DNA from: a bacterium
GTDB taxonomy: Bacteria; Myxococcota_A; Bradymonadia; UBA7976; UBA1532
DNA: 64,000 nucleotides
Assembly: GCA_030426085.1 (NCBI GenBank)
Contig: JAUHYW010000003.1
Location: 1 to 64,000, forward strand
Direction: 5' to 3'
Below, piece after piece: positions 1 through 64,000 of the stretch. Each line of letters opens with the position of its first letter. Position 1 is the first letter of the stretch. The translations under genes were made by a program, and so were the position numbers. The notes below the pieces were generated by a model that worked only from the letters and a program-made list of their open reading frames with translations, was not told the origin of the DNA and made no database searches.

Positions 1-317
1 AAGTCGGGGCGGCGGGTCAGCCCGTCGAGCTCGGCGGCCCGGGCGGCGGCCCGCGCCAGCCGCTCGCCGAGGCGGTCGAGGGTCCGGGGGTCGGGCAGCA
101 GCGCGGCGAGCGGCCCGCTGCGCAGCGCGGCGAGGGCGTCGAGCAGCGGCGGGGTCGGGGCCCGGCCGAAGACGAACGGCGCGCACAGCGGCCAGCAGAC
201 GACCAGCAGCGCCCCGTCCATCGCCGTCCGCCGGTCGAGGCCCCGCTTCGCGGCGAGGCCCCCGGCGAGCGCGACCCCCACGGCGAGGTACAGGCCGGCG
301 AGGGCGGCGACCTTCAT
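1..317 (-). CDS. membrane protein, C-terminus cut by window edge
   Basis: The reading frame starts at an ATG that shares bases with the stop of the upstream gene (ATGA at 314-317) and runs off the left edge, so only about the first 105 residues are seen. It opens with a hydrophobic segment (LYLAVGVALAGGLAA, residues 8-22) and has a second one around residues 35-52 (LLVVCWPLCAPFVF). A soluble Leu/Ala/Arg-rich helix follows. No family is recognised. The 4-base overlap implies translation coupled to the next two membrane-protein genes, so the three probably form one operon or complex. Confidence 0.6.
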   Translation of the reverse strand, partial: MKVAALAGLYLAVGVALAGGLAAKRGLDRRTAMDGALLVVCWPLCAPFVFGRAPTPPLLDALAALRSGPLAALLPDPRTLDRLGERLARAAARAAELDGLTRRPD

Positions 318-1171
318 CGCCGGCCCCCGGGCAGCGGGGCCGCCTCGCGGTGGTAGATGCCCCGGGCCGAGTCGTACGAGCCCCACACCGACTCCAGGAA
401 GCTGCCCTCGAGGCTGCGCACGAAGACGACCTCCGGGCTCTGGGGCCGCACGACCCACGGGCGCAGGGTCCACGCCATCTGGCTGCCGACGATCGCGCTG
501 AGCCCGAGGAAGACCAGCCCGGTCAGCCGCCGGCCCTCGCCCCGCCGCAGGAGCGCCCGCCCGAAGAAGAGCAGCCCGCCGAGGCCGCCGACGCCGCAGC
601 AGGCGACGATCATGAGGATGGTGCCGTGGTAGCCGAGCAGCGCCCCGCCGAGCAGCACGACCGGCGCGGTGGCCGCCATGAGCAGGCCGGCGAGGGCCAG
701 CGCGGCGAGCACGCCGGCCAGGTCGCGGCGCAGGTCGCCCCGGCCGCCGACGGCATGGTCCAGCGCGCTGAGCGCGGGGGTGACGAGGCCGGCGGTGAGC
801 AGCAGCACCAAGGGCAGCTTGACCGCGGCGAAGAGCACCTGGAGCCCGCCCCGCTGCCAGCCGATGGCGGCCCCGAGCACGGCGGCCGAGGCGGCGATGG
901 TCAGCACGCAGGTCCGCACGAGGTCGCCCAGCGCCTCGCCCCGGTCGATGCGGTCGAGCACCCGCCGCTGGTCGCGCAGCAGGCCGTCGACGAGGGCCAG
1001 CCCCACCAGCGGGGGCTGGGGTTCGGCGGGGGCCGGGTCGGGGCGGGGTTCGACCGGGCGGGGCGCCGGCTCGGGGCGGGGGGCCGGCTCGGGGCGGGCC
1101 GCGGGCGCGTCGGGGGCGTCGGCGGTCGGCTCGGTGAGCAGGTCGAGGGCGGTCGCGGTGTGGGCGGTCAT
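314..1171 (-). CDS. polytopic membrane protein of unknown function
   Basis: This 285-residue protein has a Pro/Ala/Glu-rich cytoplasmic-type N-terminus (about residues 14-52, with PAPRPEP-type repeats). Five or six hydrophobic segments follow, near residues 87-105, 113-131, 153-180, 185-204 and 215-235, and then a soluble tail of about 50 residues. An AGAAGGAGC ribosome binding site lies 7 bases before the ATG, which supports the start. It resembles Yip1-like multi-pass proteins in general layout only, and no catalytic motif is visible. It is the middle gene of three minus-strand membrane-protein genes. Confidence 0.65.
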   Translation of the reverse strand: MTAHTATALDLLTEPTADAPDAPAARPEPAPRPEPAPRPVEPRPDPAPAEPQPPLVGLALVDGLLRDQRRVLDRIDRGEALGDLVRTCVLTIAASAAVLGAAIGWQRGGLQVLFAAVKLPLVLLLTAGLVTPALSALDHAVGGRGDLRRDLAGVLAALALAGLLMAATAPVVLLGGALLGYHGTILMIVACCGVGGLGGLLFFGRALLRRGEGRRLTGLVFLGLSAIVGSQMAWTLRPWVVRPQSPEVVFVRSLEGSFLESVWGSYDSARGIYHREAAPLPGGRR

Positions 1172-1207
1172 GGCGGGGCTCCTTCTCGGGTCGCGCGGGG
1201 CGCGGGA

Positions 1208-1750
1208 TCAGTCGGAGAGCAGGCTGGCGTAGGCGTAGAGGCCGATGGCGAGGTAGATCACCGACCACCCGAGGTACAGCGCCCGGGTGCGGGCCCGGGC
1301 GTCGTCGGCGAAGATCCGGCGGTAGAGGCCGCGCAGGCCGATGCAGGCGGCGAAGGCCAGCACCAGGCCGCTGAGGACCAGGACCCCCGGGCCGGGGTTG
1401 GTGGCGGCGAGGAAGGCGGCGGCCGGCAGGCAGCCGACGAGCAGCTTGCCCACCGCGCCCAGGGTCCGGGCGAAGGCGACCGCGGTCCGCCGGGGGTCGG
1501 GGGCGACCCCGGTGAAGGCGGCGGCGATGTACAGCGTGGGGCCGCACAGCAGGCTGACCCCGATGATCGCCATCGGCCAGGCGAGCGCGAAGTCGGCCGG
1601 GGCGACGTCGAAGCCCCGCCCGGGGGCGAAGGTGGCGCCGAACGCGGCCCCCATCAGCAGCGGCCCGCCGACGGCCCAGGCGGCGAGGGCGGCGGGGTGA
1701 TCGGGCGCGGCCTCGACCGGGGCGCGGACGGCGGTGGTGACGGTGCTCAT
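1208..1750 (-). CDS. small polytopic membrane protein, unknown function
   Basis: This 180-residue protein has about five hydrophobic segments: AAWAVGGPLLMGAAFG near 24-42, ALAWPMAIIGVSLLC near 58-85, LLVGCLPAAAFLA near 108-125, VLVLSGLVLAFAAC near 130-148, and YLGWSVIYLAIGLYAY near 160-177. The ATG at 1750 has GGAG a few bases upstream. It lies 36 bases upstream of the next minus-strand membrane-protein gene and is probably the first gene of that operon. The 183-base gap to the divergent DUF4139 gene should hold both promoters. No family is recognised. Confidence 0.65.
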   Translation of the reverse strand: MSTVTTAVRAPVEAAPDHPAALAAWAVGGPLLMGAAFGATFAPGRGFDVAPADFALAWPMAIIGVSLLCGPTLYIAAAFTGVAPDPRRTAVAFARTLGAVGKLLVGCLPAAAFLAATNPGPGVLVLSGLVLAFAACIGLRGLYRRIFADDARARTRALYLGWSVIYLAIGLYAYASLLSD

Positions 1751-1933
1751 GGCGGCTCCGGGGGCGGGTGGGTGATGGGCCCAGTGTGCCGGGCGGCCGT
1801 GCGGCGGGCCGGGCGAGCCGATGGAGAGGCCGGGGCGAGAATGTGCCGAACCGGTGCAGGCCGGTCGGGGCCCTTTCGCCGGCCGGCCGGCTGACGCACA
1901 CTGCCCGGGAGGCACACCGAGAGAGGGGGTCGC

Positions 1934-4069
1934 ATGGAGCGGATCATCGACGAGGCGCCGATCACCGCGGTGACCGTGCACCGCCAGGGGGCCACGGTCA
2001 CCCGGCGGGTCGCGGTGCCGGCCGACGACGGGTGGCCCGGGGCGGTGGCGGTCGTGGGGCTGCCCCTGGCCATCCGGGCCCCGACGGTGCGGGTGCGGGT
2101 CGCCGCGGTGCAGGGGGAGGGGCGGGTCATCGCGGGGGACGCCCGGCTGGGGGTCTACGCCCGCCCGCCGGCCGAGACCGTCGAGCCGCCCGCCGCCGCC
2201 GATCTGCGGGCGGCCGAGCGGGCGGTGACCCGCCTCGAGCAGCGCGTGGCCCAGGTGGACGCCGAGCTGGCTCTGGTCGAGCGGGCGGCGATCGAGCCCC
2301 GTCCCGAGCCGCAGCCGGGCAAGGCGCCCCCGCCGTCTCCGATGGGGGCCCGGCTGGCGCTGGTGGGCTTCGTCGACGCGCTGGCCGAGGCCCGCCACGC
2401 CGAGCGGGCCGGGCTGGAGGCCGAGCTGGCCGAGGCCCGGGAGGCGCTGGCCGACGCCCGCGACCGGGCGCTGCGGGCGTCGAGCGCCGAGGAGATCGAC
2501 GGCGGGGCCATCAGCGCCCGGATCGACGTGCCGCTGGAGGTCGAGGGCGGGCCGACGGGGGCCACGCTCGAGCTGAGCTACTTCGTGCCCGGCGCCCGCT
2601 GGGTCCCGGCGTGGCAGGTGCGGCTGGCAGGCGACGGCAGCGCGGCGACCATCGAGATGCGGGCCCACGTCATCCAGAGCAGCGGCGAGGACTGGTCGGG
2701 GGTCGCCCTGCGGCTGTCGACCGCCGAGCCGCTGCGGTTCTCGAGCCTGCCCGAGCTGAAGTCCATCCGCATCGGCAAGGCCCAGGCGGCGCCGCCGACG
2801 ACCCGCGGCTTCCGCCCGCCGCCGACCGGGGCCCGGGCCCTGTTCGGCGACTTCGACCGGGCCCGCCACCGCCTGCGGCCGAGGGCCCCCGGCGCTGCGG
2901 CGCTGCCCGCGCCGGCCGACGCCGCGCTGCCCGGGCTCCCCGAGTGGGACCCGCCGGTGGCGGTGGGCACCGCGTTCGGCGGGGCGGCGTTCGACGACTC
3001 GATGGATCTGGAGGGCGAGGCGCTGATGGAGTCCGCCGCCGCGCCCCCGCCGCCGATGATGGCCCGGGCCGCGCCGGCCCCCCGCGGCGCCCCGCCCCCC
3101 GCGCCCCGCTCGCCGATGCGCAAGCGCAGCCGCTCGTCGGGGGGCCCGCCCAAGGGCGGCGGCGGGCTCGGCGGGCCGCCCGAGGCGGTGCGGGCGGCGG
3201 TGCTCTTCGCCGGCCTTCGCCTGCCCCCGCCCGACAGCGCCGACCGGGGCCGGCTGGCGCCCGAGGATCGCGCGGCCCGCTGGCGGGAGGCCCTGACCGC
3301 CGACGGCCGCCGGCTGCGGGTCGACCCGGTGCTCACCGCCGAGGCCGCCGAGCGGGAGGCCCGGGCGGCGGCCGGGGTGCCGGTGCCCGCGGGCACGACC
3401 CCGGTGGGCAGCCACGCCTTCGACTACGCCTGGACCGCCGCCAGCCCGGTGGACGTGCCGGGGGACGGCGGCTGGCACTCGGTGCCGCTCGGCGAGCGCG
3501 AGCTGCCCTGCGCGCTGCGCTACGTGACCGTGCCCCGCGAGGCGCCCCACGTCTTCCGGCTGGCGACCCTGCACAACCCCGGCCGGGCCCCGCTGCTGCC
3601 CGGCCCGGCCGAGCTGTACGTCGACGGGGCCTACGTGCTGTCGACGACCCTGGTGCACGTGCCCGGCGGCGGCCGCTTCGAACTGGGCCTGGGGGTCGAG
3701 CAGGCCATCCGCTGCGCCCGCAACACCCACTACGAGGAGGCCCGCTCCGACGCCCGGGTGGTGGCGATGGCCGAGCTGCGCCACCGCATCTCGATCGAGC
3801 TGCACAACGGCCTCGGCCGCCCGGCCGACGTCGAGGTGCGCGAGCGGGTGCCCCAGCCGGCCGAGGGGGCCGAGGTGGTCATCGAGGAGCTGCACGTCGA
3901 GCCGCTCTGGGAGGGCTACGACCAGACCGAGCGGGGTCAGCCCATCCTCGGCGGGCGCCGGTGGCGGGTGAGCGTGCCCCCCGGCGGGACCGAGGCGCTG
4001 AAGGCCACCTACGTGGCCAAGATCTATGCCGCCAACGAGCTGGTCGGCGGCAACCGGAGGGAGGCGTGA
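1934..4069 (+). CDS. DUF4139 domain-containing protein (mucoidy inhibitor A-like), first of a tandem pair
   Basis: The 711-residue product has the layout of the DUF4139 / mucoidy-inhibitor A-like family. The N-terminal strand region (ITAVTVHRQGATVTRRVAVP, near 10-30) matches the DUF4140-type start. A coiled coil follows near 75-185, then the beta-rich DUF4139 core with the characteristic YFVPGARWVPAWQVRL and SSGEDWSGVALRLSTAEP stretches (about 215-270) and a C-terminal part ending VPPGGTEALKATYVAKIY. Residues 300-430 are an unusual low-complexity insertion rich in Pro, Ala, Gly and Arg. No signal peptide is seen. Biochemical function of the family is unknown. The start follows an AGAGAGGGGG ribosome binding site. 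The stop overlaps the next gene (TGATG), a paralogue. Confidence 0.85.
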   Translation: MERIIDEAPITAVTVHRQGATVTRRVAVPADDGWPGAVAVVGLPLAIRAPTVRVRVAAVQGEGRVIAGDARLGVYARPPAETVEPPAAADLRAAERAVTRLEQRVAQVDAELALVERAAIEPRPEPQPGKAPPPSPMGARLALVGFVDALAEARHAERAGLEAELAEAREALADARDRALRASSAEEIDGGAISARIDVPLEVEGGPTGATLELSYFVPGARWVPAWQVRLAGDGSAATIEMRAHVIQSSGEDWSGVALRLSTAEPLRFSSLPELKSIRIGKAQAAPPTTRGFRPPPTGARALFGDFDRARHRLRPRAPGAAALPAPADAALPGLPEWDPPVAVGTAFGGAAFDDSMDLEGEALMESAAAPPPPMMARAAPAPRGAPPPAPRSPMRKRSRSSGGPPKGGGGLGGPPEAVRAAVLFAGLRLPPPDSADRGRLAPEDRAARWREALTADGRRLRVDPVLTAEAAEREARAAAGVPVPAGTTPVGSHAFDYAWTAASPVDVPGDGGWHSVPLGERELPCALRYVTVPREAPHVFRLATLHNPGRAPLLPGPAELYVDGAYVLSTTLVHVPGGGRFELGLGVEQAIRCARNTHYEEARSDARVVAMAELRHRISIELHNGLGRPADVEVRERVPQPAEGAEVVIEELHVEPLWEGYDQTERGQPILGGRRWRVSVPPGGTEALKATYVAKIYAANELVGGNRREA

Positions 4070-5664
4070 TGTCGGGTCACGTGAGCTGGCTGGAGGGGCC
4101 CGCCGCCGAGCGGATCGCGCTCGAGGCGCCGGTGACCGGGGTGGTGCTGCTCGAGGATCGGGCGCAGGTGCGCCGGGCGGGCACGATCGCGCTGGAGGCC
4201 GGCCGCAACCGGCTGGTGCTGCGGGGGGTCTCGCCCATCTTGCAGGACCTGTCGCTGCGGGCCGAGGTCGCGGGGGGCAAGGGCGGGGTGCGGGTGGCCG
4301 ACGCCCGGGTCCGCCGGGGGCTGCGCACCGCGCGGGCGGCGAAGCCCGAGGCGGTGCAGGCCCTCGCCGCGGCGGTGCGCGAGGCCAACGCCCGCTTCAC
4401 CGCCGAGGCCCGGGCCGCCGGGCGGGCGCTGGCGATGCACGGCCGGGTCGGCGAGATCGTGGGCCGGGGGGTCGCCGAGCTGCCCCGGGACGTGGCCTGG
4501 GGCCTGGCCGACGGCGACGGCTGGGTGCAGACGTTCGGCCAGCTCTTCGAGCGGGGCCGGGGCGCCGCCGAGCGGGCGGTCGAGCACCGATTCGCCGCCG
4601 AGGACGCGCTGCGCGAGGCCCGGGACGCCGCCGCCCGAGCCCGGGCCGCCGACCGCCCGGACCACCACCTCGAGGCCTTCGTCGAGCTCGATCTGGACGC
4701 CGAGGCGGCGGCCGAGGTCGAGGTGGCGGTGCTCTACACCGTGCCCAACGCGTTGTGGCGCCCGGTGCACCGGGCCCGGCTCGACGGCGACACGCTGCGC
4801 TTCGAGAGCCGGGCGGCGGTCTGGCAGCGCACCGGCGAGGACTGGACCGACGTGCGCTTCGCCGCCTCGACCGCCCGCACCTCGCTGGGCACCACCGCCC
4901 CGCTGCTCGACGACGACCTGCTCACCGCCCGCCGCCGTCATGAGGAGCAGATCACCCTCGCCGCCCGCGAGGTGCAGGTGCAGCGCCTCGGCCCCCAGGG
5001 CGGCCCGCCGCCGAGCAGCGCGGTGGATCTGCCGGGGGTCGACGACGGGGGCGAGGTGCGCCACCTGACGGCCGATCGCCCGGTGACGATCCCGGGGGAC
5101 GGGCGGCCGGTCTTCGTCGAGCTGTCCGGCTTCGAGGCCCCCGCCCGCCGGGATCGGGTGCTGATGGCCGAGGCCGACCCGACGGTGCACCTGCGGGTGC
5201 AGGCCCGCCACGCCGGGCGCCAGCCGGTGCTCGCCGGCCCGGTCGAGCTGGTCCGCGACAGCGGCACGGTGGGCTGGACCGAGACCCTGTACGTGGCGCC
5301 CGGCGCCGAGATGGAGCTGGGCTTCGGCCCCGACGACGCGCTGCGGGCGGTGCGGGCGGTGGACGTCGAAGAGGAGACCGACGACGTCGATCGGTGGACC
5401 CGGCGCACGGTGCGGGTGCGGCTGTACCTGAGCAACCTCGGCGGCGAGGACCGCGCGGTGCGCATCACCGAGCGGGTGCCGGTCTCGGAGGTCGAGCAGG
5501 TGCGGGTCGAGGTGCTCGCCGGCGGGGCCGACGCCGACGGCGCGGCGCAGCAGGCCGACGCCGACGGCATGTGGACCGTCGAGCGCACGGTGCCGGCCGA
5601 CGGCCACTGCGCGGTCGTGCTGCGCTGGCAGATGGCGACCGCGCCCGGCGTGCAGGGGGTTTGA
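4069..5664 (+). CDS. DUF4139 domain-containing protein, second of the tandem pair
   Basis: The 531-residue product is a shorter paralogue of the preceding gene and is translationally coupled to it by TGATG. It shows the same order: N-terminal strands (APVTGVVLLEDRAQVRRAG), a helical coiled-coil middle (about 95-215), and the core signature LYTVPNALWRPVHRARL with RTGEDWTDVRFAAS at about 220-270. The C-terminal beta region contains WTRRTVRVRLYLSNLGG and ERVPVSEVEQVRVEV. It lacks the long low-complexity insert of its neighbour. The two proteins may work as a heteromer, which is an inference from coupling and paralogy. No export signal is seen. Confidence 0.83.
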   Translation: MSGHVSWLEGPAAERIALEAPVTGVVLLEDRAQVRRAGTIALEAGRNRLVLRGVSPILQDLSLRAEVAGGKGGVRVADARVRRGLRTARAAKPEAVQALAAAVREANARFTAEARAAGRALAMHGRVGEIVGRGVAELPRDVAWGLADGDGWVQTFGQLFERGRGAAERAVEHRFAAEDALREARDAAARARAADRPDHHLEAFVELDLDAEAAAEVEVAVLYTVPNALWRPVHRARLDGDTLRFESRAAVWQRTGEDWTDVRFAASTARTSLGTTAPLLDDDLLTARRRHEEQITLAAREVQVQRLGPQGGPPPSSAVDLPGVDDGGEVRHLTADRPVTIPGDGRPVFVELSGFEAPARRDRVLMAEADPTVHLRVQARHAGRQPVLAGPVELVRDSGTVGWTETLYVAPGAEMELGFGPDDALRAVRAVDVEEETDDVDRWTRRTVRVRLYLSNLGGEDRAVRITERVPVSEVEQVRVEVLAGGADADGAAQQADADGMWTVERTVPADGHCAVVLRWQMATAPGVQGV

Positions 5665-5770
5665 CGGGGCACCCTGCCCCACCGCGGGCGGCGCCCGTCG
5701 CGCCATTCGCCGCCGCCGGCCTCGATCGGGCGCCTCGGAGGCGGCACGGGCTTCGCAAAGCGTGTGGCGC

Positions 5771-7546
5771 ATGTCACTCGCGCCGCTGCTCTGCTTCGTC
5801 CTCGCCGCCCCCGGTCTGCCGACCGGCTCGTCCTCCTCCAACCCGTCGCCCCGGAGCCACCGCGACAGCGTCGACCCGCTCGACGTGCTCGAGTCGGGCG
5901 GGGCGTGGCTGGTCGACGCCATCACCCCCGAGCGCGACCGCCCCCGCAGCGACGCCCGGTGGGACAGCCGGGAGAGCCCGCGCCACGCGGTGATGACCTT
6001 CATGGCCGGCATGCGCCGCATCGAGGAGGGCCGCGGCGGCTGGCCCCGGGTGGTCAGGACCCTGCCCCCCGATCGCGGCGAGGCCCGGGCCGAGGCGGCG
6101 GCGCTGTACGACGCGCTGCTGCGGCTCTCGCCCATCGAGCCGATCGACCTGCCCGCGGCCGACGGTCTGGCCGACGGGCAGACCCGCTACGAGCTGTTCC
6201 CCCGGGGCATCGACCACGACTGGATCTGGACCGCCCTCGACGGCGCGCCCGACGGGCGGGTGGTGCTGCTCGCCGACGGCGAGGGCTGGCGGTTCTCCCC
6301 GGCGACCCTCGACGGCGCCGGCCGCTTGGCGGCGTCGCTGGCCCCCATCGCCCCGTGGTACGAGGCCGAGCGGCGGCGGGCCCTGTTCGTCGACGTGCTG
6401 CGCCCCACGGTGCACGAGACCCCGTGGTGGGCCTGGCTGGTGGCGTCGGGCATCCTGGCGCTCGGGGTCGGCGTCGGCTGGTACGGCCGCCGCCGGCTCC
6501 AGCGCATCGAGCTGAAGCGGGGCGCGGTCGACACCGCGGTGCACGCCCTGGGCACGCCGCTGCTGCTGCTCGGGCTGACCCTGGCGACGACCCTCGCCTC
6601 GCTCTTCCTGCACTTCGGCCCGGTGCTCTCCGACCTGCGGTGGGCGGTGGTGCGCATGCTGGGGCTGCTGACGGTGGTGTGGCTGCTCTTCGGGCTGGCC
6701 GACCTGGGCACGCTGGCCTACCGGGCGTGGTTCGGCGAGGACAACCCGTACCACGCGATGGCGCTGACGGTGGTCCGCCGACTGCTGCGCATCGTCGTCT
6801 TCGTGCTGGTGCTGCTCTTCGTGCTGGAGAACGTCTTCGACTTCCGGGTCGGGGCCCTGCTCGGCTCGCTGGGCCTCGCCGGGCTGGCGCTGTCGCTGGC
6901 CGGCAAGGACGCCGCCAAGAACCTCTTCGGCGCGCTGGTGGTGTTCTTCACCCGGCCGTTCGTCGTCGACGACTGGATCGAGTTCGAGGGCTACCTGGGC
7001 ATCGTCGAGGATGTCGGGGTGCAGGCCACCCGGCTGCGGCTGCTCAGCGGCGAGCTGGTCACAGTGCCCAACATGAAGTTCGTCGACCGCCCGGTGGAGA
7101 ACCTCAGCCGGCGCCGCGAGATCCGGCGCAAGATGTCGATCGCGGTGCCCTACGGCACCTCACCCGCGCAGCTCGACGCGGCCCTCGAAGCGGTGCGGGG
7201 GGTGCTGCGCGACGAGCAGATCGCGGGCGACGGCTGCTTCGACCTCGACGCCCGCCCGCCCGAGGTGGCCCTCGTCGAGATCGAGGCGGACCACCTCGAG
7301 ATCCGGGCCTACTACTGGTACCAGATGGGGGAGGCGGGGCAGACCCAGCGGGATGTGCCCCGGGGCTGGTACACCTATCTGCATCACTGCACGGCGGTGA
7401 ACCGGGCCCTCGTGCGGGCGTTCGACGAGATCGGGCTCGACTTCGCCTTCCCCACCCGGACCCTGCACCTGACCGGGCACGCCCGGGGGCTGTCGGTGGC
7501 GGTGCGGGACGGGGCGGGCGAGCCGGCCGAAGAGCCGGCCGGCTGA
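5771..7546 (+). CDS. MscS-family mechanosensitive ion channel with exported N-terminal domain
   Basis: From the ATG chosen here the product is 591 residues. A GTG 9 bases upstream is an alternative. A signal-peptide-like start (MSLAPLLCFVLAAPGLP) leads into a soluble domain of about 200 residues, followed by four hydrophobic segments near 218-238, 258-280, 293-315 and 338-358. The pore helix and vestibule have classic MscS residues: GSLGLAGLALSLAGKDAAKN, then VVDDWIEFEGYLGIVEDVGV and GELVTVPNMKFVDRPVENLS. The C-terminal alpha/beta domain follows. Such channels release solutes on osmotic downshift. The large extracytoplasmic domain makes it longer than E. coli MscS (286 residues), like the bigger members of the family. 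It ends three bases before the convergent Cys-repeat gene. Confidence 0.92.
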   Translation: MSLAPLLCFVLAAPGLPTGSSSSNPSPRSHRDSVDPLDVLESGGAWLVDAITPERDRPRSDARWDSRESPRHAVMTFMAGMRRIEEGRGGWPRVVRTLPPDRGEARAEAAALYDALLRLSPIEPIDLPAADGLADGQTRYELFPRGIDHDWIWTALDGAPDGRVVLLADGEGWRFSPATLDGAGRLAASLAPIAPWYEAERRRALFVDVLRPTVHETPWWAWLVASGILALGVGVGWYGRRRLQRIELKRGAVDTAVHALGTPLLLLGLTLATTLASLFLHFGPVLSDLRWAVVRMLGLLTVVWLLFGLADLGTLAYRAWFGEDNPYHAMALTVVRRLLRIVVFVLVLLFVLENVFDFRVGALLGSLGLAGLALSLAGKDAAKNLFGALVVFFTRPFVVDDWIEFEGYLGIVEDVGVQATRLRLLSGELVTVPNMKFVDRPVENLSRRREIRRKMSIAVPYGTSPAQLDAALEAVRGVLRDEQIAGDGCFDLDARPPEVALVEIEADHLEIRAYYWYQMGEAGQTQRDVPRGWYTYLHHCTAVNRALVRAFDEIGLDFAFPTRTLHLTGHARGLSVAVRDGAGEPAEEPAG

Positions 7547-7549
7547 GGC

Positions 7550-9412
7550 TCAGGGGCGCACGCCATCGGGGGAGACGCACCGCCGGCAGTCGGCGTCGCA
7601 GCGCAGGTCGCCCTGGCACTGGTCGACGCAGACCCCGTCGGGGCCCCGGTTGCACTCGGGGGCGTAGCACCGCTGGCAGTCGACGTCGCACACCGTGCCC
7701 GCCGGGCAGTTGTCGGCGCAGACCCCGTCCTCGCCCACGCTGCACGGGGGCGGCGCCTCGACGCAGGCCCCGCAGTCGCCGTCGCACACCTGGCCCGCCG
7801 GGCAGTCGTCCCGGCAGACCCCGTCGTCGTTCCAGCAGGCCCGGGGCACGCAGGCCCCGCAGTCGCCGTCGCACTGCTGGTCGGCGGGGCACTGATCGAC
7901 GCAGACCCCGTCGCCGCCCCGGCTGCACGGGGCCTCGGCGTCGGGCACGCACCCGGTGCAGGTCTGCTCGTCGCAGGTGCTGCGGGCCGGGCAGTTGGAG
8001 GTGCACAGGAACTCCTCCGGCCCGCCGATCTGGACCCGCAGGCAGTCGTCGGGCTCGGGCACGCAGCGGCGGCACGCGGCCTCGCACACCTCGCCCTCGG
8101 GGCACTGGTCGAGGCAGATGTCGTCCAGCACGTTGCACTGCGCCGGCACGCAGCCCCCGCAGTCCTCGTTGCACACCAGCCCCGGCGGGCAGGTGTCCTC
8201 GCAGACGCCCTCGGCGAGCACGCAGCGGGGCTCTTCGGGCACGCACACCGCGCAGTCCTGGTCGCACACCGCGCCCTCGGGGCAGCGGTCGAGGCACACC
8301 CCGTCGTCGCCCTCACCCTCGCGGTCGCAAGGGATCGGCTCGCAGATCGCGCAGTCCATATCGCACACCGAGCCGAGCGGGCAGCGGTCGAGGCACACCC
8401 CGGCGTCGTCGAGCTGGCACGGGATGAACTCCTCCTCGCAGGCGTCGCAGCCCTCGTTGCACACGAAGCCGTCGGGGCAGTCGTCCCGGCAGACCCCGCC
8501 CTCGAGGGCGCACAGGTCGGGCTCGAATACGCAGCCCTCGCAGTCCTCGCGGCATTGGAACCCGGGCAGGCACTCGTCGTAGCACCGGTCGCCGGCGAGC
8601 AGGCAGCCGCCGTCGGGCGGGATGGGATCGGGGTTGTCGGGCATGCAGTCGGTGCACGACTCGTCACACGCGCTGCCCCGGGGGCAGGGGTCGACGCACA
8701 TCATCGACAGCTCGTCGGGCTCGCAGGACACCACCTCGCAGGCGTCGCACGCCTCGTTGCAGCTCTGGGCCTGGGGGCACGCCTCGAAGCAGATGCGGGA
8801 GTCGAGGGTCAGCCCGCAGCCGTTGGGCGGGGGCGGCACGCAGCCCCGGCAGGCCACGTCGCAGATGAGGCCCCCGGCGCAGTCGTCGATGCACAGGTCG
8901 AACTGCCCGTCCCCGTCGTCGTCGATCCGGCGGCAGGGGAAGTCGGGCAGCGGCTCGCAGCCGTCGCAGAACGCGTTGCACCGCTCGCCGGCCAGGCAGG
9001 TGTCCTCGCAGACCCCGTCGACCATCGCGCAGCCGGGGGGATCGATGCACTCGCGGCAATAGGGATCACACTGCTGGCCCTCGGGGCACTCGTCGACGCA
9101 GACCCCGCCCTCGCCCCGGCACGGCGGGGGCGGCGGCTCCATGTCGCCGTCGGGTGGGGGCACGTCGGCGTCGCCCATGTCCGGCGGCGGGATGGGCTGC
9201 TCGTCGGGCAGGGGCATGTCGGGGATCGGATCCATGTCCCGGGCCCGGGCGTCGGGCCGGGCGTCGGTCCGGTCGCCGCCGACGCTGCCGTCGCCCACGT
9301 CGGCCAGATCCGGCACCGCGTCGCTGCGGGATCCGGTGTTGTCGTCGCACGCGGCGCCGACCGTGAACAACAGTCCGGCCAGCGCGCACACGCGCATCGC
9401 TGATCGCTGCAT
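7550..9412 (-). CDS. lipoprotein with sixteen six-cysteine repeats
   Basis: I place the start at the ATG at 9412 because GAGGG lies just upstream and it gives a clean lipoprotein signal (MRVCALAGLLFTVGAAC). An in-frame ATG at 9460 would add 16 residues. After the lipobox comes an Asp/Pro-rich linker of about 80 residues. Sixteen tandem repeats of roughly 30 residues then fill the rest. Each has six cysteines in the pattern C-x(5-12)-C-x3-C-x5-C-x3-C-x2-C, often read as GVCxDxCPxGxVCDxDCxxC. The acidic, disulfide-rich design suggests a rigid surface or periplasmic rod, possibly metal-binding or adhesive; function is unknown. A second Cys-rich lipoprotein gene lies 75 bases upstream on the same strand. 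Confidence 0.8.
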   Translation of the reverse strand: MQRSAMRVCALAGLLFTVGAACDDNTGSRSDAVPDLADVGDGSVGGDRTDARPDARARDMDPIPDMPLPDEQPIPPPDMGDADVPPPDGDMEPPPPPCRGEGGVCVDECPEGQQCDPYCRECIDPPGCAMVDGVCEDTCLAGERCNAFCDGCEPLPDFPCRRIDDDGDGQFDLCIDDCAGGLICDVACRGCVPPPPNGCGLTLDSRICFEACPQAQSCNEACDACEVVSCEPDELSMMCVDPCPRGSACDESCTDCMPDNPDPIPPDGGCLLAGDRCYDECLPGFQCREDCEGCVFEPDLCALEGGVCRDDCPDGFVCNEGCDACEEEFIPCQLDDAGVCLDRCPLGSVCDMDCAICEPIPCDREGEGDDGVCLDRCPEGAVCDQDCAVCVPEEPRCVLAEGVCEDTCPPGLVCNEDCGGCVPAQCNVLDDICLDQCPEGEVCEAACRRCVPEPDDCLRVQIGGPEEFLCTSNCPARSTCDEQTCTGCVPDAEAPCSRGGDGVCVDQCPADQQCDGDCGACVPRACWNDDGVCRDDCPAGQVCDGDCGACVEAPPPCSVGEDGVCADNCPAGTVCDVDCQRCYAPECNRGPDGVCVDQCQGDLRCDADCRRCVSPDGVRP

Positions 9413-9487
9413 GATGCCCTCGTTTCGGCGCCTGCGCGCCTGCTCCCCTTGGGTGTTCATGCCCCGCGTTGTGCCACGAACCCCCGG

Positions 9488-11851
9488 TCAATAGCACGCC
9501 CCATCACCGGCGGCGTCGCGCCGGCAGCGCAGGGGGTCGGCGCAGTCGGCGTCGTCGAGGCAGCGATCGGCGCACACCCGCAGGGGCGCGGCCGGATCGC
9601 GGGCCAGATCGACGCAGCGCCCGCCCCCGCAGTCGGCGTCGGCCCGGCACGGCGCGCCGCAGCGGCCGCCGAGGTAGCCCGAGATGCACCACCCCGACCC
9701 GCACTCGCCGCCGCCGTCGCACGCCGCGAGGCGCGAGCCGGGACCGGCGGGCACGCAGGCCCCGGGCACCTCGCCCTCGCCGGCGGGCAGGGCCAGCGGC
9801 GCGCAGGCCTGCTCCGCCGGGCAGTCGGCCGCCGCCAGCCGACACGGGGCCCGGCAGCGCCGCCCGTCGGCCCCCTCCAGGCAGCCGGCGGCCCCCGGGC
9901 CGCAGTCGGCGTCGCCCGCGCAGGCAGCCCCGACGGCCGGCTCCGGCGGCGCGGCCACGCACTGCCCGCCCACCGCGTCCGCCGCCGGATCACACACCTC
10001 GCCCGCCGCGCACGGCGCCTCGGGCCCGCAGGCGCCGACGCACCACGACCCGCCGAAGCGCTCGACGCACGCCGTGCCCTCGGGGCAGCCGTCACCGCAG
10101 GGCGCCGCGCAGCGCCGGCCGAGGCACAGGCCCCCGGCGCAGTCGGCGTGGGCCGCGCACACCGCCCCGGGCGGCGCCTCGCCCACCGGCAGGCACAGCC
10201 GGTCGCGGCCCAGATCGACGCAGACCCCCGCGGCGCAGCCCGCGCCGCAGCGCCCCTGGCAGCGCCCGTCGAGGCACAGCCCGGCGGCGCAGTCGGCGGC
10301 CCCGGCGCACGGCGCGTCGGCCCCGCCCGGGCCGGGCTCGATGCAGGCCCCCGCCAGCCGATCGCACACCCGCCCCGCCCGGCAGTCGAGGTCGTCGGCG
10401 CAGCGGGGGTGGCACTGCCCGTCGCGGCAGATCGCGTCCGCCGGGCAGCCCGCCGCGCAGTCGGGCAGGCAGCGCCCGGCGGCGCAGGCCAGCCCCTCGG
10501 CGCACCCGTCGACCGCCTCGCAGGCGGCCTCGGCCGGCAGGGGGCGGGCCGCGCAGAACCGGCCCCGGCCCACCGAGACGCAGCGCAGGCCGGCGGGGCA
10601 CTCGGCGGTGCACGCCCCCAGGCAGCGCCCGGCGGCGCAGCGCCCCGAGGCGCAGTCCCGGTGGTCGGCGCACGCGGCCCCGGCCGCGGCCGAGCCCCGC
10701 CAGAAGCAGATGGGGCCCGCCGCGAAGCGGGCGTCGCAGAACGCCACCGAGGGGCAGTCGTCGTCGGCGGCGCAGGTCGGGAAGCAGAACGCGCCGTCGG
10801 CGAACCCCACGCAGCGGGTGCCGGCGGGGCAGGCGCCGTCGGCGCAGTCGGCGGTGCACACCCCCGCCCCGCAGACCGCCGACGCGCAGATGGGCCCCGC
10901 CTCGCAGCGGGCGCCGACCGTCGCCGGGCCCGCCGGGCGGCAGGCCGATCCGGTGATGTCGGCCACGCAGGCGGCGCCCGCCGGGCAGACCCCGTCGGGG
11001 CACGGCGCCGAGCAGCGCCCCAGATCACAGCGCCCCGAGGCGCACTCGGCGTGGGCCGCGCAGCCCGCGCCGGCCTCGGCGACGCCCCGGGTCACGCACA
11101 GCCGCTGATCGCCCACCAGCAGGCAGCGCCCGCTCGCGCCGCAGTCCTCGCTGTCGGCGCAGCGCCGCTCGCACAGGTTGGCCGCCGGGTAGCGCAGGCA
11201 CACCCGATCGTCGGCGCAGGCCCCGTCGGGGCAGGCGTCGGCGCAGCGCCCGCCGCGGCAGATGCCCGACTCGCAGTCGCCGCCCGACCCGCACACCGCC
11301 TCGAGCGGCCCTTCACCCACCGGGATGCACACCGCCTGCGTATGCAGCGCCAGGCACCGGCGATCGGCCGGGCACCGCCCGTCGTCGCAGGCCCCCGCGC
11401 AGCGCCCCTCGGCGCAGAACCAGCTCGCGCAGTCCTCCCGGGCGGCGCAGGCGTCCCCCGCCGCGCCGGGCCCCGGCGCCACGCACATGCCGGCGTCGAG
11501 CCCGACCACCGCGCACACCAGCCCCGGCGCGCAGTCCGCCGCCGAGCGGCACACCGCCGAGCACCGCCCGGCCCCGCCCCGCCCCGCGCACAGCGGCGTC
11601 GCCGCCTCGCAGTCCCCGTCCCGGGCGCACAGCGCCGAGCAGACCCCGTGCACGCACGACCCCCGGGCGCACTGCCCGGGCGCGCAGATCTCGCCGGCGG
11701 CCTTGCGCGGCGGGGGCGGCGTCGTGTCGGGGGGTGGCGGCGCGCGGTCGACCACCGCCCCGTCGGCCGGCGGCGTGACCGGCGGATCGTCACACGCCGC
11801 GCAGGCCAGCGCGGCGCCGAGCGGGAGCAGGATCCTGACAACCCGGTGCAT
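9488..11851 (-). CDS. large cysteine-rich repeat lipoprotein
   Basis: The 787-residue product starts with a lipoprotein signal (MHRVVRILLPLGAALACAAC) and a short Asp/Pro/Thr linker (PPPPDTTPPPP). Cys modules then continue to the last residues. The repeating theme is CxxxxDCAxGxCxxGRCxxxC followed by a CPxGxxCV unit and a C-P/G closing turn, with more than 80 cysteines in total. The repeat differs from the neighbour's: it is richer in Ala/Gly/Arg and longer per unit (roughly 45-50 residues), so this is not a simple duplicate. Longer upstream extension of the frame is possible but would run into the opposite-strand ATPase gene and lose the signal peptide. Probably anchored in the outer membrane; function unknown. 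Confidence 0.78.
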   Translation of the reverse strand: MHRVVRILLPLGAALACAACDDPPVTPPADGAVVDRAPPPPDTTPPPPRKAAGEICAPGQCARGSCVHGVCSALCARDGDCEAATPLCAGRGGAGRCSAVCRSAADCAPGLVCAVVGLDAGMCVAPGPGAAGDACAAREDCASWFCAEGRCAGACDDGRCPADRRCLALHTQAVCIPVGEGPLEAVCGSGGDCESGICRGGRCADACPDGACADDRVCLRYPAANLCERRCADSEDCGASGRCLLVGDQRLCVTRGVAEAGAGCAAHAECASGRCDLGRCSAPCPDGVCPAGAACVADITGSACRPAGPATVGARCEAGPICASAVCGAGVCTADCADGACPAGTRCVGFADGAFCFPTCAADDDCPSVAFCDARFAAGPICFWRGSAAAGAACADHRDCASGRCAAGRCLGACTAECPAGLRCVSVGRGRFCAARPLPAEAACEAVDGCAEGLACAAGRCLPDCAAGCPADAICRDGQCHPRCADDLDCRAGRVCDRLAGACIEPGPGGADAPCAGAADCAAGLCLDGRCQGRCGAGCAAGVCVDLGRDRLCLPVGEAPPGAVCAAHADCAGGLCLGRRCAAPCGDGCPEGTACVERFGGSWCVGACGPEAPCAAGEVCDPAADAVGGQCVAAPPEPAVGAACAGDADCGPGAAGCLEGADGRRCRAPCRLAAADCPAEQACAPLALPAGEGEVPGACVPAGPGSRLAACDGGGECGSGWCISGYLGGRCGAPCRADADCGGGRCVDLARDPAAPLRVCADRCLDDADCADPLRCRRDAAGDGACY

Positions 11852-11896
11852 CGGCGCATCGTAGCCCGAACCGCCGGGGCGACGCACGGCGCGGGG

Positions 11897-11926
11897 TTGA
11901 CTTCGCCTCTCGGACACGCGCAGATA
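11897..11926 (+). promoter_or_regulatory. candidate promoter for the DUF4143 ATPase gene
   Basis: TTGACT at 11897-11902 and CAGATA at 11921-11926 are separated by 18 bases, about 28 bases before the ATG. The -35 box is good and the -10 box is weak, so this is only a candidate. It sits in a short divergent gap next to the Cys-rich lipoprotein gene. Confidence 0.3.
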
Positions 11927-11953
11927 AGCGCAGTAGACTGAGCTTGGTTGGAT

Positions 11954-13372
11954 ATGCTCCAGGTCACGATCGACGATATCCGGCGACGACTGGCGCTGGA
12001 CAACCCATGGTGGTCGACGGGCAGCGTATACGCCCGCTTCCGGGACATTCCGCGCCGAGACTACTTCGAGCCTCTGATGGGGCTCATCGATGCGCCGGTG
12101 AATCGCTCGATCGTGGTGATGGGCCCGCGCCGGGTCGGCAAGACCGTGCTGCTTCATCAGGTGATCGCGACCCTTCTGGAGAGGGGTATCGAGCCCGGAC
12201 GCATCATGCACGTACCGCTCGACGTGCCGGTGTACGACGGCATCGGGTTGGAGCGCTTCATGCTGGACTGGGTCGACCGGGCGGGCCGGGGCCCTGAAGA
12301 GCGCTTCTACGTCTTCTTCGACGAGGTCCAATATCTCCAGGACTGGGAGATCCACCTCAAGACGCTGCACGATGCGTGGCCCGGGACCCGGTTCGTCGTG
12401 TCGGGATCCGCCGCTGCCGCGCTGCGCCGGAAGAGCCGTGAGTCGGGCGCGGGCCGATTCACCGACTTCATCCTGCCTCCGCTCACCTTCCGGGAGTACC
12501 TCCGGCTCTCACGCCTCGACGACCTCCTCGGTGTAGCGCCTTACACGCCGCCGGCTGATGTGGACATCGACGCGCTCAACGGCGCGCTGGTGGACTACAT
12601 CAACACGGGCGGCTTCCCGGAGATCGTCGTCAATGCGGCCACCCGCGCCGACTCCGAGCGATACATCCGCCAGGACATCATCGACAACGTGCTGCTCCGT
12701 GATCTGCCGAGCCTGTATGGGATCCAGGATGTGCAGGAACTCAACCGGTTCTTCGCCACCCTGGCCTACAACACGGGCCAGGAGGTCAGCATGGATGAGC
12801 TGGCCAAGAGCAGCCAGGTCAGCAAGAACACCCTCCGTCGATATCTGGAGTACCTCGAAGCCGCCTTCCTGATCGTGACGGTCGATCGGGTGGACCACCA
12901 GGCCCGGCGATTCCAGCGGCGCACGCACTTCAAGGTCTACCTGACTAACCCCTGCATCCGGGCCGCGCTCTTCGGCGCGACCGGACCCGATGATCCGGCG
13001 ATGGGCGCGCTGGTCGAGACGGCGCTCTTCGCACAATGGGCCCACTGGCCGGCGATGCAGCGACACTTGACCTATGCCCGCTGGCGTGGTGGCTACGAGG
13101 TCGATCTGGTCTATCTCTATGCCGAGAAGCCTCGCTGGTGCCTGGAGGTCAAGTGGTCGGATCGATTCGTCGACCGACCGGCGGGCCTGAAGGGTCTGGT
13201 CCGGTTCGCTGAGCATCCGAGCGAACCGCGATTGGAAGCCACCACCCGCAGCCGTTGGGCCGAGACCGGACCGCCTCCTGTTCACCACAGGCCGGCGGCC
13301 GTGGAGATTCTGCGGGTCGGGAGCATGGTCACCGATGGCCAGATTCGCGAATATCTCAAGCTGGCAACGTGA
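11954..13372 (+). CDS. AAA-family ATPase with C-terminal DUF4143 domain
   Basis: The 472-residue product (ATG start; a TTG two codons earlier is possible) has Walker A GPRRVGKT at residues 57-64 and Walker B FYVFFDEV with the DE pair at 123-124. A sensor-type VVSGSAAAAL follows. A helix-turn-helix-like segment (MDELAKSSQVSKNTLRRYLE, about 275-295) and the nuclease-like C-terminal region (YEVDLVYLYAEKPRWCLEVK, about 380-400) complete the usual ATPase plus DUF4143 architecture. Members are scattered, often mobile genes of unclear role. Third positions are visibly less GC-rich than in flanking genes, which suggests horizontal acquisition. Its end overlaps the convergent histidine kinase gene by 17 bases. 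Confidence 0.88.
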   Translation: MLQVTIDDIRRRLALDNPWWSTGSVYARFRDIPRRDYFEPLMGLIDAPVNRSIVVMGPRRVGKTVLLHQVIATLLERGIEPGRIMHVPLDVPVYDGIGLERFMLDWVDRAGRGPEERFYVFFDEVQYLQDWEIHLKTLHDAWPGTRFVVSGSAAAALRRKSRESGAGRFTDFILPPLTFREYLRLSRLDDLLGVAPYTPPADVDIDALNGALVDYINTGGFPEIVVNAATRADSERYIRQDIIDNVLLRDLPSLYGIQDVQELNRFFATLAYNTGQEVSMDELAKSSQVSKNTLRRYLEYLEAAFLIVTVDRVDHQARRFQRRTHFKVYLTNPCIRAALFGATGPDDPAMGALVETALFAQWAHWPAMQRHLTYARWRGGYEVDLVYLYAEKPRWCLEVKWSDRFVDRPAGLKGLVRFAEHPSEPRLEATTRSRWAETGPPPVHHRPAAVEILRVGSMVTDGQIREYLKLAT

Positions 13373-14729
13373 CCTCGAACCGCGCCCCTGCGCCCGACGG
13401 CGCCAGGGCGATGCGGCCCCCGTGGGCCTCGGCGATCTTGCGGCACAGGGCCAGCCCCAGGCCGGTCCCCTTCTCCCGGGTCGTGTAGAACGCCTCGAAC
13501 GCCCGCTCGGCGACCGCCGGGGGCAGCCCGGGGCCGTCGTCGGTCACCGCGAAGCCCGCCGCCGTGCGCTCGACCGTCACCCGACCCGCCCCGGCCTGAG
13601 CCGCGTTGCGCGTCAGGTTGAGCAGCAGCCGCCGGAGCTGGGCCCGGTCACCGACCACCGACGGCGCGTCGCCCGCCGGCCCTCGCACCTCGACCTCGAC
13701 CAGCCCCCGCACCTCGCCGCACAGCGCCGCCAGATCGATGGGCCCGGTCTCCAGCGGGCTCTGGCGGGCGTAGGCCAGAAACTCCTCGACCACCCGCTCC
13801 AGGGTGCCCAGCTCGCGCTCGATGCGGCCGAGCATGTCGGCCTCGTCGGGGCGGTCGGCCAGATCCTCGCCCAGCAGGCCCACGAACAGCTTCATGCCGC
13901 CCAGCGGGTTGCGCACCTCGTGGGCGATGCCGCCGAGCATGAGCTGCATCTCCCGCTCGCGGCGCAGCAGCGCGTCGCGCATCTCGTCCATGGTGCGGGC
14001 GAGCTGACCGATCTCGACCGCGCCCCCGCCGGCCGCGATCGGGGCGTCGAGGTCCCCAGCGCCGATGCGGGCCGAGGCTCGGGCCAGCCGGGCCAGCGGG
14101 GCGGTCAGCGCCCGGCTGAAGAGGATCATCAGCGCGGCCAGCGCGGCCAGCGCCAGCGCGCCCAGCGCCACCAGATACCGCTGGAGCGCGTCGAGCGCGG
14201 CGTAGTTCGTCGCCCGGCCCTCGACCCCCAGCACCGCCACCACGCCGTCGTCGTGCACCACCGGCGCGTACCCCCGCTTGTAGCGCACCCCGTCGAGGCC
14301 GGTGTACAGCACCGAGGCCGCCGTCTCGCCCCGGGCCACCTGCTCCAGTTCGAAGCGGTCCTGGGCCAGCTCCCGGTCGGGCTCGCCGGGGGGCGGGGCG
14401 TCGGGGGCGGTGTCCACCAGCGAGCGGCCGTCGGTCGCCACCAGGAAGACCCGCCGGGCGCCGCTGACCTCGGCCACCCGGGCCAGGCGGGCCCGCAGGT
14501 TCTGGTGGGTGCGGGTGTTCTCCGGCCGGAAGCGGGCCACCAGCCCGGTGGGCAGCGAGGCGGCGGCGGTGGCCGCGGTGTCCTGCAAGCGCATGCCGAT
14601 CTCGTCCTCGAGCGCCGATCGGGCGGCGAAGACGGCCAGCCCCACGATGGCCCCGACGAAGAGCAGCGTCGGCGCGAGCACCGCCAGCAGCAGGCGGGCT
14701 CTCAGCGATCGGGGCAGCGGCGGGGCCAT
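13356..14729 (-). CDS. membrane sensor histidine kinase
   Basis: The 457-residue protein has two transmembrane helices (about 13-35 and 183-205) bracketing a periplasmic sensor domain of about 145 residues. HAMP-like and dimerisation segments follow. The H-box GGIAHEVRNPLGGMK places the phospho-accepting histidine at residue 270. N375 (NLTRNAAQAG), DDGPG at 397-401 and GTGLGLAL at 421-428 form the ATPase site, and all are intact. The product would autophosphorylate and signal to a response regulator, but no regulator gene adjoins it, so it is an orphan kinase here. The H-box style resembles NtrB/ZraS-type kinases that usually pair with sigma-54 activators; that partner is inferred, not seen. 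Confidence 0.92.
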   Translation of the reverse strand: MAPPLPRSLRARLLLAVLAPTLLFVGAIVGLAVFAARSALEDEIGMRLQDTAATAAASLPTGLVARFRPENTRTHQNLRARLARVAEVSGARRVFLVATDGRSLVDTAPDAPPPGEPDRELAQDRFELEQVARGETAASVLYTGLDGVRYKRGYAPVVHDDGVVAVLGVEGRATNYAALDALQRYLVALGALALAALAALMILFSRALTAPLARLARASARIGAGDLDAPIAAGGGAVEIGQLARTMDEMRDALLRREREMQLMLGGIAHEVRNPLGGMKLFVGLLGEDLADRPDEADMLGRIERELGTLERVVEEFLAYARQSPLETGPIDLAALCGEVRGLVEVEVRGPAGDAPSVVGDRAQLRRLLLNLTRNAAQAGAGRVTVERTAAGFAVTDDGPGLPPAVAERAFEAFYTTREKGTGLGLALCRKIAEAHGGRIALAPSGAGARFEVTLPA

Positions 14730-14840
14730 GCCGTTGCATACACCGCCGGGGCGCCCCGCGAAACATCACACAGACGTCGTTTGCGCCCCGGGCGGTGATG
14801 CGTTAGAGATCGCCCTTTGCACGGCAGCACGCGGAGCGGC

Positions 14841-17800
14841 ATGGCGGGCGTCCTCCGGCAACCGGACCCGAGCATCGTCACCGAGAAGAAGGCCGCGGCC
14901 GTCCTGCGCCACCTGGGCCTCGAGTGGGCGGCCGAGCCGGGGTTCGTGCCCCGGCCGCTGCCTCCGATCGTGCCGCTCAGCCCGCGCAACCCCCGCGACT
15001 GGTGGGTCGGCGAAGAGGCGATGGTCACCTTCCACGGCACGCCCGAGGAGTTCCCCACCGGCGGCCGCTGGACCTGTGATCGTGATCCCCGCTCCGAGGG
15101 GCGCTGCTGGGAGGTCGCCGCCGCCATCCTGGTGCACTGCTGGAACCGCCCCGACCTGCGGCCGCTGTTCGACGTGCCGAGCTGGTCGCTGGACCTGCTC
15201 GACCTGATGCGGCCCACCGCCGAAGAAGAGGCCCCCGAGCGCCGCCGCGGCTGGATCCGGTACACGCTGCTGCCCGATGACGACCACCCGGGGGTGCTGC
15301 CCGTCCGGCGCCACCTCATCCGCCTCTCCCGGCGGGACGGGCAGCCGCTCAAGCCGCGCATGATGCCGGCCGATCTGAGCGAGGTCGAGCAGCAGATCGA
15401 AGGGCTGCGCCCGGCCGACCGGCTGTTCCACGACGTGCACGAGGCGCTGCGGGCCCTCGAGCGCCCCCCGCTGACCGCCGCCCCCGATCAGGTCGAAGAG
15501 GCCCGCGCCCGGCTGCGGGCCCGGGCGTTCGCCCTGCTGCTCGAGGTCGACGACCTGTGGCACGGCGAGGCGCCCATCGGGGGCGGCCCGCCGCACCTGC
15601 CGGTCCTCGAGGCCCGCGACCACCCCGACGGGGGCATCGCCCTGCGCTGGCGCACCCCCATCCGGGCCTCGTGGCGGGCGGGGCCGGGCTACGTGCTCAC
15701 CGACGACACCCTGCGCCCGCTGGCCCCGACCCACCTCGCCCGTGAGCCGTCCCTGCTCACCGCGCCGCTGCCGGTGGTGCCGGCGGGCGACGCGGCGGAC
15801 TTCGTCGAGCGCTTCGTGCTGCAGAGCGGGGTCGCGATGGACCTCGACAGCGCGCACCTGCCGCCGACGGTCGAGCCGGCGCGCATCGAGGGCCGGCTGC
15901 TGCTCGACGAGGTCGACGGCGCGCTGGCGCTCGACGCCCGCATCGCCTACTGCGCCGACGGCGACCCGCCCGAGCTGCCGGTCGAGCCGGCCGACCCCGC
16001 GCCGCAGAAGGTGATGGGCGAGGCGCTGCTGCGCCGGGATCGCGAGGCCGAGGCCCGGCTGATGGCCGAGGCCGAGGCCGCCCTGGGGCACGGCCTGCCC
16101 GCCCGGCTCACCGACGACGCCGCCCTGGGGGTGCTGCTCGACGGCCTGCCCCGGCTGCCCGCCACCTGGCGGGTCGAGGGCAGCGACGCCCTCCAGACCT
16201 ACCGGGTCGCCGGCCGGCTCGCGCCCCGGATCAGCGTGCCCAGCGGCATCGACTGGCTCGACCTCAAGGTGCAGTTCGCGGTGGGCGAGCAGCGGATCGA
16301 CGCCGCCGAGGTGCTGGCGAGCTGGCGGGCCGGGCGGCGCTTCCACCGGCTGCCCGACGGGGCGCTGGCCCGGCTGCCCGACCAGTGGCTCGAGCGCCAC
16401 GGCGCGATCGGCGACGAGATCGAGGCCCTGCGCCGGGCGGGCGGCGGCCGGCTTCAGGCCCACGCCGCGCCGCTGGTGGCCGAGCTGCTCGAGCAGGCCG
16501 AGGGCGACCGCGACCGCTGGGCCCGCATCAAGGCCCGGCTCGACGCGGTGGACGCGATCCCCGAGTGCGAGCCGCCCGAGGGCCTGCACGCCCAGCTCCG
16601 GGACTACCAGAAGGGCGGCTACCGCTGGCTGCGCTGGCTGCGCGACCTGGGCCTGGGCGGGGTGCTGGCCGACGACATGGGGCTGGGCAAGACGGTGCAG
16701 GCGCTGGCGCTGCTGCTCGACACCCACGCCGAGCCCGGGCAGCCCTCGCTGGTCGTCGCGCCGACCTCGGTCATCTACAACTGGGCCGACGAAGCCGCCC
16801 GCTTCACCCCGTCGCTGAAGGTGCACGTGCACCACGGCCCCCAGCGCCCGCCGCTGCCCCCGGAGGACGCCGATCTGGTCATCACCTCGTACGCCCTGCT
16901 GAGGGCCGACGAGGTGGCCTTCGCCGGGCCGTGGCGGGTGATGATCCTGGACGAAGCCCAGCGCATCAAGAACCCCCGCAGCAACGTCGCCCGCGCCGCC
17001 CGGGAGCTCGACGCCCGCCACCGCTTCGCGCTGACCGGCACCCCGCTCGAGAACCACCTGCTCGAGCTGTGGAGCATCTTCGAGTGCCTGATGCCCGGCT
17101 TCTTCGGCACCCGGGCGGTCTTCCAGCGGCGCTACGCCCTGCCCATCGAGCGCGACCGGGACGAGGTGGCCCTCGCCGCGCTGCGCGCCCGGCTCAAGCC
17201 GTTCGTGCTGCGCCGGCTCAAGCGCGAGGTCGCCCGGGAGCTGCCGCCCCGCCAGGAGCAGATCCTGTACTGCGAGCTCGGCGACACCCAGCGCCGGCTG
17301 TACGAGCGGGTCAAGGCCACCTACCGCGAGGCGGTGCTGCGCCGGGTCGACGCCGTGGGCCTCGCCCGCTCGACGCTGCCGGTGCTCGAGGCGCTGATGC
17401 GGCTGCGGCAGGCGTGCTGCGACCCGGGGCTGCTGCCGTTCCCCGAGGCCCGGGAGGTCGGGGCGTCGGCCAAGCTCGAACTGCTCGAGGAGACGCTCGA
17501 AGAGACCATCGACGCCGGGCACCGCACGCTGGTGTTCAGCCAGTGGACCTCGCTGCTCAAGCGGGTCGCGCCCCGGCTCGACGCCCGCGGCTGGCCCTAC
17601 CTGTACCTCGACGGCGGCACCCGCAACCGCCATGAGCTCGTCGGCCGGTGGAACGACCCCGAGGGCCCGCCGGTGTTCCTCGTCAGCCTCAAGGCGGGCG
17701 GGGCCGGGCTCAACCTCGTCGGCGCGGACCACGTCATCCACCTCGACCCGTGGTGGAACCCGGCCGTCGAAGACCAGGCCACCGACCGGGCCCACCGCAT

Positions 17801-18278
17801 CGGCCAGACGAAGCCGGTGGTGGCCTACAAGCTGGTCGCCCGGGACACGGTCGAAGAGAAGGTGCTCGCGCTCCAGGCCCGCAAGCGGGCGCTGTTCGAC
17901 GCCACCGTCGACCAGGGGCGCTACCGGGTCGACCAGCTCACCCGGGAAGACCTCGAGGCCGTCCTGCGGGCCGAGGACCCCGAGGCGGCGCCGCTGACGG
18001 CGCTCGACGACGACTTCGAGCTCGAGGGCTTCGAAGGCTTCGGCGAGCCGCTCGACCTCGACCCCCCGCCCCCGCCGAAGCCCGCCGCCCGCGAGGCCCC
18101 GGTGGACGACCCCATCGAGCTGATCGCCCGCGGCGGCCGCATCACCAACGCCCGGATCCGCAAGGCCACCGGCTGGAGCGCCGACCGGGCCCGCGCCTGG
18201 CTGCGGGAGCAGGTCCGCGACGGCAAGCTGATCAAGCGGGGGCGCAAGCGGGGCACCTACTACGAAGCGCCGGCGTGA
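14841..18278 (+). CDS. SNF2-family DEAD/DEAH-box helicase with N-terminal extension and C-terminal winged-helix-like tail
   Basis: I use the ATG at 14841 because GGAG precedes it by four bases; a TTG at 14817 is also in frame. The 1145-residue protein has about 570 residues of unassigned N-terminus and then the SNF2 ATPase. Motif I DDMGLGKT lies near 610-617, motif II is ILDEAQRIKNP near 702, and the second RecA lobe contains LVFSQWTSLLKRV, LKAGGAGLNLV and QATDRAHRIGQTKPV. The last 50 residues (RGGRITNARIRKATGWSADR onwards) look like a DNA-binding winged helix. Motif II is DEAQ rather than DEAH. Likely a double-stranded DNA translocase in repair or transcription. It is monocistronic; the histidine kinase gene diverges from it. 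Confidence 0.92.
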   Translation: MAGVLRQPDPSIVTEKKAAAVLRHLGLEWAAEPGFVPRPLPPIVPLSPRNPRDWWVGEEAMVTFHGTPEEFPTGGRWTCDRDPRSEGRCWEVAAAILVHCWNRPDLRPLFDVPSWSLDLLDLMRPTAEEEAPERRRGWIRYTLLPDDDHPGVLPVRRHLIRLSRRDGQPLKPRMMPADLSEVEQQIEGLRPADRLFHDVHEALRALERPPLTAAPDQVEEARARLRARAFALLLEVDDLWHGEAPIGGGPPHLPVLEARDHPDGGIALRWRTPIRASWRAGPGYVLTDDTLRPLAPTHLAREPSLLTAPLPVVPAGDAADFVERFVLQSGVAMDLDSAHLPPTVEPARIEGRLLLDEVDGALALDARIAYCADGDPPELPVEPADPAPQKVMGEALLRRDREAEARLMAEAEAALGHGLPARLTDDAALGVLLDGLPRLPATWRVEGSDALQTYRVAGRLAPRISVPSGIDWLDLKVQFAVGEQRIDAAEVLASWRAGRRFHRLPDGALARLPDQWLERHGAIGDEIEALRRAGGGRLQAHAAPLVAELLEQAEGDRDRWARIKARLDAVDAIPECEPPEGLHAQLRDYQKGGYRWLRWLRDLGLGGVLADDMGLGKTVQALALLLDTHAEPGQPSLVVAPTSVIYNWADEAARFTPSLKVHVHHGPQRPPLPPEDADLVITSYALLRADEVAFAGPWRVMILDEAQRIKNPRSNVARAARELDARHRFALTGTPLENHLLELWSIFECLMPGFFGTRAVFQRRYALPIERDRDEVALAALRARLKPFVLRRLKREVARELPPRQEQILYCELGDTQRRLYERVKATYREAVLRRVDAVGLARSTLPVLEALMRLRQACCDPGLLPFPEAREVGASAKLELLEETLEETIDAGHRTLVFSQWTSLLKRVAPRLDARGWPYLYLDGGTRNRHELVGRWNDPEGPPVFLVSLKAGGAGLNLVGADHVIHLDPWWNPAVEDQATDRAHRIGQTKPVVAYKLVARDTVEEKVLALQARKRALFDATVDQGRYRVDQLTREDLEAVLRAEDPEAAPLTALDDDFELEGFEGFGEPLDLDPPPPPKPAAREAPVDDPIELIARGGRITNARIRKATGWSADRARAWLREQVRDGKLIKRGRKRGTYYEAPA

Positions 18279-18366
18279 GGCGGGCCGGCGGGCAGAGGCC
18301 TCGGGGCCGAACCTCGAGCCGCGCGTGAACCCGATCGCCGCCCGGCGCGACGTACACCCGTCCGCT

Positions 18367-18375
18367 TGCTACTCT
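18367..18375 (+). promoter_or_regulatory. candidate extended -10 element (TGC TACTCT)
   Basis: TGC directly precedes TACTCT about 66 bases before the GTG start of the charged-helix protein, in the gap after the SNF2 gene. No good -35 box is seen, which extended -10 promoters tolerate. The same TGC-plus-hexamer form appears before the genes at 21013 and 35931. Confidence 0.3.
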
Positions 18376-18440
18376 GAGGGCGTCGAACATCCCCTGCATG
18401 CCCTCGTCGGGGTCGCGCCCCGAGCCGCCGAGGAGCCCCC

Positions 18441-20954
18441 GTGTCCATCCGCCGCCTGTCCCTCGCGCTCACCCTCGCCCTGATCACCGCGCCGCTGCCC
18501 GCGCTGGCCGACAAGCCCGGCTCCTCGGCCGACATCGCCCGAAAGAAGCGGGACGCCGCGCGCGAGAAGAAGCGCGCGGCCGAGAAGAAGAAGCGCGCGG
18601 CCGAGCGCAAGCGCCGGGCCGCGGAGCGCCGTCGGGCCGAGGAGGCGCGGCGCCGGGCCGAGGAGGAGCGCCGCCGACGGGCCGAAGAGGAGAAGCGGCG
18701 CCGGGCGGAAGAGGCGGCGCGGCGACGGGCGGCGGAGCGCGAGCGGGCCGAGGAGAAGCGGCGGGCCCGTGAGGCGCATCGCAGAGCCGAAGAGCAGCGG
18801 AGAGCGGAGGCCCGGCGGCGGGCCGAGGAGAAGCAGCGGTCCCGCGAGGCGCAGCGCAGAGCCGAGGAGAAGCAGCGGGCCCGCGAGGCGCAGCGCAGAG
18901 CCGAAGAGCGGCGCCGGGTCGAAGAGCGGCGCCGGGCCGAAGGGCAGCGGCGAGCCGAAGAGAAGCGGCGGGCCGAAGAGAAGCGGCGGGCCGAAGAGAA
19001 GCGGCGGGACCGCGAGGCACAGCGTCGGGCCGAAGAGCAGCGTCGAGCCGAAGAGCAGCGCCGGGCGCTCGAGGCCCGAGCGGCGGGGGCCCGGGCCGCC
19101 GAGGCGCGCCGCGCCGAAGAGAAGGAGCGGGCGGCCGACGCCCGCCGCGCCGACCGGGCAGCTCGGATCGAGGCCGCGCCGGCGGCGCTCCAGGTGATCC
19201 CCGCGTCGGCCGGCGAGCCTTCGAGCGGCCCGCCCGAGGCCAAGCCGCCACACACCGGTCGGCGCTACATCCGGCCCCGCTCGACCGACGCGCCCGCGGC
19301 TCGCCCGCCGATCACGCCCGCCGAGGACCCGCTCCCCGGGCACCGCCGGCCGCTGCCCGGCGGTGAGAGCGAGCAGCCGCCCGACCGCCGACCGCTGCCC
19401 CACCCCGAAGGCGACGCGCCCGGCGGGTTCGGGCGCCCGGCCGGCGACGGCCCCGACGCCGAGGGCGGCCCCACGCCCCGGCCGCTGCCCGACGGCCGGG
19501 CCACGCCGCGGCCGATCCCCCGCCCGGACGACGGCGCCGACGACCGCCGCCGGCCCGTCCGCCGCCCGGACGACGCGCCCGACGAGACCCGCCGGCCGAT
19601 CCCCCGCCCGGATGACCGCGAGGCCGGCTCCGGCGAGCGACGCCCCCCCGAGGTCGGCCGCCGCCCCCCGCGTCGGCGCCCCCGCCCGGACAGCCCCCGC
19701 CGCGCCGACCGCAAGCCGCCGTCCGAAGGCCGCGCCGGCTGGGGCGACACCGTCGACCGGGTCGCCGACGAGGCCCGCCGGCCGCCCCCGCGCCCCATCC
19801 GCCGGCCGCGCCACCACCGACGGCGCTACGCCGGGCCCTACGGCAGCCGCTACGCCGACCCGGGCGGCGCGCCGCGGTATCACGGCGTGCCGGAGGACCA
19901 CGCGCCCTACGCTGGCCCGGCCCCCGATCCGCTCGCCGGCTTCGAGCCCGGGCCCCCGATCGGCGAGCAGGGCTACGCGCTGACCGCCGAGCCGCGCCCC
20001 GCCTCGCCGCCCCGGGGCGCGCCGGCCACCCCCGCGCCGACGGTCGCCGAGAGCCGCCCGGCCAGCGACTGGTTCGACGGCTTCACCGCCCGCGGGGCCT
20101 ACGCCGGCTGGACCTTCCAGCCGCTGGGCGACCTGCCCGGGGGCAGCGGCACCTTCGAGCGCTACACCGTCGAGGCGCTGAACCTGTACCGGGTCGACGC
20201 CATCCTCGACACCCGCTGGGCCCGGATCCAGGCCCGCTACGAGTCGAACCGCGGCTTCGGCTTCGGCCGGGACGACGCCCTGCTCGACCTGCTCGTCGGG
20301 CTGCGGGCGGTGCCCGGCCTCGAGGGGCTGACGTTCGAGTACCTCGACCTCGACTTCGTGCACGGCCGGGTCGATCTGGTCGACGCCGACGACGCCACCG
20401 TCATCGAGACCGCCCCGCTGAAGGTCGACCTGCGCACCATCGACGTCGGCTACCCGCTGCACGCCCTGGTGACCGTCTTCGGTCGCCGCTTCGACAGCGT
20501 GATGCCGCGCAACGTCTACCTCGAGCGGGGCAGCTCGCCGGCCGCGATCCCCGTCTCGGACCAGCTCCTCGAGGTGGACGCCACCGCCTGGGCCCTGGGT
20601 CTGAAGCTGGCCGCGCCCGACGACGGCGCCGGCCTCTTCGGCGGGGTCTCCGGCTGGGTCGGGGTCGGGCCCTACGACATCCGCACCATCGCCGGGGGGG
20701 CCTTCCTCGACGGGGGCTGGCTGACCGCGGGCGGCGTCGAGGGCCACATCGGCTGGCGCCAGCCGCTCGGGGCCGGGTTCAGCCTGGGCATCCGCGACAC
20801 GCTGACCGTCATCGCCCTCGACCCCAACGGCCTGCCCGGCGGCATGCGCCGTGACCTCGAGGCCGAGGGGCTCGACCCCGACGGGCTCTCGCTGCGCTTC
20901 GGCACCATCGAGCTGCTCAACGGGCTGCACCTCGATCTCACCTGGTCGATTTGA
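18441..20954 (+). CDS. exported protein with long Arg/Glu charged helix, Pro/Arg-rich linker and C-terminal beta-barrel-like domain
   Basis: The GTG start follows AGGAG by five bases. The 837-residue product begins with a clear signal peptide (SLALTLALITAPLPALA). Residues 25-245 are almost only Arg, Lys, Glu and Ala in heptad-free RRAEEKRRAEE-type repeats, the pattern of a stable single alpha-helix. Residues 250-545 are Pro/Arg/Asp-rich and probably disordered. The last 280 residues alternate Tyr/Phe/Leu with polar residues and Gly turns (FTARGAYAGWTFQPLGDLPG onwards), like an outer-membrane or periplasmic beta domain. It may span the envelope or periplasm, or contact peptidoglycan; these are inferences. 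No family is recognised. Base composition matches the neighbours. Confidence 0.75.
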   Translation: MSIRRLSLALTLALITAPLPALADKPGSSADIARKKRDAAREKKRAAEKKKRAAERKRRAAERRRAEEARRRAEEERRRRAEEEKRRRAEEAARRRAAERERAEEKRRAREAHRRAEEQRRAEARRRAEEKQRSREAQRRAEEKQRAREAQRRAEERRRVEERRRAEGQRRAEEKRRAEEKRRAEEKRRDREAQRRAEEQRRAEEQRRALEARAAGARAAEARRAEEKERAADARRADRAARIEAAPAALQVIPASAGEPSSGPPEAKPPHTGRRYIRPRSTDAPAARPPITPAEDPLPGHRRPLPGGESEQPPDRRPLPHPEGDAPGGFGRPAGDGPDAEGGPTPRPLPDGRATPRPIPRPDDGADDRRRPVRRPDDAPDETRRPIPRPDDREAGSGERRPPEVGRRPPRRRPRPDSPRRADRKPPSEGRAGWGDTVDRVADEARRPPPRPIRRPRHHRRRYAGPYGSRYADPGGAPRYHGVPEDHAPYAGPAPDPLAGFEPGPPIGEQGYALTAEPRPASPPRGAPATPAPTVAESRPASDWFDGFTARGAYAGWTFQPLGDLPGGSGTFERYTVEALNLYRVDAILDTRWARIQARYESNRGFGFGRDDALLDLLVGLRAVPGLEGLTFEYLDLDFVHGRVDLVDADDATVIETAPLKVDLRTIDVGYPLHALVTVFGRRFDSVMPRNVYLERGSSPAAIPVSDQLLEVDATAWALGLKLAAPDDGAGLFGGVSGWVGVGPYDIRTIAGGAFLDGGWLTAGGVEGHIGWRQPLGAGFSLGIRDTLTVIALDPNGLPGGMRRDLEAEGLDPDGLSLRFGTIELLNGLHLDLTWSI
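18954..19007 (+). repeat. three perfect 18-bp coding repeats
   Basis: GCCGAAGAGAAGCGGCGG is repeated three times without change, encoding AEEKRR units of the charged helix. Similar imperfect units flank it from about 18600 to 19070. The repeat length is a multiple of three, so copy-number changes would lengthen or shorten the helix in frame. Confidence 0.85.
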
Positions 20955-20977
20955 GCGCCCCCGGGGGCCGAGTTGAT

Positions 20978-21006
20978 TTGAACCCGCGGCGTCCATCTGC
21001 CATCTT
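20978..21006 (+). promoter_or_regulatory. candidate promoter of the molybdenum hydroxylase gene
   Basis: TTGAAC (20978-20983) and CATCTT (21001-21006) are spaced by exactly 17 bases, and TGC immediately precedes the -10 hexamer. Transcription would start only a few bases before the ATG at 21013, giving a very short or absent leader. This agrees with the lack of a clear Shine-Dalgarno sequence there. Confidence 0.4.
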
Positions 21007-21012
21007 CGCGCC

Positions 21013-23829
21013 ATGAAACGCCTGCTCTCGCTCGACGTGAACGGCGAGACCCACGAGGTCGCCGCCCGGCAGAACCACTCGCTGCTCGAGGTCCTGCGCT
21101 ACGACCTGGGGCTCACCGGATCCAAACAGGGCTGCGACAAGGGAGACTGCGGCGCGTGCACCGTGCTGGTCGACGGCCGGCCCACGCTCGCCTGCACCAC
21201 CCTCGCGGCCATGGTGCCCCCCGCAGCCCGCATCACCACCATCGAGGGGCTCGCCGGCCCCGCGGGCCTCGACCCGGTGCAGGACGCCTTCGACCGCTGC
21301 GGCGCGTTGCAGTGCGGCTTCTGCCAGTCGGGCATGATGCTCTCGGCCCGGGCGCTGCTCGACGAAGACCGCGACCCAAGCGACGCCGCCATCCGCGAGG
21401 CGCTCGGCGGCAACCTGTGCCGCTGCACCGGCTACACCCAGATCTTCGAAGCGGTGAAGCTCGCCGGGGCCATCGAGCGGGGCGAGGCGCCGGCCTACGA
21501 CCCGCAGCCGGCGGCGGGCTACACCGTGCTCGGCGGGCGCCACCGCAAGGCCGACGGGCACCTCAAGGCCACCGGGCGGGCGATCTACACCGACGACATC
21601 ACCCTGCCCCGCATGCTGCACGGCAAGATCCTGCGCAGCCCGCACGCCCACGCGGCGATCGTCTCGATCGACACCGCGAAGGCCGAGGCGCTGCCCGGGG
21701 TCGCCGCGGTGCTCACCGGCGAGGCGCTGCCGATCAAGTACGGCGTCATCCCGTGGACCATGGACGAGCAGGCGCTGTGCACCGACCGGGCCCGCTTCGT
21801 GGGCGACGAGGTCGCCGCGGTGGTCGCCGTCGACGAAGAGACCGCCACCCGGGCCCTGGCGCTCATCGACGTCGAATACGACGTGCAGCCCCCGGTGATG
21901 GACCCCGCCGCCTCGCTCGAGCCCGGCGCGCCTCAGATCTTCCCCGGGCGGCGCAAGGGCAACCTCACCAAGCGGGTCAAGCTCGAGTTCGGCGACGTCG
22001 ACGCCGCGATCGAGTCGGCCCACGCGGTCATCGAGGGGCGCTACCTCTTCGAAGGCACCGCCCACGCCCCGATCGAGCCCCACTGCGTCGTCGCCGAGAT
22101 GGACCCCCGGGGCATCCTGACGGTGTGGTCGGCGACCCAGATCCCGCATTACGTGCACCGCACGCTGTCCCGAGTGCTCGAGCTGCCCGCCGACCGCATC
22201 CGGGTGATCCAGCCGGCGCTCGGGGGCGCGTTCGGCGGCAAGTCGGACCCCTTCGGCCACGAGATCGTCGCCGCGAAGCTGGCGATGCAGCTCGGCCGCC
22301 CGGTGAAGTTCCTGCTCGACCGGGAGGAGACCTTCTTCACCCACCGCGGCCGGCACCCGATGCACATGCAGATGACGCTGGCCGCCGACGCCGAGGGCCG
22401 GCTGACCGCGCTGGACTCCGACATCCTCATCGACGGCGGGGCCTACACCAGCTTCGGCATGATCACGACCTACTACTCGGGGCAGCTCCTCACCGCGCCC
22501 ACCGGGTACGAGACCTACCGCTTCCACAGCCGGCGGGCGTTCACCACCAAGCCGCCGTGCGGGCCCAAGCGGGGCCACGGGTCGGTGCAGCCCCGGTTCG
22601 CCTTCGAGATCCAGCTCGACAAGATGGCCCACGCGCTCGGCCTCGACCCCATCGAGCTGCGCCGGCGCAACGACGTGGGGCCCGACAGCCAGACCGTCAA
22701 CGGCCAGCAGATCACGTCCAACGGCTTCCTGGAGTGCCTGCGGGTCGTCGAGCAGGCCTCGGGCTGGAAGACCCGCTACGGCAAGCTGCCCTATGGCCGG
22801 GGGCTCGGCGTGGCCGGCTCGACCTACATCTCGGGCACCGCCTACCCGGTCTACCCCAACAAGATGCCCCAGTCGGGGGTGCAGGTCCGCATCGACCGCT
22901 CGGGGCGGGCCCACGTGATGTGCGGGGCCAGCGACATCGGCCAGGGATCCGACACGATGCTGGCGCTCATCGTCGCCGAAGAGCTGGGCCTGCTGCCCGA
23001 CCGGGTGGTGGTGACCAGCAGCGACACCGACCTCTCGCCGGTGGACCTCGGGGCCTACTCCAGCCGGGTGACCTTCATGGCCGGCACCGCCTGCAAGCAG
23101 GCCGCGAGCGCCATCGCCGCCCGCATCCGGGAGGCCGTCGCCAGCGAGCTGGAGGTGCCCTCGCGGCAGGTCGCCTGCGGCAACGGGCGCTGGTTCTGGA
23201 CCGAGGACCCCGAGAAGGGCGTGACCACCGCCGAGGCGTTCGTGCTCGCCGAGTCGGCGTTCGGCACCGTGGGCGCCACCGGGGGCTACCAGACCGACGA
23301 GTCGCTGGGCGGCAGCTACCGGGGCGGCACCATCGGGGCCAGCCCGGCCTACAGCTTCACCGCGCACGTCGCCGAGGTCGAGGTCGACGTCGAGAGCGGG
23401 TTCATCCGGGTCCACAAGATCTGGGCCGCCCACGACTGCGGCTTCGCGCTCAACCCCCAGCTCGTCGAGGGCCAGATCGCCGGCTCGGTCTACATGGGCT
23501 GGGCCGAGGCGGTCATGGAGGAGCAGGCCTTCGCCTACGGCGGCCCCAACCCGGGGCTGCTGCGGGGGCCGAACCTGCTCGACTACCGCATCCCGACGGC
23601 GGTCGAGACCCCCGAGATCGAGTGCTTCATCGTCGAGAGCCAGGACCCGAAGGGCCCCTACGGCGCCAAGGAGGCCGGCGAGGGCCCGCTGCACCCGATC
23701 CTGCCGGCCATCGCCAACGCGGTCTACGACGCGGTCGGCATCCGGCTCGACGAGCTGCCGTTCCACCCGGCGAAGGTCCGCGCCGCGCTGGCCGAGAAGG
23801 CGGCTCGGGAGGCCGAGCAGGGGGCGTAG
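21013..23829 (+). CDS. xanthine oxidase-family molybdenum hydroxylase, fused [2Fe-2S] and Mo subunits
   Basis: The 938-residue polypeptide fuses two normally separate subunits. Residues 1-165 carry the plant-type cluster (CDKGDCGACTVLVDG) and the second cluster (CGFCQSG and CRCTGY). Residues 175-938 are the molybdopterin-cytosine-dinucleotide domain, beginning with the typical GRAIYTDDITLPRMLHGKIL. QPALGGAFGGKSD follows, and the end has KEAGEGPLHPILPAIANAV, whose GE glutamate (about residue 890) is in the catalytic position. No FAD domain is present or encoded nearby. The closest look-alikes are aldehyde oxidase and 4-hydroxybenzoyl-CoA-reductase type hydroxylases; the substrate cannot be told. 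Cytoplasmic: no signal peptide. Confidence 0.9.
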   Translation: MKRLLSLDVNGETHEVAARQNHSLLEVLRYDLGLTGSKQGCDKGDCGACTVLVDGRPTLACTTLAAMVPPAARITTIEGLAGPAGLDPVQDAFDRCGALQCGFCQSGMMLSARALLDEDRDPSDAAIREALGGNLCRCTGYTQIFEAVKLAGAIERGEAPAYDPQPAAGYTVLGGRHRKADGHLKATGRAIYTDDITLPRMLHGKILRSPHAHAAIVSIDTAKAEALPGVAAVLTGEALPIKYGVIPWTMDEQALCTDRARFVGDEVAAVVAVDEETATRALALIDVEYDVQPPVMDPAASLEPGAPQIFPGRRKGNLTKRVKLEFGDVDAAIESAHAVIEGRYLFEGTAHAPIEPHCVVAEMDPRGILTVWSATQIPHYVHRTLSRVLELPADRIRVIQPALGGAFGGKSDPFGHEIVAAKLAMQLGRPVKFLLDREETFFTHRGRHPMHMQMTLAADAEGRLTALDSDILIDGGAYTSFGMITTYYSGQLLTAPTGYETYRFHSRRAFTTKPPCGPKRGHGSVQPRFAFEIQLDKMAHALGLDPIELRRRNDVGPDSQTVNGQQITSNGFLECLRVVEQASGWKTRYGKLPYGRGLGVAGSTYISGTAYPVYPNKMPQSGVQVRIDRSGRAHVMCGASDIGQGSDTMLALIVAEELGLLPDRVVVTSSDTDLSPVDLGAYSSRVTFMAGTACKQAASAIAARIREAVASELEVPSRQVACGNGRWFWTEDPEKGVTTAEAFVLAESAFGTVGATGGYQTDESLGGSYRGGTIGASPAYSFTAHVAEVEVDVESGFIRVHKIWAAHDCGFALNPQLVEGQIAGSVYMGWAEAVMEEQAFAYGGPNPGLLRGPNLLDYRIPTAVETPEIECFIVESQDPKGPYGAKEAGEGPLHPILPAIANAVYDAVGIRLDELPFHPAKVRAALAEKAAREAEQGA

Positions 23830-23844
23830 CCGGAGACTCTACCG

Positions 23845-24654
23845 TCAGCCGAAGTCCCCGTGGCGGTTGAACCGCCCGTCGCGCACGAAGCTGTACAGCG
23901 TCAGCCGCCCCGCGCGCGCCAACTCATCGGCCAGGGTGCTCGCCGCGCCCACCGCCACCACCGCGCCGATGCGGGCCATCAGGGCCTTCTGCACGATCTC
24001 GAAGCCGGCCCGGCTGCTCACCGCCAATACGAGCCCGTCGAGCGGGAAGCGGTCGGCCCGCAGCCGGGCGCCGATGACCTTGTCCACCGCGTTGTGCCGG
24101 CCCACGTCCTCGGCGGCCGTGATCAGCGCGCCGGCGGCGGTGAAGAGCGCCGCGCCGTGCAGGCCGCCGGTGGCCCGGAAGCGGCGCTGCTCGGCCCGCA
24201 GGCGCTCGGGCAGCGCCGGGACCAGCGTCGGGTCGAGCAGCAGCGGCGCGTCCAGCGGCGGCGCGTCGAGCATGACCCGGTCGATGCTGGCCTTGCCGCA
24301 CAGCCCGCAGCTCGAGCCGGCGTAGAGCGTGCGCCGGGCCCGTTCGAAGCGGGCGTCGGCCGCCCGGACCCCGCCGGCGAGGTGGGCCAGCACGACGTTC
24401 TGCCGGGCGGGGCGGCTGGGGTCGGGGCAGTGGGCGAGGCCGGTGAGGTCGTCGGGGCCGTCGATGACGCCCTCGGTCGCCAGGAAGCCGGCGACGAGGT
24501 CCAGGTCTTCGGCCGGGTCGTCGCCCGGGGTGCGCATCACCACCGCCAGCGGGCGGCCGTCGACCCGGATCTCGAGCGGCTCTTCGATCACCAGCCGGTC
24601 GGCCTCGATCGCGCCCGCTCGCTCGACGGCGACCGGGCGGGTGCCGTCGGTCAT
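23845..24654 (-). CDS. fdhD: FdhD, sulfurtransferase for molybdenum-cofactor sulfuration
   Basis: The 269-residue product matches FdhD in length and motifs. EEPLEIRVDGRPLAVVMRTP lies near 24-43, and the Cys loop SSCGLCGK has C116 and C119. TGGLHGAALF and EDVGRHNAVDKVIG are the conserved nucleotide-binding signatures. SSRAGFEIVQKA follows. FdhD passes sulfur from the cysteine desulfurase IscS to bis-MGD for formate dehydrogenase. No formate dehydrogenase is in the window, and the gene converges on a xanthine-oxidase-type enzyme instead. Its ATG shares four bases with the stop of the upstream TPR gene, so the two are coupled. Confidence 0.95.
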   Translation of the reverse strand: MTDGTRPVAVERAGAIEADRLVIEEPLEIRVDGRPLAVVMRTPGDDPAEDLDLVAGFLATEGVIDGPDDLTGLAHCPDPSRPARQNVVLAHLAGGVRAADARFERARRTLYAGSSCGLCGKASIDRVMLDAPPLDAPLLLDPTLVPALPERLRAEQRRFRATGGLHGAALFTAAGALITAAEDVGRHNAVDKVIGARLRADRFPLDGLVLAVSSRAGFEIVQKALMARIGAVVAVGAASTLADELARAGRLTLYSFVRDGRFNRHGDFG

Positions 24655-25646
24655 CCGGCCTCCGGGTCCGGCGCCAGATCGGGCGGCAGCGCGCCGGGCC
24701 AGTCGCTCGCCGGTTGGTTGCGGGCGTCGGTGCGCAGCGCCGCGAGCCGGGCGTCGAGGCGCTCCAGCCGCTGGCGGATCCAGTCCTCGCGCTTGCCGGG
24801 GTGGTGCCGGGCGTAGAGCGCGTACTCCGCCCGGGCCCGGGCCAGCTCGCCGTTCTTCTCGAACAGCCGCCCCAGGTCGAGGTGGGCCCGCAGCACCGGC
24901 GGGCGGCCGACGAGCGCCTCGTGGAAGTGATGCCGGGCCCGCTTCGGCGCCCGGTCGACCAGGGCCCGCCCCAGCGCGTAGTGGGCCGGGCCGTAATCCC
25001 CGCGCAGCTTCAACACCCGCTTCAAGTCGGCGACGCCGTCGTCGGGCCGCCCGTCGTCCAGCGCGAGCAGCCCCCGCTGATACAGCGCCTTGTGATGCCG
25101 CCGGTCGAGCTCCAGCGCCCGGGCCAGGGCCCGCTTCGCGGTGGGGAAGTCCCGCCGCTCGAAGGCGCAGACCCCCAGCGTGTAGTGGGCCCGGGCGTCT
25201 TTGGGCCACAGCGCCACGACCCGCTCGAAGCAGCGCTGGGCGACGTCGAGCCGGGCCCGCTCGCGCTCGACGACCCCCAGGTTGAACAGGATGCGGGGCT
25301 CGTCCGGCGCCCGGCGCAGCGCGTGGCGGTACTCCCGGGCGGCGGCGGCGAGCAGGCCGTCATGGCGCAGGGCGTAGCCCAGGGCGAAGCGGAAGGTCGG
25401 CTCGTCGGGGTCGAGCGCGGCGGCGTGGGCGAAGCGCACCCGGGCCTGGCGCCGCAGCTCGCGGGCTTGAGCCGCCCGCCCGGCCTGGAAGTGCAGCCAG
25501 GGGTCGTCCGGGTGGCGGGCGAGCTGGCGGTGGCAGTAGAGGATGGCCCGCTCGGGCTCGTCGCCCTCCACCAGCGCCCGCGCCCGGCGGCGGGCGAGCC
25601 ACGGGCGGTCGACCAGCGGCTCGATCACCGACAGCGCGGCGCTCAC
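24651..25646 (-). CDS. tetratricopeptide repeat protein
   Basis: The 331-residue protein is nearly all TPR helices, about eight consecutive 34-residue units (ILYCHRQLARHPDDPWLHFQ, FRFALGYALRHDGLLAAAAR, LFNLGVVERERARLDVAQRC, HYTLGVCAFERRDFPTAKRA and so on). The Ala/Leu/Tyr pattern and closing Pro typical of TPRs are present. There is no signal peptide or membrane helix, so it is a cytosolic scaffold. It overlaps fdhD by four bases (ATGA) and lies 39 bases downstream of the Ser/Thr kinase gene, suggesting one minus-strand operon. The partner is unknown. Confidence 0.88.
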   Translation of the reverse strand: MSAALSVIEPLVDRPWLARRRARALVEGDEPERAILYCHRQLARHPDDPWLHFQAGRAAQARELRRQARVRFAHAAALDPDEPTFRFALGYALRHDGLLAAAAREYRHALRRAPDEPRILFNLGVVERERARLDVAQRCFERVVALWPKDARAHYTLGVCAFERRDFPTAKRALARALELDRRHHKALYQRGLLALDDGRPDDGVADLKRVLKLRGDYGPAHYALGRALVDRAPKRARHHFHEALVGRPPVLRAHLDLGRLFEKNGELARARAEYALYARHHPGKREDWIRQRLERLDARLAALRTDARNQPASDWPGALPPDLAPDPEAG

Positions 25647-25685
25647 GATACGGGCGGCGAGGGGCTTCAGCGGGGCCTCACGCTG

Positions 25686-27557
25686 TCAGGGCATCAGCTC
25701 GATGGGCGTCTCCGGCTCGGGGTCGGGAGCCGGCGGCGGTTCGGGGGGCGGGGTCGGCGGCCGGGCGACGGCCTTGGGCGCCTCCCGGGGCGTCGGGCTC
25801 TTCTCGACCGGGGGGCGGCGCTTCACGGGGGTCGGCTTGGGGCGCTTCGGCTCGACCTTGCGCGGCTCGCGCTGCAAGACGACCGACACCACGTTGTTCT
25901 CGTCGGCGGCGGCCGGGTCGAGCACGAAGGTCTTCGAGAGGTAGCCCTCCCGCCGGGCGACGAAGGTGGTCGCCGCGTCGACGCTCAGCCGGACCACCGC
26001 GCCCCCCGGGGCGTCGCTCGACGCGCCGACCTCGACCTCGTCCTCGGCCCGCACCAGGGCCACCCCCAGGGGGTCGGTCGTGACGACGAACTCCCGCTCG
26101 ACCGGCGCCTCGGGGGCGGCGGCGTCGGGGGCCTGGGGCGGGTCGGGGGTCGGGGCGGCGGCCAGGGTCGGCGCCCGATCCGGCGGCGGGGGCAGCGGCT
26201 GCGGCCGGTCGTCGCCGACGCCGAAGGCCGCGTACAGCGCGCCGGTCACGACCACCGCGGCGAGCACGATGGGCACCACCGGCGCCTTGCGCCGCCGATG
26301 GTCGGGCGCCTCGTCGAGCACCACCGAGCCGATGTCGGGCATGTCGATCGGAGGCGGCGGGGCGTAGCCGGCGCTCACCGCCGGCAGCCGGTCGGCCAGC
26401 TCGGCGAAGGGGGTACCGGCCCGCAGCGCGATGAGGGCCTCGACCTGATCGAGCAGCGTGTCGACGTCGGGCTGACGCGCCTCGCGGCTCTTGGACAGCG
26501 CCTGGAAGACCACCGCCTCGACGGCCGGGTGCAGGTCGAGGTCCGGCTGGCGGTCGACGAACGGCGCCGGCTCTTCGTTGACGTGGGCGATGAGGATCGA
26601 CAGCGGGTTGTCGCTGACGAACGGCGGCTCGCCGAGCAGCATCTCGTACAGGATCACGCCCAGGCTGTAGATGTCGCTGCGGGCGTCGAGCTGGGTCGAG
26701 CGGGTCTGCTCGGGCGACATGTACTTCGGGGTGCCGAACATCGTGCCGGCCTGGGTCAGCGTGCGCTCGTGGCCATCGCCCTCGCGCAGCTTCGCGACCC
26801 CGAAGTCGAGCACCTTGACGAAGTCGACCTCGCCCTCGACCTCGGTCAGGAACACGTTGTCCGGCTTGAGGTCGCGGTGGATGATGCCCGCCTTGTGGGC
26901 CTCGGAGAGCGACTTGCAGACCTGGCGCATGATGCCCAGCGCCCGGTCCACCGGCATCGGCCCCGCCCCGAGCACCGAGCCGAGGTCGACCCCCCGCAGG
27001 TACTCCATCGCGATGAACAGGACGCCGTCGTCGGTCTGGCCGAAGTCGTAGACCGAGATCGTGTTGGGGTGGGTCAGCCGGCTGGCGGCGAGCGCCTCTT
27101 TGTGAAAGCGCTTGATGACCGTCTCGTTCTCGGCGAACTCCCGCAGCAGCACCTTGAGGGCCACCGTGCGCTGCACCGAGGGCTGCCACGCCTCGAAGAC
27201 CGCGCCCATGCCGCCCCGGCCGATCATGCCCCGGATCTCGTAGCGCCCGTCGACGATCTTGCCGACCATCGTATCGATCGAGCGCTTGGGGGCCTCGGGC
27301 TCGGCCCACTTGCCGAAGTCCTCGCCCCGCATGATGGCGTGCTCGTCGTCGACCTCGGCCGGCGGCTCGGTCCCGGGGGCGGGCGGCGGCTCGGAGCCGA
27401 AGTCGGCCATCGGCGGCGGGGCCGAGGCCGGCGGTTCGGAGGGGATCTCGAGGGTCGGCAGCGGATCGGCGAGCTCGCCGTGCAGGGCCGAGAGGCCCGA
27501 CAGGCGGGTCGCCTTGCGGGGGGCGAGCGGGGGGTTGGAGTGGGCGTCGTCGCTCAT
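25686..27557 (-). CDS. serine/threonine protein kinase with transmembrane helix and PEGA-like C-terminal domain
   Basis: The 623-residue protein has a Pro-rich N-terminus and a complete Hanks-type kinase domain (about 105-365). The glycine loop IGRGGMGAVF is at 112-121, the ATP lysine is K135, the catalytic loop HRDLKPDN has D229, and DFG is at 251-253. A hydrophobic helix (PIVLAAVVVTGALYAAFGVG) follows near 430-450, then a Pro/Ala linker and a PEGA-like domain (FVVTTDPLGVALVRAEDEVE and the stretch ending GYLSKTFVLD, about 495-560). The tail is Pro/Lys-rich. The topology gives a cytoplasmic kinase with an extracytoplasmic PEGA sensor. Such kinases are abundant in myxobacteria. A TPR protein and FdhD are encoded downstream. 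Confidence 0.94.
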   Translation of the reverse strand: MSDDAHSNPPLAPRKATRLSGLSALHGELADPLPTLEIPSEPPASAPPPMADFGSEPPPAPGTEPPAEVDDEHAIMRGEDFGKWAEPEAPKRSIDTMVGKIVDGRYEIRGMIGRGGMGAVFEAWQPSVQRTVALKVLLREFAENETVIKRFHKEALAASRLTHPNTISVYDFGQTDDGVLFIAMEYLRGVDLGSVLGAGPMPVDRALGIMRQVCKSLSEAHKAGIIHRDLKPDNVFLTEVEGEVDFVKVLDFGVAKLREGDGHERTLTQAGTMFGTPKYMSPEQTRSTQLDARSDIYSLGVILYEMLLGEPPFVSDNPLSILIAHVNEEPAPFVDRQPDLDLHPAVEAVVFQALSKSREARQPDVDTLLDQVEALIALRAGTPFAELADRLPAVSAGYAPPPPIDMPDIGSVVLDEAPDHRRRKAPVVPIVLAAVVVTGALYAAFGVGDDRPQPLPPPPDRAPTLAAAPTPDPPQAPDAAAPEAPVEREFVVTTDPLGVALVRAEDEVEVGASSDAPGGAVVRLSVDAATTFVARREGYLSKTFVLDPAAADENNVVSVVLQREPRKVEPKRPKPTPVKRRPPVEKSPTPREAPKAVARPPTPPPEPPPAPDPEPETPIELMP

Positions 27558-27690
27558 CGGTCCTCGGTCTGCGCGGCGGTCACCGCGCGGAGGGTCAGGC
27601 TATCAGATCCGGCGGCGAATGCCTCGCCCACGACCGCCCCGGGCAGAAGATCCGTCGGACGCGAAAAATTCCCGCCGGGGCGGGCGATGC

Positions 27691-27719
27691 TTGATCGGCC
27701 GGGGCCCCGCCCGCAATAT
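27691..27719 (+). promoter_or_regulatory. candidate promoter of the methyltransferase gene
   Basis: TTGATC (27691-27696) and CAATAT (27714-27719) are spaced by 17 bases and end nine bases before the ATG at 27728. The region is notably A/T-richer than its surroundings (gcgaaaaatt just upstream). Transcription would give a near-leaderless message. Confidence 0.4.
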
Positions 27720-27727
27720 GCGCGGCC

Positions 27728-28438
27728 ATGAAAGACAACGCCTCCTACTACGACGACTTCTCGGGCTGGTACGAGAACGAGCGGCACCACGGCTACCACG
27801 CGATGCTCGACCGGCTCCAGGTGGGCGTCGCCCGGCCGCTGTGCGCCGACCGCGACGTGCTCGAGGTCGGCTGCGGCACCGGCATGATCCTCAAGGAGAT
27901 CGCGCCCGTCGCCCGCCGCGCGGTGGGCCTCGACATCAGCCGGGGCATGCTCGAGAAGGCCCGGTCCCGGGGCTTGGACGTGGTCGAGGGCACCGCGACC
28001 GATCTGCCCTTCGGGGACGCCAGCTTCGATACGGTCTACTCGTTCAAGGTGCTGGCCCACGTCCGGGAGATCACCACCGCCATGGCCGAGGTCGCCCGGG
28101 TCCTGCGCCCCGGCGGCCGGGCGGCGCTGGAGTTCTACAACACCCGCTCGCTGCGCTACGTGATCAAGCGCCTCAAGCGGCCCCACGCGGTCAGCGCGAC
28201 CACCACCGACGACCAGGTCTACACCCGCTACGACAGCCTGCGGGACGTGGCCGGCTACCTGCCGACCGCGCTGCGCATCGACGGCGTGCGCGGCATCCGG
28301 GTCTTCACCCCGTTCGCCCAGGCCCACAAGGTGCCCGGCCTCGGCCCGATGCTGGCCTACGCCGAGGCGATCGCCCGGGACAACCCGCTCACCGCGCGCT
28401 TCGGCGGGTTCATGGTGGTGATGGTCACCAAGGTCTGA
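27728..28438 (+). CDS. class I SAM-dependent methyltransferase
   Basis: The 236-residue protein has the class I methyltransferase fold signatures. Motif I VLEVGCGTGMIL is at 44-55, the acidic residue of motif II is in AVGLDISRGMLEKA, motif III is GTATDLPFGDASFDTVY, and the LRPGGRAALEFYN stretch follows. The C-terminal half, which selects the substrate, is not diagnostic; it could be a ubiquinone/menaquinone-like, lipid or small-molecule methylase. No signal peptide. It stands alone between a divergent kinase gene and a toxin-antitoxin pair. Confidence 0.9.
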   Translation: MKDNASYYDDFSGWYENERHHGYHAMLDRLQVGVARPLCADRDVLEVGCGTGMILKEIAPVARRAVGLDISRGMLEKARSRGLDVVEGTATDLPFGDASFDTVYSFKVLAHVREITTAMAEVARVLRPGGRAALEFYNTRSLRYVIKRLKRPHAVSATTTDDQVYTRYDSLRDVAGYLPTALRIDGVRGIRVFTPFAQAHKVPGLGPMLAYAEAIARDNPLTARFGGFMVVMVTKV

Positions 28439-28501
28439 GGGCATCAATCCAGGCACGGCTCCGTCATTGACGCAGCCAGCCCGGGTCCGTATCGTCGAGT
28501 G

Positions 28502-28792
28502 ATGGTGTTCGACTGGGACCCGCTGAAGAACAGTGCGAACCAGAAGAAGCACGGGCTGGCCTTCGAAGACGCGATCGGCGTCTTCGAAGGCGAGGACGAG
28601 GCCCTGGAGCTGTTCGACGAGTGGCACTCCGACGACGAGGATCGATTCATCACCATCGGCCCGATCCGGAGTGGCCTCGCGATGGTGGTCTGGACCGAGC
28701 GCCCGGACGATGTCGTCCGGGTGATCTCGGCCCGCTGGGCGACGCCACGCGAACGGCGCCTCTACGAGCGCCAGATCGGGGGACGAGGATGA
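28502..28792 (+). CDS. brnT: BrnT-family toxin
   Basis: The 96-residue protein matches BrnT ribonuclease toxins: FDWDPLKNSANQKKHGLAFE at 3-22, DDEDRFITIGPI near 47, and the C-terminal RVISARWATPRERRLYE. The fold is RelE-like, and it would cleave RNA to arrest growth. The ATG is preferred to a GTG one codon upstream because it matches the family start. The stop overlaps the next start (ATGA), so toxin and antitoxin are made together. The order toxin-first, antitoxin-second is the usual BrnT/BrnA order. Confidence 0.9.
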   Translation: MVFDWDPLKNSANQKKHGLAFEDAIGVFEGEDEALELFDEWHSDDEDRFITIGPIRSGLAMVVWTERPDDVVRVISARWATPRERRLYERQIGGRG

Positions 28793-29082
28793 CCGACGAG
28801 ATGCCGGAGATGACCGAGGACGACTTCGCGCGCACCTTGCGCCGGGCGCAGCGACAGCGGTTGATGGCCGGGGACATCCGCTCGGGGAAGGACATCGCCG
28901 ACCTGCGCGCTTTCGTGGGTCTCACTCAGGTCCGATTCGCCGCTGCGTTGGGCATCAGCGTGCGCACGTTGCAGGGCTGGGAGCAGGGTCGCCGACGACC
29001 CGAAGGCCCGAGCCTCGCCTTGCTGCGCATCGCCGCGCGGCACCCCCGCATCATCCGCGAGAACCTCTCTTCAGCCGCCTGA
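28789..29082 (+). CDS. Xre-type helix-turn-helix antitoxin partner of BrnT
   Basis: The 97-residue product is coupled to brnT by ATGA. After an acidic start (MTDEMPEMTEDDFARTL) it has a central HTH of the Xre/NadS type: LRAFVGLTQVRFAAALGIS and VRTLQGWEQGRRRPEGP, with the usual closing LALLRIAARHP. The standard BrnA antitoxin is a ribbon-helix-helix protein, so this is an alternative antitoxin fold in the BrnA position. It should repress its own promoter and neutralise the toxin. Function as antitoxin is inferred from position and fold. Confidence 0.85.
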   Translation: MTDEMPEMTEDDFARTLRRAQRQRLMAGDIRSGKDIADLRAFVGLTQVRFAAALGISVRTLQGWEQGRRRPEGPSLALLRIAARHPRIIRENLSSAA

Positions 29083-29089
29083 GCGCCCC

Positions 29090-30238
29090 TCACCCTCGCA
29101 GCGCCGCCTCGTGGGCCGCGCCGATGACCGACCAGCGGCAGGCCGCGCCCGCGCGGCGGTGCGCGGCCCGCATCCGGGCGGACAGCGCCGGATCACCCAG
29201 CACCCGGGACAACGCGCCAGCCAGGGCCCGCGGATCGGCCGGCGGCACGAGCAGGGCCCCGGCGGGGTCGGCGACGGCGGGGATGCCGCCGATGGCGCTG
29301 GCGATCAGGGGCGCGCCGGCCGACAGCGCCTCGAGCACGACCAGGGGGGTGCCCTCCCGGCGGCGGCCGATCGGGCGGCTGGGCACGACGCAGGCCGCAG
29401 CCGCGGCGAGCAGGGCGTCGCGGGCGGCGGGGCCGACCGGGCCGGGCAGATGCAGATCGACGCCGAGGGCCGCGCAGCGGTCGGCGAGGCGGGCCCGCTC
29501 GGGGCCGTCGCCGGCGGCGACCCACAGCGGGCGGGGTCGAGGCAGGTGGCCCAGCGCCTCGGCGAGCACGTCGAACCCTTTCAGCGGCACCAGCCGGCCC
29601 ACCGAGGCCACGATCGGGCGGCCGGCGGCGAGGCGGCGCAGGCGGTCGAGCGTGGCCCGGCAGGGGCTCGGCGGCGGGATGCCCATCGGGTGGACGTGAC
29701 ACCGGGCGGTCGGCGGGCGGCCCAGGCGGGCGGCGAAGCGGGCGGACAGGTCGCGGCTGACGAAGGTGATCCCGGCGACCCGGTCGAGCAGGCGGGCGAC
29801 GGCCCGGGGCAGGCGCTCGAGCAGGGCGACGTCGCTGCCGTGGGCCACGAGGTGGGTCCGGTTGCCGTGTCGCCGGGCGGCGGCGAGCGCGGCCGGGCCC
29901 GCGGGCAGCAGCCAGTGGCCGACGATGACGTCCGCCGGGTGCACGCAGCGCCGGGCGGCGGCGGTGAGGGCGAGCTGGGCCGCGGCGGCCCGGGGCGGGG
30001 CGATCAGGGGGCGGCGGCGCAGGGCCTCGGGGGCGCCGTGGCCGTCGAACAGGCCCGGGGGCGCCGGCCAGCGCAGGCGCTCGACGCCGGGCGGGCTCCA
30101 GCCGCGGCCGGGGGCCAGGACCCGGACCCGCCAGCCGCGGGCGACGAGGTCGGCGGCGAACTCGGCCACGAAGCGGCCGGCCCAGTCGTCGGGGTGGCGG
30201 GGGTAGCTGGTGGTGAGGAAGAGCGCCCGCGGGCTCAC
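29090..30238 (-). CDS. glycosyltransferase family 4 protein
   Basis: The 382-residue product starts at a GTG overlapping the previous stop (GTGA). It has the two-lobed GT-B layout. The N-lobe holds LFLTTSYPRHPDDWAGRFVA and the VIVGHWLLPAG stretch. The C-lobe carries IVASVGRLVPLKGFDVLAEA, WVAAGDGPERARL and the EG-x7-EALSAGAP signature near 315-330 that binds the nucleotide sugar. Enzymes of this family build cell-surface or secreted glycans from NDP-sugars. It is coupled to the upstream GT-C membrane enzyme. Confidence 0.9.
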   Translation of the reverse strand: MSPRALFLTTSYPRHPDDWAGRFVAEFAADLVARGWRVRVLAPGRGWSPPGVERLRWPAPPGLFDGHGAPEALRRRPLIAPPRAAAAQLALTAAARRCVHPADVIVGHWLLPAGPAALAAARRHGNRTHLVAHGSDVALLERLPRAVARLLDRVAGITFVSRDLSARFAARLGRPPTARCHVHPMGIPPPSPCRATLDRLRRLAAGRPIVASVGRLVPLKGFDVLAEALGHLPRPRPLWVAAGDGPERARLADRCAALGVDLHLPGPVGPAARDALLAAAAACVVPSRPIGRRREGTPLVVLEALSAGAPLIASAIGGIPAVADPAGALLVPPADPRALAGALSRVLGDPALSARMRAAHRRAGAACRWSVIGAAHEAALRG

Positions 30239-32040
30239 CGGGCCGGCTCGGGCGCGGGCTTCGGCGCGGGGGGCTTCGGCGCAGGGCGCTGCGACGGGGC
30301 CAGGGGCTGCGGCGGGCGCACCGGGCCGAGCCGGGGAGCCGGCGGCCGGGTGGTCTTCGGTGGGCGGGTCTTCGGCCGCGCGCGCGGCGGGCGCCGCCCC
30401 GAGCGACCGCGCCGTCGGGCGCGCGTGCGGGGCTCTTTCACCCACGGGTGGTCCTTGCGCTTGTAGAGCTTGATGCCCCGCCCGCCCACCTGGGGGATGC
30501 GCTGATACGCCTTGCGCAGCAGGGACTTGAACGCCTTCCAGTCCCGATAGCCCTCGTTGCGGGACACCGCGATGAACGCCGGCCGCCCCTCGACCAGCTC
30601 GGCGGTGACCTCTTCCCACGGGCTGTCGAGGGTGAACTCGGTCTTCTTCGTCGGCCGGCGCCAGGTGTTCGTCAGGTTGTTGGTCAGCACCCCGAGCACC
30701 TTGTAGAAGCGGCCCGGCGCCAGCCGGTCGGCGTGGTAGTAGACCGGCCACGCCCAGCGGCCCCAGACCCAGATCCGGTCCGTGGGGGCGGTGTTCTGCG
30801 CGATGACCCGCCCGATCTGCGCCGACTCCCGGTCCCGGGGCGCGCGGCGGCGCTTGTGGATGCTCTCGACCTGCCCCAGATCCTGCTGGAAGGCGGGCAC
30901 CGCGAGCCCCACGATCAAAGCGCCCCACAGCAGCGTGCGCCAGCGCAGCTTGATGCGATACGGGGGCCACCAGCCGACCAGCGGGCCCCGCGGGTGGGCC
31001 GCCAGCCACACCGCCGCGGGCAGGATCTGGAGGTAATAGCCCTTGAAGAAGCGGAACCCGAGCGCGGCGCCGGCGAAGCTCAGCCCGAAGTGGCCCGCCA
31101 GCAGCACCCCCCGGACCCCGAGCCGGCGGGCCTCGCCCGAGGCCAGCGTATGCAGCGCGGTGAGGCCGGCGAGCACCGTCGGCAGCGCCATGTACTCCCA
31201 GAAGCCGAGCACGCCGTCGCCGACGCGGACCAGCTTGTCCATCGCGCTCAGCGGGCTGTCGGCCACGTAGCGCCAGCCGCTCTCGCTGAGGAAGTAGTGC
31301 CGCACGAACTCACCCAGGCCCCCGCTTGCCGCCGCGTGCACCATGATCGGGGCGAAGCCCAGCGCGAGCCCGCCGCCGAACGCGGCCAGCGCCGGGACGC
31401 GCTTCGGCGGGCCCCGCCAGCCGTCGGGCGCCCGCAGCCGGGGCCAGGCGACGATGAGCAGCGCGAACAGCGGGAAGAGCACCGCCGCCTGCCGCTTGAG
31501 CAGGCCGGCCGCCGCCAGGGTGGCCCCGGCCGCGATCCACCACCGCAGCGTGCCCCGCTTCAGCGCCACGAGCGCGAAGACCGTGCACCACACGTAGGGG
31601 GTGATCATCCACGCGCCGTAGTTGACGTCGATGCTGTCGGGGATGGGCGAGCCGAAGGCGTAGAGCAGCGCGGCGACCGCCCCCACCTTGCGCCCATAGA
31701 GCGCGATCCCCCCGGCGTAGACCCCGGCCGCGGCGAGCCAGGCCCAGCCGGCCATGAACCGCTGGACGTGCATCAGGCTGCGGCCGAAGACCTCCCAGAT
31801 GCCCCACACCATGTAGAAGCTGCCCGGGGCCTTCCACTCGAGGTCGTCCTTGTAGGGCAGCCCGCCGGCCCGCAGCAGGTCGGCGTTGTAGGTGATGCCG
31901 GCGACGTCCTCGTTGTGGAACGCGTCGGTGAACAGGCCGGTGCGGCGGATGTAGAGCGCGACGGCCGCGAGCAGGCCGAGCACGGCCAGATCGACGGCCA
32001 TGCGGGCGAGGCGGGCGCGGCGCTCCGAAGGCGGGTTCAT
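30235..32040 (-). CDS. GT-C type membrane glycosyltransferase (ArnT/PMT-like)
   Basis: I take the ATG at 32040, which puts the first membrane helix at residues 12-30. The 601-residue protein has about ten hydrophobic segments. After the first comes the acidic loop typical of GT-C enzymes that use polyprenyl-phosphate sugars (DAFHNEDVAGITYN, then DLEWKAPGSFYMVWGIWEV). A soluble periplasmic region of about 180 residues follows (EFTLDSPWEEVTAELVEGRP and beyond). It ends in a basic Pro/Arg/Lys-rich tail that is unusual for the family. It is coupled to the GT4 gene and diverges from a GT2 enzyme that could supply the lipid-linked sugar. Confidence 0.85.
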   Translation of the reverse strand: MNPPSERRARLARMAVDLAVLGLLAAVALYIRRTGLFTDAFHNEDVAGITYNADLLRAGGLPYKDDLEWKAPGSFYMVWGIWEVFGRSLMHVQRFMAGWAWLAAAGVYAGGIALYGRKVGAVAALLYAFGSPIPDSIDVNYGAWMITPYVWCTVFALVALKRGTLRWWIAAGATLAAAGLLKRQAAVLFPLFALLIVAWPRLRAPDGWRGPPKRVPALAAFGGGLALGFAPIMVHAAASGGLGEFVRHYFLSESGWRYVADSPLSAMDKLVRVGDGVLGFWEYMALPTVLAGLTALHTLASGEARRLGVRGVLLAGHFGLSFAGAALGFRFFKGYYLQILPAAVWLAAHPRGPLVGWWPPYRIKLRWRTLLWGALIVGLAVPAFQQDLGQVESIHKRRRAPRDRESAQIGRVIAQNTAPTDRIWVWGRWAWPVYYHADRLAPGRFYKVLGVLTNNLTNTWRRPTKKTEFTLDSPWEEVTAELVEGRPAFIAVSRNEGYRDWKAFKSLLRKAYQRIPQVGGRGIKLYKRKDHPWVKEPRTRARRRGRSGRRPPRARPKTRPPKTTRPPAPRLGPVRPPQPLAPSQRPAPKPPAPKPAPEPAR

Positions 32041-32067
32041 CGGGCTTCGGTACGGGGCATCGGCGCG

Positions 32068-32096
32068 TTGTGTCAAGCGGGGCCGTGCGCTAAGGT
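32068..32096 (+). promoter_or_regulatory. candidate promoter of the GT2/flippase unit
   Basis: TTGTGT (32068-32073), a 17-base spacer and TAAGGT (32091-32096) lie in the 82-base divergent gap. GGAGG at 32111-32115 serves the GTG start at 32123. Confidence 0.35.
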
Positions 32097-32122
32097 GCCG
32101 CGCCCGCTCCGGAGGCGCCCAG

Positions 32123-33241
32123 GTGACATCCCCCGCTCCCGCTGATCCCGCCGAGGTCGAGCGCCGCCTCGACCTGTCCGTGGTCATCCCGGTCTACAAC
32201 GAAGAGGAGAGCCTGCCCCGGCTGGTGCCCGAGATCCACCGGGCGCTGCGGCCGACCGGGCTGGACTACGAGATCGTGCTCGTCGACGACGGCTCGAAGG
32301 ATCGCAGCTTCGCGGTGCTCGAGCGGCTCGCGGCCGACGATCCGGCGCTGGTGGTGGTGCGCTTCCGGCGCAACTTCGGCCAGACGGCGGCGATGCAGGC
32401 CGGCCTGGACCACGCCCGCGGCGCGCGGGTGGCCCTGATGGACGCCGACCTGCAGAACGACCCGGCCGACATCCCGATGATGCTCGCCCGGCTCGACGAC
32501 GGCTACGATCTGGTCGCCGGCTGGCGGGCGAACCGGCAGGACGCCTTCGTCAACCGCAAGCTGCCGTCGATGATCGCCAACAAGCTCATCAGCCGCACCA
32601 CCGGGGTCGAGCTGCACGACTACGGCTGCACGCTCAAGGTGATGACCCGCGAGGTGGCCAAGGACCTGCGGCTGTACGGCGAGATGCACCGCTTCATCCC
32701 GGCGGTGGCCGACTGGTCGGGGGCCCGCATCCTCGAGGTGAAGGTCAACCACCGGGCGCGGCAGTTCGGGGTGTCGAAGTACGGCATCAGCCGCACGATC
32801 CGGGTGGTGCTCGACCTGCTGGTGGTGCTGTTCATCCAGCGCTATCTGGTCAAGCCGGTGCAGGTCTTCGGGCTGGCGGGGCTGGTCAGCGGGGGGCTGG
32901 GCTTCTTCATCTGCTTCGTGCTGGCGCTGCAGAAGGTCTTCGGCGACGCGACGCTGGCCGACCGGCCGATGCTGCTGCTGGGGGTGCTGCTGATCATCGT
33001 CGGGGTGCAGCTCGTCTCGATGGGGCTGCTGGCCGATCTGATGGCCCGGACCTACCACGAGTCCCAGGACAAGCGGCCGTACACCGTGCGCACCGCCATC
33101 GTCGGCGCCGGCAGCCGGGCGGCCGAGTTGCCCGAGCGCACCACCGCCGCCGAGATCCCCTCGGCGAAGCCGGACGCGGCCCCCGAAGACGCGGCCGACG
33201 CGACCCCGGCCGAGCCGGCCGACCCCCCGCCCTCCGCCTGA
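32123..33241 (+). CDS. glycosyltransferase family 2, polyprenyl-phosphate sugar synthase type (GtrB/DPM1-like)
   Basis: The GTG at 32123 is chosen because GGAGG lies 8 bases before it and the protein then starts just ahead of the catalytic domain. Of 372 residues, the first 240 are GT2: LSVVIPVYNEEESLP, IVLVDDGSKDRS, NFGQTAAMQAGLDHA and the DxD-type MDADLQNDPADIP. Two membrane helices follow (FGLAGLVSGGLGFFICFVLA and MLLLGVLLIIVGVQLVSMGL), as in enzymes that load sugar onto undecaprenyl or dolichyl phosphate. The tail is Ala/Pro/Glu-rich. A flippase-like gene follows after seven bases, so the two probably act in series. Confidence 0.92.
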   Translation: MTSPAPADPAEVERRLDLSVVIPVYNEEESLPRLVPEIHRALRPTGLDYEIVLVDDGSKDRSFAVLERLAADDPALVVVRFRRNFGQTAAMQAGLDHARGARVALMDADLQNDPADIPMMLARLDDGYDLVAGWRANRQDAFVNRKLPSMIANKLISRTTGVELHDYGCTLKVMTREVAKDLRLYGEMHRFIPAVADWSGARILEVKVNHRARQFGVSKYGISRTIRVVLDLLVVLFIQRYLVKPVQVFGLAGLVSGGLGFFICFVLALQKVFGDATLADRPMLLLGVLLIIVGVQLVSMGLLADLMARTYHESQDKRPYTVRTAIVGAGSRAAELPERTTAAEIPSAKPDAAPEDAADATPAEPADPPPSA

Positions 33242-33248
33242 TCGCCCG

Positions 33249-34232
33249 ATGACCGCGCCGACCGGCCGCCGCTGGAGGCGGGCGCTGCTCGCCTGCCTGA
33301 TCTCGGCGCTGCTCATCGCGGCGCTGACCAGCCAGCTCGACCCGGCCGCAGCCCTCGACCGCCTGCGGGCCGCCGACGGGGGCCCCATCTGGGCCGCGCT
33401 GGGCTTCTCGGCGCTGATGTTCGTCTGCCGCGCGCTGCGCTATCGGCTGATCACCACCCGCAGCGCCCTGCCCGACGTGGCCGCGGCGACCGCGGTGCAG
33501 GTGGCCGCCAACCGGCTGGCCCCGCTGCGCCTGGGCGAGCTGAGCCTGCCCTGGCTGCTGCACCGGGCCTCGGGCGAGCCGCCGGTGCCGATCGTGGTGC
33601 ACCTGCTGCTCATCCGGCTGGTCGAGCTGTGGGTGGTGCTCGTCGCCGCCGGGCTGGCCGCCGGGCTGTGGTTCGCCGGGCGCGACGCGGGGGTCTCGCC
33701 GGTGGCGGCCGGGCTGGCGCTGGCCGGGCTGAGCCTGTCGCTGCTCGCCTTCCGCCGGCTGGTGCGCCTGGGGGTGGCCCTGGGCCGGCGGCTGGTGGCG
33801 GCGACCCCGCTGCGGCGGGTGGCGGCCCTGCCGAAGATCTTCGACCAGCTCGACGGGGCGGTGCACGACGCGGCCCGGCTCGACCGGCGGCGGCGGCTGG
33901 CGCTCTTCGGGCTGACGGTGGCGGTGATGGCGCTCAACTACGCGGTCTTCGGCGCGCTGCTGCTCGCGCTGGGCTTCGACCTCGACCCCCGCCAGGTCGT
34001 GGTCGGGGTCACCGCCTCCCAGATCGCCGGCGCGCTGCCGGTGCTCAGCGTGGGCAGCCTGGGCACCCACGAGACCGGCTGGGCGGCGGGCTTCGTCTGG
34101 GTCGGTATGGCCCTGCCCGATGCGGTGCTCAGCGGCCTGTTCACCCAGGCGGTCACCCTCGGGTTCGCGGTGCTCTTCGCCCTGCCGGCGGGGCTGCGGG
34201 TCTACTTCGGCGGCTCGACCGGCGGGTCGTAG
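33249..34232 (+). CDS. lysylphosphatidylglycerol-synthase-TM / UPF0104 family membrane protein (flippase-like)
   Basis: The 327-residue protein has about eight hydrophobic segments and the family signatures: RALRYRLITTRSALPDVAAA near 58-77, ANRLAPLRLGELSLPWLL near 89-106, and QIAGALPVLSVGSLGTHETG near 258-277. These match the membrane domain of MprF and related stand-alone proteins thought to move lipids across the membrane. Placed just after a polyprenyl-phosphate glycosyltransferase, it may flip the sugar-lipid for the GT-C enzyme encoded nearby. That role is inferred. Its last 31 bases overlap the convergent beta-helix gene. Confidence 0.85.
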   Translation: MTAPTGRRWRRALLACLISALLIAALTSQLDPAAALDRLRAADGGPIWAALGFSALMFVCRALRYRLITTRSALPDVAAATAVQVAANRLAPLRLGELSLPWLLHRASGEPPVPIVVHLLLIRLVELWVVLVAAGLAAGLWFAGRDAGVSPVAAGLALAGLSLSLLAFRRLVRLGVALGRRLVAATPLRRVAALPKIFDQLDGAVHDAARLDRRRRLALFGLTVAVMALNYAVFGALLLALGFDLDPRQVVVGVTASQIAGALPVLSVGSLGTHETGWAAGFVWVGMALPDAVLSGLFTQAVTLGFAVLFALPAGLRVYFGGSTGGS

Positions 34233-35824
34233 GGGCTCGGCTTCGGCGGGGGCGGCGCCTTCGGCTTCGGGATGGGCAGATCACCCTCGATGCGGCCGGC
34301 CGCGGCGCCGTCGACCCGGACCGGGCCCCGGGCGTTGCCGCTCATCGTATTGCCGCGGAACGTGCCCTCGCCGTCGGGCAGGACCCACACCCCCTGGTAC
34401 GCGTTGCCCTCGAGGCGGTTGTCGACCACCGTCGGCCGGGCCCCGCCGCTGATCTCGATGCCCGCCTTGCCGCTGCGCCGCACCGTGTTGCCCTCGAGGG
34501 TGCCCCCGCCCTCGGCGTGCACGTAGATGCCGCTCTGGGTGGTGCCCTCGACGGTGTTGCGCAGCACTTTGGGCGTGCCGCCCTTGATCTCGATGCCGGC
34601 CAGCCCGGTGCCGCGCACGGTGTTCTCTTCGAGGGTGCCCAGCGCCCCCTGGTTGACGAAGATGCCGCTCTGGGTGCCGCCCTCGAACGTATTGCGCCGC
34701 ACGACCGGATCGGCCCCCGACTTGAGCTCGATGCCGGCGAGGCCGTTGGCTCCGATCGTATTCTCCTCGATGACGCCGCCGGCGCCCTCGTTGACGAAGA
34801 TGCCGCTCTGGGCCCCCTCGGCGACCCGGTTGCGGCGGATCTCGGCCCGGGCGCTGCTCTTGACCTCGATGCCCGCCAGCCGGTTGCCGCTGATCAGGCT
34901 GTCCTCGATGGTCGCCCGGGCCCCGGCGTGCACAAAGAGCCCGCTGGCGCCGCCGTCGTGCAGTCGGCTCTTGCGCACGGTCGCCTGTCCGCTGCCCTTG
35001 ACCTCGACCCCCGCCGCGCCGTTTCCGGTGATCGTGCTGGCCACCACCTCGGCCCGCCCGCCGTCGTAGGCGAAGAGGCCGCTCTGGCGGCTGTCGTGCA
35101 GGCGGCTGTCGACGACGGCGACGGTGCCCCGGTCGCGCACGGCCACCGCCGCGAGGCTGGCGCTCTGCACCGCGCACCCGCGCAGCTCGAGGCGGCCCTC
35201 GCGCACGTCGACCCCGTAGCGGGCCGGCTCGCCGCCGGTCTGGCGCAGGGTCAGGCCCTTCAGCAGCGCCCGCACGGCGGTGCTCTGCACGATGTTGGCC
35301 CCCGAGACCTCGACGATGATCTGCTCGACCGGCCCGTCGCCGATGATGGCCACCGGGCGGGTGAGCGCGAGCGGGTCGGTGTAGGTGCCCGGCCGGACCC
35401 GGATCCGGTCGCCGCTGCCGGCGCTGCCGAGGGCCGCGGCGATGTTGAGGAAGTCGCCCCCGCCGCCGGGGTCGACGACGTGGGTCCGCCCCCGGTAGCC
35501 GGCGAGCGGGTCGCCCTCGGCCGGCACGCTGCCCGGCCCGTAGGTCGGGCGCCCGTCGGCGGCCTCCTCGACCGGCTTCGGATCGGGCTCGACCGGCTTC
35601 GCCCGGGCCGGGGGCGCGCGGTCGGGCAGGACCGCGGCGTCGAGCCCGAGGCGGGCCTCGATGCCGGCGAGCGGGTCGGGCGCCTCCCGCTCGGCCTGCG
35701 CGGCCGGGGCCTGGGCGTCGGGGGCCGGCGCCGACGGCTTGCTGCACCCGGCGCCGATCAGCAGCGCGAGCCCCATCGACAGCGGCCCGAACGGGCGGAG
35801 CAGCGCGCGCGGGCTGCGGTTCAT
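34202..35824 (-). CDS. lipoprotein with right-handed parallel beta-helix repeats
   Basis: An excellent GGAGGTGAGC ribosome binding site precedes the ATG at 35824. The 540-residue product starts with a lipoprotein signal (GPLSMGLALLIGAGC), then a Pro/Ala/Asp linker of about 100 residues. About 15 beta-helix rungs fill residues 130-510. Rungs alternate between two 23-residue types, one built on AGIEIKGG and the other on TQSGIFVNEGA, so the true unit is 46 residues. N and G at turns (IEENTIGANG) fit the NosD/CASH class, which usually binds or cleaves polysaccharides. It ends in a Pro/Lys tail. Probably surface-exposed; ligand unknown. Confidence 0.88.
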   Translation of the reverse strand: MNRSPRALLRPFGPLSMGLALLIGAGCSKPSAPAPDAQAPAAQAEREAPDPLAGIEARLGLDAAVLPDRAPPARAKPVEPDPKPVEEAADGRPTYGPGSVPAEGDPLAGYRGRTHVVDPGGGGDFLNIAAALGSAGSGDRIRVRPGTYTDPLALTRPVAIIGDGPVEQIIVEVSGANIVQSTAVRALLKGLTLRQTGGEPARYGVDVREGRLELRGCAVQSASLAAVAVRDRGTVAVVDSRLHDSRQSGLFAYDGGRAEVVASTITGNGAAGVEVKGSGQATVRKSRLHDGGASGLFVHAGARATIEDSLISGNRLAGIEVKSSARAEIRRNRVAEGAQSGIFVNEGAGGVIEENTIGANGLAGIELKSGADPVVRRNTFEGGTQSGIFVNQGALGTLEENTVRGTGLAGIEIKGGTPKVLRNTVEGTTQSGIYVHAEGGGTLEGNTVRRSGKAGIEISGGARPTVVDNRLEGNAYQGVWVLPDGEGTFRGNTMSGNARGPVRVDGAAAGRIEGDLPIPKPKAPPPPKPSPYDPPVEPPK

Positions 35825-35895
35825 GCTCACCTCCTCGGCCTCGCGGTGTGCTCCCTGCATATCATCATCCGGCCGCTCGCGCCCCGCGTCGAATC

Positions 35896-35904
35896 TGCTA
35901 CTGT
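35896..35904 (+). promoter_or_regulatory. candidate extended -10 element (TGC TACTGT)
   Basis: TGC directly before TACTGT lies 27 bases upstream of the CBS gene ATG at 35931. GAGGAG at 35921-35926 is the ribosome binding site. No good -35 box is visible. Confidence 0.35.
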
Positions 35905-35930
35905 CGGATCCCACGGTCTGGAGGAGCGCG

Positions 35931-36335
35931 ATGATCCGGCTGCCCGTCGTCCGCGATTACATGGTGACCCGGCTGCACACCCTCACCCCCGAGGTGCACA
36001 TCCTCGACGCGGTCGACATGCTCGTCGAGCGGCGGCTCTCGGGCGCGCCGGTGGTGCACGAGGGGCACGTCATCGGCATGCTCACCGAGAAGGACTGCGT
36101 GCGGCTGCTGACCAAGGGCGATGACGACGACGACGTGCCCACCGGCACCGTCGGCGACTACATGGTGCGCGACGTCAAGACCGTGCCCCCGACGATGGAC
36201 ATCTACTACCTCGCCGGCCTCTTCCTGAAGCACCCCTATCGCCGCTACCCGGTGGTCGAGGACGGGGTGCTCATCGGTCAGATCAGCCGGCGGGACGTGC
36301 TGCGCGCGATCCAGGCCCACGTCCCCCGCACCTGA
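35931..36335 (+). CDS. protein with two CBS domains
   Basis: The 134-residue protein is a bare CBS pair. The first domain is VRDYMVTRLHTLTPEVHILD to GHVIGMLTEKDCVRLL (about 7-60). The second is VGDYMVRDVKTVPPTMDIYY to LIGQISRRDVLRAIQAH (about 73-131). Such pairs bind AMP, ATP or S-adenosylmethionine and regulate partner proteins. An acidic linker (DDDDD) separates the domains. GAGGAG precedes the start. The partner is not evident; the next gene is a dehydrogenase 25 bases downstream and may be co-transcribed. Confidence 0.92.
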   Translation: MIRLPVVRDYMVTRLHTLTPEVHILDAVDMLVERRLSGAPVVHEGHVIGMLTEKDCVRLLTKGDDDDDVPTGTVGDYMVRDVKTVPPTMDIYYLAGLFLKHPYRRYPVVEDGVLIGQISRRDVLRAIQAHVPRT

Positions 36336-36360
36336 CGCCTCCCCGGGACTGACCCAGCCG

Positions 36361-37182
36361 ATGCGCTCCGACCCCTTCACCGGGCGGGCGGCCCTGATCA
36401 CCGGCGCGGCGTCGGGCATCGGCGCCGCGCTCGCCGAGGCCCTCGCCGCCCGCGGCGCCCGGGTGTGGCTCACCGACGTGCAGCCGCTCGCCCCGGTCGT
36501 CGAGGCCATATCCGCCCGCCACCCGGAGGCCCGCGTCGAGCACGCCCCGCTCGACGTGACCGACGCCGACGCCTTCGCCGCGCTCGCCGCCCGGATCGAG
36601 GCGGTCCAACCCATCGACCTGCTGTTCAACAACGCCGGGGTGGGGCTGGCCGGCGAGCTGCGCGACCTGACGCCGGCCGACTGGCGCCGGGTGCTCGCGG
36701 TCAACCTCGAGGGCACCATCAACGGCATCCACGCGGTCTACCCGGCGATGGTCGCCCGGGGGGACGGGCACGTCGTCAACATCGCCTCCGGGGCGGCGCT
36801 GGCTCCCCGGCCGGGCATGGTGCCCTACGCCGCGGCCAAGGCGGCGGTGGTCGGCCTGTCCCGCTCGCTGCGGGCCGAGGCCGCCGGGCTCGGGGTGCGG
36901 GTCTCGGCGGTCTGCCCCGGCTACATCGACACCGGCATCATGGGCCGCACCCGCTTCGTGGGGCTCGACCGGGCCGGCCTCGAGGGCGCGATCCCCATCC
37001 GCCCGATCAGCGCCGCCGAGTGCGCCCGGCGCACGCTGGTCGGGGTCGCCCGCGACCGGGCGCTCATCCCGGTGGGGGCCGAGGTGGGCCTCGAGTGGCG
37101 CCTGATGCGCTGGGCCCCGGGCCTCGTCGAGCGGATGGCCCGGTGGCGCGCCCGCCAGTTCCGCCGCCACCGCGTCCGGTGA
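36361..37182 (+). CDS. short-chain dehydrogenase/reductase (SDR)
   Basis: The 273-residue protein is a classical SDR. The cofactor loop TGAASGIG is at 14-21, D39 follows the second strand (WLTDV), the NNAGVG motif is at 90-95, and the catalytic serine S143, tyrosine Y156 and lysine K160 (YAAAK) are intact. An aspartate at the end of the second strand (TDV) favours NAD over NADP. The tail (EWRLMRWAPGLVERMARWRA) resembles membrane-associated SDRs acting on lipid or steroid-like substrates. The specific substrate is not recognisable. Confidence 0.92.
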   Translation: MRSDPFTGRAALITGAASGIGAALAEALAARGARVWLTDVQPLAPVVEAISARHPEARVEHAPLDVTDADAFAALAARIEAVQPIDLLFNNAGVGLAGELRDLTPADWRRVLAVNLEGTINGIHAVYPAMVARGDGHVVNIASGAALAPRPGMVPYAAAKAAVVGLSRSLRAEAAGLGVRVSAVCPGYIDTGIMGRTRFVGLDRAGLEGAIPIRPISAAECARRTLVGVARDRALIPVGAEVGLEWRLMRWAPGLVERMARWRARQFRRHRVR

Positions 37183-37237
37183 ATCGGCCGGAGGCGGTCG
37201 GCTACCCTCTCACCGTCTTCCGCCGTCGGAGCCCGCC

Positions 37238-39856
37238 ATGACCCGCCCGCTCGCCTGCCTGTGCATCGCGCTGTGCTGCGCCGCCTGCGTCGCCGACCCG
37301 CTGCCCCTCGGCGACGGCGGGGCCGACGACCGCGGCCCCGACGGCGAGCCGCCGCCCGACGGGGCCCTCGACGGGCTCGATGTCGCCTTCGACCGGGGGC
37401 GGCCGCCCGACGCGGTCCCGGTGGTGCCCGACGCGGCGCCCGATGTGCTCGACGCGGCGCCGCCGGTGCCCGACGAGGGCCCCATCGGCCCCGAGGTGCC
37501 GCCGCCGGGCGAGGGCGAGGTGGCGGTCACCGCCCGGGCCGGGGAGACCTTCTTCGTCTGGATCGACGACGCCGGCGACGTGATCGGGCTGCGGGTCGAC
37601 GCCGACGGCGAGCCGGGCGAGCCGACGGTGCTCGACGCGCCCGCCCGCCGCCCGGAGCGGGTGGTGGCGGTCACCGCCGACGGGCACCCGTGGGTCGCCT
37701 ACGGATCGAGCGACGGCCCCATCGTGGCCTTCGAGGTCGACCTGCCCCGGCGCACCCGGCGGGTGCTCGACGCGCTGCGGGGGCCGCCCCTGCTCGCCCG
37801 GGCCGCGGACGGGGTGCTCGTGATCGGGACCACCGCCGACGGCGCGCTGGCCTGGCAGCGCATCGACAACGACCTGCGGGTCGAGCCCCCCATCGTCGAC
37901 CCGCTCGGCCTGCCGCCGCCCGACGACGCGGCGGGCATCGGCTCGGGGGTGGTGCTGGCCTGGCAGGGGGCCGAGCAGTGCATCCAGCTCGACGACGCCG
38001 ACTGGCGGCCGACCACCAACTTCCTCTGCCGGGGTGGCCAGATGCGGCTGCTCTCCGACGGCCGCCGGGCCCTGGTCAGCCGGGTGGCGGCGGTCGGCAA
38101 CGACGAGGCGATCGTCGTCGAGTCGCTCTTCGACCACGAGGAGGACTTCCAGGTGGCGTTCTTCGAACTGTCGGCCGGCACCCGGTTCCCGGTCGACGGC
38201 GACGAGCGGGCGGTCATCGGGTCCCGGATCATCGACGGCAGCCGCCGGCTGGCGGTCTCGGTGATCGGGGCCGGCCGGTCGTGGGACACCGCCGAGACCT
38301 GGGCCGACGCCAGCGCGCTGCCGTTCGACCGGGTGGGGGCCTTCGCCCGGCACACCCTGCCCGCGCTGGCCCGGGAGGGGGTCTGCCCCGACGGCGCGGC
38401 CTGCTTCGGGCCCCTCGACTGCGGCCGTCGGGCCTGTGAGGGCGGGGTCGAGGCCGACCACCTGCTGGCCCTCGACTTCCGCGTCGACGGGCGCCCGCTC
38501 GTCCGGCGCCTGCCGCTGGTCCGGCGGGCGATCGGCCAGCCGCCCTACGCGATCCCCGACCCCGGCGGCTGCCTCGCCCGGGCCGAGCGCTGCGACCTCG
38601 TCGACCAGGACTGCGACGGCCGGGTCGACGACGGGCTCTGCTGCCTGAGCACCGCCAACGTCAGCTACCGCTGGCACTCGCTGCGCCCGGTGGCCCGCTC
38701 GATGGTCGACGGCGCGCCGCGCTACGACTTCCTCTTCGCCGACGTGAACACCAACAACGCCTACCACCTGCTCTATCGCTTCGAGGGCACCGACGAGTGG
38801 ACCGGCAAGTCCATCCCGCTGCGCCAGGACCCGTCGGGGGTGCCGGGCAACCTGGGCATCAACTTCTTCGGGGCCCGCGACGGGCGGTTCGCGGTGGCCG
38901 CGGGCGGCATCGCCGGGCTGGTCGCCCGGGCGGTGGACGAGGACGGGGTCGCCGGCGGCTGGGCGCTGTTCATGGACCACCCCGGCCGCCGGATCGAGGA
39001 GGGCGACGCGGACGCGCCCCGGCCCCTGGTGCCCCTGAACTGCGACCGGATCCTGGCCGTCGACGTGCTCGAGCACGACTCGCCCGCCTCGGGCAACCCC
39101 GACGGGGAGCAGGTGCTGGTGGTCTGCCCCGACAAGATGATCCGGATCTACGCCGTGCACCCCGACCGGGACGGGATGTGGACCTTCGAGCGCTTCACCC
39201 TGCCGCCGGTCTCGTGGGCCACCATCAACCGGCGGGGGCGGGGCAGGCTCGAGGTCATGGTCGGCTTCGAGGTGCCCGGCGAGGGGGGGTGGGCGGTGCG
39301 GGCCTTCGAGTTCGACAGCGACAGCGAGGAGGCGCCGGCGGTCGCGGTGCTGCCCGACGCGCTCTCCCGGCTCGAGGGGGGCGAGGCGGCCCACCCCATC
39401 TACCGCCACCCGATCCCCGGCCGGCCGCCGATCCAGGTCCGGTCCGGGTCCGGGGCCCGGCTGGCGTTCGCCGAGCGCGACCGCCTCGGCAACCCGGTCA
39501 CCGCCTGGCGCGACGCGCTGCTCGGCCCCGCGCCCGAGCGGATCACCTTCTCGCCCACCGCCTACCGGCTCTTCGCCTCGGGGCCGGTGGAGCCGGTGGC
39601 GGGCTTCGACGAGGCGACCGGCTGGTGGGCGGTGGACGTCACCGGCAACGACGAGACCTTCGACCTGTGGAGCGTCGCCCCGATCTTCAAGGTGCAGGGC
39701 CCGGTGGCCGCCTGGTACGCCACCCGGGGTTCGTACGGCCTCGACGACCCGCTCTTCTCCATCACCCGCTACGACCTGGGCCTGATCCAGCCGATCACCG
39801 AGGACGACACCCAGTGGCGCTTCGTGACCCGGGAGACCCGCTGCATCCGCCCCTGA
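37238..39856 (+). CDS. large lipoprotein with MopE-like Cys/Asp motif
   Basis: The 872-residue product has a lipoprotein signal (LACLCIALCCAAC) and an Asp/Pro/Gly-rich linker to about residue 90. A mostly beta-rich body follows, which may be a propeller-like fold. Near residues 450-470 it has CDLVDQDCDGRVDDGLCC, the MopE-like metal-binding motif common in myxobacterial surface proteins. No catalytic residues are recognised. It probably sits on the outer membrane. The short gap upstream holds a TACCCT hexamer 30 bases before the start as a possible -10 box. Confidence 0.72.
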   Translation: MTRPLACLCIALCCAACVADPLPLGDGGADDRGPDGEPPPDGALDGLDVAFDRGRPPDAVPVVPDAAPDVLDAAPPVPDEGPIGPEVPPPGEGEVAVTARAGETFFVWIDDAGDVIGLRVDADGEPGEPTVLDAPARRPERVVAVTADGHPWVAYGSSDGPIVAFEVDLPRRTRRVLDALRGPPLLARAADGVLVIGTTADGALAWQRIDNDLRVEPPIVDPLGLPPPDDAAGIGSGVVLAWQGAEQCIQLDDADWRPTTNFLCRGGQMRLLSDGRRALVSRVAAVGNDEAIVVESLFDHEEDFQVAFFELSAGTRFPVDGDERAVIGSRIIDGSRRLAVSVIGAGRSWDTAETWADASALPFDRVGAFARHTLPALAREGVCPDGAACFGPLDCGRRACEGGVEADHLLALDFRVDGRPLVRRLPLVRRAIGQPPYAIPDPGGCLARAERCDLVDQDCDGRVDDGLCCLSTANVSYRWHSLRPVARSMVDGAPRYDFLFADVNTNNAYHLLYRFEGTDEWTGKSIPLRQDPSGVPGNLGINFFGARDGRFAVAAGGIAGLVARAVDEDGVAGGWALFMDHPGRRIEEGDADAPRPLVPLNCDRILAVDVLEHDSPASGNPDGEQVLVVCPDKMIRIYAVHPDRDGMWTFERFTLPPVSWATINRRGRGRLEVMVGFEVPGEGGWAVRAFEFDSDSEEAPAVAVLPDALSRLEGGEAAHPIYRHPIPGRPPIQVRSGSGARLAFAERDRLGNPVTAWRDALLGPAPERITFSPTAYRLFASGPVEPVAGFDEATGWWAVDVTGNDETFDLWSVAPIFKVQGPVAAWYATRGSYGLDDPLFSITRYDLGLIQPITEDDTQWRFVTRETRCIRP

Positions 39857-39988
39857 CGCAATAGGCGGATCCACCCATGGGCCTCCGTCGGCCGGGGCGT
39901 AGTTCTGCCGTGTCCCGCCATCGGCGACCTCTGATAGCTGCTGCTCTTTCGCGGCCCTCCGACGGGGTCGGGGGGAGTCGGCGCCGAG

Positions 39989-40915
39989 ATGCACGCCCGC
40001 ACGCCATGGATCGCGCTGGCCGCGCTGCTGCTGCCGGCCACCGCGCTCGCCGGGGCCTGGACCCGGCCGGTGGGCAACGTCTACGCCAAGCTGGCCTACG
40101 GGGCCTCGACCGCCGCCGATCAGTACACCTTCGACGGCCGGCGCAAGCCCTACGCCGACAACGTCGAGGGGGCCTCCTTCTTCGACCGCAGCGCCTACGC
40201 CTACGCCGAGGGCGGCGCGCTCGACGGGCTCACCGTCATCGGCGGGCTGAGCTACAAGCGGGTGTTCGTCGTCGACGAGGCCTTCCGCTACGAGCGCACC
40301 CGCCTCGGCGACGCCCGGCTGGGCCTGCGGGCCGACCTCGGGCGGTGGCTGGCCCTGCCGTGGGGGCTGGCCTGGGCCGCCGAGCTGCGCCTCGACCTGC
40401 CCACCGGCTACGTGCGCAACACCGTGCCCGCGCCGGGAGCGGGCAACGTCGACGGCAGCCTGTCGATCGGCGTGGGGCTGGGCCGGGCGGCGTTCTACGC
40501 CCAGGGCGGCCTGGGGCTGCGGGTGCGCACGCCGTGGTACGGCCTGTCGGGCACCGTCGCCTGCAACCCGGGGGTGCACCGGGGCTGCGTGCCCGCCGAG
40601 ACCGCCGACCCCGGCGACGAGCTGCTCGCCCGGGTCGAGGCCGGCTGGACCCCCTGGTCATGGCTCGCGGTGCAGGCGCTGGCCGAGGCGACCCTCAGCT
40701 TCGAAGCCCCGGCCACCGGCTTCTCGGTCAGCCAGCCCACCCCGACCCACCGCCGGGTGCTCAAGGCCGGCGCCGGCCTGATGCTGCGCCCCATCCGGGC
40801 GCTCGCGTTCGAGGCCCAGGTCTTCGTGACCCCCTGGGGCCAGAACACCGTCGACTCGCTGGACGTCTTCCTGGGCCTCAGCAGCGAGTTCGACCTGCTC
40901 GGAGGGCCGGGCTGA
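39989..40915 (+). CDS. outer-membrane beta-barrel-like protein
   Basis: The 308-residue protein has a signal peptide (PWIALAALLLPATALA) and many short amphipathic strands with aromatic girdle residues (VYAKLAYGASTAADQYTF, LGLRADLGRWLALPWGLAWA, AELRLDLPTGYVRNTV). It ends ALAFEAQVFVTPWGQNTVD and LGLSSEFDLL. This resembles the phenol-degradation MetA-like / transporter-type barrels seen next to redox operons. It overlaps the next gene by TGATG, so it is part of the molybdoenzyme-cytochrome operon and may be the outer-membrane port for its substrate. Confidence 0.7.
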   Translation: MHARTPWIALAALLLPATALAGAWTRPVGNVYAKLAYGASTAADQYTFDGRRKPYADNVEGASFFDRSAYAYAEGGALDGLTVIGGLSYKRVFVVDEAFRYERTRLGDARLGLRADLGRWLALPWGLAWAAELRLDLPTGYVRNTVPAPGAGNVDGSLSIGVGLGRAAFYAQGGLGLRVRTPWYGLSGTVACNPGVHRGCVPAETADPGDELLARVEAGWTPWSWLAVQALAEATLSFEAPATGFSVSQPTPTHRRVLKAGAGLMLRPIRALAFEAQVFVTPWGQNTVDSLDVFLGLSSEFDLLGGPG

Positions 40916-42003
40916 TGCGGCGACGGGACTTCGTCGGCCGGGCGGCGCTGGGCCTGCTCGGCGTCGGGCTGTGGCGCTGCGGCAGCCACCGGGTCATCCC
41001 GCTGGTGGACGGGGTCGAGGTGCCGTTCGTGACCCCCACCGACGACCACTTCGTCAAGAACGGGGCCGAGGGGTCGCTGCGCGGCTGGCGCATGCCCCGG
41101 CTCGACCCCGAGGCCTGGACCCTGACCGTCGACGGCCTCGTCGAGCGGCCGCTGAGCCTGACCCTGGCCGACCTCGACGCCGAGGCCGAGCACGGGATCG
41201 CGCTGCTCAAGACGATGCAGTGCGTGGTCGACTCGAGCGCGGTGCCGGGGCTGGTGGCCACCGCCCGCTGGTGGGGGGTGCCGCTGCGGCGGATCCTCGA
41301 TCGGGCGGGCCTCGACCGCCGGGCCCGCCGGCTGCACCTCTTCGGGGCCGACGGCTTCACCAACAACCTGCCGCTCGACCGCCTCGAGCCCGACGACCCG
41401 GCCCTCGTCGAGCCGCTGCTGGTGACCCGGATGAACGGCGCGCCGCTGCCCCGGCCCCACGGGGCGCCGGTGCGGCTGATGGTCGCCGACGCGTTCGGCT
41501 ACGCCAACGTGAAGTGGCTCACCCGCGTCGAGGTGACCGCCGACGAGCGCCCGTTCGGCACCTACCAGGACGCCGGCTTCACCGATGAGTCGCGGGCCCC
41601 GGTCAACAGCAAGGCCACCGCGCCGCTGGACAATACCCGGCTGCCGGCGGGGCCGGTCACGATCCACGGCTTCGCGGTCTCGGGCCACGCCCCCATCGAC
41701 CGGGTCGAGGTCCGGATCGACGACGGCCCGTGGCAGGCGGCCCGGCTGGCGACCCGGCGGGCGGTGCTCGCCGCCGAGCCGCTCGCCGCCGAGGCGGCCC
41801 AGCTCGCCGACCCCGAGCGCTTCGGCTGGCCGCTGCGCGGGGTCTGGATCATCTGGAGCCTCGACTGGCAGGCCACCCCCGGGCGGCACCTGATCCAGGT
41901 CCGGGCCCGCGACCGGGCCGGGGGCAGCCAGCCCGAGCTGGACCTGGACATCACCGACGGGATCAACACCATCGCCGCCATCCGCGTGGAGATCGACCCA
42001 TGA
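40915..42003 (+). CDS. Tat-exported sulfite-oxidase-like molybdoenzyme
   Basis: The 362-residue protein has a twin-arginine start (MRRRDFVGRAALGLLGVG) and a Cys at residue 22 that could serve as lipobox. The core has VDGLVERPLSLTLADLDAE and LKTMQCVVDSS, with C103 in the position that binds the molybdenum cofactor in sulfite oxidases. LHLFGADGFTNNLPLDRL follows, and VRLMVADAFGYANVKWLTRV closes the domain. The C-terminal Mo-co dimerisation domain is present (IDRVEVRIDDGPWQAARL). Other members of the superfamily oxidise or reduce other substrates, so sulfite is not certain. It couples to the barrel gene (TGATG) and to the cytochrome gene (ATGA). Confidence 0.88.
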   Translation: MRRRDFVGRAALGLLGVGLWRCGSHRVIPLVDGVEVPFVTPTDDHFVKNGAEGSLRGWRMPRLDPEAWTLTVDGLVERPLSLTLADLDAEAEHGIALLKTMQCVVDSSAVPGLVATARWWGVPLRRILDRAGLDRRARRLHLFGADGFTNNLPLDRLEPDDPALVEPLLVTRMNGAPLPRPHGAPVRLMVADAFGYANVKWLTRVEVTADERPFGTYQDAGFTDESRAPVNSKATAPLDNTRLPAGPVTIHGFAVSGHAPIDRVEVRIDDGPWQAARLATRRAVLAAEPLAAEAAQLADPERFGWPLRGVWIIWSLDWQATPGRHLIQVRARDRAGGSQPELDLDITDGINTIAAIRVEIDP

Positions 42004-43091
42004 GACACCTCTCGACCCTGGCCGCGCTGGCCCTCGCCCTCGCCGCCTGCGAGACGCTCGCGCCGAACCCCGGCCCCCAGCCGGGCGTCGGCGGAGCCGA
42101 CGACTTCGGCGTCGGGCCCGACTTCGCGGGGCAGGCCGACGCCGGGCTCGACCCGGCCGCCCCCCCGCCGGGCGGCGACGGGGGCCTCGCGCCCGACGCC
42201 GCGGCGGACGACGGAGGCATCGACGGCCGGCGGCTGTACTTCCGCTACTGCGCCATCTGCCACGGGCCCGACGGCACCGGCGGCCCCTCGTGGCCCGAGA
42301 CCATCCGCGACATGACCGACACCTGGGCGGTGGTGCACGAGGGGCGGGGCGAGATGCCGGCGTTCCCCAGCCTGAGCCCCGAAGACGTCCGGGCCATCGA
42401 GCGCTTCCTCTCCGGCCAGCCGGGCGAGGACGTCGAGCCGGGCGACGACCCGGGCGACGACCCGGGCGACGACCCGGGCGACGACCCGGGCGACCTGCCC
42501 CCGCTGACCCCCCAGGAGGTCTACGCCACGACCTGCGCGGTGTGCCACGGCGTCGCCGGCGACGGCACCGCCCGCGGGCCCCAGATCCGGTTCCCGGTGC
42601 GGGACTACGCCACCTGGATCGTGCGCAACGGCCGCCCGGGCTACGGCTTCGCCGACGCGATGCCGGGCTACGACGCCGCGGCGCTGTCCGACGCCGACCT
42701 GGGGGCCATCCTCGACTGGCTGGGATCGTTCGAGCGCCCGGCCACCGGCGACGGGCTCTACCGGGCCTTCTGCGGCAACTGCCACGGCGCGGGCGGCTTC
42801 GGGGGCTGGGTCGAGGACAGCATCCGCTTCGAGCCGCTCTCCGAGTACCGCGAGGCGGTGCGCGAGGGCGAGGGCGGGCGGGCCTATTGGGACCGCGAGG
42901 AGTACATGCCCCGCTGGTCGCCGCTCGAGCTGAGCGAGGCCGAGCTGACCCAGCTCTGGCTGGCCATCACCGGGGGCGTGCCCGGCGAGGACGAGGACGA
43001 CGATCACGACGAGGACGGGGACTACGACGAGCACGCCGACGAGGACTGGGACTTCGACGAAGACTTCGACGAGGACAGCGACGAAGACTAG
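42000..43091 (+). CDS. tri-haem cytochrome c lipoprotein with acidic tail
   Basis: The 363-residue product has a lipoprotein signal (LSTLAALALALAAC) and three haem motifs: CAICH at 84-88, CAVCH at 179-183 and CGNCH at 258-262. Each is followed by a possible axial Met (MPAF, MPGY, MPRW). Domains one and two are separated by an acidic DDPG repeat (149-164). The last 33 residues are almost only Asp, Glu and His, which may bind metal or give a docking surface. It is probably the electron acceptor of the upstream molybdoenzyme. The ATGA overlap couples the two. Confidence 0.92.
   Translation: MRHLSTLAALALALAACETLAPNPGPQPGVGGADDFGVGPDFAGQADAGLDPAAPPPGGDGGLAPDAAADDGGIDGRRLYFRYCAICHGPDGTGGPSWPETIRDMTDTWAVVHEGRGEMPAFPSLSPEDVRAIERFLSGQPGEDVEPGDDPGDDPGDDPGDDPGDLPPLTPQEVYATTCAVCHGVAGDGTARGPQIRFPVRDYATWIVRNGRPGYGFADAMPGYDAAALSDADLGAILDWLGSFERPATGDGLYRAFCGNCHGAGGFGGWVEDSIRFEPLSEYREAVREGEGGRAYWDREEYMPRWSPLELSEAELTQLWLAITGGVPGEDEDDDHDEDGDYDEHADEDWDFDEDFDEDSDED
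42441..42488 (+). repeat. four perfect 12-bp coding repeats
   Basis: GGCGACGACCCG is repeated four times and encodes the GDDP linker between haem domains one and two. Copy number could vary without frameshift. Confidence 0.9.
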
Positions 43092-43119
43092 CAGAGACCG
43101 GGGAAAGTCGCCGTCGCGA

Positions 43120-43218
43120 GCCGAGCGAGAGGCTGTGGCCGGCAAGGCGCGACGCCGAAGGCTTGCTGGAGGCAAGTCGAGAAGGAGCAACGCAGCCGGA
43201 CGCGGCCTCTCGTTCGGC
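43120..43218. repeat. 99-bp imperfect palindromic element
   Basis: Left arm 43120-43143 and right arm 43195-43218 are inverted copies of 24 bases with four mismatches (GCCGAGCGAGAGGC facing GCCTCTCGTTCGGC). The 51-base interior contains GCGCGACGCCGAAGG and CGAGAAGGAGCAACGC. No protein is encoded. It looks like a REP or MITE-type intergenic element. It sits in the 231-base gap after the cytochrome gene. Confidence 0.6.
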
Positions 43219-43251
43219 GCAGCAGGTGTACTTTCCCCGGGATCTGCTAGC

Positions 43252-43274
43252 GCCTCGGGCTCCGAGCCCGAGGC
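43252..43274. terminator. strong GC hairpin, possible terminator
   Basis: GCCTCGGGCT and AGCCCGAGGC form a perfect 10-bp stem with a 3-base CCG loop. A second short hairpin with a TTCG loop (TGGCC/GGCCA) lies at 43287-43300. No T-run follows, so simple rho-independent termination is uncertain. The position suits the end of the cytochrome operon. Confidence 0.4.
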
Positions 43275-43322
43275 CGCCCGCGGGGCTGGCCTTCGGGCCA
43301 CGATTCTGCGAGCGTCCCCCCG

Positions 43323-44456
43323 ATGCGCGCCCACCTGCCCCGGCTCATCTGCCTGCTGCCCCCCGCCCTCGGCGCGGTCCTGGCCGTCGCCGGCCACCTC
43401 GACCCCCTGACCCTGCCCCTGCTCGGCGCGGCCGCGCTCGGCTTCGCGCTGCGGGCTCCGACGCCCCTCGACCTGGCCCTGCTGGCCGCCGCCACCGCCG
43501 CGCTGTGCACCCCGACCCCGGCGCTGATGTTCGCCGGCTGGGCCGCCCTGCTCGCCCTCGGCCTCGCCGGCGCCCGCCGCCTGGCCTTCGCCCCGGTGCT
43601 GATCGGGGGGGGTGCCGTCGGCGCGGCGGCGCTGCTCGACCCCGGCGGGCCGGTCACCGTGCTGCGCCAGCTCCGGCTGCTGGCCCTGTGCGGCGGCGGG
43701 GTGCTGGCCATCGGCGGTCTGCGAGCGCTGGGCGGCCCGGCCGGGCGGCGGGCGGCGGCGCTGGCGCTGGCGCTGGGGATGTGGGGCCTGTGCCGGGGCG
43801 CGGCGGCGGCGTGGCCCGACGGCTGGCGGCTGGCGGCGCCCTACATCGCGTGGGCCGGGCCGCTGCTGGCCCTCTCGGCGGCCGCCTGGATCGCCCGGGG
43901 CGGGGGGCTGGCCTTCGGCGCGGGGCTCGCCCTGGCCGGGCCGGCGCTGCTCGGCGCGCTCTCGGGCACCGCGCTGGGGGTCGAGGGCGCCGCCTGGGCG
44001 CTGACCGGCCCCCTGATCGCCGCCGGGCTGGCCGACGACGAGGGGCGCCTGCCCGGCCGCTTCACCGCGCTCGCCGTCGCCGGCCTGCCGGGGGCCCTGC
44101 CCGCGGTCGGCGCCGGGGCCGGGCTGTGGGCCGCCGCCACCGCGATCCACCCCGCGCCGCTGCGGCTGGCGGCCGGGCTCACGCTGCTGGGCGGGCTGGC
44201 GGCGCTGGCGCTGATCGCCCGGCGGTCCACGCCGCCCGCGCAGCCCCGGCGGGATCTGGCGCTCGGCGTCGGGCTGGTCGCCCTGGGTCTGCTGGTCGCC
44301 CTCGGACCCCGCCCCACCGCCGCGGGGGCCGAGGCCGTCGCCGCGGCCATCGACGGCCACCGGCTGCCCATCGACGACATGCGCGGCTGGCGCCGCCTCA
44401 GCCGGCTCGACGCGCCGCCCCCGCCCGGTCCGCCCGACGCCGGGGTCGGCGATTGA
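43323..44456 (+). CDS. polytopic membrane protein, unknown function
   Basis: The 377-residue protein consists of about ten Leu/Ala/Gly-rich hydrophobic segments with few charges, spread evenly to about residue 340, then a short soluble tail (AIDGHRLPIDDMRGWRRLSR). No motif is recognised. Its bulk composition resembles NADH-quinone-oxidoreductase-type antiporter subunits, but no conserved charged residues of that family are seen. It lies alone between the palindromic element and a convergent membrane-protein gene. Confidence 0.6.
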   Translation: MRAHLPRLICLLPPALGAVLAVAGHLDPLTLPLLGAAALGFALRAPTPLDLALLAAATAALCTPTPALMFAGWAALLALGLAGARRLAFAPVLIGGGAVGAAALLDPGGPVTVLRQLRLLALCGGGVLAIGGLRALGGPAGRRAAALALALGMWGLCRGAAAAWPDGWRLAAPYIAWAGPLLALSAAAWIARGGGLAFGAGLALAGPALLGALSGTALGVEGAAWALTGPLIAAGLADDEGRLPGRFTALAVAGLPGALPAVGAGAGLWAAATAIHPAPLRLAAGLTLLGGLAALALIARRSTPPAQPRRDLALGVGLVALGLLVALGPRPTAAGAEAVAAAIDGHRLPIDDMRGWRRLSRLDAPPPPGPPDAGVGD

Positions 44457-44467
44457 CGCACCCCGGC

Positions 44468-45115
44468 TCACCCGGCCTCGTCGTCCTCCACCTCGGGGAG
44501 CTGCCCGGTGCGCCGGGCCCGCTCGACCGGATCGGCGATGGTCTCGATCGGCGCGTCGGGCGCGGTGTCGGCCCCGTGGCGGTCGGCCACCACGTCGGTG
44601 ACCCGCACCAGCCACCGCCGGGGCAGCACCGCGTGCACGAACAGCGTGATCGCGCTGGCGAGGTGCAGCAGCGCGGCGACGTGCATGCCCTCGGCCGGCG
44701 GCACCTGCACCACCGCCCCGTCCCGCAGCACCTCGAACGCGCCGGCCCGGTCCTCCCACAGCGCCGCCGAGATGCCCAGGCCGAGCAGCAGCACCAGCAG
44801 CACCACCACCCGCCCCAGCGAGCGGCCGTGGTAGTAGCTGAAGAAGTAGCCCCGCAAGAAGACCGCCAGGCACAGGTACAGCCCCAGCGGCATCTGCCAG
44901 TCGGGCGCGCCCCGGGCCCGCATCGACAGCACCACCAGCGTCGCGGCGATGCCCAGCAGCGGCACGCAGACGAGGTTGGCCGGGTCGAAGAAGGTCCAGC
45001 CGAACAGCCCGGGGATGCCCCGGGGCCCGATGCGGGACACGATCAGCCGGGGCAGCGTATCGCGCTTCTGCACCGGCGCCGGGGGGGGCTGATCGTCGGG
45101 GGTCTCGTCGGCCAT
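44468..45115 (-). CDS. membrane protein, unknown function
   Basis: The 215-residue product has a polar, acidic N-terminus and four hydrophobic segments, near residues 44-64, 75-92, 103-120 and 145-165 (LVCVPLLGIAATLVVLSM, LGLYLCLAVFLRGYFFSYYH, VVVLLVLLLGLGISAALW, AALLHLASAITLFVHAVL). A soluble acidic tail follows (ADPVERARRTGQLPEVEDDE). No family is recognised. Its start is 44 bases from the divergent rhomboid gene, so they may share a control region. Confidence 0.6.
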   Translation of the reverse strand: MADETPDDQPPPAPVQKRDTLPRLIVSRIGPRGIPGLFGWTFFDPANLVCVPLLGIAATLVVLSMRARGAPDWQMPLGLYLCLAVFLRGYFFSYYHGRSLGRVVVLLVLLLGLGISAALWEDRAGAFEVLRDGAVVQVPPAEGMHVAALLHLASAITLFVHAVLPRRWLVRVTDVVADRHGADTAPDAPIETIADPVERARRTGQLPEVEDDEAG

Positions 45116-45159
45116 CGCCGCAGGATGCCCGACCGCCCCGGCGGCCGTCGAGTCCGCCC

Positions 45160-46092
45160 GTGAGACGACCCCCGGCCACGCCCCTGCTCACCGGCCTGCT
45201 GCTGGCGGCGATCCCCACGCTGTACACCGGGCTCACCGCCGGGCTGGCCGACGACCCGCTGCTGCGCACCTGGCTGGCGGGCGGCCTGATCCCGGGGCGC
45301 ATGCTGGCCGAGCCGTGGCGGCTGGTGACCGCCCCGCTGCTGCACCTCGACCGGGCCCACCTGATCGTCAACGGCGCGCTGCTCATGATCCTCGGCGCGG
45401 CGGGCGCCATCCGGCTGGGGCCGCTGCGGGCGGGCCTGATCGCGCTCGGCGCCGCGTGGGTCGGGGGCGTCGCCTCGGCCCTGCACGCCCGGGGCTGGGC
45501 GGTGGGCGCCTCGGGCGCGGTCTTCGGGCTGCTCGGCGCGCTGGTGGTCGACCTCGGCCGGACCCACCGCCACTGCGCGGTGTGGCTGGGCCTGCTGGCC
45601 GGCTCGCTGCTGTGGGCAGTGCCCGCCGATCGGGCGGCCCACCTCGGCGGCCTGCTCGCCGGCGCCGCGCTGTCCCTGGCCCGCCCCGGCCCGAGCGCGA
45701 CGCGCCGGGCGGCCCTCGCCTGCGCCGGGCTCGCGCTCGCCGGGCTCGTCGGCGGGGGGTGGCACCTCGCCCGCTCGGACGACCCGCCCGCCGCCTGGGC
45801 CGCCGACGCCGGCCTCACCGCGCCCGCCGGCTGGAGCCCGGGGGTGCCCATCCCCCCGTGCCGCGTCGCCCGGACCAACGGGCCGGCCACCCTGTGCGTC
45901 GCCGACCGCCCGCCGGCGCCGCTGCCTGGCGTCGAGGCCCACCCGCTGCCCGGCGGGCGCCACCTGCTGACCCACGCCGTCTCGCCCGCCGCCCGCCGCC
46001 ACCACCGGGCGCTCTTCGCCGAGGCCCGGGCCCGCAACGGGGGCTCGGTGAACAGACCCCGGCCGGCCCCGTCGCCCGCCGCGCGCCCCTGA
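45160..46092 (+). CDS. rhomboid-family intramembrane serine protease
   Basis: The 310-residue protein (GTG start) has six or seven hydrophobic segments and the rhomboid catalytic dyad: S118 in GASGAVFG and H161 in AAHLGGLLAG. The HLDRAHLIVNGALL stretch with H67 and N71 gives the oxyanion-site residues. After the catalytic core is a soluble periplasmic-type domain of about 110 residues (about 200-310) that is not part of typical rhomboids. Rhomboids cut single-pass membrane proteins within the membrane; the substrate is unknown. Confidence 0.88.
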   Translation: MRRPPATPLLTGLLLAAIPTLYTGLTAGLADDPLLRTWLAGGLIPGRMLAEPWRLVTAPLLHLDRAHLIVNGALLMILGAAGAIRLGPLRAGLIALGAAWVGGVASALHARGWAVGASGAVFGLLGALVVDLGRTHRHCAVWLGLLAGSLLWAVPADRAAHLGGLLAGAALSLARPGPSATRRAALACAGLALAGLVGGGWHLARSDDPPAAWAADAGLTAPAGWSPGVPIPPCRVARTNGPATLCVADRPPAPLPGVEAHPLPGGRHLLTHAVSPAARRHHRALFAEARARNGGSVNRPRPAPSPAARP

Positions 46093-46198
46093 CACGGCCT
46101 CGCCGGCGCCCGTCAGATGTGGCGCCTCACCGCCCACGGGGGCATACTGCCGGCGGGACTGCATGATGGCGTCACCGCGACGCCGGGGAGGAAGTCGG

Positions 46199-46951
46199 AT
46201 GTTGCTTCGCAAAGCGTTGATGTGCGCCCTGACCATCGGGCTGTGTGGCCTGCCGCTGGCCGCGACGGCCGGGGATCCGGGCAAGAGCGGCGGCAAGAGC
46301 GCGGGCAAGAAGACCACCGCCACCAAGAAGAAGACGACCTCGAAGCGCAAGACGGCCACCAAGCGCAAGACCGTCAAGCGGCGCACGGTGAAGAAGACCG
46401 TGTCGGTGGCGGCCGCCAGGGACGCCCTCAAGGAGACCAACAAGCAGCTCGCCGAGGTCCGCAAGGCGGTCAAGGCCAGCGAGAAGGGCCAGGAGGAGCT
46501 GCGGCAGGCCATCGTGCACCAGAAGGCGGCCCGCGCGGCGCTGCGCAAGCGCAATCCCAAGGTCGCGATGCACCTCACCGAGCAGGCCCGGGTCGCCGCC
46601 GCCTCGGCGATGGCGCTGACGAAGGGCGAGATGGCCGCCGCCCCGGCCGATCCGGCCGCCGCCCCGGCCGACCCCGCCGCCGCCCCGGCCGATCCGGCCG
46701 CCGCTCCGGCCGATCCCGCCGCCGAGCCGGCCCCGGCCGTCGCCGCCGCCGAGGCCAAGGCCGCCGAAGCCGAGGCCGCCGCCGCCGAGGCCGAAGCCGC
46801 CGCCGCCGAGGCCGAGGCCGAGGCCGCCGCCGCCGCCGCCGAGGCCGAGGCCCTCGCCGCCGAGGCCAAGGCGTTCCTCGACGCCGCCGACAAGGCCACC
46901 CCCGCCGCCGACAAGGTCGCCGACGAGCCCGAAGAGCCCGACGCCGACTGA
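46199..46951 (+). CDS. exported Lys-rich, Ala/Pro-repeat protein
   Basis: A strong GGGGAGGAAG ribosome binding site precedes the ATG. The 250-residue product has a signal peptide (ALMCALTIGLCGLPLAATAG), then 45 residues of Lys/Thr-rich sequence (KKTTATKKKTTSKRKTATKR) like a histone H1 tail. A helical segment follows (about 75-135), then four APADPAA repeats, a long AEAEAAAAEAEAAA helix and an acidic end. The signal peptide places it outside the cytoplasm, so the H1-like stretch is more likely to bind polyanions or peptidoglycan than chromosomal DNA. Function unknown. Confidence 0.7.
   Translation: MLLRKALMCALTIGLCGLPLAATAGDPGKSGGKSAGKKTTATKKKTTSKRKTATKRKTVKRRTVKKTVSVAAARDALKETNKQLAEVRKAVKASEKGQEELRQAIVHQKAARAALRKRNPKVAMHLTEQARVAAASAMALTKGEMAAAPADPAAAPADPAAAPADPAAAPADPAAEPAPAVAAAEAKAAEAEAAAAEAEAAAAEAEAEAAAAAAEAEALAAEAKAFLDAADKATPAADKVADEPEEPDAD
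46633..46722 (+). repeat. four 21-bp coding repeats (APADPAA)
   Basis: Near-identical 21-bp units, differing mainly at synonymous third positions, encode four APADPAA heptads. They lie in the linker of the exported Lys-rich protein. Boundaries are approximate to a few bases. Confidence 0.75.
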
Positions 46952-47063
46952 GGCGCCGCCCCCAGCGCCCCCCCCAGCGGCCCGCCGACGCCCGGTCGGC
47001 ACCCGCGCCGCATCTCCCGCCGGTTTGCTGTATCTTCTCGCGACCACGCCCTCCGGAGCGCCG

Positions 47064-48083
47064 ATGTCGCTGCAATCCGCCCTCGCGTCCCGCCTCGCCG
47101 CCGACGGCGCCGCCCTGTGCCGTACCGCCGCCGACTTCGTGCTCGACCGCCCGGTGGGCGCGTTCGTCAGTCCCGAGCGGATCGACTTCTGGCTCGACCA
47201 CGCCTTCGACGAGGGCGCGCTGCACGCGGCGGTCGAGGCCCACGTCCAGGGCTTCGTCGAGCGGGAGCAGGCCCGGGCCAAGGCCCGCGGCGACCGGGTG
47301 CTGGACTGGATCTCGGCCGAGGCTCAGGCCGAACTGCGGGCGTTCGCCGCCCGGCCGGTGATCTTCGAGCGGGCGACGCTCGAGCGGTGGGTCGACCAGG
47401 ACGCGGTGCGCTCGATCCTGCAAGCCATCGTGCGCGAGACCCTCGACCGCTTCGTCGACACCGTGCGCCCCGGCGGCTCGGGCGGGGGGCTCGTCGGCGC
47501 GGTGGGGCGGCGCACGCTGGGCTTCGCCAGCCGGGCCGGGCGGGGGCTGCTCGGCGGCCTCGGCGGGCAGGTCGAAGAGCTGCTGCGGGGCGCGGTGCAG
47601 AGCTTCGTCAGCGGCTCGATGGGGCTGATGGTCGACCGCTTCGTGGGCATCCTGATGCAGCCCGAGACCCAGCGGCAGCTCGGCCGGCTGCGGCTGTCGG
47701 CCTACGAGCAGGCCATCCGGACCGAGACGGCGGCCATCTTCGACAAGGCGGCGGCCGAGCCGGCGCTCGAAGATCTGATCGAGGCGCTGCCCGGCCTGCT
47801 GGCCCACAACCTCGACCGGCCCGAGGCCCGGGCCCTGATCCGGGAGGAGGCGCAGCGGTGGGCCGCCGCCGAGGGCGCCCGCCCGATCCGGAGCTTCCTG
47901 CCCGCCGAGCGGGTCGAGGCCCTGCGCGACGAGCTGGCGGCGCTGGTCGAGCCGATGGTCGTCGAGTTCGTCGCCTCGCCGGCCTTCGCCGCGTGGGCCG
48001 ACCCGCCCGAAGCCGACGCCGAAGCCCCCGACGTCGACGCCGCTGCCGAGCCCGAGCCGGACCCGCCCGACGCCGCCCGGTGA
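47064..48083 (+). CDS. helical protein of unknown function, coupled to TIR-like gene
   Basis: The ATG at 47064 follows CCGGAG by seven bases; an in-frame ATG at 47025 is rejected because it lies inside the probable promoter (TATCTT at 47031). The 339-residue protein is mainly amphipathic helix. A Gly-rich stretch (GGSGGGLVGAVGRR and GRGLLGGLGGQVEELL, about 145-180) in the middle could contact membrane. The tail is acidic (EADAEAPDVDAAAEPEPDPP). No family is recognised. Its stop overlaps the next start (GTGA), so both products are made together. Confidence 0.6.
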   Translation: MSLQSALASRLAADGAALCRTAADFVLDRPVGAFVSPERIDFWLDHAFDEGALHAAVEAHVQGFVEREQARAKARGDRVLDWISAEAQAELRAFAARPVIFERATLERWVDQDAVRSILQAIVRETLDRFVDTVRPGGSGGGLVGAVGRRTLGFASRAGRGLLGGLGGQVEELLRGAVQSFVSGSMGLMVDRFVGILMQPETQRQLGRLRLSAYEQAIRTETAAIFDKAAAEPALEDLIEALPGLLAHNLDRPEARALIREEAQRWAAAEGARPIRSFLPAERVEALRDELAALVEPMVVEFVASPAFAAWADPPEADAEAPDVDAAAEPEPDPPDAAR

Positions 48084-48775
48084 GCCTGCCCCCGCCCGAC
48101 CCGACGCCGTTGAAGGGCCGGGGGCTGTGCCTGGTGCACGCGCCGGCCGACGGCGAGGCGCTGCGCCCGCTCATCGAGCTGGTGCGCGCCGCCGGCCCCG
48201 CCCTGCGGGTGCGCGAGGCGGGGCCCGGGTCGCCTCGGGGCTGGCTGGCGGGGCTGGCCGATCCGATCGACGGGGCGCCGGTGGAGCGGGTGGTCCTCTT
48301 CTGGAGCGCCGGGCTGGCCCGCGCTCCGCGGGTCGAGCGGGCCCGGGGCGAGACCGGCGCGGTGACCGGCGACCGGCTGGTGGTGCTGCCCCTCGACCCG
48401 ACCCCCATCCCGCCGATGCTGGTCGGCTGCACCTCGCCGGTGCTCGACCGCTGCCTGCGGGCGCTGGCCGAGGGCGCCGCCGACTCGATCCCCGGCGCCA
48501 TCTCGTCCCGGCTGGCGACCCTCGACCGGGTGCGCCGCCTGGGGTCGATCGCGGCCGGGATCAGCCTGCTGGCCATCGCCGGGGTGCTGGGCCTGTGGCG
48601 GGTGCCGACGCCGAGCGCCGATCCCACCGACCGAGCGGTGATGCGGGTGATCTTCGCGATCCTGATCCCATGCGTGGCCGGACTCTTCGCCATCATGTGG
48701 GCCCGGCTCGATCGCCGGGGCCTCGCCCACCGGGCGGGCAGCTACCTGATCGACCGCGCGCTGGAGGCTCGCTGA
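48080..48775 (+). CDS. TIR-like domain membrane protein (tentative)
   Basis: The 231-residue product (GTG start) has a short alpha/beta domain and two C-terminal helices in the membrane (IAAGISLLAIAGVLGLW and MRVIFAILIPCVAGLFAIMW). The domain reads like TIR: strand A GLCLVHAPADGEALR, strand B ALRVREAGP, strand C VERVVLFWSAGLARAPRVER, and strand D DRLVVLPLDPTPIPPML. The acidic residue after strand C is at the place of the TIR catalytic glutamate, but the alignment is by eye. TIR proteins act in signalling or in anti-phage defence by NAD cleavage. Identity is tentative. It could also be a Rossmann-like domain of another kind. Confidence 0.45.
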   Translation: MSLPPPDPTPLKGRGLCLVHAPADGEALRPLIELVRAAGPALRVREAGPGSPRGWLAGLADPIDGAPVERVVLFWSAGLARAPRVERARGETGAVTGDRLVVLPLDPTPIPPMLVGCTSPVLDRCLRALAEGAADSIPGAISSRLATLDRVRRLGSIAAGISLLAIAGVLGLWRVPTPSADPTDRAVMRVIFAILIPCVAGLFAIMWARLDRRGLAHRAGSYLIDRALEAR

Positions 48776-48784
48776 CGGGCCATC

Positions 48785-48822
48785 GTCAACCGGTTGACAC
48801 CGCCCACGGGCGTGGTCAGAGT
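48785..48822 (+). promoter_or_regulatory. palindromic operator overlapping a promoter
   Basis: GTCAACCGGTTGAC (48785-48798) is a perfect 14-bp palindrome. Its right half supplies TTGACA (48794-48799), a consensus -35 box, followed 17 bases later by CAGAGT (48817-48822). The Uma2 gene starts at 48829. A repressor bound to the palindrome would block the promoter. Confidence 0.5.
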
Positions 48823-48828
48823 GGACCC

Positions 48829-49440
48829 ATGGCGCACGCCCGTGACCCGTCATCGCCCGCCGCACCCATCACCTGGGCCGAGTACATCCAACTCCCCGAC
48901 GACGATCGCCGGGAGCTGATCGACGGGGTGCTCGTCGACCCGGACGACCCCTGGATGAAACCCGACGACCCGCCCTGGCTGCACCCGTGGGCTGTCGGTG
49001 AGATCCTGCTCGCGCTCAAGCTCTGGGCCCGGGCCCACGGCGGCGTGGTGATGCCCTGGGGCCATCCGGTCCCGGCCCCCGACGGTCGGCGTCTCGTGCC
49101 CGACGTGCAGCTCGTTCGCCAGCCATCCTGCGTGCGCTCGGGCGACGGTCCGACCGATCTCGTGGTCGAGGTGATCTCGCCCGTCAGCGGGCGCCGTGAT
49201 CGGGTCACCAAGTTCAACGGCTACGCGGCGATCGGCGTCGCCGAGTACTGGCTCGTCGACCCTCAGGCCCGGCTGCTCGAGCGGTTCGTGCTCGACGGCG
49301 AGCACTACCGCCTCGCCGCCCGACTGGCCGACGACGCGCGCTTCGAGCCCGAGAGCTTCCCCGGGCTGAGCATCCCCCTCGCCACGCTGTGGACCCTGCC
49401 CCCCGACCCGACCGACAGACGGGATTCGTCAAACGGTTGA
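48829..49440 (+). CDS. Uma2-family endonuclease-like protein (DUF820)
   Basis: The 203-residue protein matches the Uma2/DUF820 restriction-endonuclease-like family. WAEYIQLPDDDRRELIDGVL is at 16-35, then HPWAVGEILLALKLWAR. The catalytic-type residues are PDVQLVRQ (D at about 90) with VVEVISPVSGRRDRVTKF (E and K near 110-125). VAEYWLVDPQARLLERF follows. It fits the PD-(D/E)xK fold. The codon third positions are less GC-rich than in the neighbours, suggesting recent arrival. The function of the family is not settled. Confidence 0.88.
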   Translation: MAHARDPSSPAAPITWAEYIQLPDDDRRELIDGVLVDPDDPWMKPDDPPWLHPWAVGEILLALKLWARAHGGVVMPWGHPVPAPDGRRLVPDVQLVRQPSCVRSGDGPTDLVVEVISPVSGRRDRVTKFNGYAAIGVAEYWLVDPQARLLERFVLDGEHYRLAARLADDARFEPESFPGLSIPLATLWTLPPDPTDRRDSSNG

Positions 49441-49492
49441 CGGCGTCCGGTCGGCGCCGCGCGGGCCCCGGCCGCCCACCACAACGGTTGAC
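49428..49492. repeat. two further copies of the GTCAAxCGGTTGAC motif
   Basis: GTCAAACGGTTGAC at 49428-49441 includes the Uma2 stop codon and differs from the upstream palindrome by one base. A third, partial copy ending ACAACGGTTGACGGCG lies at 49481-49496. They frame the Uma2 gene with the copy at 48785. Confidence 0.6.
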
Positions 49493-49546
49493 GGCGCATC
49501 GGCGGCGCACTACGAAACACCGCACACATCCGCGGAGCGCAGACCG

Positions 49547-50512
49547 ATGCCCCAGGTGCCCCCCAGCGAGACGGACGCCGCCGTCGAGGCGGTCGCCGCC
49601 GCCGTCGAGGCGGCGATCGAGGCCCTCGACGACGAGCTGAGCGCCCTGTACCTCGCCGCCGCCAACGGCGCGCCGGTGGCCGACGACGCCGCGCGCCTCG
49701 CCGCGCTCGCCGACCGGGTCGCGGCCGCCGCCGACGATTGGATCACGATCGCCACGCCGCCGCCCGCGCCCGCGCCCGACCCCGCGGCGCTGCTCGACGA
49801 GGCGGGCGAGGCGCTCGACGGGGCCCTCGCGCTGCTCGACGGCCTCGAATCCGACGCCGCCCTGCCCCCCGCCGACCGGGTCCGCCTCGCCGAGCGCGCC
49901 CGGCGCGCGGCCGATACGCTGCGCCGGGCGGCCCGCACCGTGGCGCTGTTCTCGCTCGACCTCGACGCCCACCCGGCCCCGGCCGACTACTGCACCCCCG
50001 CCGCTCGGAGCCTGCCGCCCTACCCGGGGGTGCGCGACCGCATCACGACGACCGCGCTCGACCCCGACCGGGCCTTCGTGGCGTGGGCGGTCACCGCCGC
50101 CGGCTTCGCCCGGGCCACCGAGGCGCTGCTGGCCGACGAGCGGCCGACCCTCACCCTGCGGGTCTACATCGAGTCGGCCGACCAGCCGCCGTCGGTCAGC
50201 GACCACCCGGTGGACACCTGGCTGGGCCAGACCACGATGGAGATCGACGACCGGCCCGGCGCGCTGCTGGTCTGCGCGATCGGGCTGGCGGCCGGGGGCA
50301 CCTTCGCCCACATCGCCCGGGCGGTCGCGGTGCAGCTCCCCCGGGCGACCCCCGGCGGCGGTCCGCTGCGCTTCGCCCGGGCCACCCCCGACGCCGACGG
50401 CCGCCTGCGGGTCGAGGCCGCCCCGCCGCCGCCCGCGCCCCGCGCGGTGCCGCCGCTCGAACCCGGGGCGCCCATCGCGACCCTGCTCGCCCCGGTGGAG
50501 GTGGACCGATGA
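49547..50512 (+). CDS. DUF4912 domain-containing protein
   Basis: The 321-residue protein has an Ala-rich helical first half (to about 150). The DUF4912-type module follows near 160-275: RAFVAWAVTAAGFARATEAL, TLTLRVYIESADQP, TWLGQTTMEIDDRPGALLV and CAIGLAAGGTFAHIARAVAV. The VxW...LRxY...IxxPG...YxxxIG order is that of DUF4912, which is often found next to GH57 enzymes. It has no signal peptide. It couples by ATGA to the GH57-like gene, giving strong context support. Confidence 0.75.
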   Translation: MPQVPPSETDAAVEAVAAAVEAAIEALDDELSALYLAAANGAPVADDAARLAALADRVAAAADDWITIATPPPAPAPDPAALLDEAGEALDGALALLDGLESDAALPPADRVRLAERARRAADTLRRAARTVALFSLDLDAHPAPADYCTPAARSLPPYPGVRDRITTTALDPDRAFVAWAVTAAGFARATEALLADERPTLTLRVYIESADQPPSVSDHPVDTWLGQTTMEIDDRPGALLVCAIGLAAGGTFAHIARAVAVQLPRATPGGGPLRFARATPDADGRLRVEAAPPPPAPRAVPPLEPGAPIATLLAPVEVDR

Positions 50513-51963
50513 ACCGCACCCTCTCGGTCCTCGTGCGCTTGCACGCGCCCCCCGTCGAGCGCCCCGAAGGCCCGGCGGCCGAGCGGCTGTATGCCCTCGT
50601 CGCCGAGTCGATCCTGCCGCTCGTCGAGACCCTGCGCGGCCTCGGGGGCCACGGCGCGGCGTGCACCGTCGTGATCACCCCGCTGCTGGCCGAGGCGTGG
50701 AGCGACCCCGCGATCCAGGCCGGCGTCGGGCGCCACCTCGACGCCCGGGTCGCCGCGGCGAAGGGCCCGCTGCGCCGGCGGGCCGAGGCCACCCGGGCGC
50801 TGTGGCACCTGCTGGGCGGGGATCTGGACCGCGCCTTCCGCGAGCTGGCCCGGGACGGCGCGGTGGAGTTGGCGACGACCCCCGCCACCGACGCCGCGCT
50901 GCCGCTCATCGGCGAGCGGGCGTTCGCCCGGCCTCAGATCGCGCTGGCGGTGGCGACCCACACCCGCCACTTCGGCGCGCCGCCGGCGGGCATCGACCTG
51001 ACCCGGGGCTACAGCCCGCGCATCGACCTGCTGTGCGCCGAGTACGGCCTGCGGTGGTGTCTGGTGGCCCCGGCGGCCTTCGAGCGGGCCACCGCCAAGC
51101 CGGTCTACGGCCCGTGGGCGCCGCTGCTGTGCCCCAACTCGGGGCTGGCGGCCTTCGTCGCCGAGCCCGCCGCCGCCGATCTGCCGCCGGTGGCCGCCCG
51201 CGCGCTGCACGGGGTGGTGCGCGACCTGGGCCTGCGGGCCCCGCCGGTGGACTGGCACCCGGCGCTGCACCCCGAGGCGCTGGGCGACCAGCCGCCGCTC
51301 GACCGCTCGACCCGGGCCGACGTCTTCGCCGAGCCGTGGTCGATCGAGGCCGCCGAGCAGGCCGCCGCCGCGGTCGCCGATCCGTGGCTCGACGCCCGCC
51401 GGACCGAGGCCCGGGCCGCCGCCGCCGAGCTGGGCCGCACCCCGCACCGGGCGGTCGCCTTCGACGGGGCGCTCTTCGGCCGCTGGTGGGGCGGGGGGCG
51501 CGGCTTCCTGGCCCGGGTCGTCGCCGATCGGCTCATGACGACCCCCGCCCGCTGGCTCGAGGAGAACCCGGTGCACCAGTCGGCGTGGCCCGGCCTGGGG
51601 CGCAGCGGCCCGAACCCCGGCTTCGCCGCCGCGGGGGACGACCCCGACCGGGAGTGGCTGCTCGACGCGCTGCCCCTCGCCGCGGCCCGCATGACCCGCC
51701 TCGCCGACCGCTTCGCCGGCATGGTGCCCGCGGAGCGCCGCCCGGCCGAAGAGGCGGCCCGGGCGCTGCTGCTGGCCCAGTGCGGCGACTGGCCGCTGAT
51801 GATCGAGCACGGCGCCGCCGGGCTCGAGGCGGTGGACGCGGTGCGGGGCCACCTCGCCCGCTTCGAGCGGCTGGCCGACGCCGTCGACGCCCCGGGCGAG
51901 GCCGAGGCGCCGGCGGTGCGGCTCTTCGAAGATCTGGATCTGACGCCCTTCGCCTCGTGGTGA
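50509..51963 (+). CDS. GH57/DUF1957-like protein lacking the catalytic glutamate
   Basis: The 484-residue protein follows the GH57 alpha-glucan branching-enzyme order. The N-terminal RLHAPPVERPEG replaces the usual HAHLPY, and VELATTPATDAALPLI is at 119-133. GIDLTRGYSPRIDLL at 161-175 lies where WLPECAYRPGLE normally sits. FDGALFGRWWGGG is at 318-330, with D319 as the acid. The C-terminal LLLAQCGDWPLMIEHGAAG is typical of the family. The nucleophile Glu of the PEC motif is absent (T165/R166), so glycosidase activity is doubtful. It might bind glycan or have another role. Coupled on both sides (ATGA and GTGA). Confidence 0.75.
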   Translation: MNRTLSVLVRLHAPPVERPEGPAAERLYALVAESILPLVETLRGLGGHGAACTVVITPLLAEAWSDPAIQAGVGRHLDARVAAAKGPLRRRAEATRALWHLLGGDLDRAFRELARDGAVELATTPATDAALPLIGERAFARPQIALAVATHTRHFGAPPAGIDLTRGYSPRIDLLCAEYGLRWCLVAPAAFERATAKPVYGPWAPLLCPNSGLAAFVAEPAAADLPPVAARALHGVVRDLGLRAPPVDWHPALHPEALGDQPPLDRSTRADVFAEPWSIEAAEQAAAAVADPWLDARRTEARAAAAELGRTPHRAVAFDGALFGRWWGGGRGFLARVVADRLMTTPARWLEENPVHQSAWPGLGRSGPNPGFAAAGDDPDREWLLDALPLAAARMTRLADRFAGMVPAERRPAEEAARALLLAQCGDWPLMIEHGAAGLEAVDAVRGHLARFERLADAVDAPGEAEAPAVRLFEDLDLTPFASW

Positions 51964-53879
51964 ACGCCGCCGAGGTCGCGCCGGCCGACGCCCCGCTCGA
52001 CCCCGACCAGCGGGCGGCGGTGTGCGCACCGGGCGGGCGACTCCTGATCCTGGCCGGGCCGGGCAGCGGCAAGACCCGGGTCCTGATCCACCGGGTGGCC
52101 CGCCTGCTGGCCGAGGGGGCCGATCCGGCCGGGATCGTCCTGCTCACCTTCACCCAGCGGGCCGCGCGGCAGATGCTCGAGCGCCTCGCCCGGCTGCCCG
52201 ACCCCGCGGTCCGCCACCGGGCGCGGCAGGTGTGGGCCGGCACCTTCCACGCGCTGTGCCTGCGGCTGCTGCGGGCCCACGCCGACCGCATCGGGCTGCG
52301 GCGGGACTTCGGCCTGATCGACCCCCGCGACGCCGCCGACGTGCTCGACGAGGCGCTGGCCGAGGTCTATGGCGACGCCCCGCCGGCCGGGCTGCCGCCG
52401 ACCCGGACCATCCTGCGCATCCTCTCGCTGTCGCTGAACGCCGACCGCCCGCTGTCGGCCGCGGTCCGCCGGCTGCATCCCCGGGGCGGGCCGGGCCTCG
52501 CCCCGTCGCTCGACGCGCTCTACGGGGCCTACTGCGGCCGCAAGCTCGAGCTGAACCTGCTCGACTACGACGACCTGCTCGTCTTCGGCGACCTGCTGCT
52601 CGCCGAGGACGCCCCGCTGGCCGACGCCATCGCCCGGAGCTGCCGCCACGTCCTGGTGGACGAGTACCAGGACACCAACCCGGTGCAGGCCCGCATCGTC
52701 GGCCGGCTGGCGGCGCATCACGGCGACCTGTGCGTGGTCGGCGACGACGCCCAGGCGATCTACGGCTTCCGGGGGGCCGACGTGCAGCACATCCTCGGCT
52801 TCGCCGAGCGCCCCGGGGCCCGGGTGGCTCGGCTGGGGCTCAACCACCGCTCGACCGCCCCGCTGGTCGCGCTGTCCAACGCCAGCCTCGCCCGGCTGCG
52901 GCGGCGACTGCCCAAGGTGTTGACCTCGGCGGTGGGGCCCGGCCCCCGCCCGATCCTGGCCCGCCCGGCCGATCCGGCGGTCGAGGCCCGGTTCATCGCC
53001 GACCGGGCGCTGGCCCTGCGGGCCGAGGGGGTGCCGCTCTCCGATCAGGCCGCGCTGTACCGGGCCCACGCCCACGCCCGCGCGCTCCAGCTCGAGCTGG
53101 GCCGGCGGGGCATCCCGTTCGCGGTGCGCGGCGGCCCCCGGGTCTTCGAGCAGGCCCACGTCCGCGACGTGCTGGCTCACCTGCGGGCGCTGGCCAACCC
53201 GCTCGACCGGACCGCGTGGCGCCGGGTCTTCCGGCTGGCCCCGGGGGTGGGGCCGGTCGCCGCGGGCCAGATCGAGGCGGCGCTGTTCGAAAGCGGCGAC
53301 CCGTGGGGCGCGCTGGCGGGCGACGCCCCCGACCGCGCGCTGAGCGGCCGGGCCCGGACCGGCTACCGGGTGGCCCGCCGCACGCTGCTCGACCTCGCCG
53401 GCCTGGTCGGGCAGCCGGGGGCCATGATCGCCCGCATCCTGTCGGGGGGCTACGCGGCGCACCTCGAGCGGGCCTTCCCCGAGGACCACGCCCGCCGCCT
53501 CGACGACCTGCGCGCGCTGGGGGCCCACGCCGAGGGGCACGACGCGGCCAGCCTGCTCGAAGAGCTGGCCCTCGCCGACCGGGTCGAGCGCCACGCCGGG
53601 CTGACCCTGTCGACGATCCATCAGGCCAAGGGGCTGGAGTGGGCCGCGGTCTACGTGATGGCGCTGGGCGAGGGCTGGTTCCCCGCCCGGCTGGACGGCG
53701 ACCCCGACGAGGAGCGGCGCCTCTTCTACGTGGCGGCCACCCGCGCCCGGCGGCATCTGTGCCTCTGCGCGCCGGTGACCGACGGCGGCGGCGGCATGCC
53801 CCGGCGGCTGAGCCGCTTCGTCGCCGAGCTGATCGACCGCGAACCCGAGCTGGTGCAGCGATGGCGCTTCGAAGACTGA
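51960..53879 (+). CDS. UvrD/PcrA-type superfamily I DNA helicase
   Basis: The 639-residue protein has all SF1A motifs. Walker A AGPGSGKT is at 32-39, FTQRAARQMLERL is motif Ia, motif II is VDEYQDTNPVQ near 233, and motif III is GDDAQAIYGFRGAD. Motif V/VI are STIHQAKGLEWAAVYV near 550 and RRLFYVAATRARRHL near 590. It unwinds DNA 3' to 5' in repair or replication. At 639 residues it is shorter than E. coli UvrD (720), as for the Rep-like branch. The GTG overlaps the GH57-like stop, an odd operon partner for a helicase. Confidence 0.94.
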   Translation: MNAAEVAPADAPLDPDQRAAVCAPGGRLLILAGPGSGKTRVLIHRVARLLAEGADPAGIVLLTFTQRAARQMLERLARLPDPAVRHRARQVWAGTFHALCLRLLRAHADRIGLRRDFGLIDPRDAADVLDEALAEVYGDAPPAGLPPTRTILRILSLSLNADRPLSAAVRRLHPRGGPGLAPSLDALYGAYCGRKLELNLLDYDDLLVFGDLLLAEDAPLADAIARSCRHVLVDEYQDTNPVQARIVGRLAAHHGDLCVVGDDAQAIYGFRGADVQHILGFAERPGARVARLGLNHRSTAPLVALSNASLARLRRRLPKVLTSAVGPGPRPILARPADPAVEARFIADRALALRAEGVPLSDQAALYRAHAHARALQLELGRRGIPFAVRGGPRVFEQAHVRDVLAHLRALANPLDRTAWRRVFRLAPGVGPVAAGQIEAALFESGDPWGALAGDAPDRALSGRARTGYRVARRTLLDLAGLVGQPGAMIARILSGGYAAHLERAFPEDHARRLDDLRALGAHAEGHDAASLLEELALADRVERHAGLTLSTIHQAKGLEWAAVYVMALGEGWFPARLDGDPDEERRLFYVAATRARRHLCLCAPVTDGGGGMPRRLSRFVAELIDREPELVQRWRFED

Positions 53880-54619
53880 TCCCGTTCACCCTCGCGCTGG
53901 CCCTGGCGCCGCTCTGGGCGCTGGCCCAGGACGCGGGGGTCGAGCCCCGCACGCTGACCGGCCGGGAGCCGCTGGCGTTCGGTGAGCGGCTGCTGTTCTG
54001 GCTGGGCGCGGTCATCGTGATGGCGCTGGTGGCCCGGGTGGTGTTCCGTGAGCAGCTCCTCGAGCGGCGCACGCTCAAGCGGCTGATGGACGAGGTGGGG
54101 CCGTTCTTCCCCGAGTTCGACATCGACGCCGTCAAGCGCTGGGTGGCCCGCTGCGCGCCGCACGTCTGGTCCGGCTGGCGCCGACGCGATCTGAGCAGCC
54201 TCGAGGGCTGGGCCACCGCCCGCTTCTTCGAGGAGAGCGCCGCCGAGTTCGAGACCCAGCGCCGGCGGGGACTGGAGCACGCCGCCCGGCTGGAGGCGGT
54301 GCTCAAGGTGCACCCGCTGGGCATGTACCCGGTGGGGGACGGCCAGCCGCCGAAGGACGTCGAGCTGGTGCTGCGGCTCGAGGAGAAGGCCATCGACTGC
54401 CTCGTGCAGCCCGACGGCACGGTGGTCGAGGGCTCGACCGACATGCGGCAGGTGCAGCACTTCTGGGCGCTGCGTCACGACGGTCACCGCTGGCGGCTGG
54501 ACCGCATCTGGCGCCCCGAGCGGGGGGTCGACCTCGACCTCACCGACAAGCCGGTGCTGCCCCCGGTGGGCCGCTGGCGGCGGCCGCCGACGGACGACGG
54601 GCCCGACCCGCCGCAGTGA
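53861..54619 (+). CDS. Tim44-like domain membrane protein
   Basis: The 252-residue product starts 19 bases inside the helicase gene. It has a signal-like segment (IPFTLALALAPLWALAQ) and a transmembrane helix near 40-60 (LLFWLGAVIVMALVARVVF). A cystatin/NTF2-like domain of Tim44 type follows (about 100-230): LSSLEGWATARFFEESAAEF, LEAVLKVHPLGMY, VELVLRLEEKAIDCLVQ and HFWALRHDGHRWRLDRIW. In bacteria Tim44-like domains are found in membrane proteins of unknown role. Its stop lies in the tandem-repeat region. Confidence 0.82.
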   Translation: MALRRLIPFTLALALAPLWALAQDAGVEPRTLTGREPLAFGERLLFWLGAVIVMALVARVVFREQLLERRTLKRLMDEVGPFFPEFDIDAVKRWVARCAPHVWSGWRRRDLSSLEGWATARFFEESAAEFETQRRRGLEHAARLEAVLKVHPLGMYPVGDGQPPKDVELVLRLEEKAIDCLVQPDGTVVEGSTDMRQVQHFWALRHDGHRWRLDRIWRPERGVDLDLTDKPVLPPVGRWRRPPTDDGPDPPQ

Positions 54620-54703
54620 TCAGCCGCAGTGCTCAGCCGCAGCGCTCATCCACAGCGCTCATCCACAGCGCTCATCCACAGCGCTCATCCACAGCGCTCA
54701 TCC
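54613..54703. repeat. seven 13-bp tandem repeats filling a convergent junction
   Basis: Seven 13-base units run without gap: two variants of GCAGTGCTCAGCC, then GCAGCGCTCATCC, then four identical ACAGCGCTCATCC. The array includes the stop codon of the Tim44-like gene (54617-54619) and the stop of the dioxygenase gene on the other strand (54698-54700). Each unit but the first two carries the palindrome AGCGCT. Unit length is not a multiple of three. Confidence 0.9.
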
Positions 54704-55627
54704 GAAGTGGTACGCCGACTGGACCGTGCCGGCGAAGGTGCCCTTCCAGGCCAGCGCGCCCCGATCGGCCCCGGCGGCCCCGGCGACCACCATCAGCGGC
54801 AGCAGGTGCTCCTCGCGGGGGTGGGCCTCGCGGGCGGCGGGGGCGTCGGCCCAGCGGGCGAGGCGGCGATCGCGCTCGGCGGGCGCGAGGGCGGCGGACT
54901 CTCGCAGCCAGGCGTCGAACACCTCGCTGACCCCGTAGCTGCGCGGCCCGAACGCCCGCAGGTCGTGCCAGGTCATGCCGCTGCCGATGATGAGCACCCC
55001 CTCGTCGCGCAGCGGCGCCAGCGCCCGGCCCAGCGCCAGGTGGGCCGCCGGGTCGAGGCCCCGGATGAGCGAGAGCTGCACCGTGGGCACCTCGGCCTCG
55101 GGCCACATCAGCTTGAGCGGCACGAAGGTGCCGTGGTCGAAACCCCGGTCGGCGTCCTCGGCGCTGGCGATGCCCGCCGCGCCCAGCAGCCCCCGCACCC
55201 GGGCGGCGAGCGCCGGGTCGCCGGGCGCGGGCCAGGTGAGGCGGTACGAGGCCGGGGGGAAGCCCCGGTAGTCGTAGAGCATCGGCGGCGCGGGCGAGGT
55301 CATGACCGTGGCGACCGGCGCCTCCCAATGGGCCGAGACGACCAGCAGCGCCTTCGGCGGCCGCTTCGGCAGCCCGGGCACCGAGCGCAGGTAGCCGGCG
55401 AGGTCGTCGAACTCGGCCTTCTCGCCGAAGCCGACCTCCACGAACGGCCACGGGCCGCCCCCGTGGGGCACGAAGACCACCGGCATGCGGACGGCCGGCG
55501 TCGGCCGCGTCGGGCCGCGCGTCGGCTCGCCGCCGGCCTCGTCGGTGCAGCCGGCGGCGACGGCCGACGCCGCGAGCAGGCCGATCGCCTCGCGGCGGGT
55601 GAGCGGGGGGGTCGGGGGGTCGGTCAT
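54698..55627 (-). CDS. exported LigB/DODA-type extradiol dioxygenase
   Basis: The 309-residue protein has a Tat/lipoprotein-type start (TRREAIGLLAASAVAAGC; lipobox AAGC). The core follows DODA-type dioxygenases: PVVFVPHGGGPW with H55, LLVVSAHWEAPVAT with H100, RGFDHGTFVPLKLMWPEAEV with H165 and MTWHDLRAFG. EEHLLPLMVVAGAAG near 272 is present. The His residues should bind Zn or Fe for ring opening of catechol-like substrates. Family members are normally cytoplasmic, so an exported form is unusual. The final residues (SAYHFG) overlap the tandem repeat. Confidence 0.85.
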   Translation of the reverse strand: MTDPPTPPLTRREAIGLLAASAVAAGCTDEAGGEPTRGPTRPTPAVRMPVVFVPHGGGPWPFVEVGFGEKAEFDDLAGYLRSVPGLPKRPPKALLVVSAHWEAPVATVMTSPAPPMLYDYRGFPPASYRLTWPAPGDPALAARVRGLLGAAGIASAEDADRGFDHGTFVPLKLMWPEAEVPTVQLSLIRGLDPAAHLALGRALAPLRDEGVLIIGSGMTWHDLRAFGPRSYGVSEVFDAWLRESAALAPAERDRRLARWADAPAAREAHPREEHLLPLMVVAGAAGADRGALAWKGTFAGTVQSAYHFG

Positions 55628-55786
55628 GGGGGCTCCGCGTCTTCGGCGTGGGTGCGCGTCCTCGGGGGGGTTCGTCGCCCGCCCGGCGTCGGTTACGTGC
55701 GCGGCGCAGCCCGCCGGCTGCAACCCGGCAGCGGCATTCGGCGTCTCTGATCCCACGCGGGGCGACGCCCCCCGCCCGGAGACCCC

Positions 55787-56044
55787 ATGCGCCACAAGAT
55801 CCAGAAGCTGCTCGACGACAAGGTCAACCCGATGGTGGCCCAGCACGGCGGGCAGATCGATTTGATCGACTACGTCAACCGCACCGCCTACATCCGCATG
55901 TCGGGGGGCTGTCAGGGCTGCTCGGCGTCCAAGGCGACGCTCAAGCAGGGGGTCGAGAAGGCGATCTTCGAAGCCTTCCCCCGGGTGAAGCAGGTCGTCG
56001 ACGTCACCGACCATCAGGCCGGGGACAACCCCTACTACGCCTGA
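55787..56044 (+). CDS. NifU C-terminal domain (Fe-S scaffold-like) protein
   Basis: The 85-residue protein is only a NifU C-domain: VNPMVAQHGGQIDLIDYVN, then YIRMSGGCQGCSASKATLK with the CxxC that holds a [4Fe-4S] cluster, and GVEKAIFEAFPRVKQVVDVT. Such small Nfu-type proteins carry iron-sulfur clusters to targets. GGAG lies nine bases before the ATG. It is monocistronic. Confidence 0.93.
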   Translation: MRHKIQKLLDDKVNPMVAQHGGQIDLIDYVNRTAYIRMSGGCQGCSASKATLKQGVEKAIFEAFPRVKQVVDVTDHQAGDNPYYA

Positions 56045-56060
56045 CGGGCGGCCGAGCCGC

Positions 56061-57266
56061 TCAGGCCCCCAGCAGGCGGCGTACGGCGTCGTCGAGCGAG
56101 CCCTCGGCCTTCTCCGCCTCGCCGGGGGGCGAGGCCGCCGCGAGGCCATCGCTCGACTCGACCCCCACCCGCTCGCCGAGGCTCTCCAGCGCCCGCTGCT
56201 CGGCGGTCAGCATCTGCACCCGACCCTCGTCGCGGGCCACCGCCGCCGCCTGGGCCGAGATGCTGGCGTCGAGCCGGGCGAGGCGGGCGGCCAGGTCGGC
56301 CCGCAGCCGCCGCTGGGTGGCCAGGGCCCGCCGGCGGGCCTCCACCGCTTCGAACTCCGCCGCCAGCCGCTTGCGCTGCTTGATCGTGCGCCCGGCGAGC
56401 GCCCGGTTCAGCGCCCGGGCCAGCGCGTCGGCGGTCTCGGCCGGCCCCAGGGCCGACAGCGCGTCGGCGACCACCACCGAGGTCGGCGAGTGGTCGCCGC
56501 CCGCCCGCACCGCCTCGGCGATCACCCCCACCAGGTGCCGCATGCGGCGCACGTCGAGCATCAGCCCGTCGGTGCCCGGCGCGGCGGGGATCGAGTCGCC
56601 GACGACCCCCTGCTCGTCCAGATCGAAGCGCCCGCCGAAGGTCCGCCCCTCGGCGTGGGCCGCGGCCAGGGTGCGGCAGGCGGTGAGCACGTGGGCCGCC
56701 CACTCGGCGGTCGTCATCCCGCCCAGGGGGCGGGTGTCGGGCCGGGGGAAGTCCACGTCGGTCGGGTTGTCGGCCACCGGCGCGTCGTCGATCGCCCGGT
56801 CGAGGGAGGTGTCGCCGCCGTCGGCGAAGTCGATCGTGCTCTCGGGCCCCGCCGACAGCGAGACGCTGCGGTAGCGGCGGGCCATGTCCTCGGCGAAGTC
56901 GGCGGTGGCCGAGGGGTCGTCGAGGCCGTCGAGGCTGTCGAAGACCACCCCCGGGGTCAGCTCGGCCTGCGCCAGGCGGGTGGCCTCGGCCCGCAGCGCG
57001 TCCCGGGTCGCCCCGTCGAGCAGCGGCGCCGACTCGTCGAAGCCCAGGGTGCGCTCGATCTCGTCGATCTCGTCGAAGTCGTCGTCGCCGCCCAGCGGCG
57101 GGGCGATGCCGACCGGACCATCGGGCGGGATCAGCTCGGCGGTGCCCGGGCGGGGGCGGCGGGCCCCGAAGGCCGCGGCCGCCGACCCGCCGATCTGCTC
57201 GATGGGCGCGGTGTCCCGCCGGTCGGGCAGCGGGGGGTCTCTCTCGGCGTCCTCGTAGTCGCTCAT
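56061..57266 (-). CDS. coiled-coil protein with possible degenerate kinase-like middle
   Basis: The 401-residue product starts at the ATG at 57266 behind a GAGGAGCGAGG ribosome binding site. It has an acidic, Pro-rich first 75 residues (DDDFDEIDEIERTL). A middle region follows (TACRTLAAAHAEGRTFGGRF, then DVRRMRHLVGVIAEAVRAGG) that faintly recalls the C-lobe of Ser/Thr kinases without the HRD motif. A C-terminal Ala/Arg coiled coil closes it (about 290-375). The kinase likeness is an eye-level guess. No signal peptide. Function unknown. Confidence 0.55.
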   Translation of the reverse strand: MSDYEDAERDPPLPDRRDTAPIEQIGGSAAAAFGARRPRPGTAELIPPDGPVGIAPPLGGDDDFDEIDEIERTLGFDESAPLLDGATRDALRAEATRLAQAELTPGVVFDSLDGLDDPSATADFAEDMARRYRSVSLSAGPESTIDFADGGDTSLDRAIDDAPVADNPTDVDFPRPDTRPLGGMTTAEWAAHVLTACRTLAAAHAEGRTFGGRFDLDEQGVVGDSIPAAPGTDGLMLDVRRMRHLVGVIAEAVRAGGDHSPTSVVVADALSALGPAETADALARALNRALAGRTIKQRKRLAAEFEAVEARRRALATQRRLRADLAARLARLDASISAQAAAVARDEGRVQMLTAEQRALESLGERVGVESSDGLAAASPPGEAEKAEGSLDDAVRRLLGA

Positions 57267-57307
57267 CCTCGCTCCTCTCCCCCGCGGTCCCCCCGCGCCT
57301 CCGCTCA

Positions 57308-59332
57308 TCATGGCAGCAGATGCAGGATGAATCCGTCACTGCTGCCGTGACTGTCCACCCGCCCCGCCGCGCCGAAGTCGACGCCCCGGGTGCCGAAGAT
57401 GCGCCCGACCACCGCGATGTGCCCCGTGGGGGCCACCGCGACGTCCAGGGCCACCTCGCTGTTGTCGGTGCCGAACCGGTTACCGTAGAGGAACCGCCCC
57501 TCGGGGGTCAGCTTGACCACGTACACGTCGGTGCGCCCCGCGCTGCGCAGCGGCGGCCCGTCGCCGAAGCGGGCCTCGCCGGCCAGGGGCCCCACCAGGT
57601 GGATGTTGCCCTCGGCGTCGAGCGCGATGGCGCTCCAGGTGTTGGTGTCGAAGTCGGTCTCGAACTGATCCGCCGCGTCCCCGTAGGCCGCCACCCAGCG
57701 CACGTTGTCGTCGGCGTCGAACGCCGCGAGGAAGATGTCCCGCTCGCCGGCCCCCCGCACCTCGACCCCCTCGAAGGTCACGTCCCCGGTGAAGGCCCCG
57801 TGCAGCACGAAGCCGCCCCCGGCGGGGTCGTAGGCCAGATCGTAGGCCAGATCCTCGTCCGGGCCGCCGTAGCGCCGGCTCCAGATGTGATCGCCGAAGC
57901 CGTCGAGCCGGGCCAGGTAGATGTCCCGCCCCCCGGCGCTGACCAGCGGCCCGCCGCCGAAGTCGACCGTCTCCTCGAAGCGGCCGGCCACCAGCAGGTC
58001 GCCGTCGGCGGTGGGCGCGACGCCGAATCCGTAGTCGTCGCCCGGCCCGCCGAAGCGCTTCGAGAAGACGTGGGCCCCGGTGCGCCCGTCGAGCTTGAGC
58101 ACGAAGGCGTCGCGCAGCCCGGCGCTCTCGAAGGGGCCGCTGCCGAAGTCGACGACGCCGGTGAACGCGCCCGTGATCAGGACATCGCCCGCCGCGTCGG
58201 TGGCGATGCGCTCGGCCCGATCGGGATCGCGGCCGCCGAACATGCGGCTCCAGATGAAGCCCCCGTCGGGGTCGAGCTTGGCCACGAAGATGTCGTCGGT
58301 GCCGACCCCGTCGTGCAGCTCGCCGCCGAACGAGATGGTGCCGAAGGCCCGGCCGAGCAGCAGCAGGTTGCCGTCGGGGCCGACGATGATCTGGGTCGCG
58401 TACTGATTGCTCGAGTCGCCGTACAGCCGGCTCCACAGGGGGTTGCCGAAGCGGTCGAACTTGGCCAGGACGATGTCGTGCTTGTCCCCGTCGGGGTCGA
58501 GCACCTCGCCGGTGAGGTTGACCGTGCCCTCGATGTCACCGAGCAGGTACACATTGCCCTCGGCGTCGACCGCCACGCTGCGGGCGTTCTCCCCCAGCTC
58601 GGTGCCGAAGGCCAGGCTCCAGTTGTCGGCGCAGGCCGGGGTCACCCCGTCGCAGTTCTCGTCCAGCTCGGCGGTGCGGCAGTCCTCGGCCCCCGGGATG
58701 ACCTGCCCCTCGCACGGCCCGAAGGCGGCGCCGTCCTCCTGGCAGGTGCGGGTGCCCTCGACGCAGACCCCGACCCCGATCGTGCGCCGGGGGCCGTCGT
58801 AGCAGGCCTCGGTCTCGCCGGGGGTGCACACCGGGCCCATGTCCAGCGGGGGCAGGATCGACATGTCGACCGGCGGGCCGGCGTCGGGGCCGCCCGGGCC
58901 GGCGTCGGGGTCGTCGGGCGCCGGCGGCTGCAAGCCCGAGATCCAATCCCGGATGCAGGCGATCTCGGCCTCGGAGAGCGCCGGCATGGCCAGGGGCATG
59001 CGGCTGCCGCACTCGGGCGCGTCGAGCACCTTGGTGTACATCAGGCTGCCGGTCGGGTCGGACGGATCGGCCAGCAGCCCGGCGCACTGCTGCGCCTCGG
59101 CGAGCACCACCCGGTCGTCGACCCCCGGCGAGACCAGATCGAGCCCCGCCGCGCTGGTGCCGCCGCCGTGGCAGATGTCGCCGCCGCACTTGTTCTCGAA
59201 GATGACCGCCACGTCGCAGCCATCGGGCCCGGCGTCGACGCCCCCGTCGCCGTCCACCGCCGAGTCCCCGTCACAGCCGGCGCTCGCGATCACCGCGAGC
59301 GCGCAGAAGAGCCGGAGCAGGCGCAGCTCCAT
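57308..59332 (-). CDS. lipoprotein with cytochrome-like N-terminus and beta-propeller (SBBP) repeats
   Basis: The ATG at 59332 gives a clean lipoprotein signal (LRLFCALAVIASAGC) and a 674-residue product. A first domain has CGGDICHGGG (a CX4CH haem-like motif) and RMPLAMPALSEAEIACIRDW, the ending of cytochrome-c-like modules. A Cys-rich link with GAEDCRTAELDENCDG follows. Seven or more SBBP-type blades then run (GNVYLLGDIEGTVNL, DIVLAKFDRFGNPLWSRLYG and so on). It lies 58 bases after the DUF1552 gene on the same strand and may belong to that operon. Probably surface-exposed. Confidence 0.8.
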   Translation of the reverse strand: MELRLLRLFCALAVIASAGCDGDSAVDGDGGVDAGPDGCDVAVIFENKCGGDICHGGGTSAAGLDLVSPGVDDRVVLAEAQQCAGLLADPSDPTGSLMYTKVLDAPECGSRMPLAMPALSEAEIACIRDWISGLQPPAPDDPDAGPGGPDAGPPVDMSILPPLDMGPVCTPGETEACYDGPRRTIGVGVCVEGTRTCQEDGAAFGPCEGQVIPGAEDCRTAELDENCDGVTPACADNWSLAFGTELGENARSVAVDAEGNVYLLGDIEGTVNLTGEVLDPDGDKHDIVLAKFDRFGNPLWSRLYGDSSNQYATQIIVGPDGNLLLLGRAFGTISFGGELHDGVGTDDIFVAKLDPDGGFIWSRMFGGRDPDRAERIATDAAGDVLITGAFTGVVDFGSGPFESAGLRDAFVLKLDGRTGAHVFSKRFGGPGDDYGFGVAPTADGDLLVAGRFEETVDFGGGPLVSAGGRDIYLARLDGFGDHIWSRRYGGPDEDLAYDLAYDPAGGGFVLHGAFTGDVTFEGVEVRGAGERDIFLAAFDADDNVRWVAAYGDAADQFETDFDTNTWSAIALDAEGNIHLVGPLAGEARFGDGPPLRSAGRTDVYVVKLTPEGRFLYGNRFGTDNSEVALDVAVAPTGHIAVVGRIFGTRGVDFGAAGRVDSHGSSDGFILHLLP

Positions 59333-59390
59333 CACGCATTCCCCCCGAGAATACAAGTCAGCAGATGTCGTTTTGTGTGGGCGGTCGGGC

Positions 59391-60743
59391 TCACAGCCCC
59401 GACAGCGGCCCCGAGCCGAACTGCGGATCGCCGAAGACATCCTCGTCGATGCCGTAGGCGTGCAGCAGCGAGACCATCAGGTGATTGTGAGGCACCCGCC
59501 CGTCGCGGTCCAGAAAGCGGCCGGTCTCGAAGTGCCCGCCGCCGCTGCCGGCGAGCACATAGGGCATGTCCATCCGGTCGTGGTTGTTGCCCTTCGACTG
59601 CTCGTTGGTCCACAGGATCACGGTGTTGTCGAACACCGTGCCGTCCCCCTCGGGGATGGCCTTCAGCGCGTCGATCAGGTAGGCGAACTGGTCGCTGTAC
59701 CACTGGTTGATGCGGGTGTTCTGGGCCACCTTCACCCGGTCTTCGTCGCCCTTGTGGGCCAGCGGGTGATGCCCCTCGCGAATGTCGTCGCCCAGCCAGT
59801 CGAAGACGACCTCCGAGGTCGAGCGGGTCCACATCAGGCTGGCCACCCGGGTCAGATCGCAGGCGAAGGCCATCGCGATCAGATCCATCTGCAAGCGGCC
59901 GATCATCGGGATCGCGCTCGAGCGCAGCGGGTCGAGCGCGCCCGAGATGTCGAGCGGCTGGCAGGCCCCCTCGAAGCGCACGGTGTCCTTGCCGAGCCGC
60001 TCCTGGATCGAGGCGATCGAGGCCATGTGGGCGTCGAGCTTGAGCCGGTCCTCGGCGCCGAGCTTCGCGTGCAGGCCCCGGTACTGGCCCATCACCGCGT
60101 CGAGCACCCGCTGGCGGCGGGCCTCGAGCCGCTGCTTGCCGGCGTCGTCGTCCGACCCCACGTCGCCGAAGACCCGGGCGTACATCACCGACGGGTCGTT
60201 CTCCGGGGGGATGGGCCGCCCCGGGCCGCGGTAGCAGATGCGGCTCTTGACGTCGCTGCCGTCGACGTGCACCCCGAACTCCAGCGAGCGGAAGCGGGCG
60301 TCGCCGGCGATGTGATCGGCGATCTTCTGGTCGATGCTGATGCCGTTGGCCCAGCCGGCCGACAGCCCGGCGTCGCCGGGGAAGGTGCCCTCCTGCAGCG
60401 GCCAGGCGGTGAGGCACTGGCCGGTGCCCTTCTGGTGGGCGTCCCCCGGCCCCGACAGCGACGAGATCAGGTCGACCCCGCCGACGACGTTGATGTCGGC
60501 CTTGTGCCGCTCGAGCGGCTGGAGGATGGGGGACAGCGTCCAGTCCCGCTCGCCGCCGGTGGGCCAGAAGTTGGCCGGCACCGTGCCGTTGGGGGTGTAC
60601 CAGACGATGAACCGCTTGGGCGGCGTGGCCCCCTGGGCCCGGGCGAGCCGGGGGCGCATGGCGTCGAGGAAGGGCAGGGCGACCATCGCCCCGCCGAGGC
60701 CGCGCAGGACGGCCCGTCGGCTCATGGGCTTGCGCAGGATCAT
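59391..60743 (-). CDS. DUF1552 domain-containing protein, Tat-exported
   Basis: The 450-residue protein starts with a twin-arginine signal (MSRRAVLRGLGGAMVALPFL). It matches DUF1552: RFIVWYTPNGTVPANFWPTG near 44-63, CLTAWPLQEGTFPGDAG, SLEFGVHVDGSDVKSRICYR, MIGRLQMDLIAMAFACDLTR and VILWTNEQSKGNNHDRMDMP. This family pairs with DUF1592 proteins in planctomycetes and myxobacteria. Function unknown. The start lies in the tail of the DUF1592 gene (GAGGGGAGTGAG ribosome binding site), so they are co-transcribed. Confidence 0.92.
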   Translation of the reverse strand: MILRKPMSRRAVLRGLGGAMVALPFLDAMRPRLARAQGATPPKRFIVWYTPNGTVPANFWPTGGERDWTLSPILQPLERHKADINVVGGVDLISSLSGPGDAHQKGTGQCLTAWPLQEGTFPGDAGLSAGWANGISIDQKIADHIAGDARFRSLEFGVHVDGSDVKSRICYRGPGRPIPPENDPSVMYARVFGDVGSDDDAGKQRLEARRQRVLDAVMGQYRGLHAKLGAEDRLKLDAHMASIASIQERLGKDTVRFEGACQPLDISGALDPLRSSAIPMIGRLQMDLIAMAFACDLTRVASLMWTRSTSEVVFDWLGDDIREGHHPLAHKGDEDRVKVAQNTRINQWYSDQFAYLIDALKAIPEGDGTVFDNTVILWTNEQSKGNNHDRMDMPYVLAGSGGGHFETGRFLDRDGRVPHNHLMVSLLHAYGIDEDVFGDPQFGSGPLSGL

Positions 60744-60744
60744 C

Positions 60745-62496
60745 TCACTCCCCTCCCGGCGCGACGACCGTCCGGTAGCGGAACGCGTCGGTCTGGGTCA
60801 GGGCCACGAGCAGCGACTTGACGTCGCGCCCCGAGGCCTCGAAGTCGAGGGCCAGGCTGTCGAGGGTGCAGGCGTCGGCGTCGGTCTCGGCCCGGCCGTG
60901 GCCGTAGCGGAACCACTGCTTGATCACGCAGTCGCGCACCTGGGTGCTCTCGGCGAGGCGGTGGGCCATCTCGGCGGTGCCGTCGAACGGCCCGTCGATG
61001 TCGGCCGTCTCGTGGAAGACGCCGGTGGCGTCGATGGGCTGGCCGTTCTGGGTCTCGCGGAACCGCCCCAGGCCGTCGAACTGCTCGAAGCCGAAGCCGA
61101 TGGCGTCGATGAGCCGGTGGCAGCCGGCGCACAGCGGGTCGGCCTCGTGCTGGGCGTACTGCTGGCGGGTGGTCAGCGTGTCGTCGACCAGCGGCGCCTC
61201 GGGCACGACATCCGGCGGCGGCGGCGGGATCTGACACAACAGCCGCTCGCGCACGAACAGGCCCCGGTGCACCGGCGAGCTGCCGTCGGGCTTGGCGTGG
61301 TGGGCCAGCAGCCCCGCCTGAGTCAGGAAGCCGGCGTAGCGCGCGGGGTCCAGATCGACCGGCTCGAAGCCCTCGCCGGCGGGCCCCGACACGCCGTAGA
61401 AGGCGGCCAGCTCGGCGTTCATCATCGAGTACGGGGCGGTGAACAGGGCCTCCATGGTGCCGGCGCCGTCGAAGACGACGTGCTCCACGAACGCCTCGGC
61501 CTCCTCCTGCAGCAGCGGCAGCAGGTGCTCGTCGTAGTCGGGGTAGACCGCGTGGTCCTTGCCCGACGAGGCGATGTGCTCGATCTCGTCGAAGCCGAGC
61601 CACTGGCGGTGGAAGTTGCGCACCGCCTCCCGGGCCCGGGGGGCCACCGAGAGCCGGCGGGCCTGCTCCTCGATCTGGGTCGGCGTGCGCAGGGCGTCGG
61701 CCGCCGCCGCGTCGAGCAGCACCTGATCGGGCATGGTGTTCCAGAAGAGGTACGACAGCCGGCTGGCCATCTCGTAGCCGGTCAGCTCGACCACCGCGCC
61801 CGGCGCGGCCTCGGCGTCGCGGCCGAACTCCACCCGATACAGGAAATGCGGCGACTGCAGCATCGCCTCGATGACGAGGCTCAGCCCGGCGGCCGGGTCG
61901 TACGCCCCCTCGCCGAGCCCGACGCCCTCCGCGAAGAGCCCGGTGTGCAGGGTGACCTCGGCGGCGGTCAGCGGCCGACGGAACGCGCGCAGGCCGAAGG
62001 TCTGCACGAAGGCCCGGGCCGAGGCCCCGCAGGCCTCGCGGTCGACCGGATCGACGCAGCCGGCGAGGCGCTCCACCTGCCGTCTCGCGTATGTCTCGGC
62101 GAGGCGCTCGGCGGCCGACAGGTAGTTCTCGGCGAGCACCGGGCTGACCGACAGGGCGGCGGCCTGATTGTCGAAGCCGCCGGCCTCCTCGTCGGGGGGG
62201 AAGGCCCGGGCGGGGCGGGTATTGTCGCCGAGGAGCTGGAAGACCGTATTGTCGTACTCGACCCGGGTCAGCCGCCGCAGCGGGGCCGGGCCGGGTCGGA
62301 TCTGGTCGGTGCAGCTCGCGGGGGTCTCGGTGGCGGGCGGCGGCGCGGTGGTCGGCTCTTCGGCCTCGCAGCCGGCGAAGATCGGCGCGAGCAGCGCGGC
62401 GACCACGACGGCGATACGACGGCGGGCGTCGACCGGTCGACGGCCGATCGGCAGAGCCCCCGACGCGCAGACAGCAGGCGTGGGCATGGATTTCAT
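60745..62496 (-). CDS. DUF1592-family lipoprotein (DUF1587/1595/1592/1588/1585)
   Basis: The 583-residue product has a lipoprotein signal with Cys after VVVAALLAPIFAG and the usual five-part order. DUF1587 covers LTRVEYDNTVFQLLGDNTRP, DUF1595 is near 110-170, and DUF1592 has VIEAMLQSPHFLYRVEFGRD and YEMASRLSYLFWNTMPDQVL. DUF1588 has YAGFLTQAGLLAHHAKPDGS and RGLFVRERLLCQIPPPPPD. DUF1585 ends QVRDCVIKQWFRYGHGRAE. CAGCHRLIDAIGFGFEQFDG carries a CxxCH motif that could bind haem. It is coupled with DUF1552 downstream. Confidence 0.93.
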   Translation of the reverse strand: MKSMPTPAVCASGALPIGRRPVDARRRIAVVVAALLAPIFAGCEAEEPTTAPPPATETPASCTDQIRPGPAPLRRLTRVEYDNTVFQLLGDNTRPARAFPPDEEAGGFDNQAAALSVSPVLAENYLSAAERLAETYARRQVERLAGCVDPVDREACGASARAFVQTFGLRAFRRPLTAAEVTLHTGLFAEGVGLGEGAYDPAAGLSLVIEAMLQSPHFLYRVEFGRDAEAAPGAVVELTGYEMASRLSYLFWNTMPDQVLLDAAAADALRTPTQIEEQARRLSVAPRAREAVRNFHRQWLGFDEIEHIASSGKDHAVYPDYDEHLLPLLQEEAEAFVEHVVFDGAGTMEALFTAPYSMMNAELAAFYGVSGPAGEGFEPVDLDPARYAGFLTQAGLLAHHAKPDGSSPVHRGLFVRERLLCQIPPPPPDVVPEAPLVDDTLTTRQQYAQHEADPLCAGCHRLIDAIGFGFEQFDGLGRFRETQNGQPIDATGVFHETADIDGPFDGTAEMAHRLAESTQVRDCVIKQWFRYGHGRAETDADACTLDSLALDFEASGRDVKSLLVALTQTDAFRYRTVVAPGGE

Positions 62497-62579
62497 CTCG
62501 GTGATACGACGTCCTGCGGACGATAGATCGAATACTTAATAAGAGGCACAACTGTAGTCGGTAGACGCTCGGCGGATCA

Positions 62580-62596
62580 AATCGGTCACACCGATT
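62580..62596. promoter_or_regulatory. inverted repeat in A/T-rich leader of the DUF1592 operon
   Basis: AATCGGT and ACCGATT flank a CAC spacer, giving a perfect 7-bp inverted repeat in the most A/T-rich gap of the window (62500-62600). It lies about 85 bases before the DUF1592 start and 76 bases beyond the thioesterase stop. Likely an operator or promoter site. Confidence 0.4.
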
Positions 62597-62671
62597 ACGG
62601 CACTCTTCGGGCGTCGGCCGCCTCGTCGGGCCGCAGCCGCCGGGCCTCGGAGCGCAGTGCGCAGGCCCGGT

Positions 62672-63457
62672 TCACCGAAGGCGGGCCGCCTCAGCGGCGA
62701 GGTCGGCGCGCAGGCGATCGAGCAGCTCGGGGCGCTCGAGGAGGTAGAAGTGCCCCCCGGGGTGGGGCTCGATCGCCGTCGGGCCCCGGGTGACCGCCTG
62801 CCACTGCGCCATCCGGGCCGGGTCGAGGGCCTGATCGTGCACCCCGTAGCACACCGTCAGGGGGCAGCTCAGCCGGGGGTCGAGGTCGACCCGATACGCC
62901 TCGGAGGCGGCCAGATCGGCCCGCAGGGCGGGCAGCATCATCGCCAGCAGCTCGGGCACCGCCCGGAGCTGGGCCGGGATGCCGCCGTAGGTGGCGTCGA
63001 TCGCGTCGACGAGCGGGCCGTCGGGCAGGTGCGACACCGGGGGGCGGATGTCGGGCAGGTGCGGCGGGCGGCGGGCGGAGACGATCAGGCGGGTCGGCGG
63101 CGCGCCCGCGGCGTGCATGCGGCGGGCGACCTCGTAGGCCACCGCGCTGCCCAGGCTGTGGCCGAGCAGGATCGTGGGCAGGGGGCGCAGGGTCGACAGC
63201 GCGGCGAAGGCCCCGTCGGCGATGGCCTGCACCGTGGTCAGCGGACGGGCGGCGAGGGTGGTCTCGCGCCCCGGCCGGCGCACGGGGCACAGAGCGACGC
63301 CGTCCGGCATGTGTCGGGCCCAGCGGACGAACGGCGCCGCGCCGCTGCCGGCGTGGGCGAAGCACACCAGCCGCAGGACGTCGGCCGGGCGGGCCTCGGG
63401 GCGAGGCAGCCACTGCGCCGGCGGCACCTGCGCGGGGTTCGGCTGGGTGGTCTTCAT
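62672..63457 (-). CDS. type II thioesterase (alpha/beta hydrolase)
   Basis: The 261-residue protein matches type II thioesterases of the GrsT kind. RLVCFAHAGSGAAPFVRWAR is at 29-48, the nucleophile serine lies in GHSLGSAVAYE, and PLTVCYGVHDQALDP with GGHFYLLER gives the Asp and His. Such enzymes clear misprimed acyl groups from NRPS/PKS carriers. No NRPS or PKS gene is in the window, so the partner assembly line is elsewhere or beyond the edge. GGAG precedes the start. Confidence 0.92.
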   Translation of the reverse strand: MKTTQPNPAQVPPAQWLPRPEARPADVLRLVCFAHAGSGAAPFVRWARHMPDGVALCPVRRPGRETTLAARPLTTVQAIADGAFAALSTLRPLPTILLGHSLGSAVAYEVARRMHAAGAPPTRLIVSARRPPHLPDIRPPVSHLPDGPLVDAIDATYGGIPAQLRAVPELLAMMLPALRADLAASEAYRVDLDPRLSCPLTVCYGVHDQALDPARMAQWQAVTRGPTAIEPHPGGHFYLLERPELLDRLRADLAAEAARLR

Positions 63458-63519
63458 GGGTCGGCTCCGGCGGGTCGGGGTCGGCGTCGGGCGGGGGTAT
63501 ATCACGCCGGAGGCGCTGG

Positions 63520-63548
63520 TTGCCGCTCGCCCGGCTGCCGGATACGCT
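63520..63548 (+). promoter_or_regulatory. candidate promoter of the truncated lipoprotein gene
   Basis: TTGCCG (63520-63525) and TACGCT (63543-63548) are spaced by 17 bases, 28 bases before the ATG at 63577. Both boxes are partial matches. Confidence 0.3.
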
Positions 63549-63576
63549 CCCCGGGACGCAACCGCATTCGGGAATC

Positions 63577-64000
63577 ATGATGGCCCGCTTCGACACGCTG
63601 ATCCGGCTGCTGGGGCTGCTGGCGCTGATGGCAGGCTGCGGCGGCGGGCCGGCGGTGGCGCCCGCCGAGCAGGCGCCGGCGGCGAGGCCGACCGCGGCCG
63701 ACGGGGCGCCCGATCGGTGCGCGATGACCCCGGCGCCGGGCGACCGCTTCCTGGCCGAGTGGGTCTCCCCCGAGGGCGCGGCGGCGCTCGCGGCGCTGCT
63801 CGATCGGCGCAAGCCGGCGCCGCCGGGGCTGGCCGGGGTGCTGCGGGCGTTCTACGCCGAGCACGGCGACGACTACGACCTGTTGATGCTGGTGACCCCC
63901 GACGCGGGGGCGTCCCGGGCGATGGGGCGCTTCATCCGGGTCGGCCCGGTGAACCGCCCCCGGCTGGGGCTGGTGGGGCGGGCCGACGCCGAGCTGCACC
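63577..64000 (+). CDS. lipoprotein, C-terminus cut by window edge
   Basis: About 141 residues are seen. The start has two adjacent ATGs (63577 and 63580) and a lipoprotein signal (LIRLLGLLALMAGC). A Pro/Ala linker follows, then an alpha/beta region (RFLAEWVSPEGAAALAALLD, DDYDLLMLVTPDAGASRAMG, RFIRVGPVNRPRLGL). No family is recognised. It diverges from the thioesterase gene and continues past 64000. Confidence 0.65.
   Translation, partial: MMARFDTLIRLLGLLALMAGCGGGPAVAPAEQAPAARPTAADGAPDRCAMTPAPGDRFLAEWVSPEGAAALAALLDRRKPAPPGLAGVLRAFYAEHGDDYDLLMLVTPDAGASRAMGRFIRVGPVNRPRLGLVGRADAELH

Follow-up and report, generated by a model that had tools for sequence, protein, structure and literature searches.

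Adjacent genes for two unlike cysteine-repeat proteins, putative lipoproteins that may form disulfide-braced rods at a bacterial cell envelope

Two neighboring genes with different cysteine repeats

In a 64,000-nucleotide stretch of bacterial DNA, referred to here as the window, we found two neighboring genes on the minus strand that encode putative lipoproteins rich in cysteine. P1 (7550..9412), delimited from its translation and an ortholog alignment, carries 16 six-Cys repeats, and P2 (9488..11851), delimited in the same way and by unit parsing, carries 28 four-Cys units; all features within them are likewise on the minus strand. As the initial annotation had stated, the genes share a strand and lie 75 bases apart, counted between the stop codon of P2 and Met17 of P1; the distance is 27 bases with the first ATG of P1. 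The two genes are probably expressed on one transcript. A promoter and terminator scan of the locus, which is uninformative here, found neither element.

P1 is 620 amino acids long from Met17 and 636 from the first ATG, an alternative start at 9460. Its signal peptide from Met17 (9350..9412) was read off the translation and is followed by a putative lipidated Cys codon (9347-9349; mature CDDNTG...), whose Cys column is invariant in all five aligned proteins, and by an Asp/Pro-rich, Cys-free tether of about 75 residues (9122..9346). The remainder is an array defined by its Cys spacing (7577..9121), with repeats of 25-32 residues that follow the formula C-x(6-13)-C-x3-C-x5-C-x(3-4)-C-x2-C. We counted exactly 16 repeats, in agreement with the sixteen regular six-Cys repeats originally described, and the 98 Cys of the protein divide into 2 in the signal region and 96 in the array. 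P1 shows the core spacing 16 times, compared to never more than once in 5000 shuffles of its residues. Both frames look coding, judged by the codon composition of P1 (GC3 of 0.96 vs GC2 of 0.55) and by sister-species orthologs of P1 and P2 at 65 and 69% identity. The C terminus, ...RCVSPDGVRP, is without a hydrophobic segment.

P2 has 787 amino acids with 114 Cys, 21.5% Ala, and 14.9% Gly, so the Ala/Gly-rich modules with more than 80 Cys noted earlier were confirmed. A signal peptide read off the translation (11795..11851) precedes a putative lipidated Cys codon (11792-11794; mature CDDPPV...), aligned in all five proteins with an N terminus, and a Pro-rich tether of about 35 residues seen in the translation (11687..11791). 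Two Cys lie in the signal, and the other 112 belong to 28 units of four. These units are grouped into 11 modules (9494..11686) that alternate between three and two units (3-2-3-2-3-2-3-2-3-2-3), a feature absent from the initial annotation. Linkers are 3 residues long within a module and 10-12 between modules, and the commonest unit types by loop lengths are (5,4,4), (4,5,8), and (5,5,8-9). A two-unit motif occurs 17 times, compared to at most once in 2000 shuffles, and a perfect 3/2 alternation would arise by chance in 1/462 arrangements of six 3s and five 2s, a post hoc figure. We also considered whether duplication of a 3+2 block produced a super-repeat, but residue similarity does not support this, three-unit modules being no closer to each other (0.285) than to two-unit modules (0.330). 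At the C terminus (...GDGACY), which has no hydrophobic segment, an AR[DN]PxA...CR...CY motif is shared by the four complete orthologs and the partial protein of G010. A common family for the P1 and P2 repeats was rejected, since comparison of their profiles gave a probability of 1.7 over 8 columns; without a mutual match, the two repeat types are unlike, as first described.

Signal peptide, Cys, and tether recur in all five P1 and all five P2 proteins that have an N terminus in our ortholog alignments, and we infer that both are lipoproteins. The lipoboxes of the window copies do not conform, however: the residues ahead of the putative lipidated Cys are non-canonical in both P1 (VGAAC) and P2 (ACAAC). 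Among the 10 aligned N termini, lipobox residues are often off-consensus, and the Cys stands where expected in all 10. According to PMC3222651, Lys at +2 marks Myxococcus xanthus lipoproteins for the inner membrane and Ala at +7 for the matrix, and Asp at +2 in Escherichia coli leads to inner-membrane retention. None of the 10 N termini has Lys at +2. Positions +2 and +7 are Asp and Ser in the window P1 and Asp and Thr in the window P2; since these residues match neither mark, the M. xanthus sorting rule leaves both proteins unplaced. Their location would presumably be the outer membrane or the cell surface.

Conservation of the pair and its distribution among relatives

Orthologs of P1 were found in 5 of 13 genomes of the family (complete in the window genome, G001, G008, and G012, and cut by a contig end in G007), and orthologs of P2 in 6 of the 13 (complete in the window genome, G001, G003, and G006, and partial in G008 and G010). 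Three of the 13 genomes, namely, the window genome, G001, and G008, have both genes, each time side by side; for G008, this is seen from the final 43 residues of P2, which are encoded at the edge of the P1 contig. The pair being far apart in relatives, an outcome that would have counted against a joint role, was therefore not found. However, each gene also occurs alone at the locus. In G012 and G007, P1 lies without P2 beside a homologous Ser/Thr-kinase (STK) gene and a sensor kinase, the G007 contig ending inside P1. G003 has P2 without P1 at the locus, and G010 has P2 with another Cys-rich frame on the opposite strand at the expected place of P1. The G006 contig continues for 198 bases beyond P2, where we recognised no start of P1. 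The G008 and G012 genomes are 77 and 75% complete, and the stretch from the STK gene to P1 or P2 is contiguous in G003, G007, and G012. Because either gene stands alone on contiguous stretches in relatives, we read the pair as an old common locus that lost one gene or the other on separate occasions, rather than as an obligate couple. The proposal that the two proteins act together is thus only partly supported, with the adjacency in its favor and the single-gene loci against it. Of the fifteen regions examined, six have no P1 or P2 ortholog (two of G014, and those of G039, G047, G007:C278, and G008:C174).

The genes around the pair vary. An MscS-type channel gene (5762-7546, plus strand) converges with P1 in the window; the sister species G001 lacks it at this locus and has in its place a gene for a 511-residue protein with no Pfam match (L053:7739-9274, plus strand). 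Between P2 and a HAMP/HisKA/HATPase sensor kinase gene (13356..14729, minus strand) lies an AAA_14/DUF4143 ATPase gene (11948-13372, plus strand); it is missing from that place in G001, indicating an insertion in the window genome or a loss in G001. The STK genes of five relatives are located at L060:4284-7610, L061:4066-7410, L056:3473-6829, L057:2933-6241 (minus strand), and L054 ~2677-5811 (plus strand), and kinase and AAA_16 domains were found in both copies scanned.

The Cys frame of both proteins is preserved to a high degree. All four complete P1 proteins, the window copy included, have 16 repeats and 96 repeat Cys, although in the alignment those of G008 and G012 lack a repeat at the start and gain one inside. 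The 3-2 alternation is kept over the parseable part of every P2 ortholog: it is complete in G001 and G006, extends over the first seven modules in G003 (where unit 20 lacks two Cys, after which our simple parser runs out of register), holds in all six complete modules of the partial G008 protein, and appears as 2-3-2-3 in the first four modules of the partial G010 protein. The number of Cys after the putative lipidated one is even in all eight complete proteins (112, 112, 112, and 110 for P2; 96 in each of four for P1), which is consistent with disulfides. In G001, every P1 repeat (16/16) and P2 module (11/11) has the window unit of equal rank as its best match. For P2, equal rank also holds for 9 of 11 modules in G006, 6 of 7 parsed in G003, and 5 of 6 in G008; at family distance, the rank correspondence of P1 repeats is partial. 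Retention of the two-level P2 repeat over family-level divergence suggests that length or period may be under selection.

The residues between the Cys are far less constant. The G001 orthologs are 65% (P1) and 69% (P2) identical to the window copies, compared to 86% for a nearby SNF2 helicase, yet 97 of 98 Cys columns in P1 and 113 of 115 in P2 are common to both genomes. Between the window genome and G001, NG86 dN/dS is about 0.60 for P1, 0.40 for P2, and 0.29 for the SNF2 helicase, and between the P1 genes of G008 and G012 it is 0.76, all of these rates being rough at 96% GC3. The latter two proteins have 95 of 99 Cys columns in common at 49% identity, and second codon positions of their genes differ more (0.394) than third positions (0.371). 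The near-invariant Cys columns combined with low identity indicate that the Cys frame is fixed and that the residues between change fast; purifying selection on those residues appears mild at best.

To place the two repeats among more distant genomes, we searched with profiles, scoring the top 2 to 3 candidates per genome for the P1 and P2 profiles in the phylum, up to 24 in the class, and up to 13 for a three-repeat P1 profile, so that all counts are lower bounds. The P1 profile matched at E 1e-3 or better in at least 11 of 57 class genomes and at least 10 of 377 phylum genomes; among the candidates scored in the phylum, its best match outside the family was in G028 (E 8.6e-8), whose units do not have the P1 spacing. 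The three-repeat profile matched in at least 10 of 377 phylum genomes, with matches below E 1e-15 in seven, all in the family, and a best match outside it of E 8.6e-6 among the candidates scored. Four named P1 matches are metagenome bins, one of them labelled uncultured Myxococcales. The P2 profile matched in at least 100 of 377 phylum genomes, and beyond the six orthologs these matches are partial, the best reaching 64.8 bits. Other proteins of the family also contain P1-type repeats as modules. A 2115-residue protein of G006 (L055:8885-15232, minus strand) has seven of them near its C-terminal end, a sub-threshold DUF4215 unit, and a long N-terminal part with no Pfam match, and a G004 frame (L109:1-1671, plus strand) combines a Gly-rich repeat stretch, five P1-type repeats, and sub-threshold MopE-type motifs.

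Proteins with many Cys are common in the window genome. The spacing patterns by themselves show no excess there over a backward control (22 vs 27 for P1 and 38 vs 29 for P2), with 15 of the 22 P1 counts and 7 of the 38 P2 counts falling inside the gene itself. Gene calling placed Cys-rich proteins in seven of eight stretches chosen for P2-like spacing, including L154 (1227 amino acids, 140 Cys), L159 (1307, 119), L157 (590, 90), and L156 (491, 75); in the eighth, L158, no Cys-rich gene was called. A further protein (L155:2639-7840, minus strand) has 1733 amino acids, 114 Cys, and eight stretches matching a MopE-type putative metal-binding motif. DUF7107 gave at least 143 matches at E up to 1 in this genome, of which at least 31 individually exceed the cut-off, and DUF7107 matches lie in one uninterrupted frame of 26,329 amino acids, apparently a giant gene, outside the window on contig C162 (~195283-199986, plus strand). 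Two VKOR matches over the cut-off were also found. Since the genome has other very Cys-rich proteins, the disulfide load of P1 and P2 is ordinary for this organism, and the earlier argument that such a load is costly, viewed alongside these proteins and the two VKOR-type matches, is weak.

Fold searches and the envelope-rod interpretation

Profile searches, which the initial annotation had proposed as a check, found no well-known domain for either repeat in Pfam, NCBIfam, or the PDB. Whole P1 and P2 gave no Pfam or NCBIfam match up to E 1 and no credible PDB match; an F420 ligase hit to whole P2 (E 0.35) and a pancreatic ribonuclease, the sole PDB row for the P1 profile (E 8.4), were dropped as chance. 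In a family scan at E up to 10, the best row for P1 blocks was E 0.059. One P2 block matched Dickkopf_N at E 0.0053 (17.5 bits against a cut-off of 25 bits), the other had no match, and a 44-residue N-terminal piece of P2 matched WAP below threshold (E 0.024). Sub-threshold fragment rows to beta-defensin, DUF4926, Fer4, WAP, Teneurin EGF, and Toxin_23 were set aside as Cys-driven, as were zf-CCCH_tandem (E 0.0018) and LEAP-2 (E 0.011) in the G003 P2, which are under their cut-offs and absent from the G006 P2. Positive controls from the same genome were recovered, namely, DUF7107 in L157 (102.9 bits) and MopE in L155 (79 bits, 8 stretches). Against the PDB, the P2 profile gave four rows without significance (E 0.023-0.42), namely, LEAP-2, a scorpion peptide, Dkk1, and avian CREMP. 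Among the literature matches listed, titles and abstract openings do not name the P1 or P2 repeats.

AlphaFold2 predicted strands along most of the chain both for P1 repeats 13-15 (7661..7927; best-model pLDDT 94.2, pTM 0.65) and for the five-unit block of P2 modules 5-6 (10544..10918; pLDDT 88.1, pTM 0.74), with a confidence that may be inflated, as the alignments came from tandem copies within the same few proteins. Foldseek returned no match at E 0.001 for either model, the best being E 0.47 for P1 and 0.17 for P2. The 50 P1 rows listed are mostly ErbB, mastigoneme, TNF-receptor, mGlu, and other Cys-rich regions, with 8 viral or tail-fibre shafts; Dkk1, Dkk4, uromodulin, and follistatin head the 40 P2 rows listed, among which are also small knottin-like peptides. 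The best VIA rows were weak: RANK for P1 (Z 2.0, rmsd 2.6, 40 aligned; one row from 361 chains) and Dkk4 for P2 (Z 2.3, rmsd 5.8, 62 aligned). With a confident model and no clear relative, the P1 repeat is not represented in the libraries we searched, although this does not establish a new fold.

When small exported units contain an even number of Cys, these are normally joined in disulfides, and extended chains often result from tandem small disulfide domains. We consider it moderately likely that P1 and P2 are lipid-anchored, disulfide-braced structural rods or a coat of the cell envelope. Under this interpretation, both proteins would be exported and then lipid-anchored at the envelope, where a flexible tether would bear a long array of disulfide-braced beta-hairpin microdomains, comprising 16 three-disulfide repeats in P1 and, in P2, 11 modules with a total of 28 two-disulfide units. 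The microdomains are proposed to fold locally because their cysteines pair within them, and locally paired microdomains would make the chain a stiff, protease-resistant rod, so that rods of fixed length might extend from the outer membrane as a stalk, spacer, or coat. The repeat counts, their conservation, and the confident models made of strand pairs are observed, and we infer the pairing inside units, the extended shape, and the rod or coat role. The fixed Cys frame, the even Cys counts, the AlphaFold2 confidence, VKOR, the lack of Lys at +2, and the TraA stalk discussed below count in favor of rods or a coat; the non-canonical lipoboxes, the insignificant fold searches, Asp at +2, the essential distal repeats of TraA, the dN/dS of 0.76, and the lack of a recognised head domain count against. 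The rods suggested in the initial annotation are compatible with secreted tandem arrays of even Cys number, with confident models of hairpin type, and with Foldseek rows that, without reaching significance, come mainly from extended Cys-rich ectodomains.

The Cys and Asp of P1 and P2 might instead bind metal (Ca, Cu, or Zn) at the surface, through thiolate sites or a polyanionic surface, in line with the metal-binding surfaces offered as an alternative in the initial annotation. The hints for this are two. Mature P1 is strongly acidic, with 135 D+E vs 33 K+R, no His, and a pI of 4.05, and the G004 protein mixes P1-type repeats with sub-threshold "putative metal-binding" motifs of the MopE type. 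However, P2 is far less acidic (95 D+E vs 63 K+R), the even number of exported Cys per unit is what disulfides would give, and the DxDxDG-like loop (DDDGDG) of the third window P1 repeat is missing in G008 and G012. In addition, MopE matched neither P1 (whole protein and one block) nor P2 (whole protein and blocks), and we regard metal binding as unlikely. Single repeats could also bind ligands, making P1 and P2 adhesin- or receptor-like, with multivalent binding of the LDL-receptor kind, rather than mere rods. The positional identity of repeats and modules between the window genome and G001 and the recurrent C-terminal motif of P2 would fit such a role, but simple descent also predicts positional identity, the rank matching of P1 repeats is only partial at family distance, and family searches recognised no ligand-binding or head domain in either protein, leaving ligand binding improbable.

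It is quite unlikely that the pair forms the extracellular part of a signalling locus, with rods sensed or regulated by the sensor kinase and, in relatives, by the Ser/Thr-kinase/AAA_16 protein. In G001, G003, G007, and G012, sensor kinase homologs are indeed found a few kilobases or less from P1 or P2, and the STK gene adjoins P2 in G003, G006, and G008 and is near P1 in G007 and G012, with one small gene between. Nevertheless, the window genome and G001 have no STK gene at the locus, the G006, G008, and G010 stretches, which are short or end near P2, yielded no sensor kinase, and the window kinase is flanked by the AAA_14/DUF4143 and SNF2 genes, with no response regulator; the kinases may be chance neighbors. 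Returning to rods or a coat, a more specific version seems a long shot to us: a counterpart of egg or spore coats in which two unrelated rods of fixed length build a resistant layer, the 3-2 pattern of P2 sets the lattice period, and P1 has a new small fold. The P1 repeat, which in the searched genomes is almost restricted to one bacterial family, is a small target for structure work, and the pair offers a test case for whether, and to what end, bacteria make disulfide rods of controlled length.

Comparison with known cysteine-rich arrays

Tandem short Cys units also make up the DUF7107 (PF23416) proteins of the same genome, with 13 stretches in L157. DUF7107 matched neither P1 nor P2, up to E 1 for the whole proteins and E 10 in blocks, and no match fell at C169:7550-11851 among 150 of 692 candidates scored; the MopE-type motif (PF11617) was likewise not found in either protein, whole or in blocks. 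TNF-receptor and ErbB furin-like rods are among the Cys-rich ectodomains that make up most of the P1 Foldseek rows listed, none significant, and P1 differs from them in its short repeat and its own Cys spacing. For P2, Dickkopf_N (PF04706) is the best sub-threshold Pfam match, in one block and not in the whole protein, and Dkk1 and Dkk4, of the Dickkopf/colipase type, supply the top three Foldseek rows (E 0.17-0.5), all structural scores being weak.

P2 also resembles the C4C modules of avian CREMP and the slime-mould spore-coat protein SP75 (C-x4-C-x5-C-x(6-10)-C), whose spacing is that of its second unit type. Four of the 28 units have this spacing strictly and 12 of 28 with a first loop of 3-6, and CREMP, like P2, mixes module types that alternate in places; the CREMP sequence 9pgb is one of the four PDB rows of the P2 profile (E 0.42, not significant). 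On the other hand, P2 has C-x5-C-x4-C-x4-C units mixed in (7/28) and is prokaryotic and probably lipid-anchored. The resemblance is likely convergence.

TraA (TIGR04201, Myxo_Cys_RPT), a surface receptor of M. xanthus, resembles P1 and P2 in having tandem Cys-rich repeats in an exported envelope protein, and its host probably belongs to the phylum of the window organism, a family relative of which is labelled Myxococcales. TIGR04201 matched neither P1 nor P2, up to E 1 for whole proteins and E 10 in three blocks, and it covers 11 stretches of the control L157 at E 8.2e-4, itself under the cut-off. Neither protein had a Pfam match to PA14 (E up to 1), a weak negative since TraA's own PA14 match is distant, or an NCBIfam match to MYXO-CTERM; in both proteins, signal and tether lead directly into the repeats. 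The Cys-rich array of TraA is hypothesised to form a stalk on the cell surface (PMC3325183, PMC6372800), and its distal repeats are essential, so not all of the array is mere spacer (PMC6372800). Unlike TraA, P1 and P2 have a putative N-terminal lipid anchor and their own Cys spacings. Altogether, P1 and P2 are ordinary in kind and new in detail.
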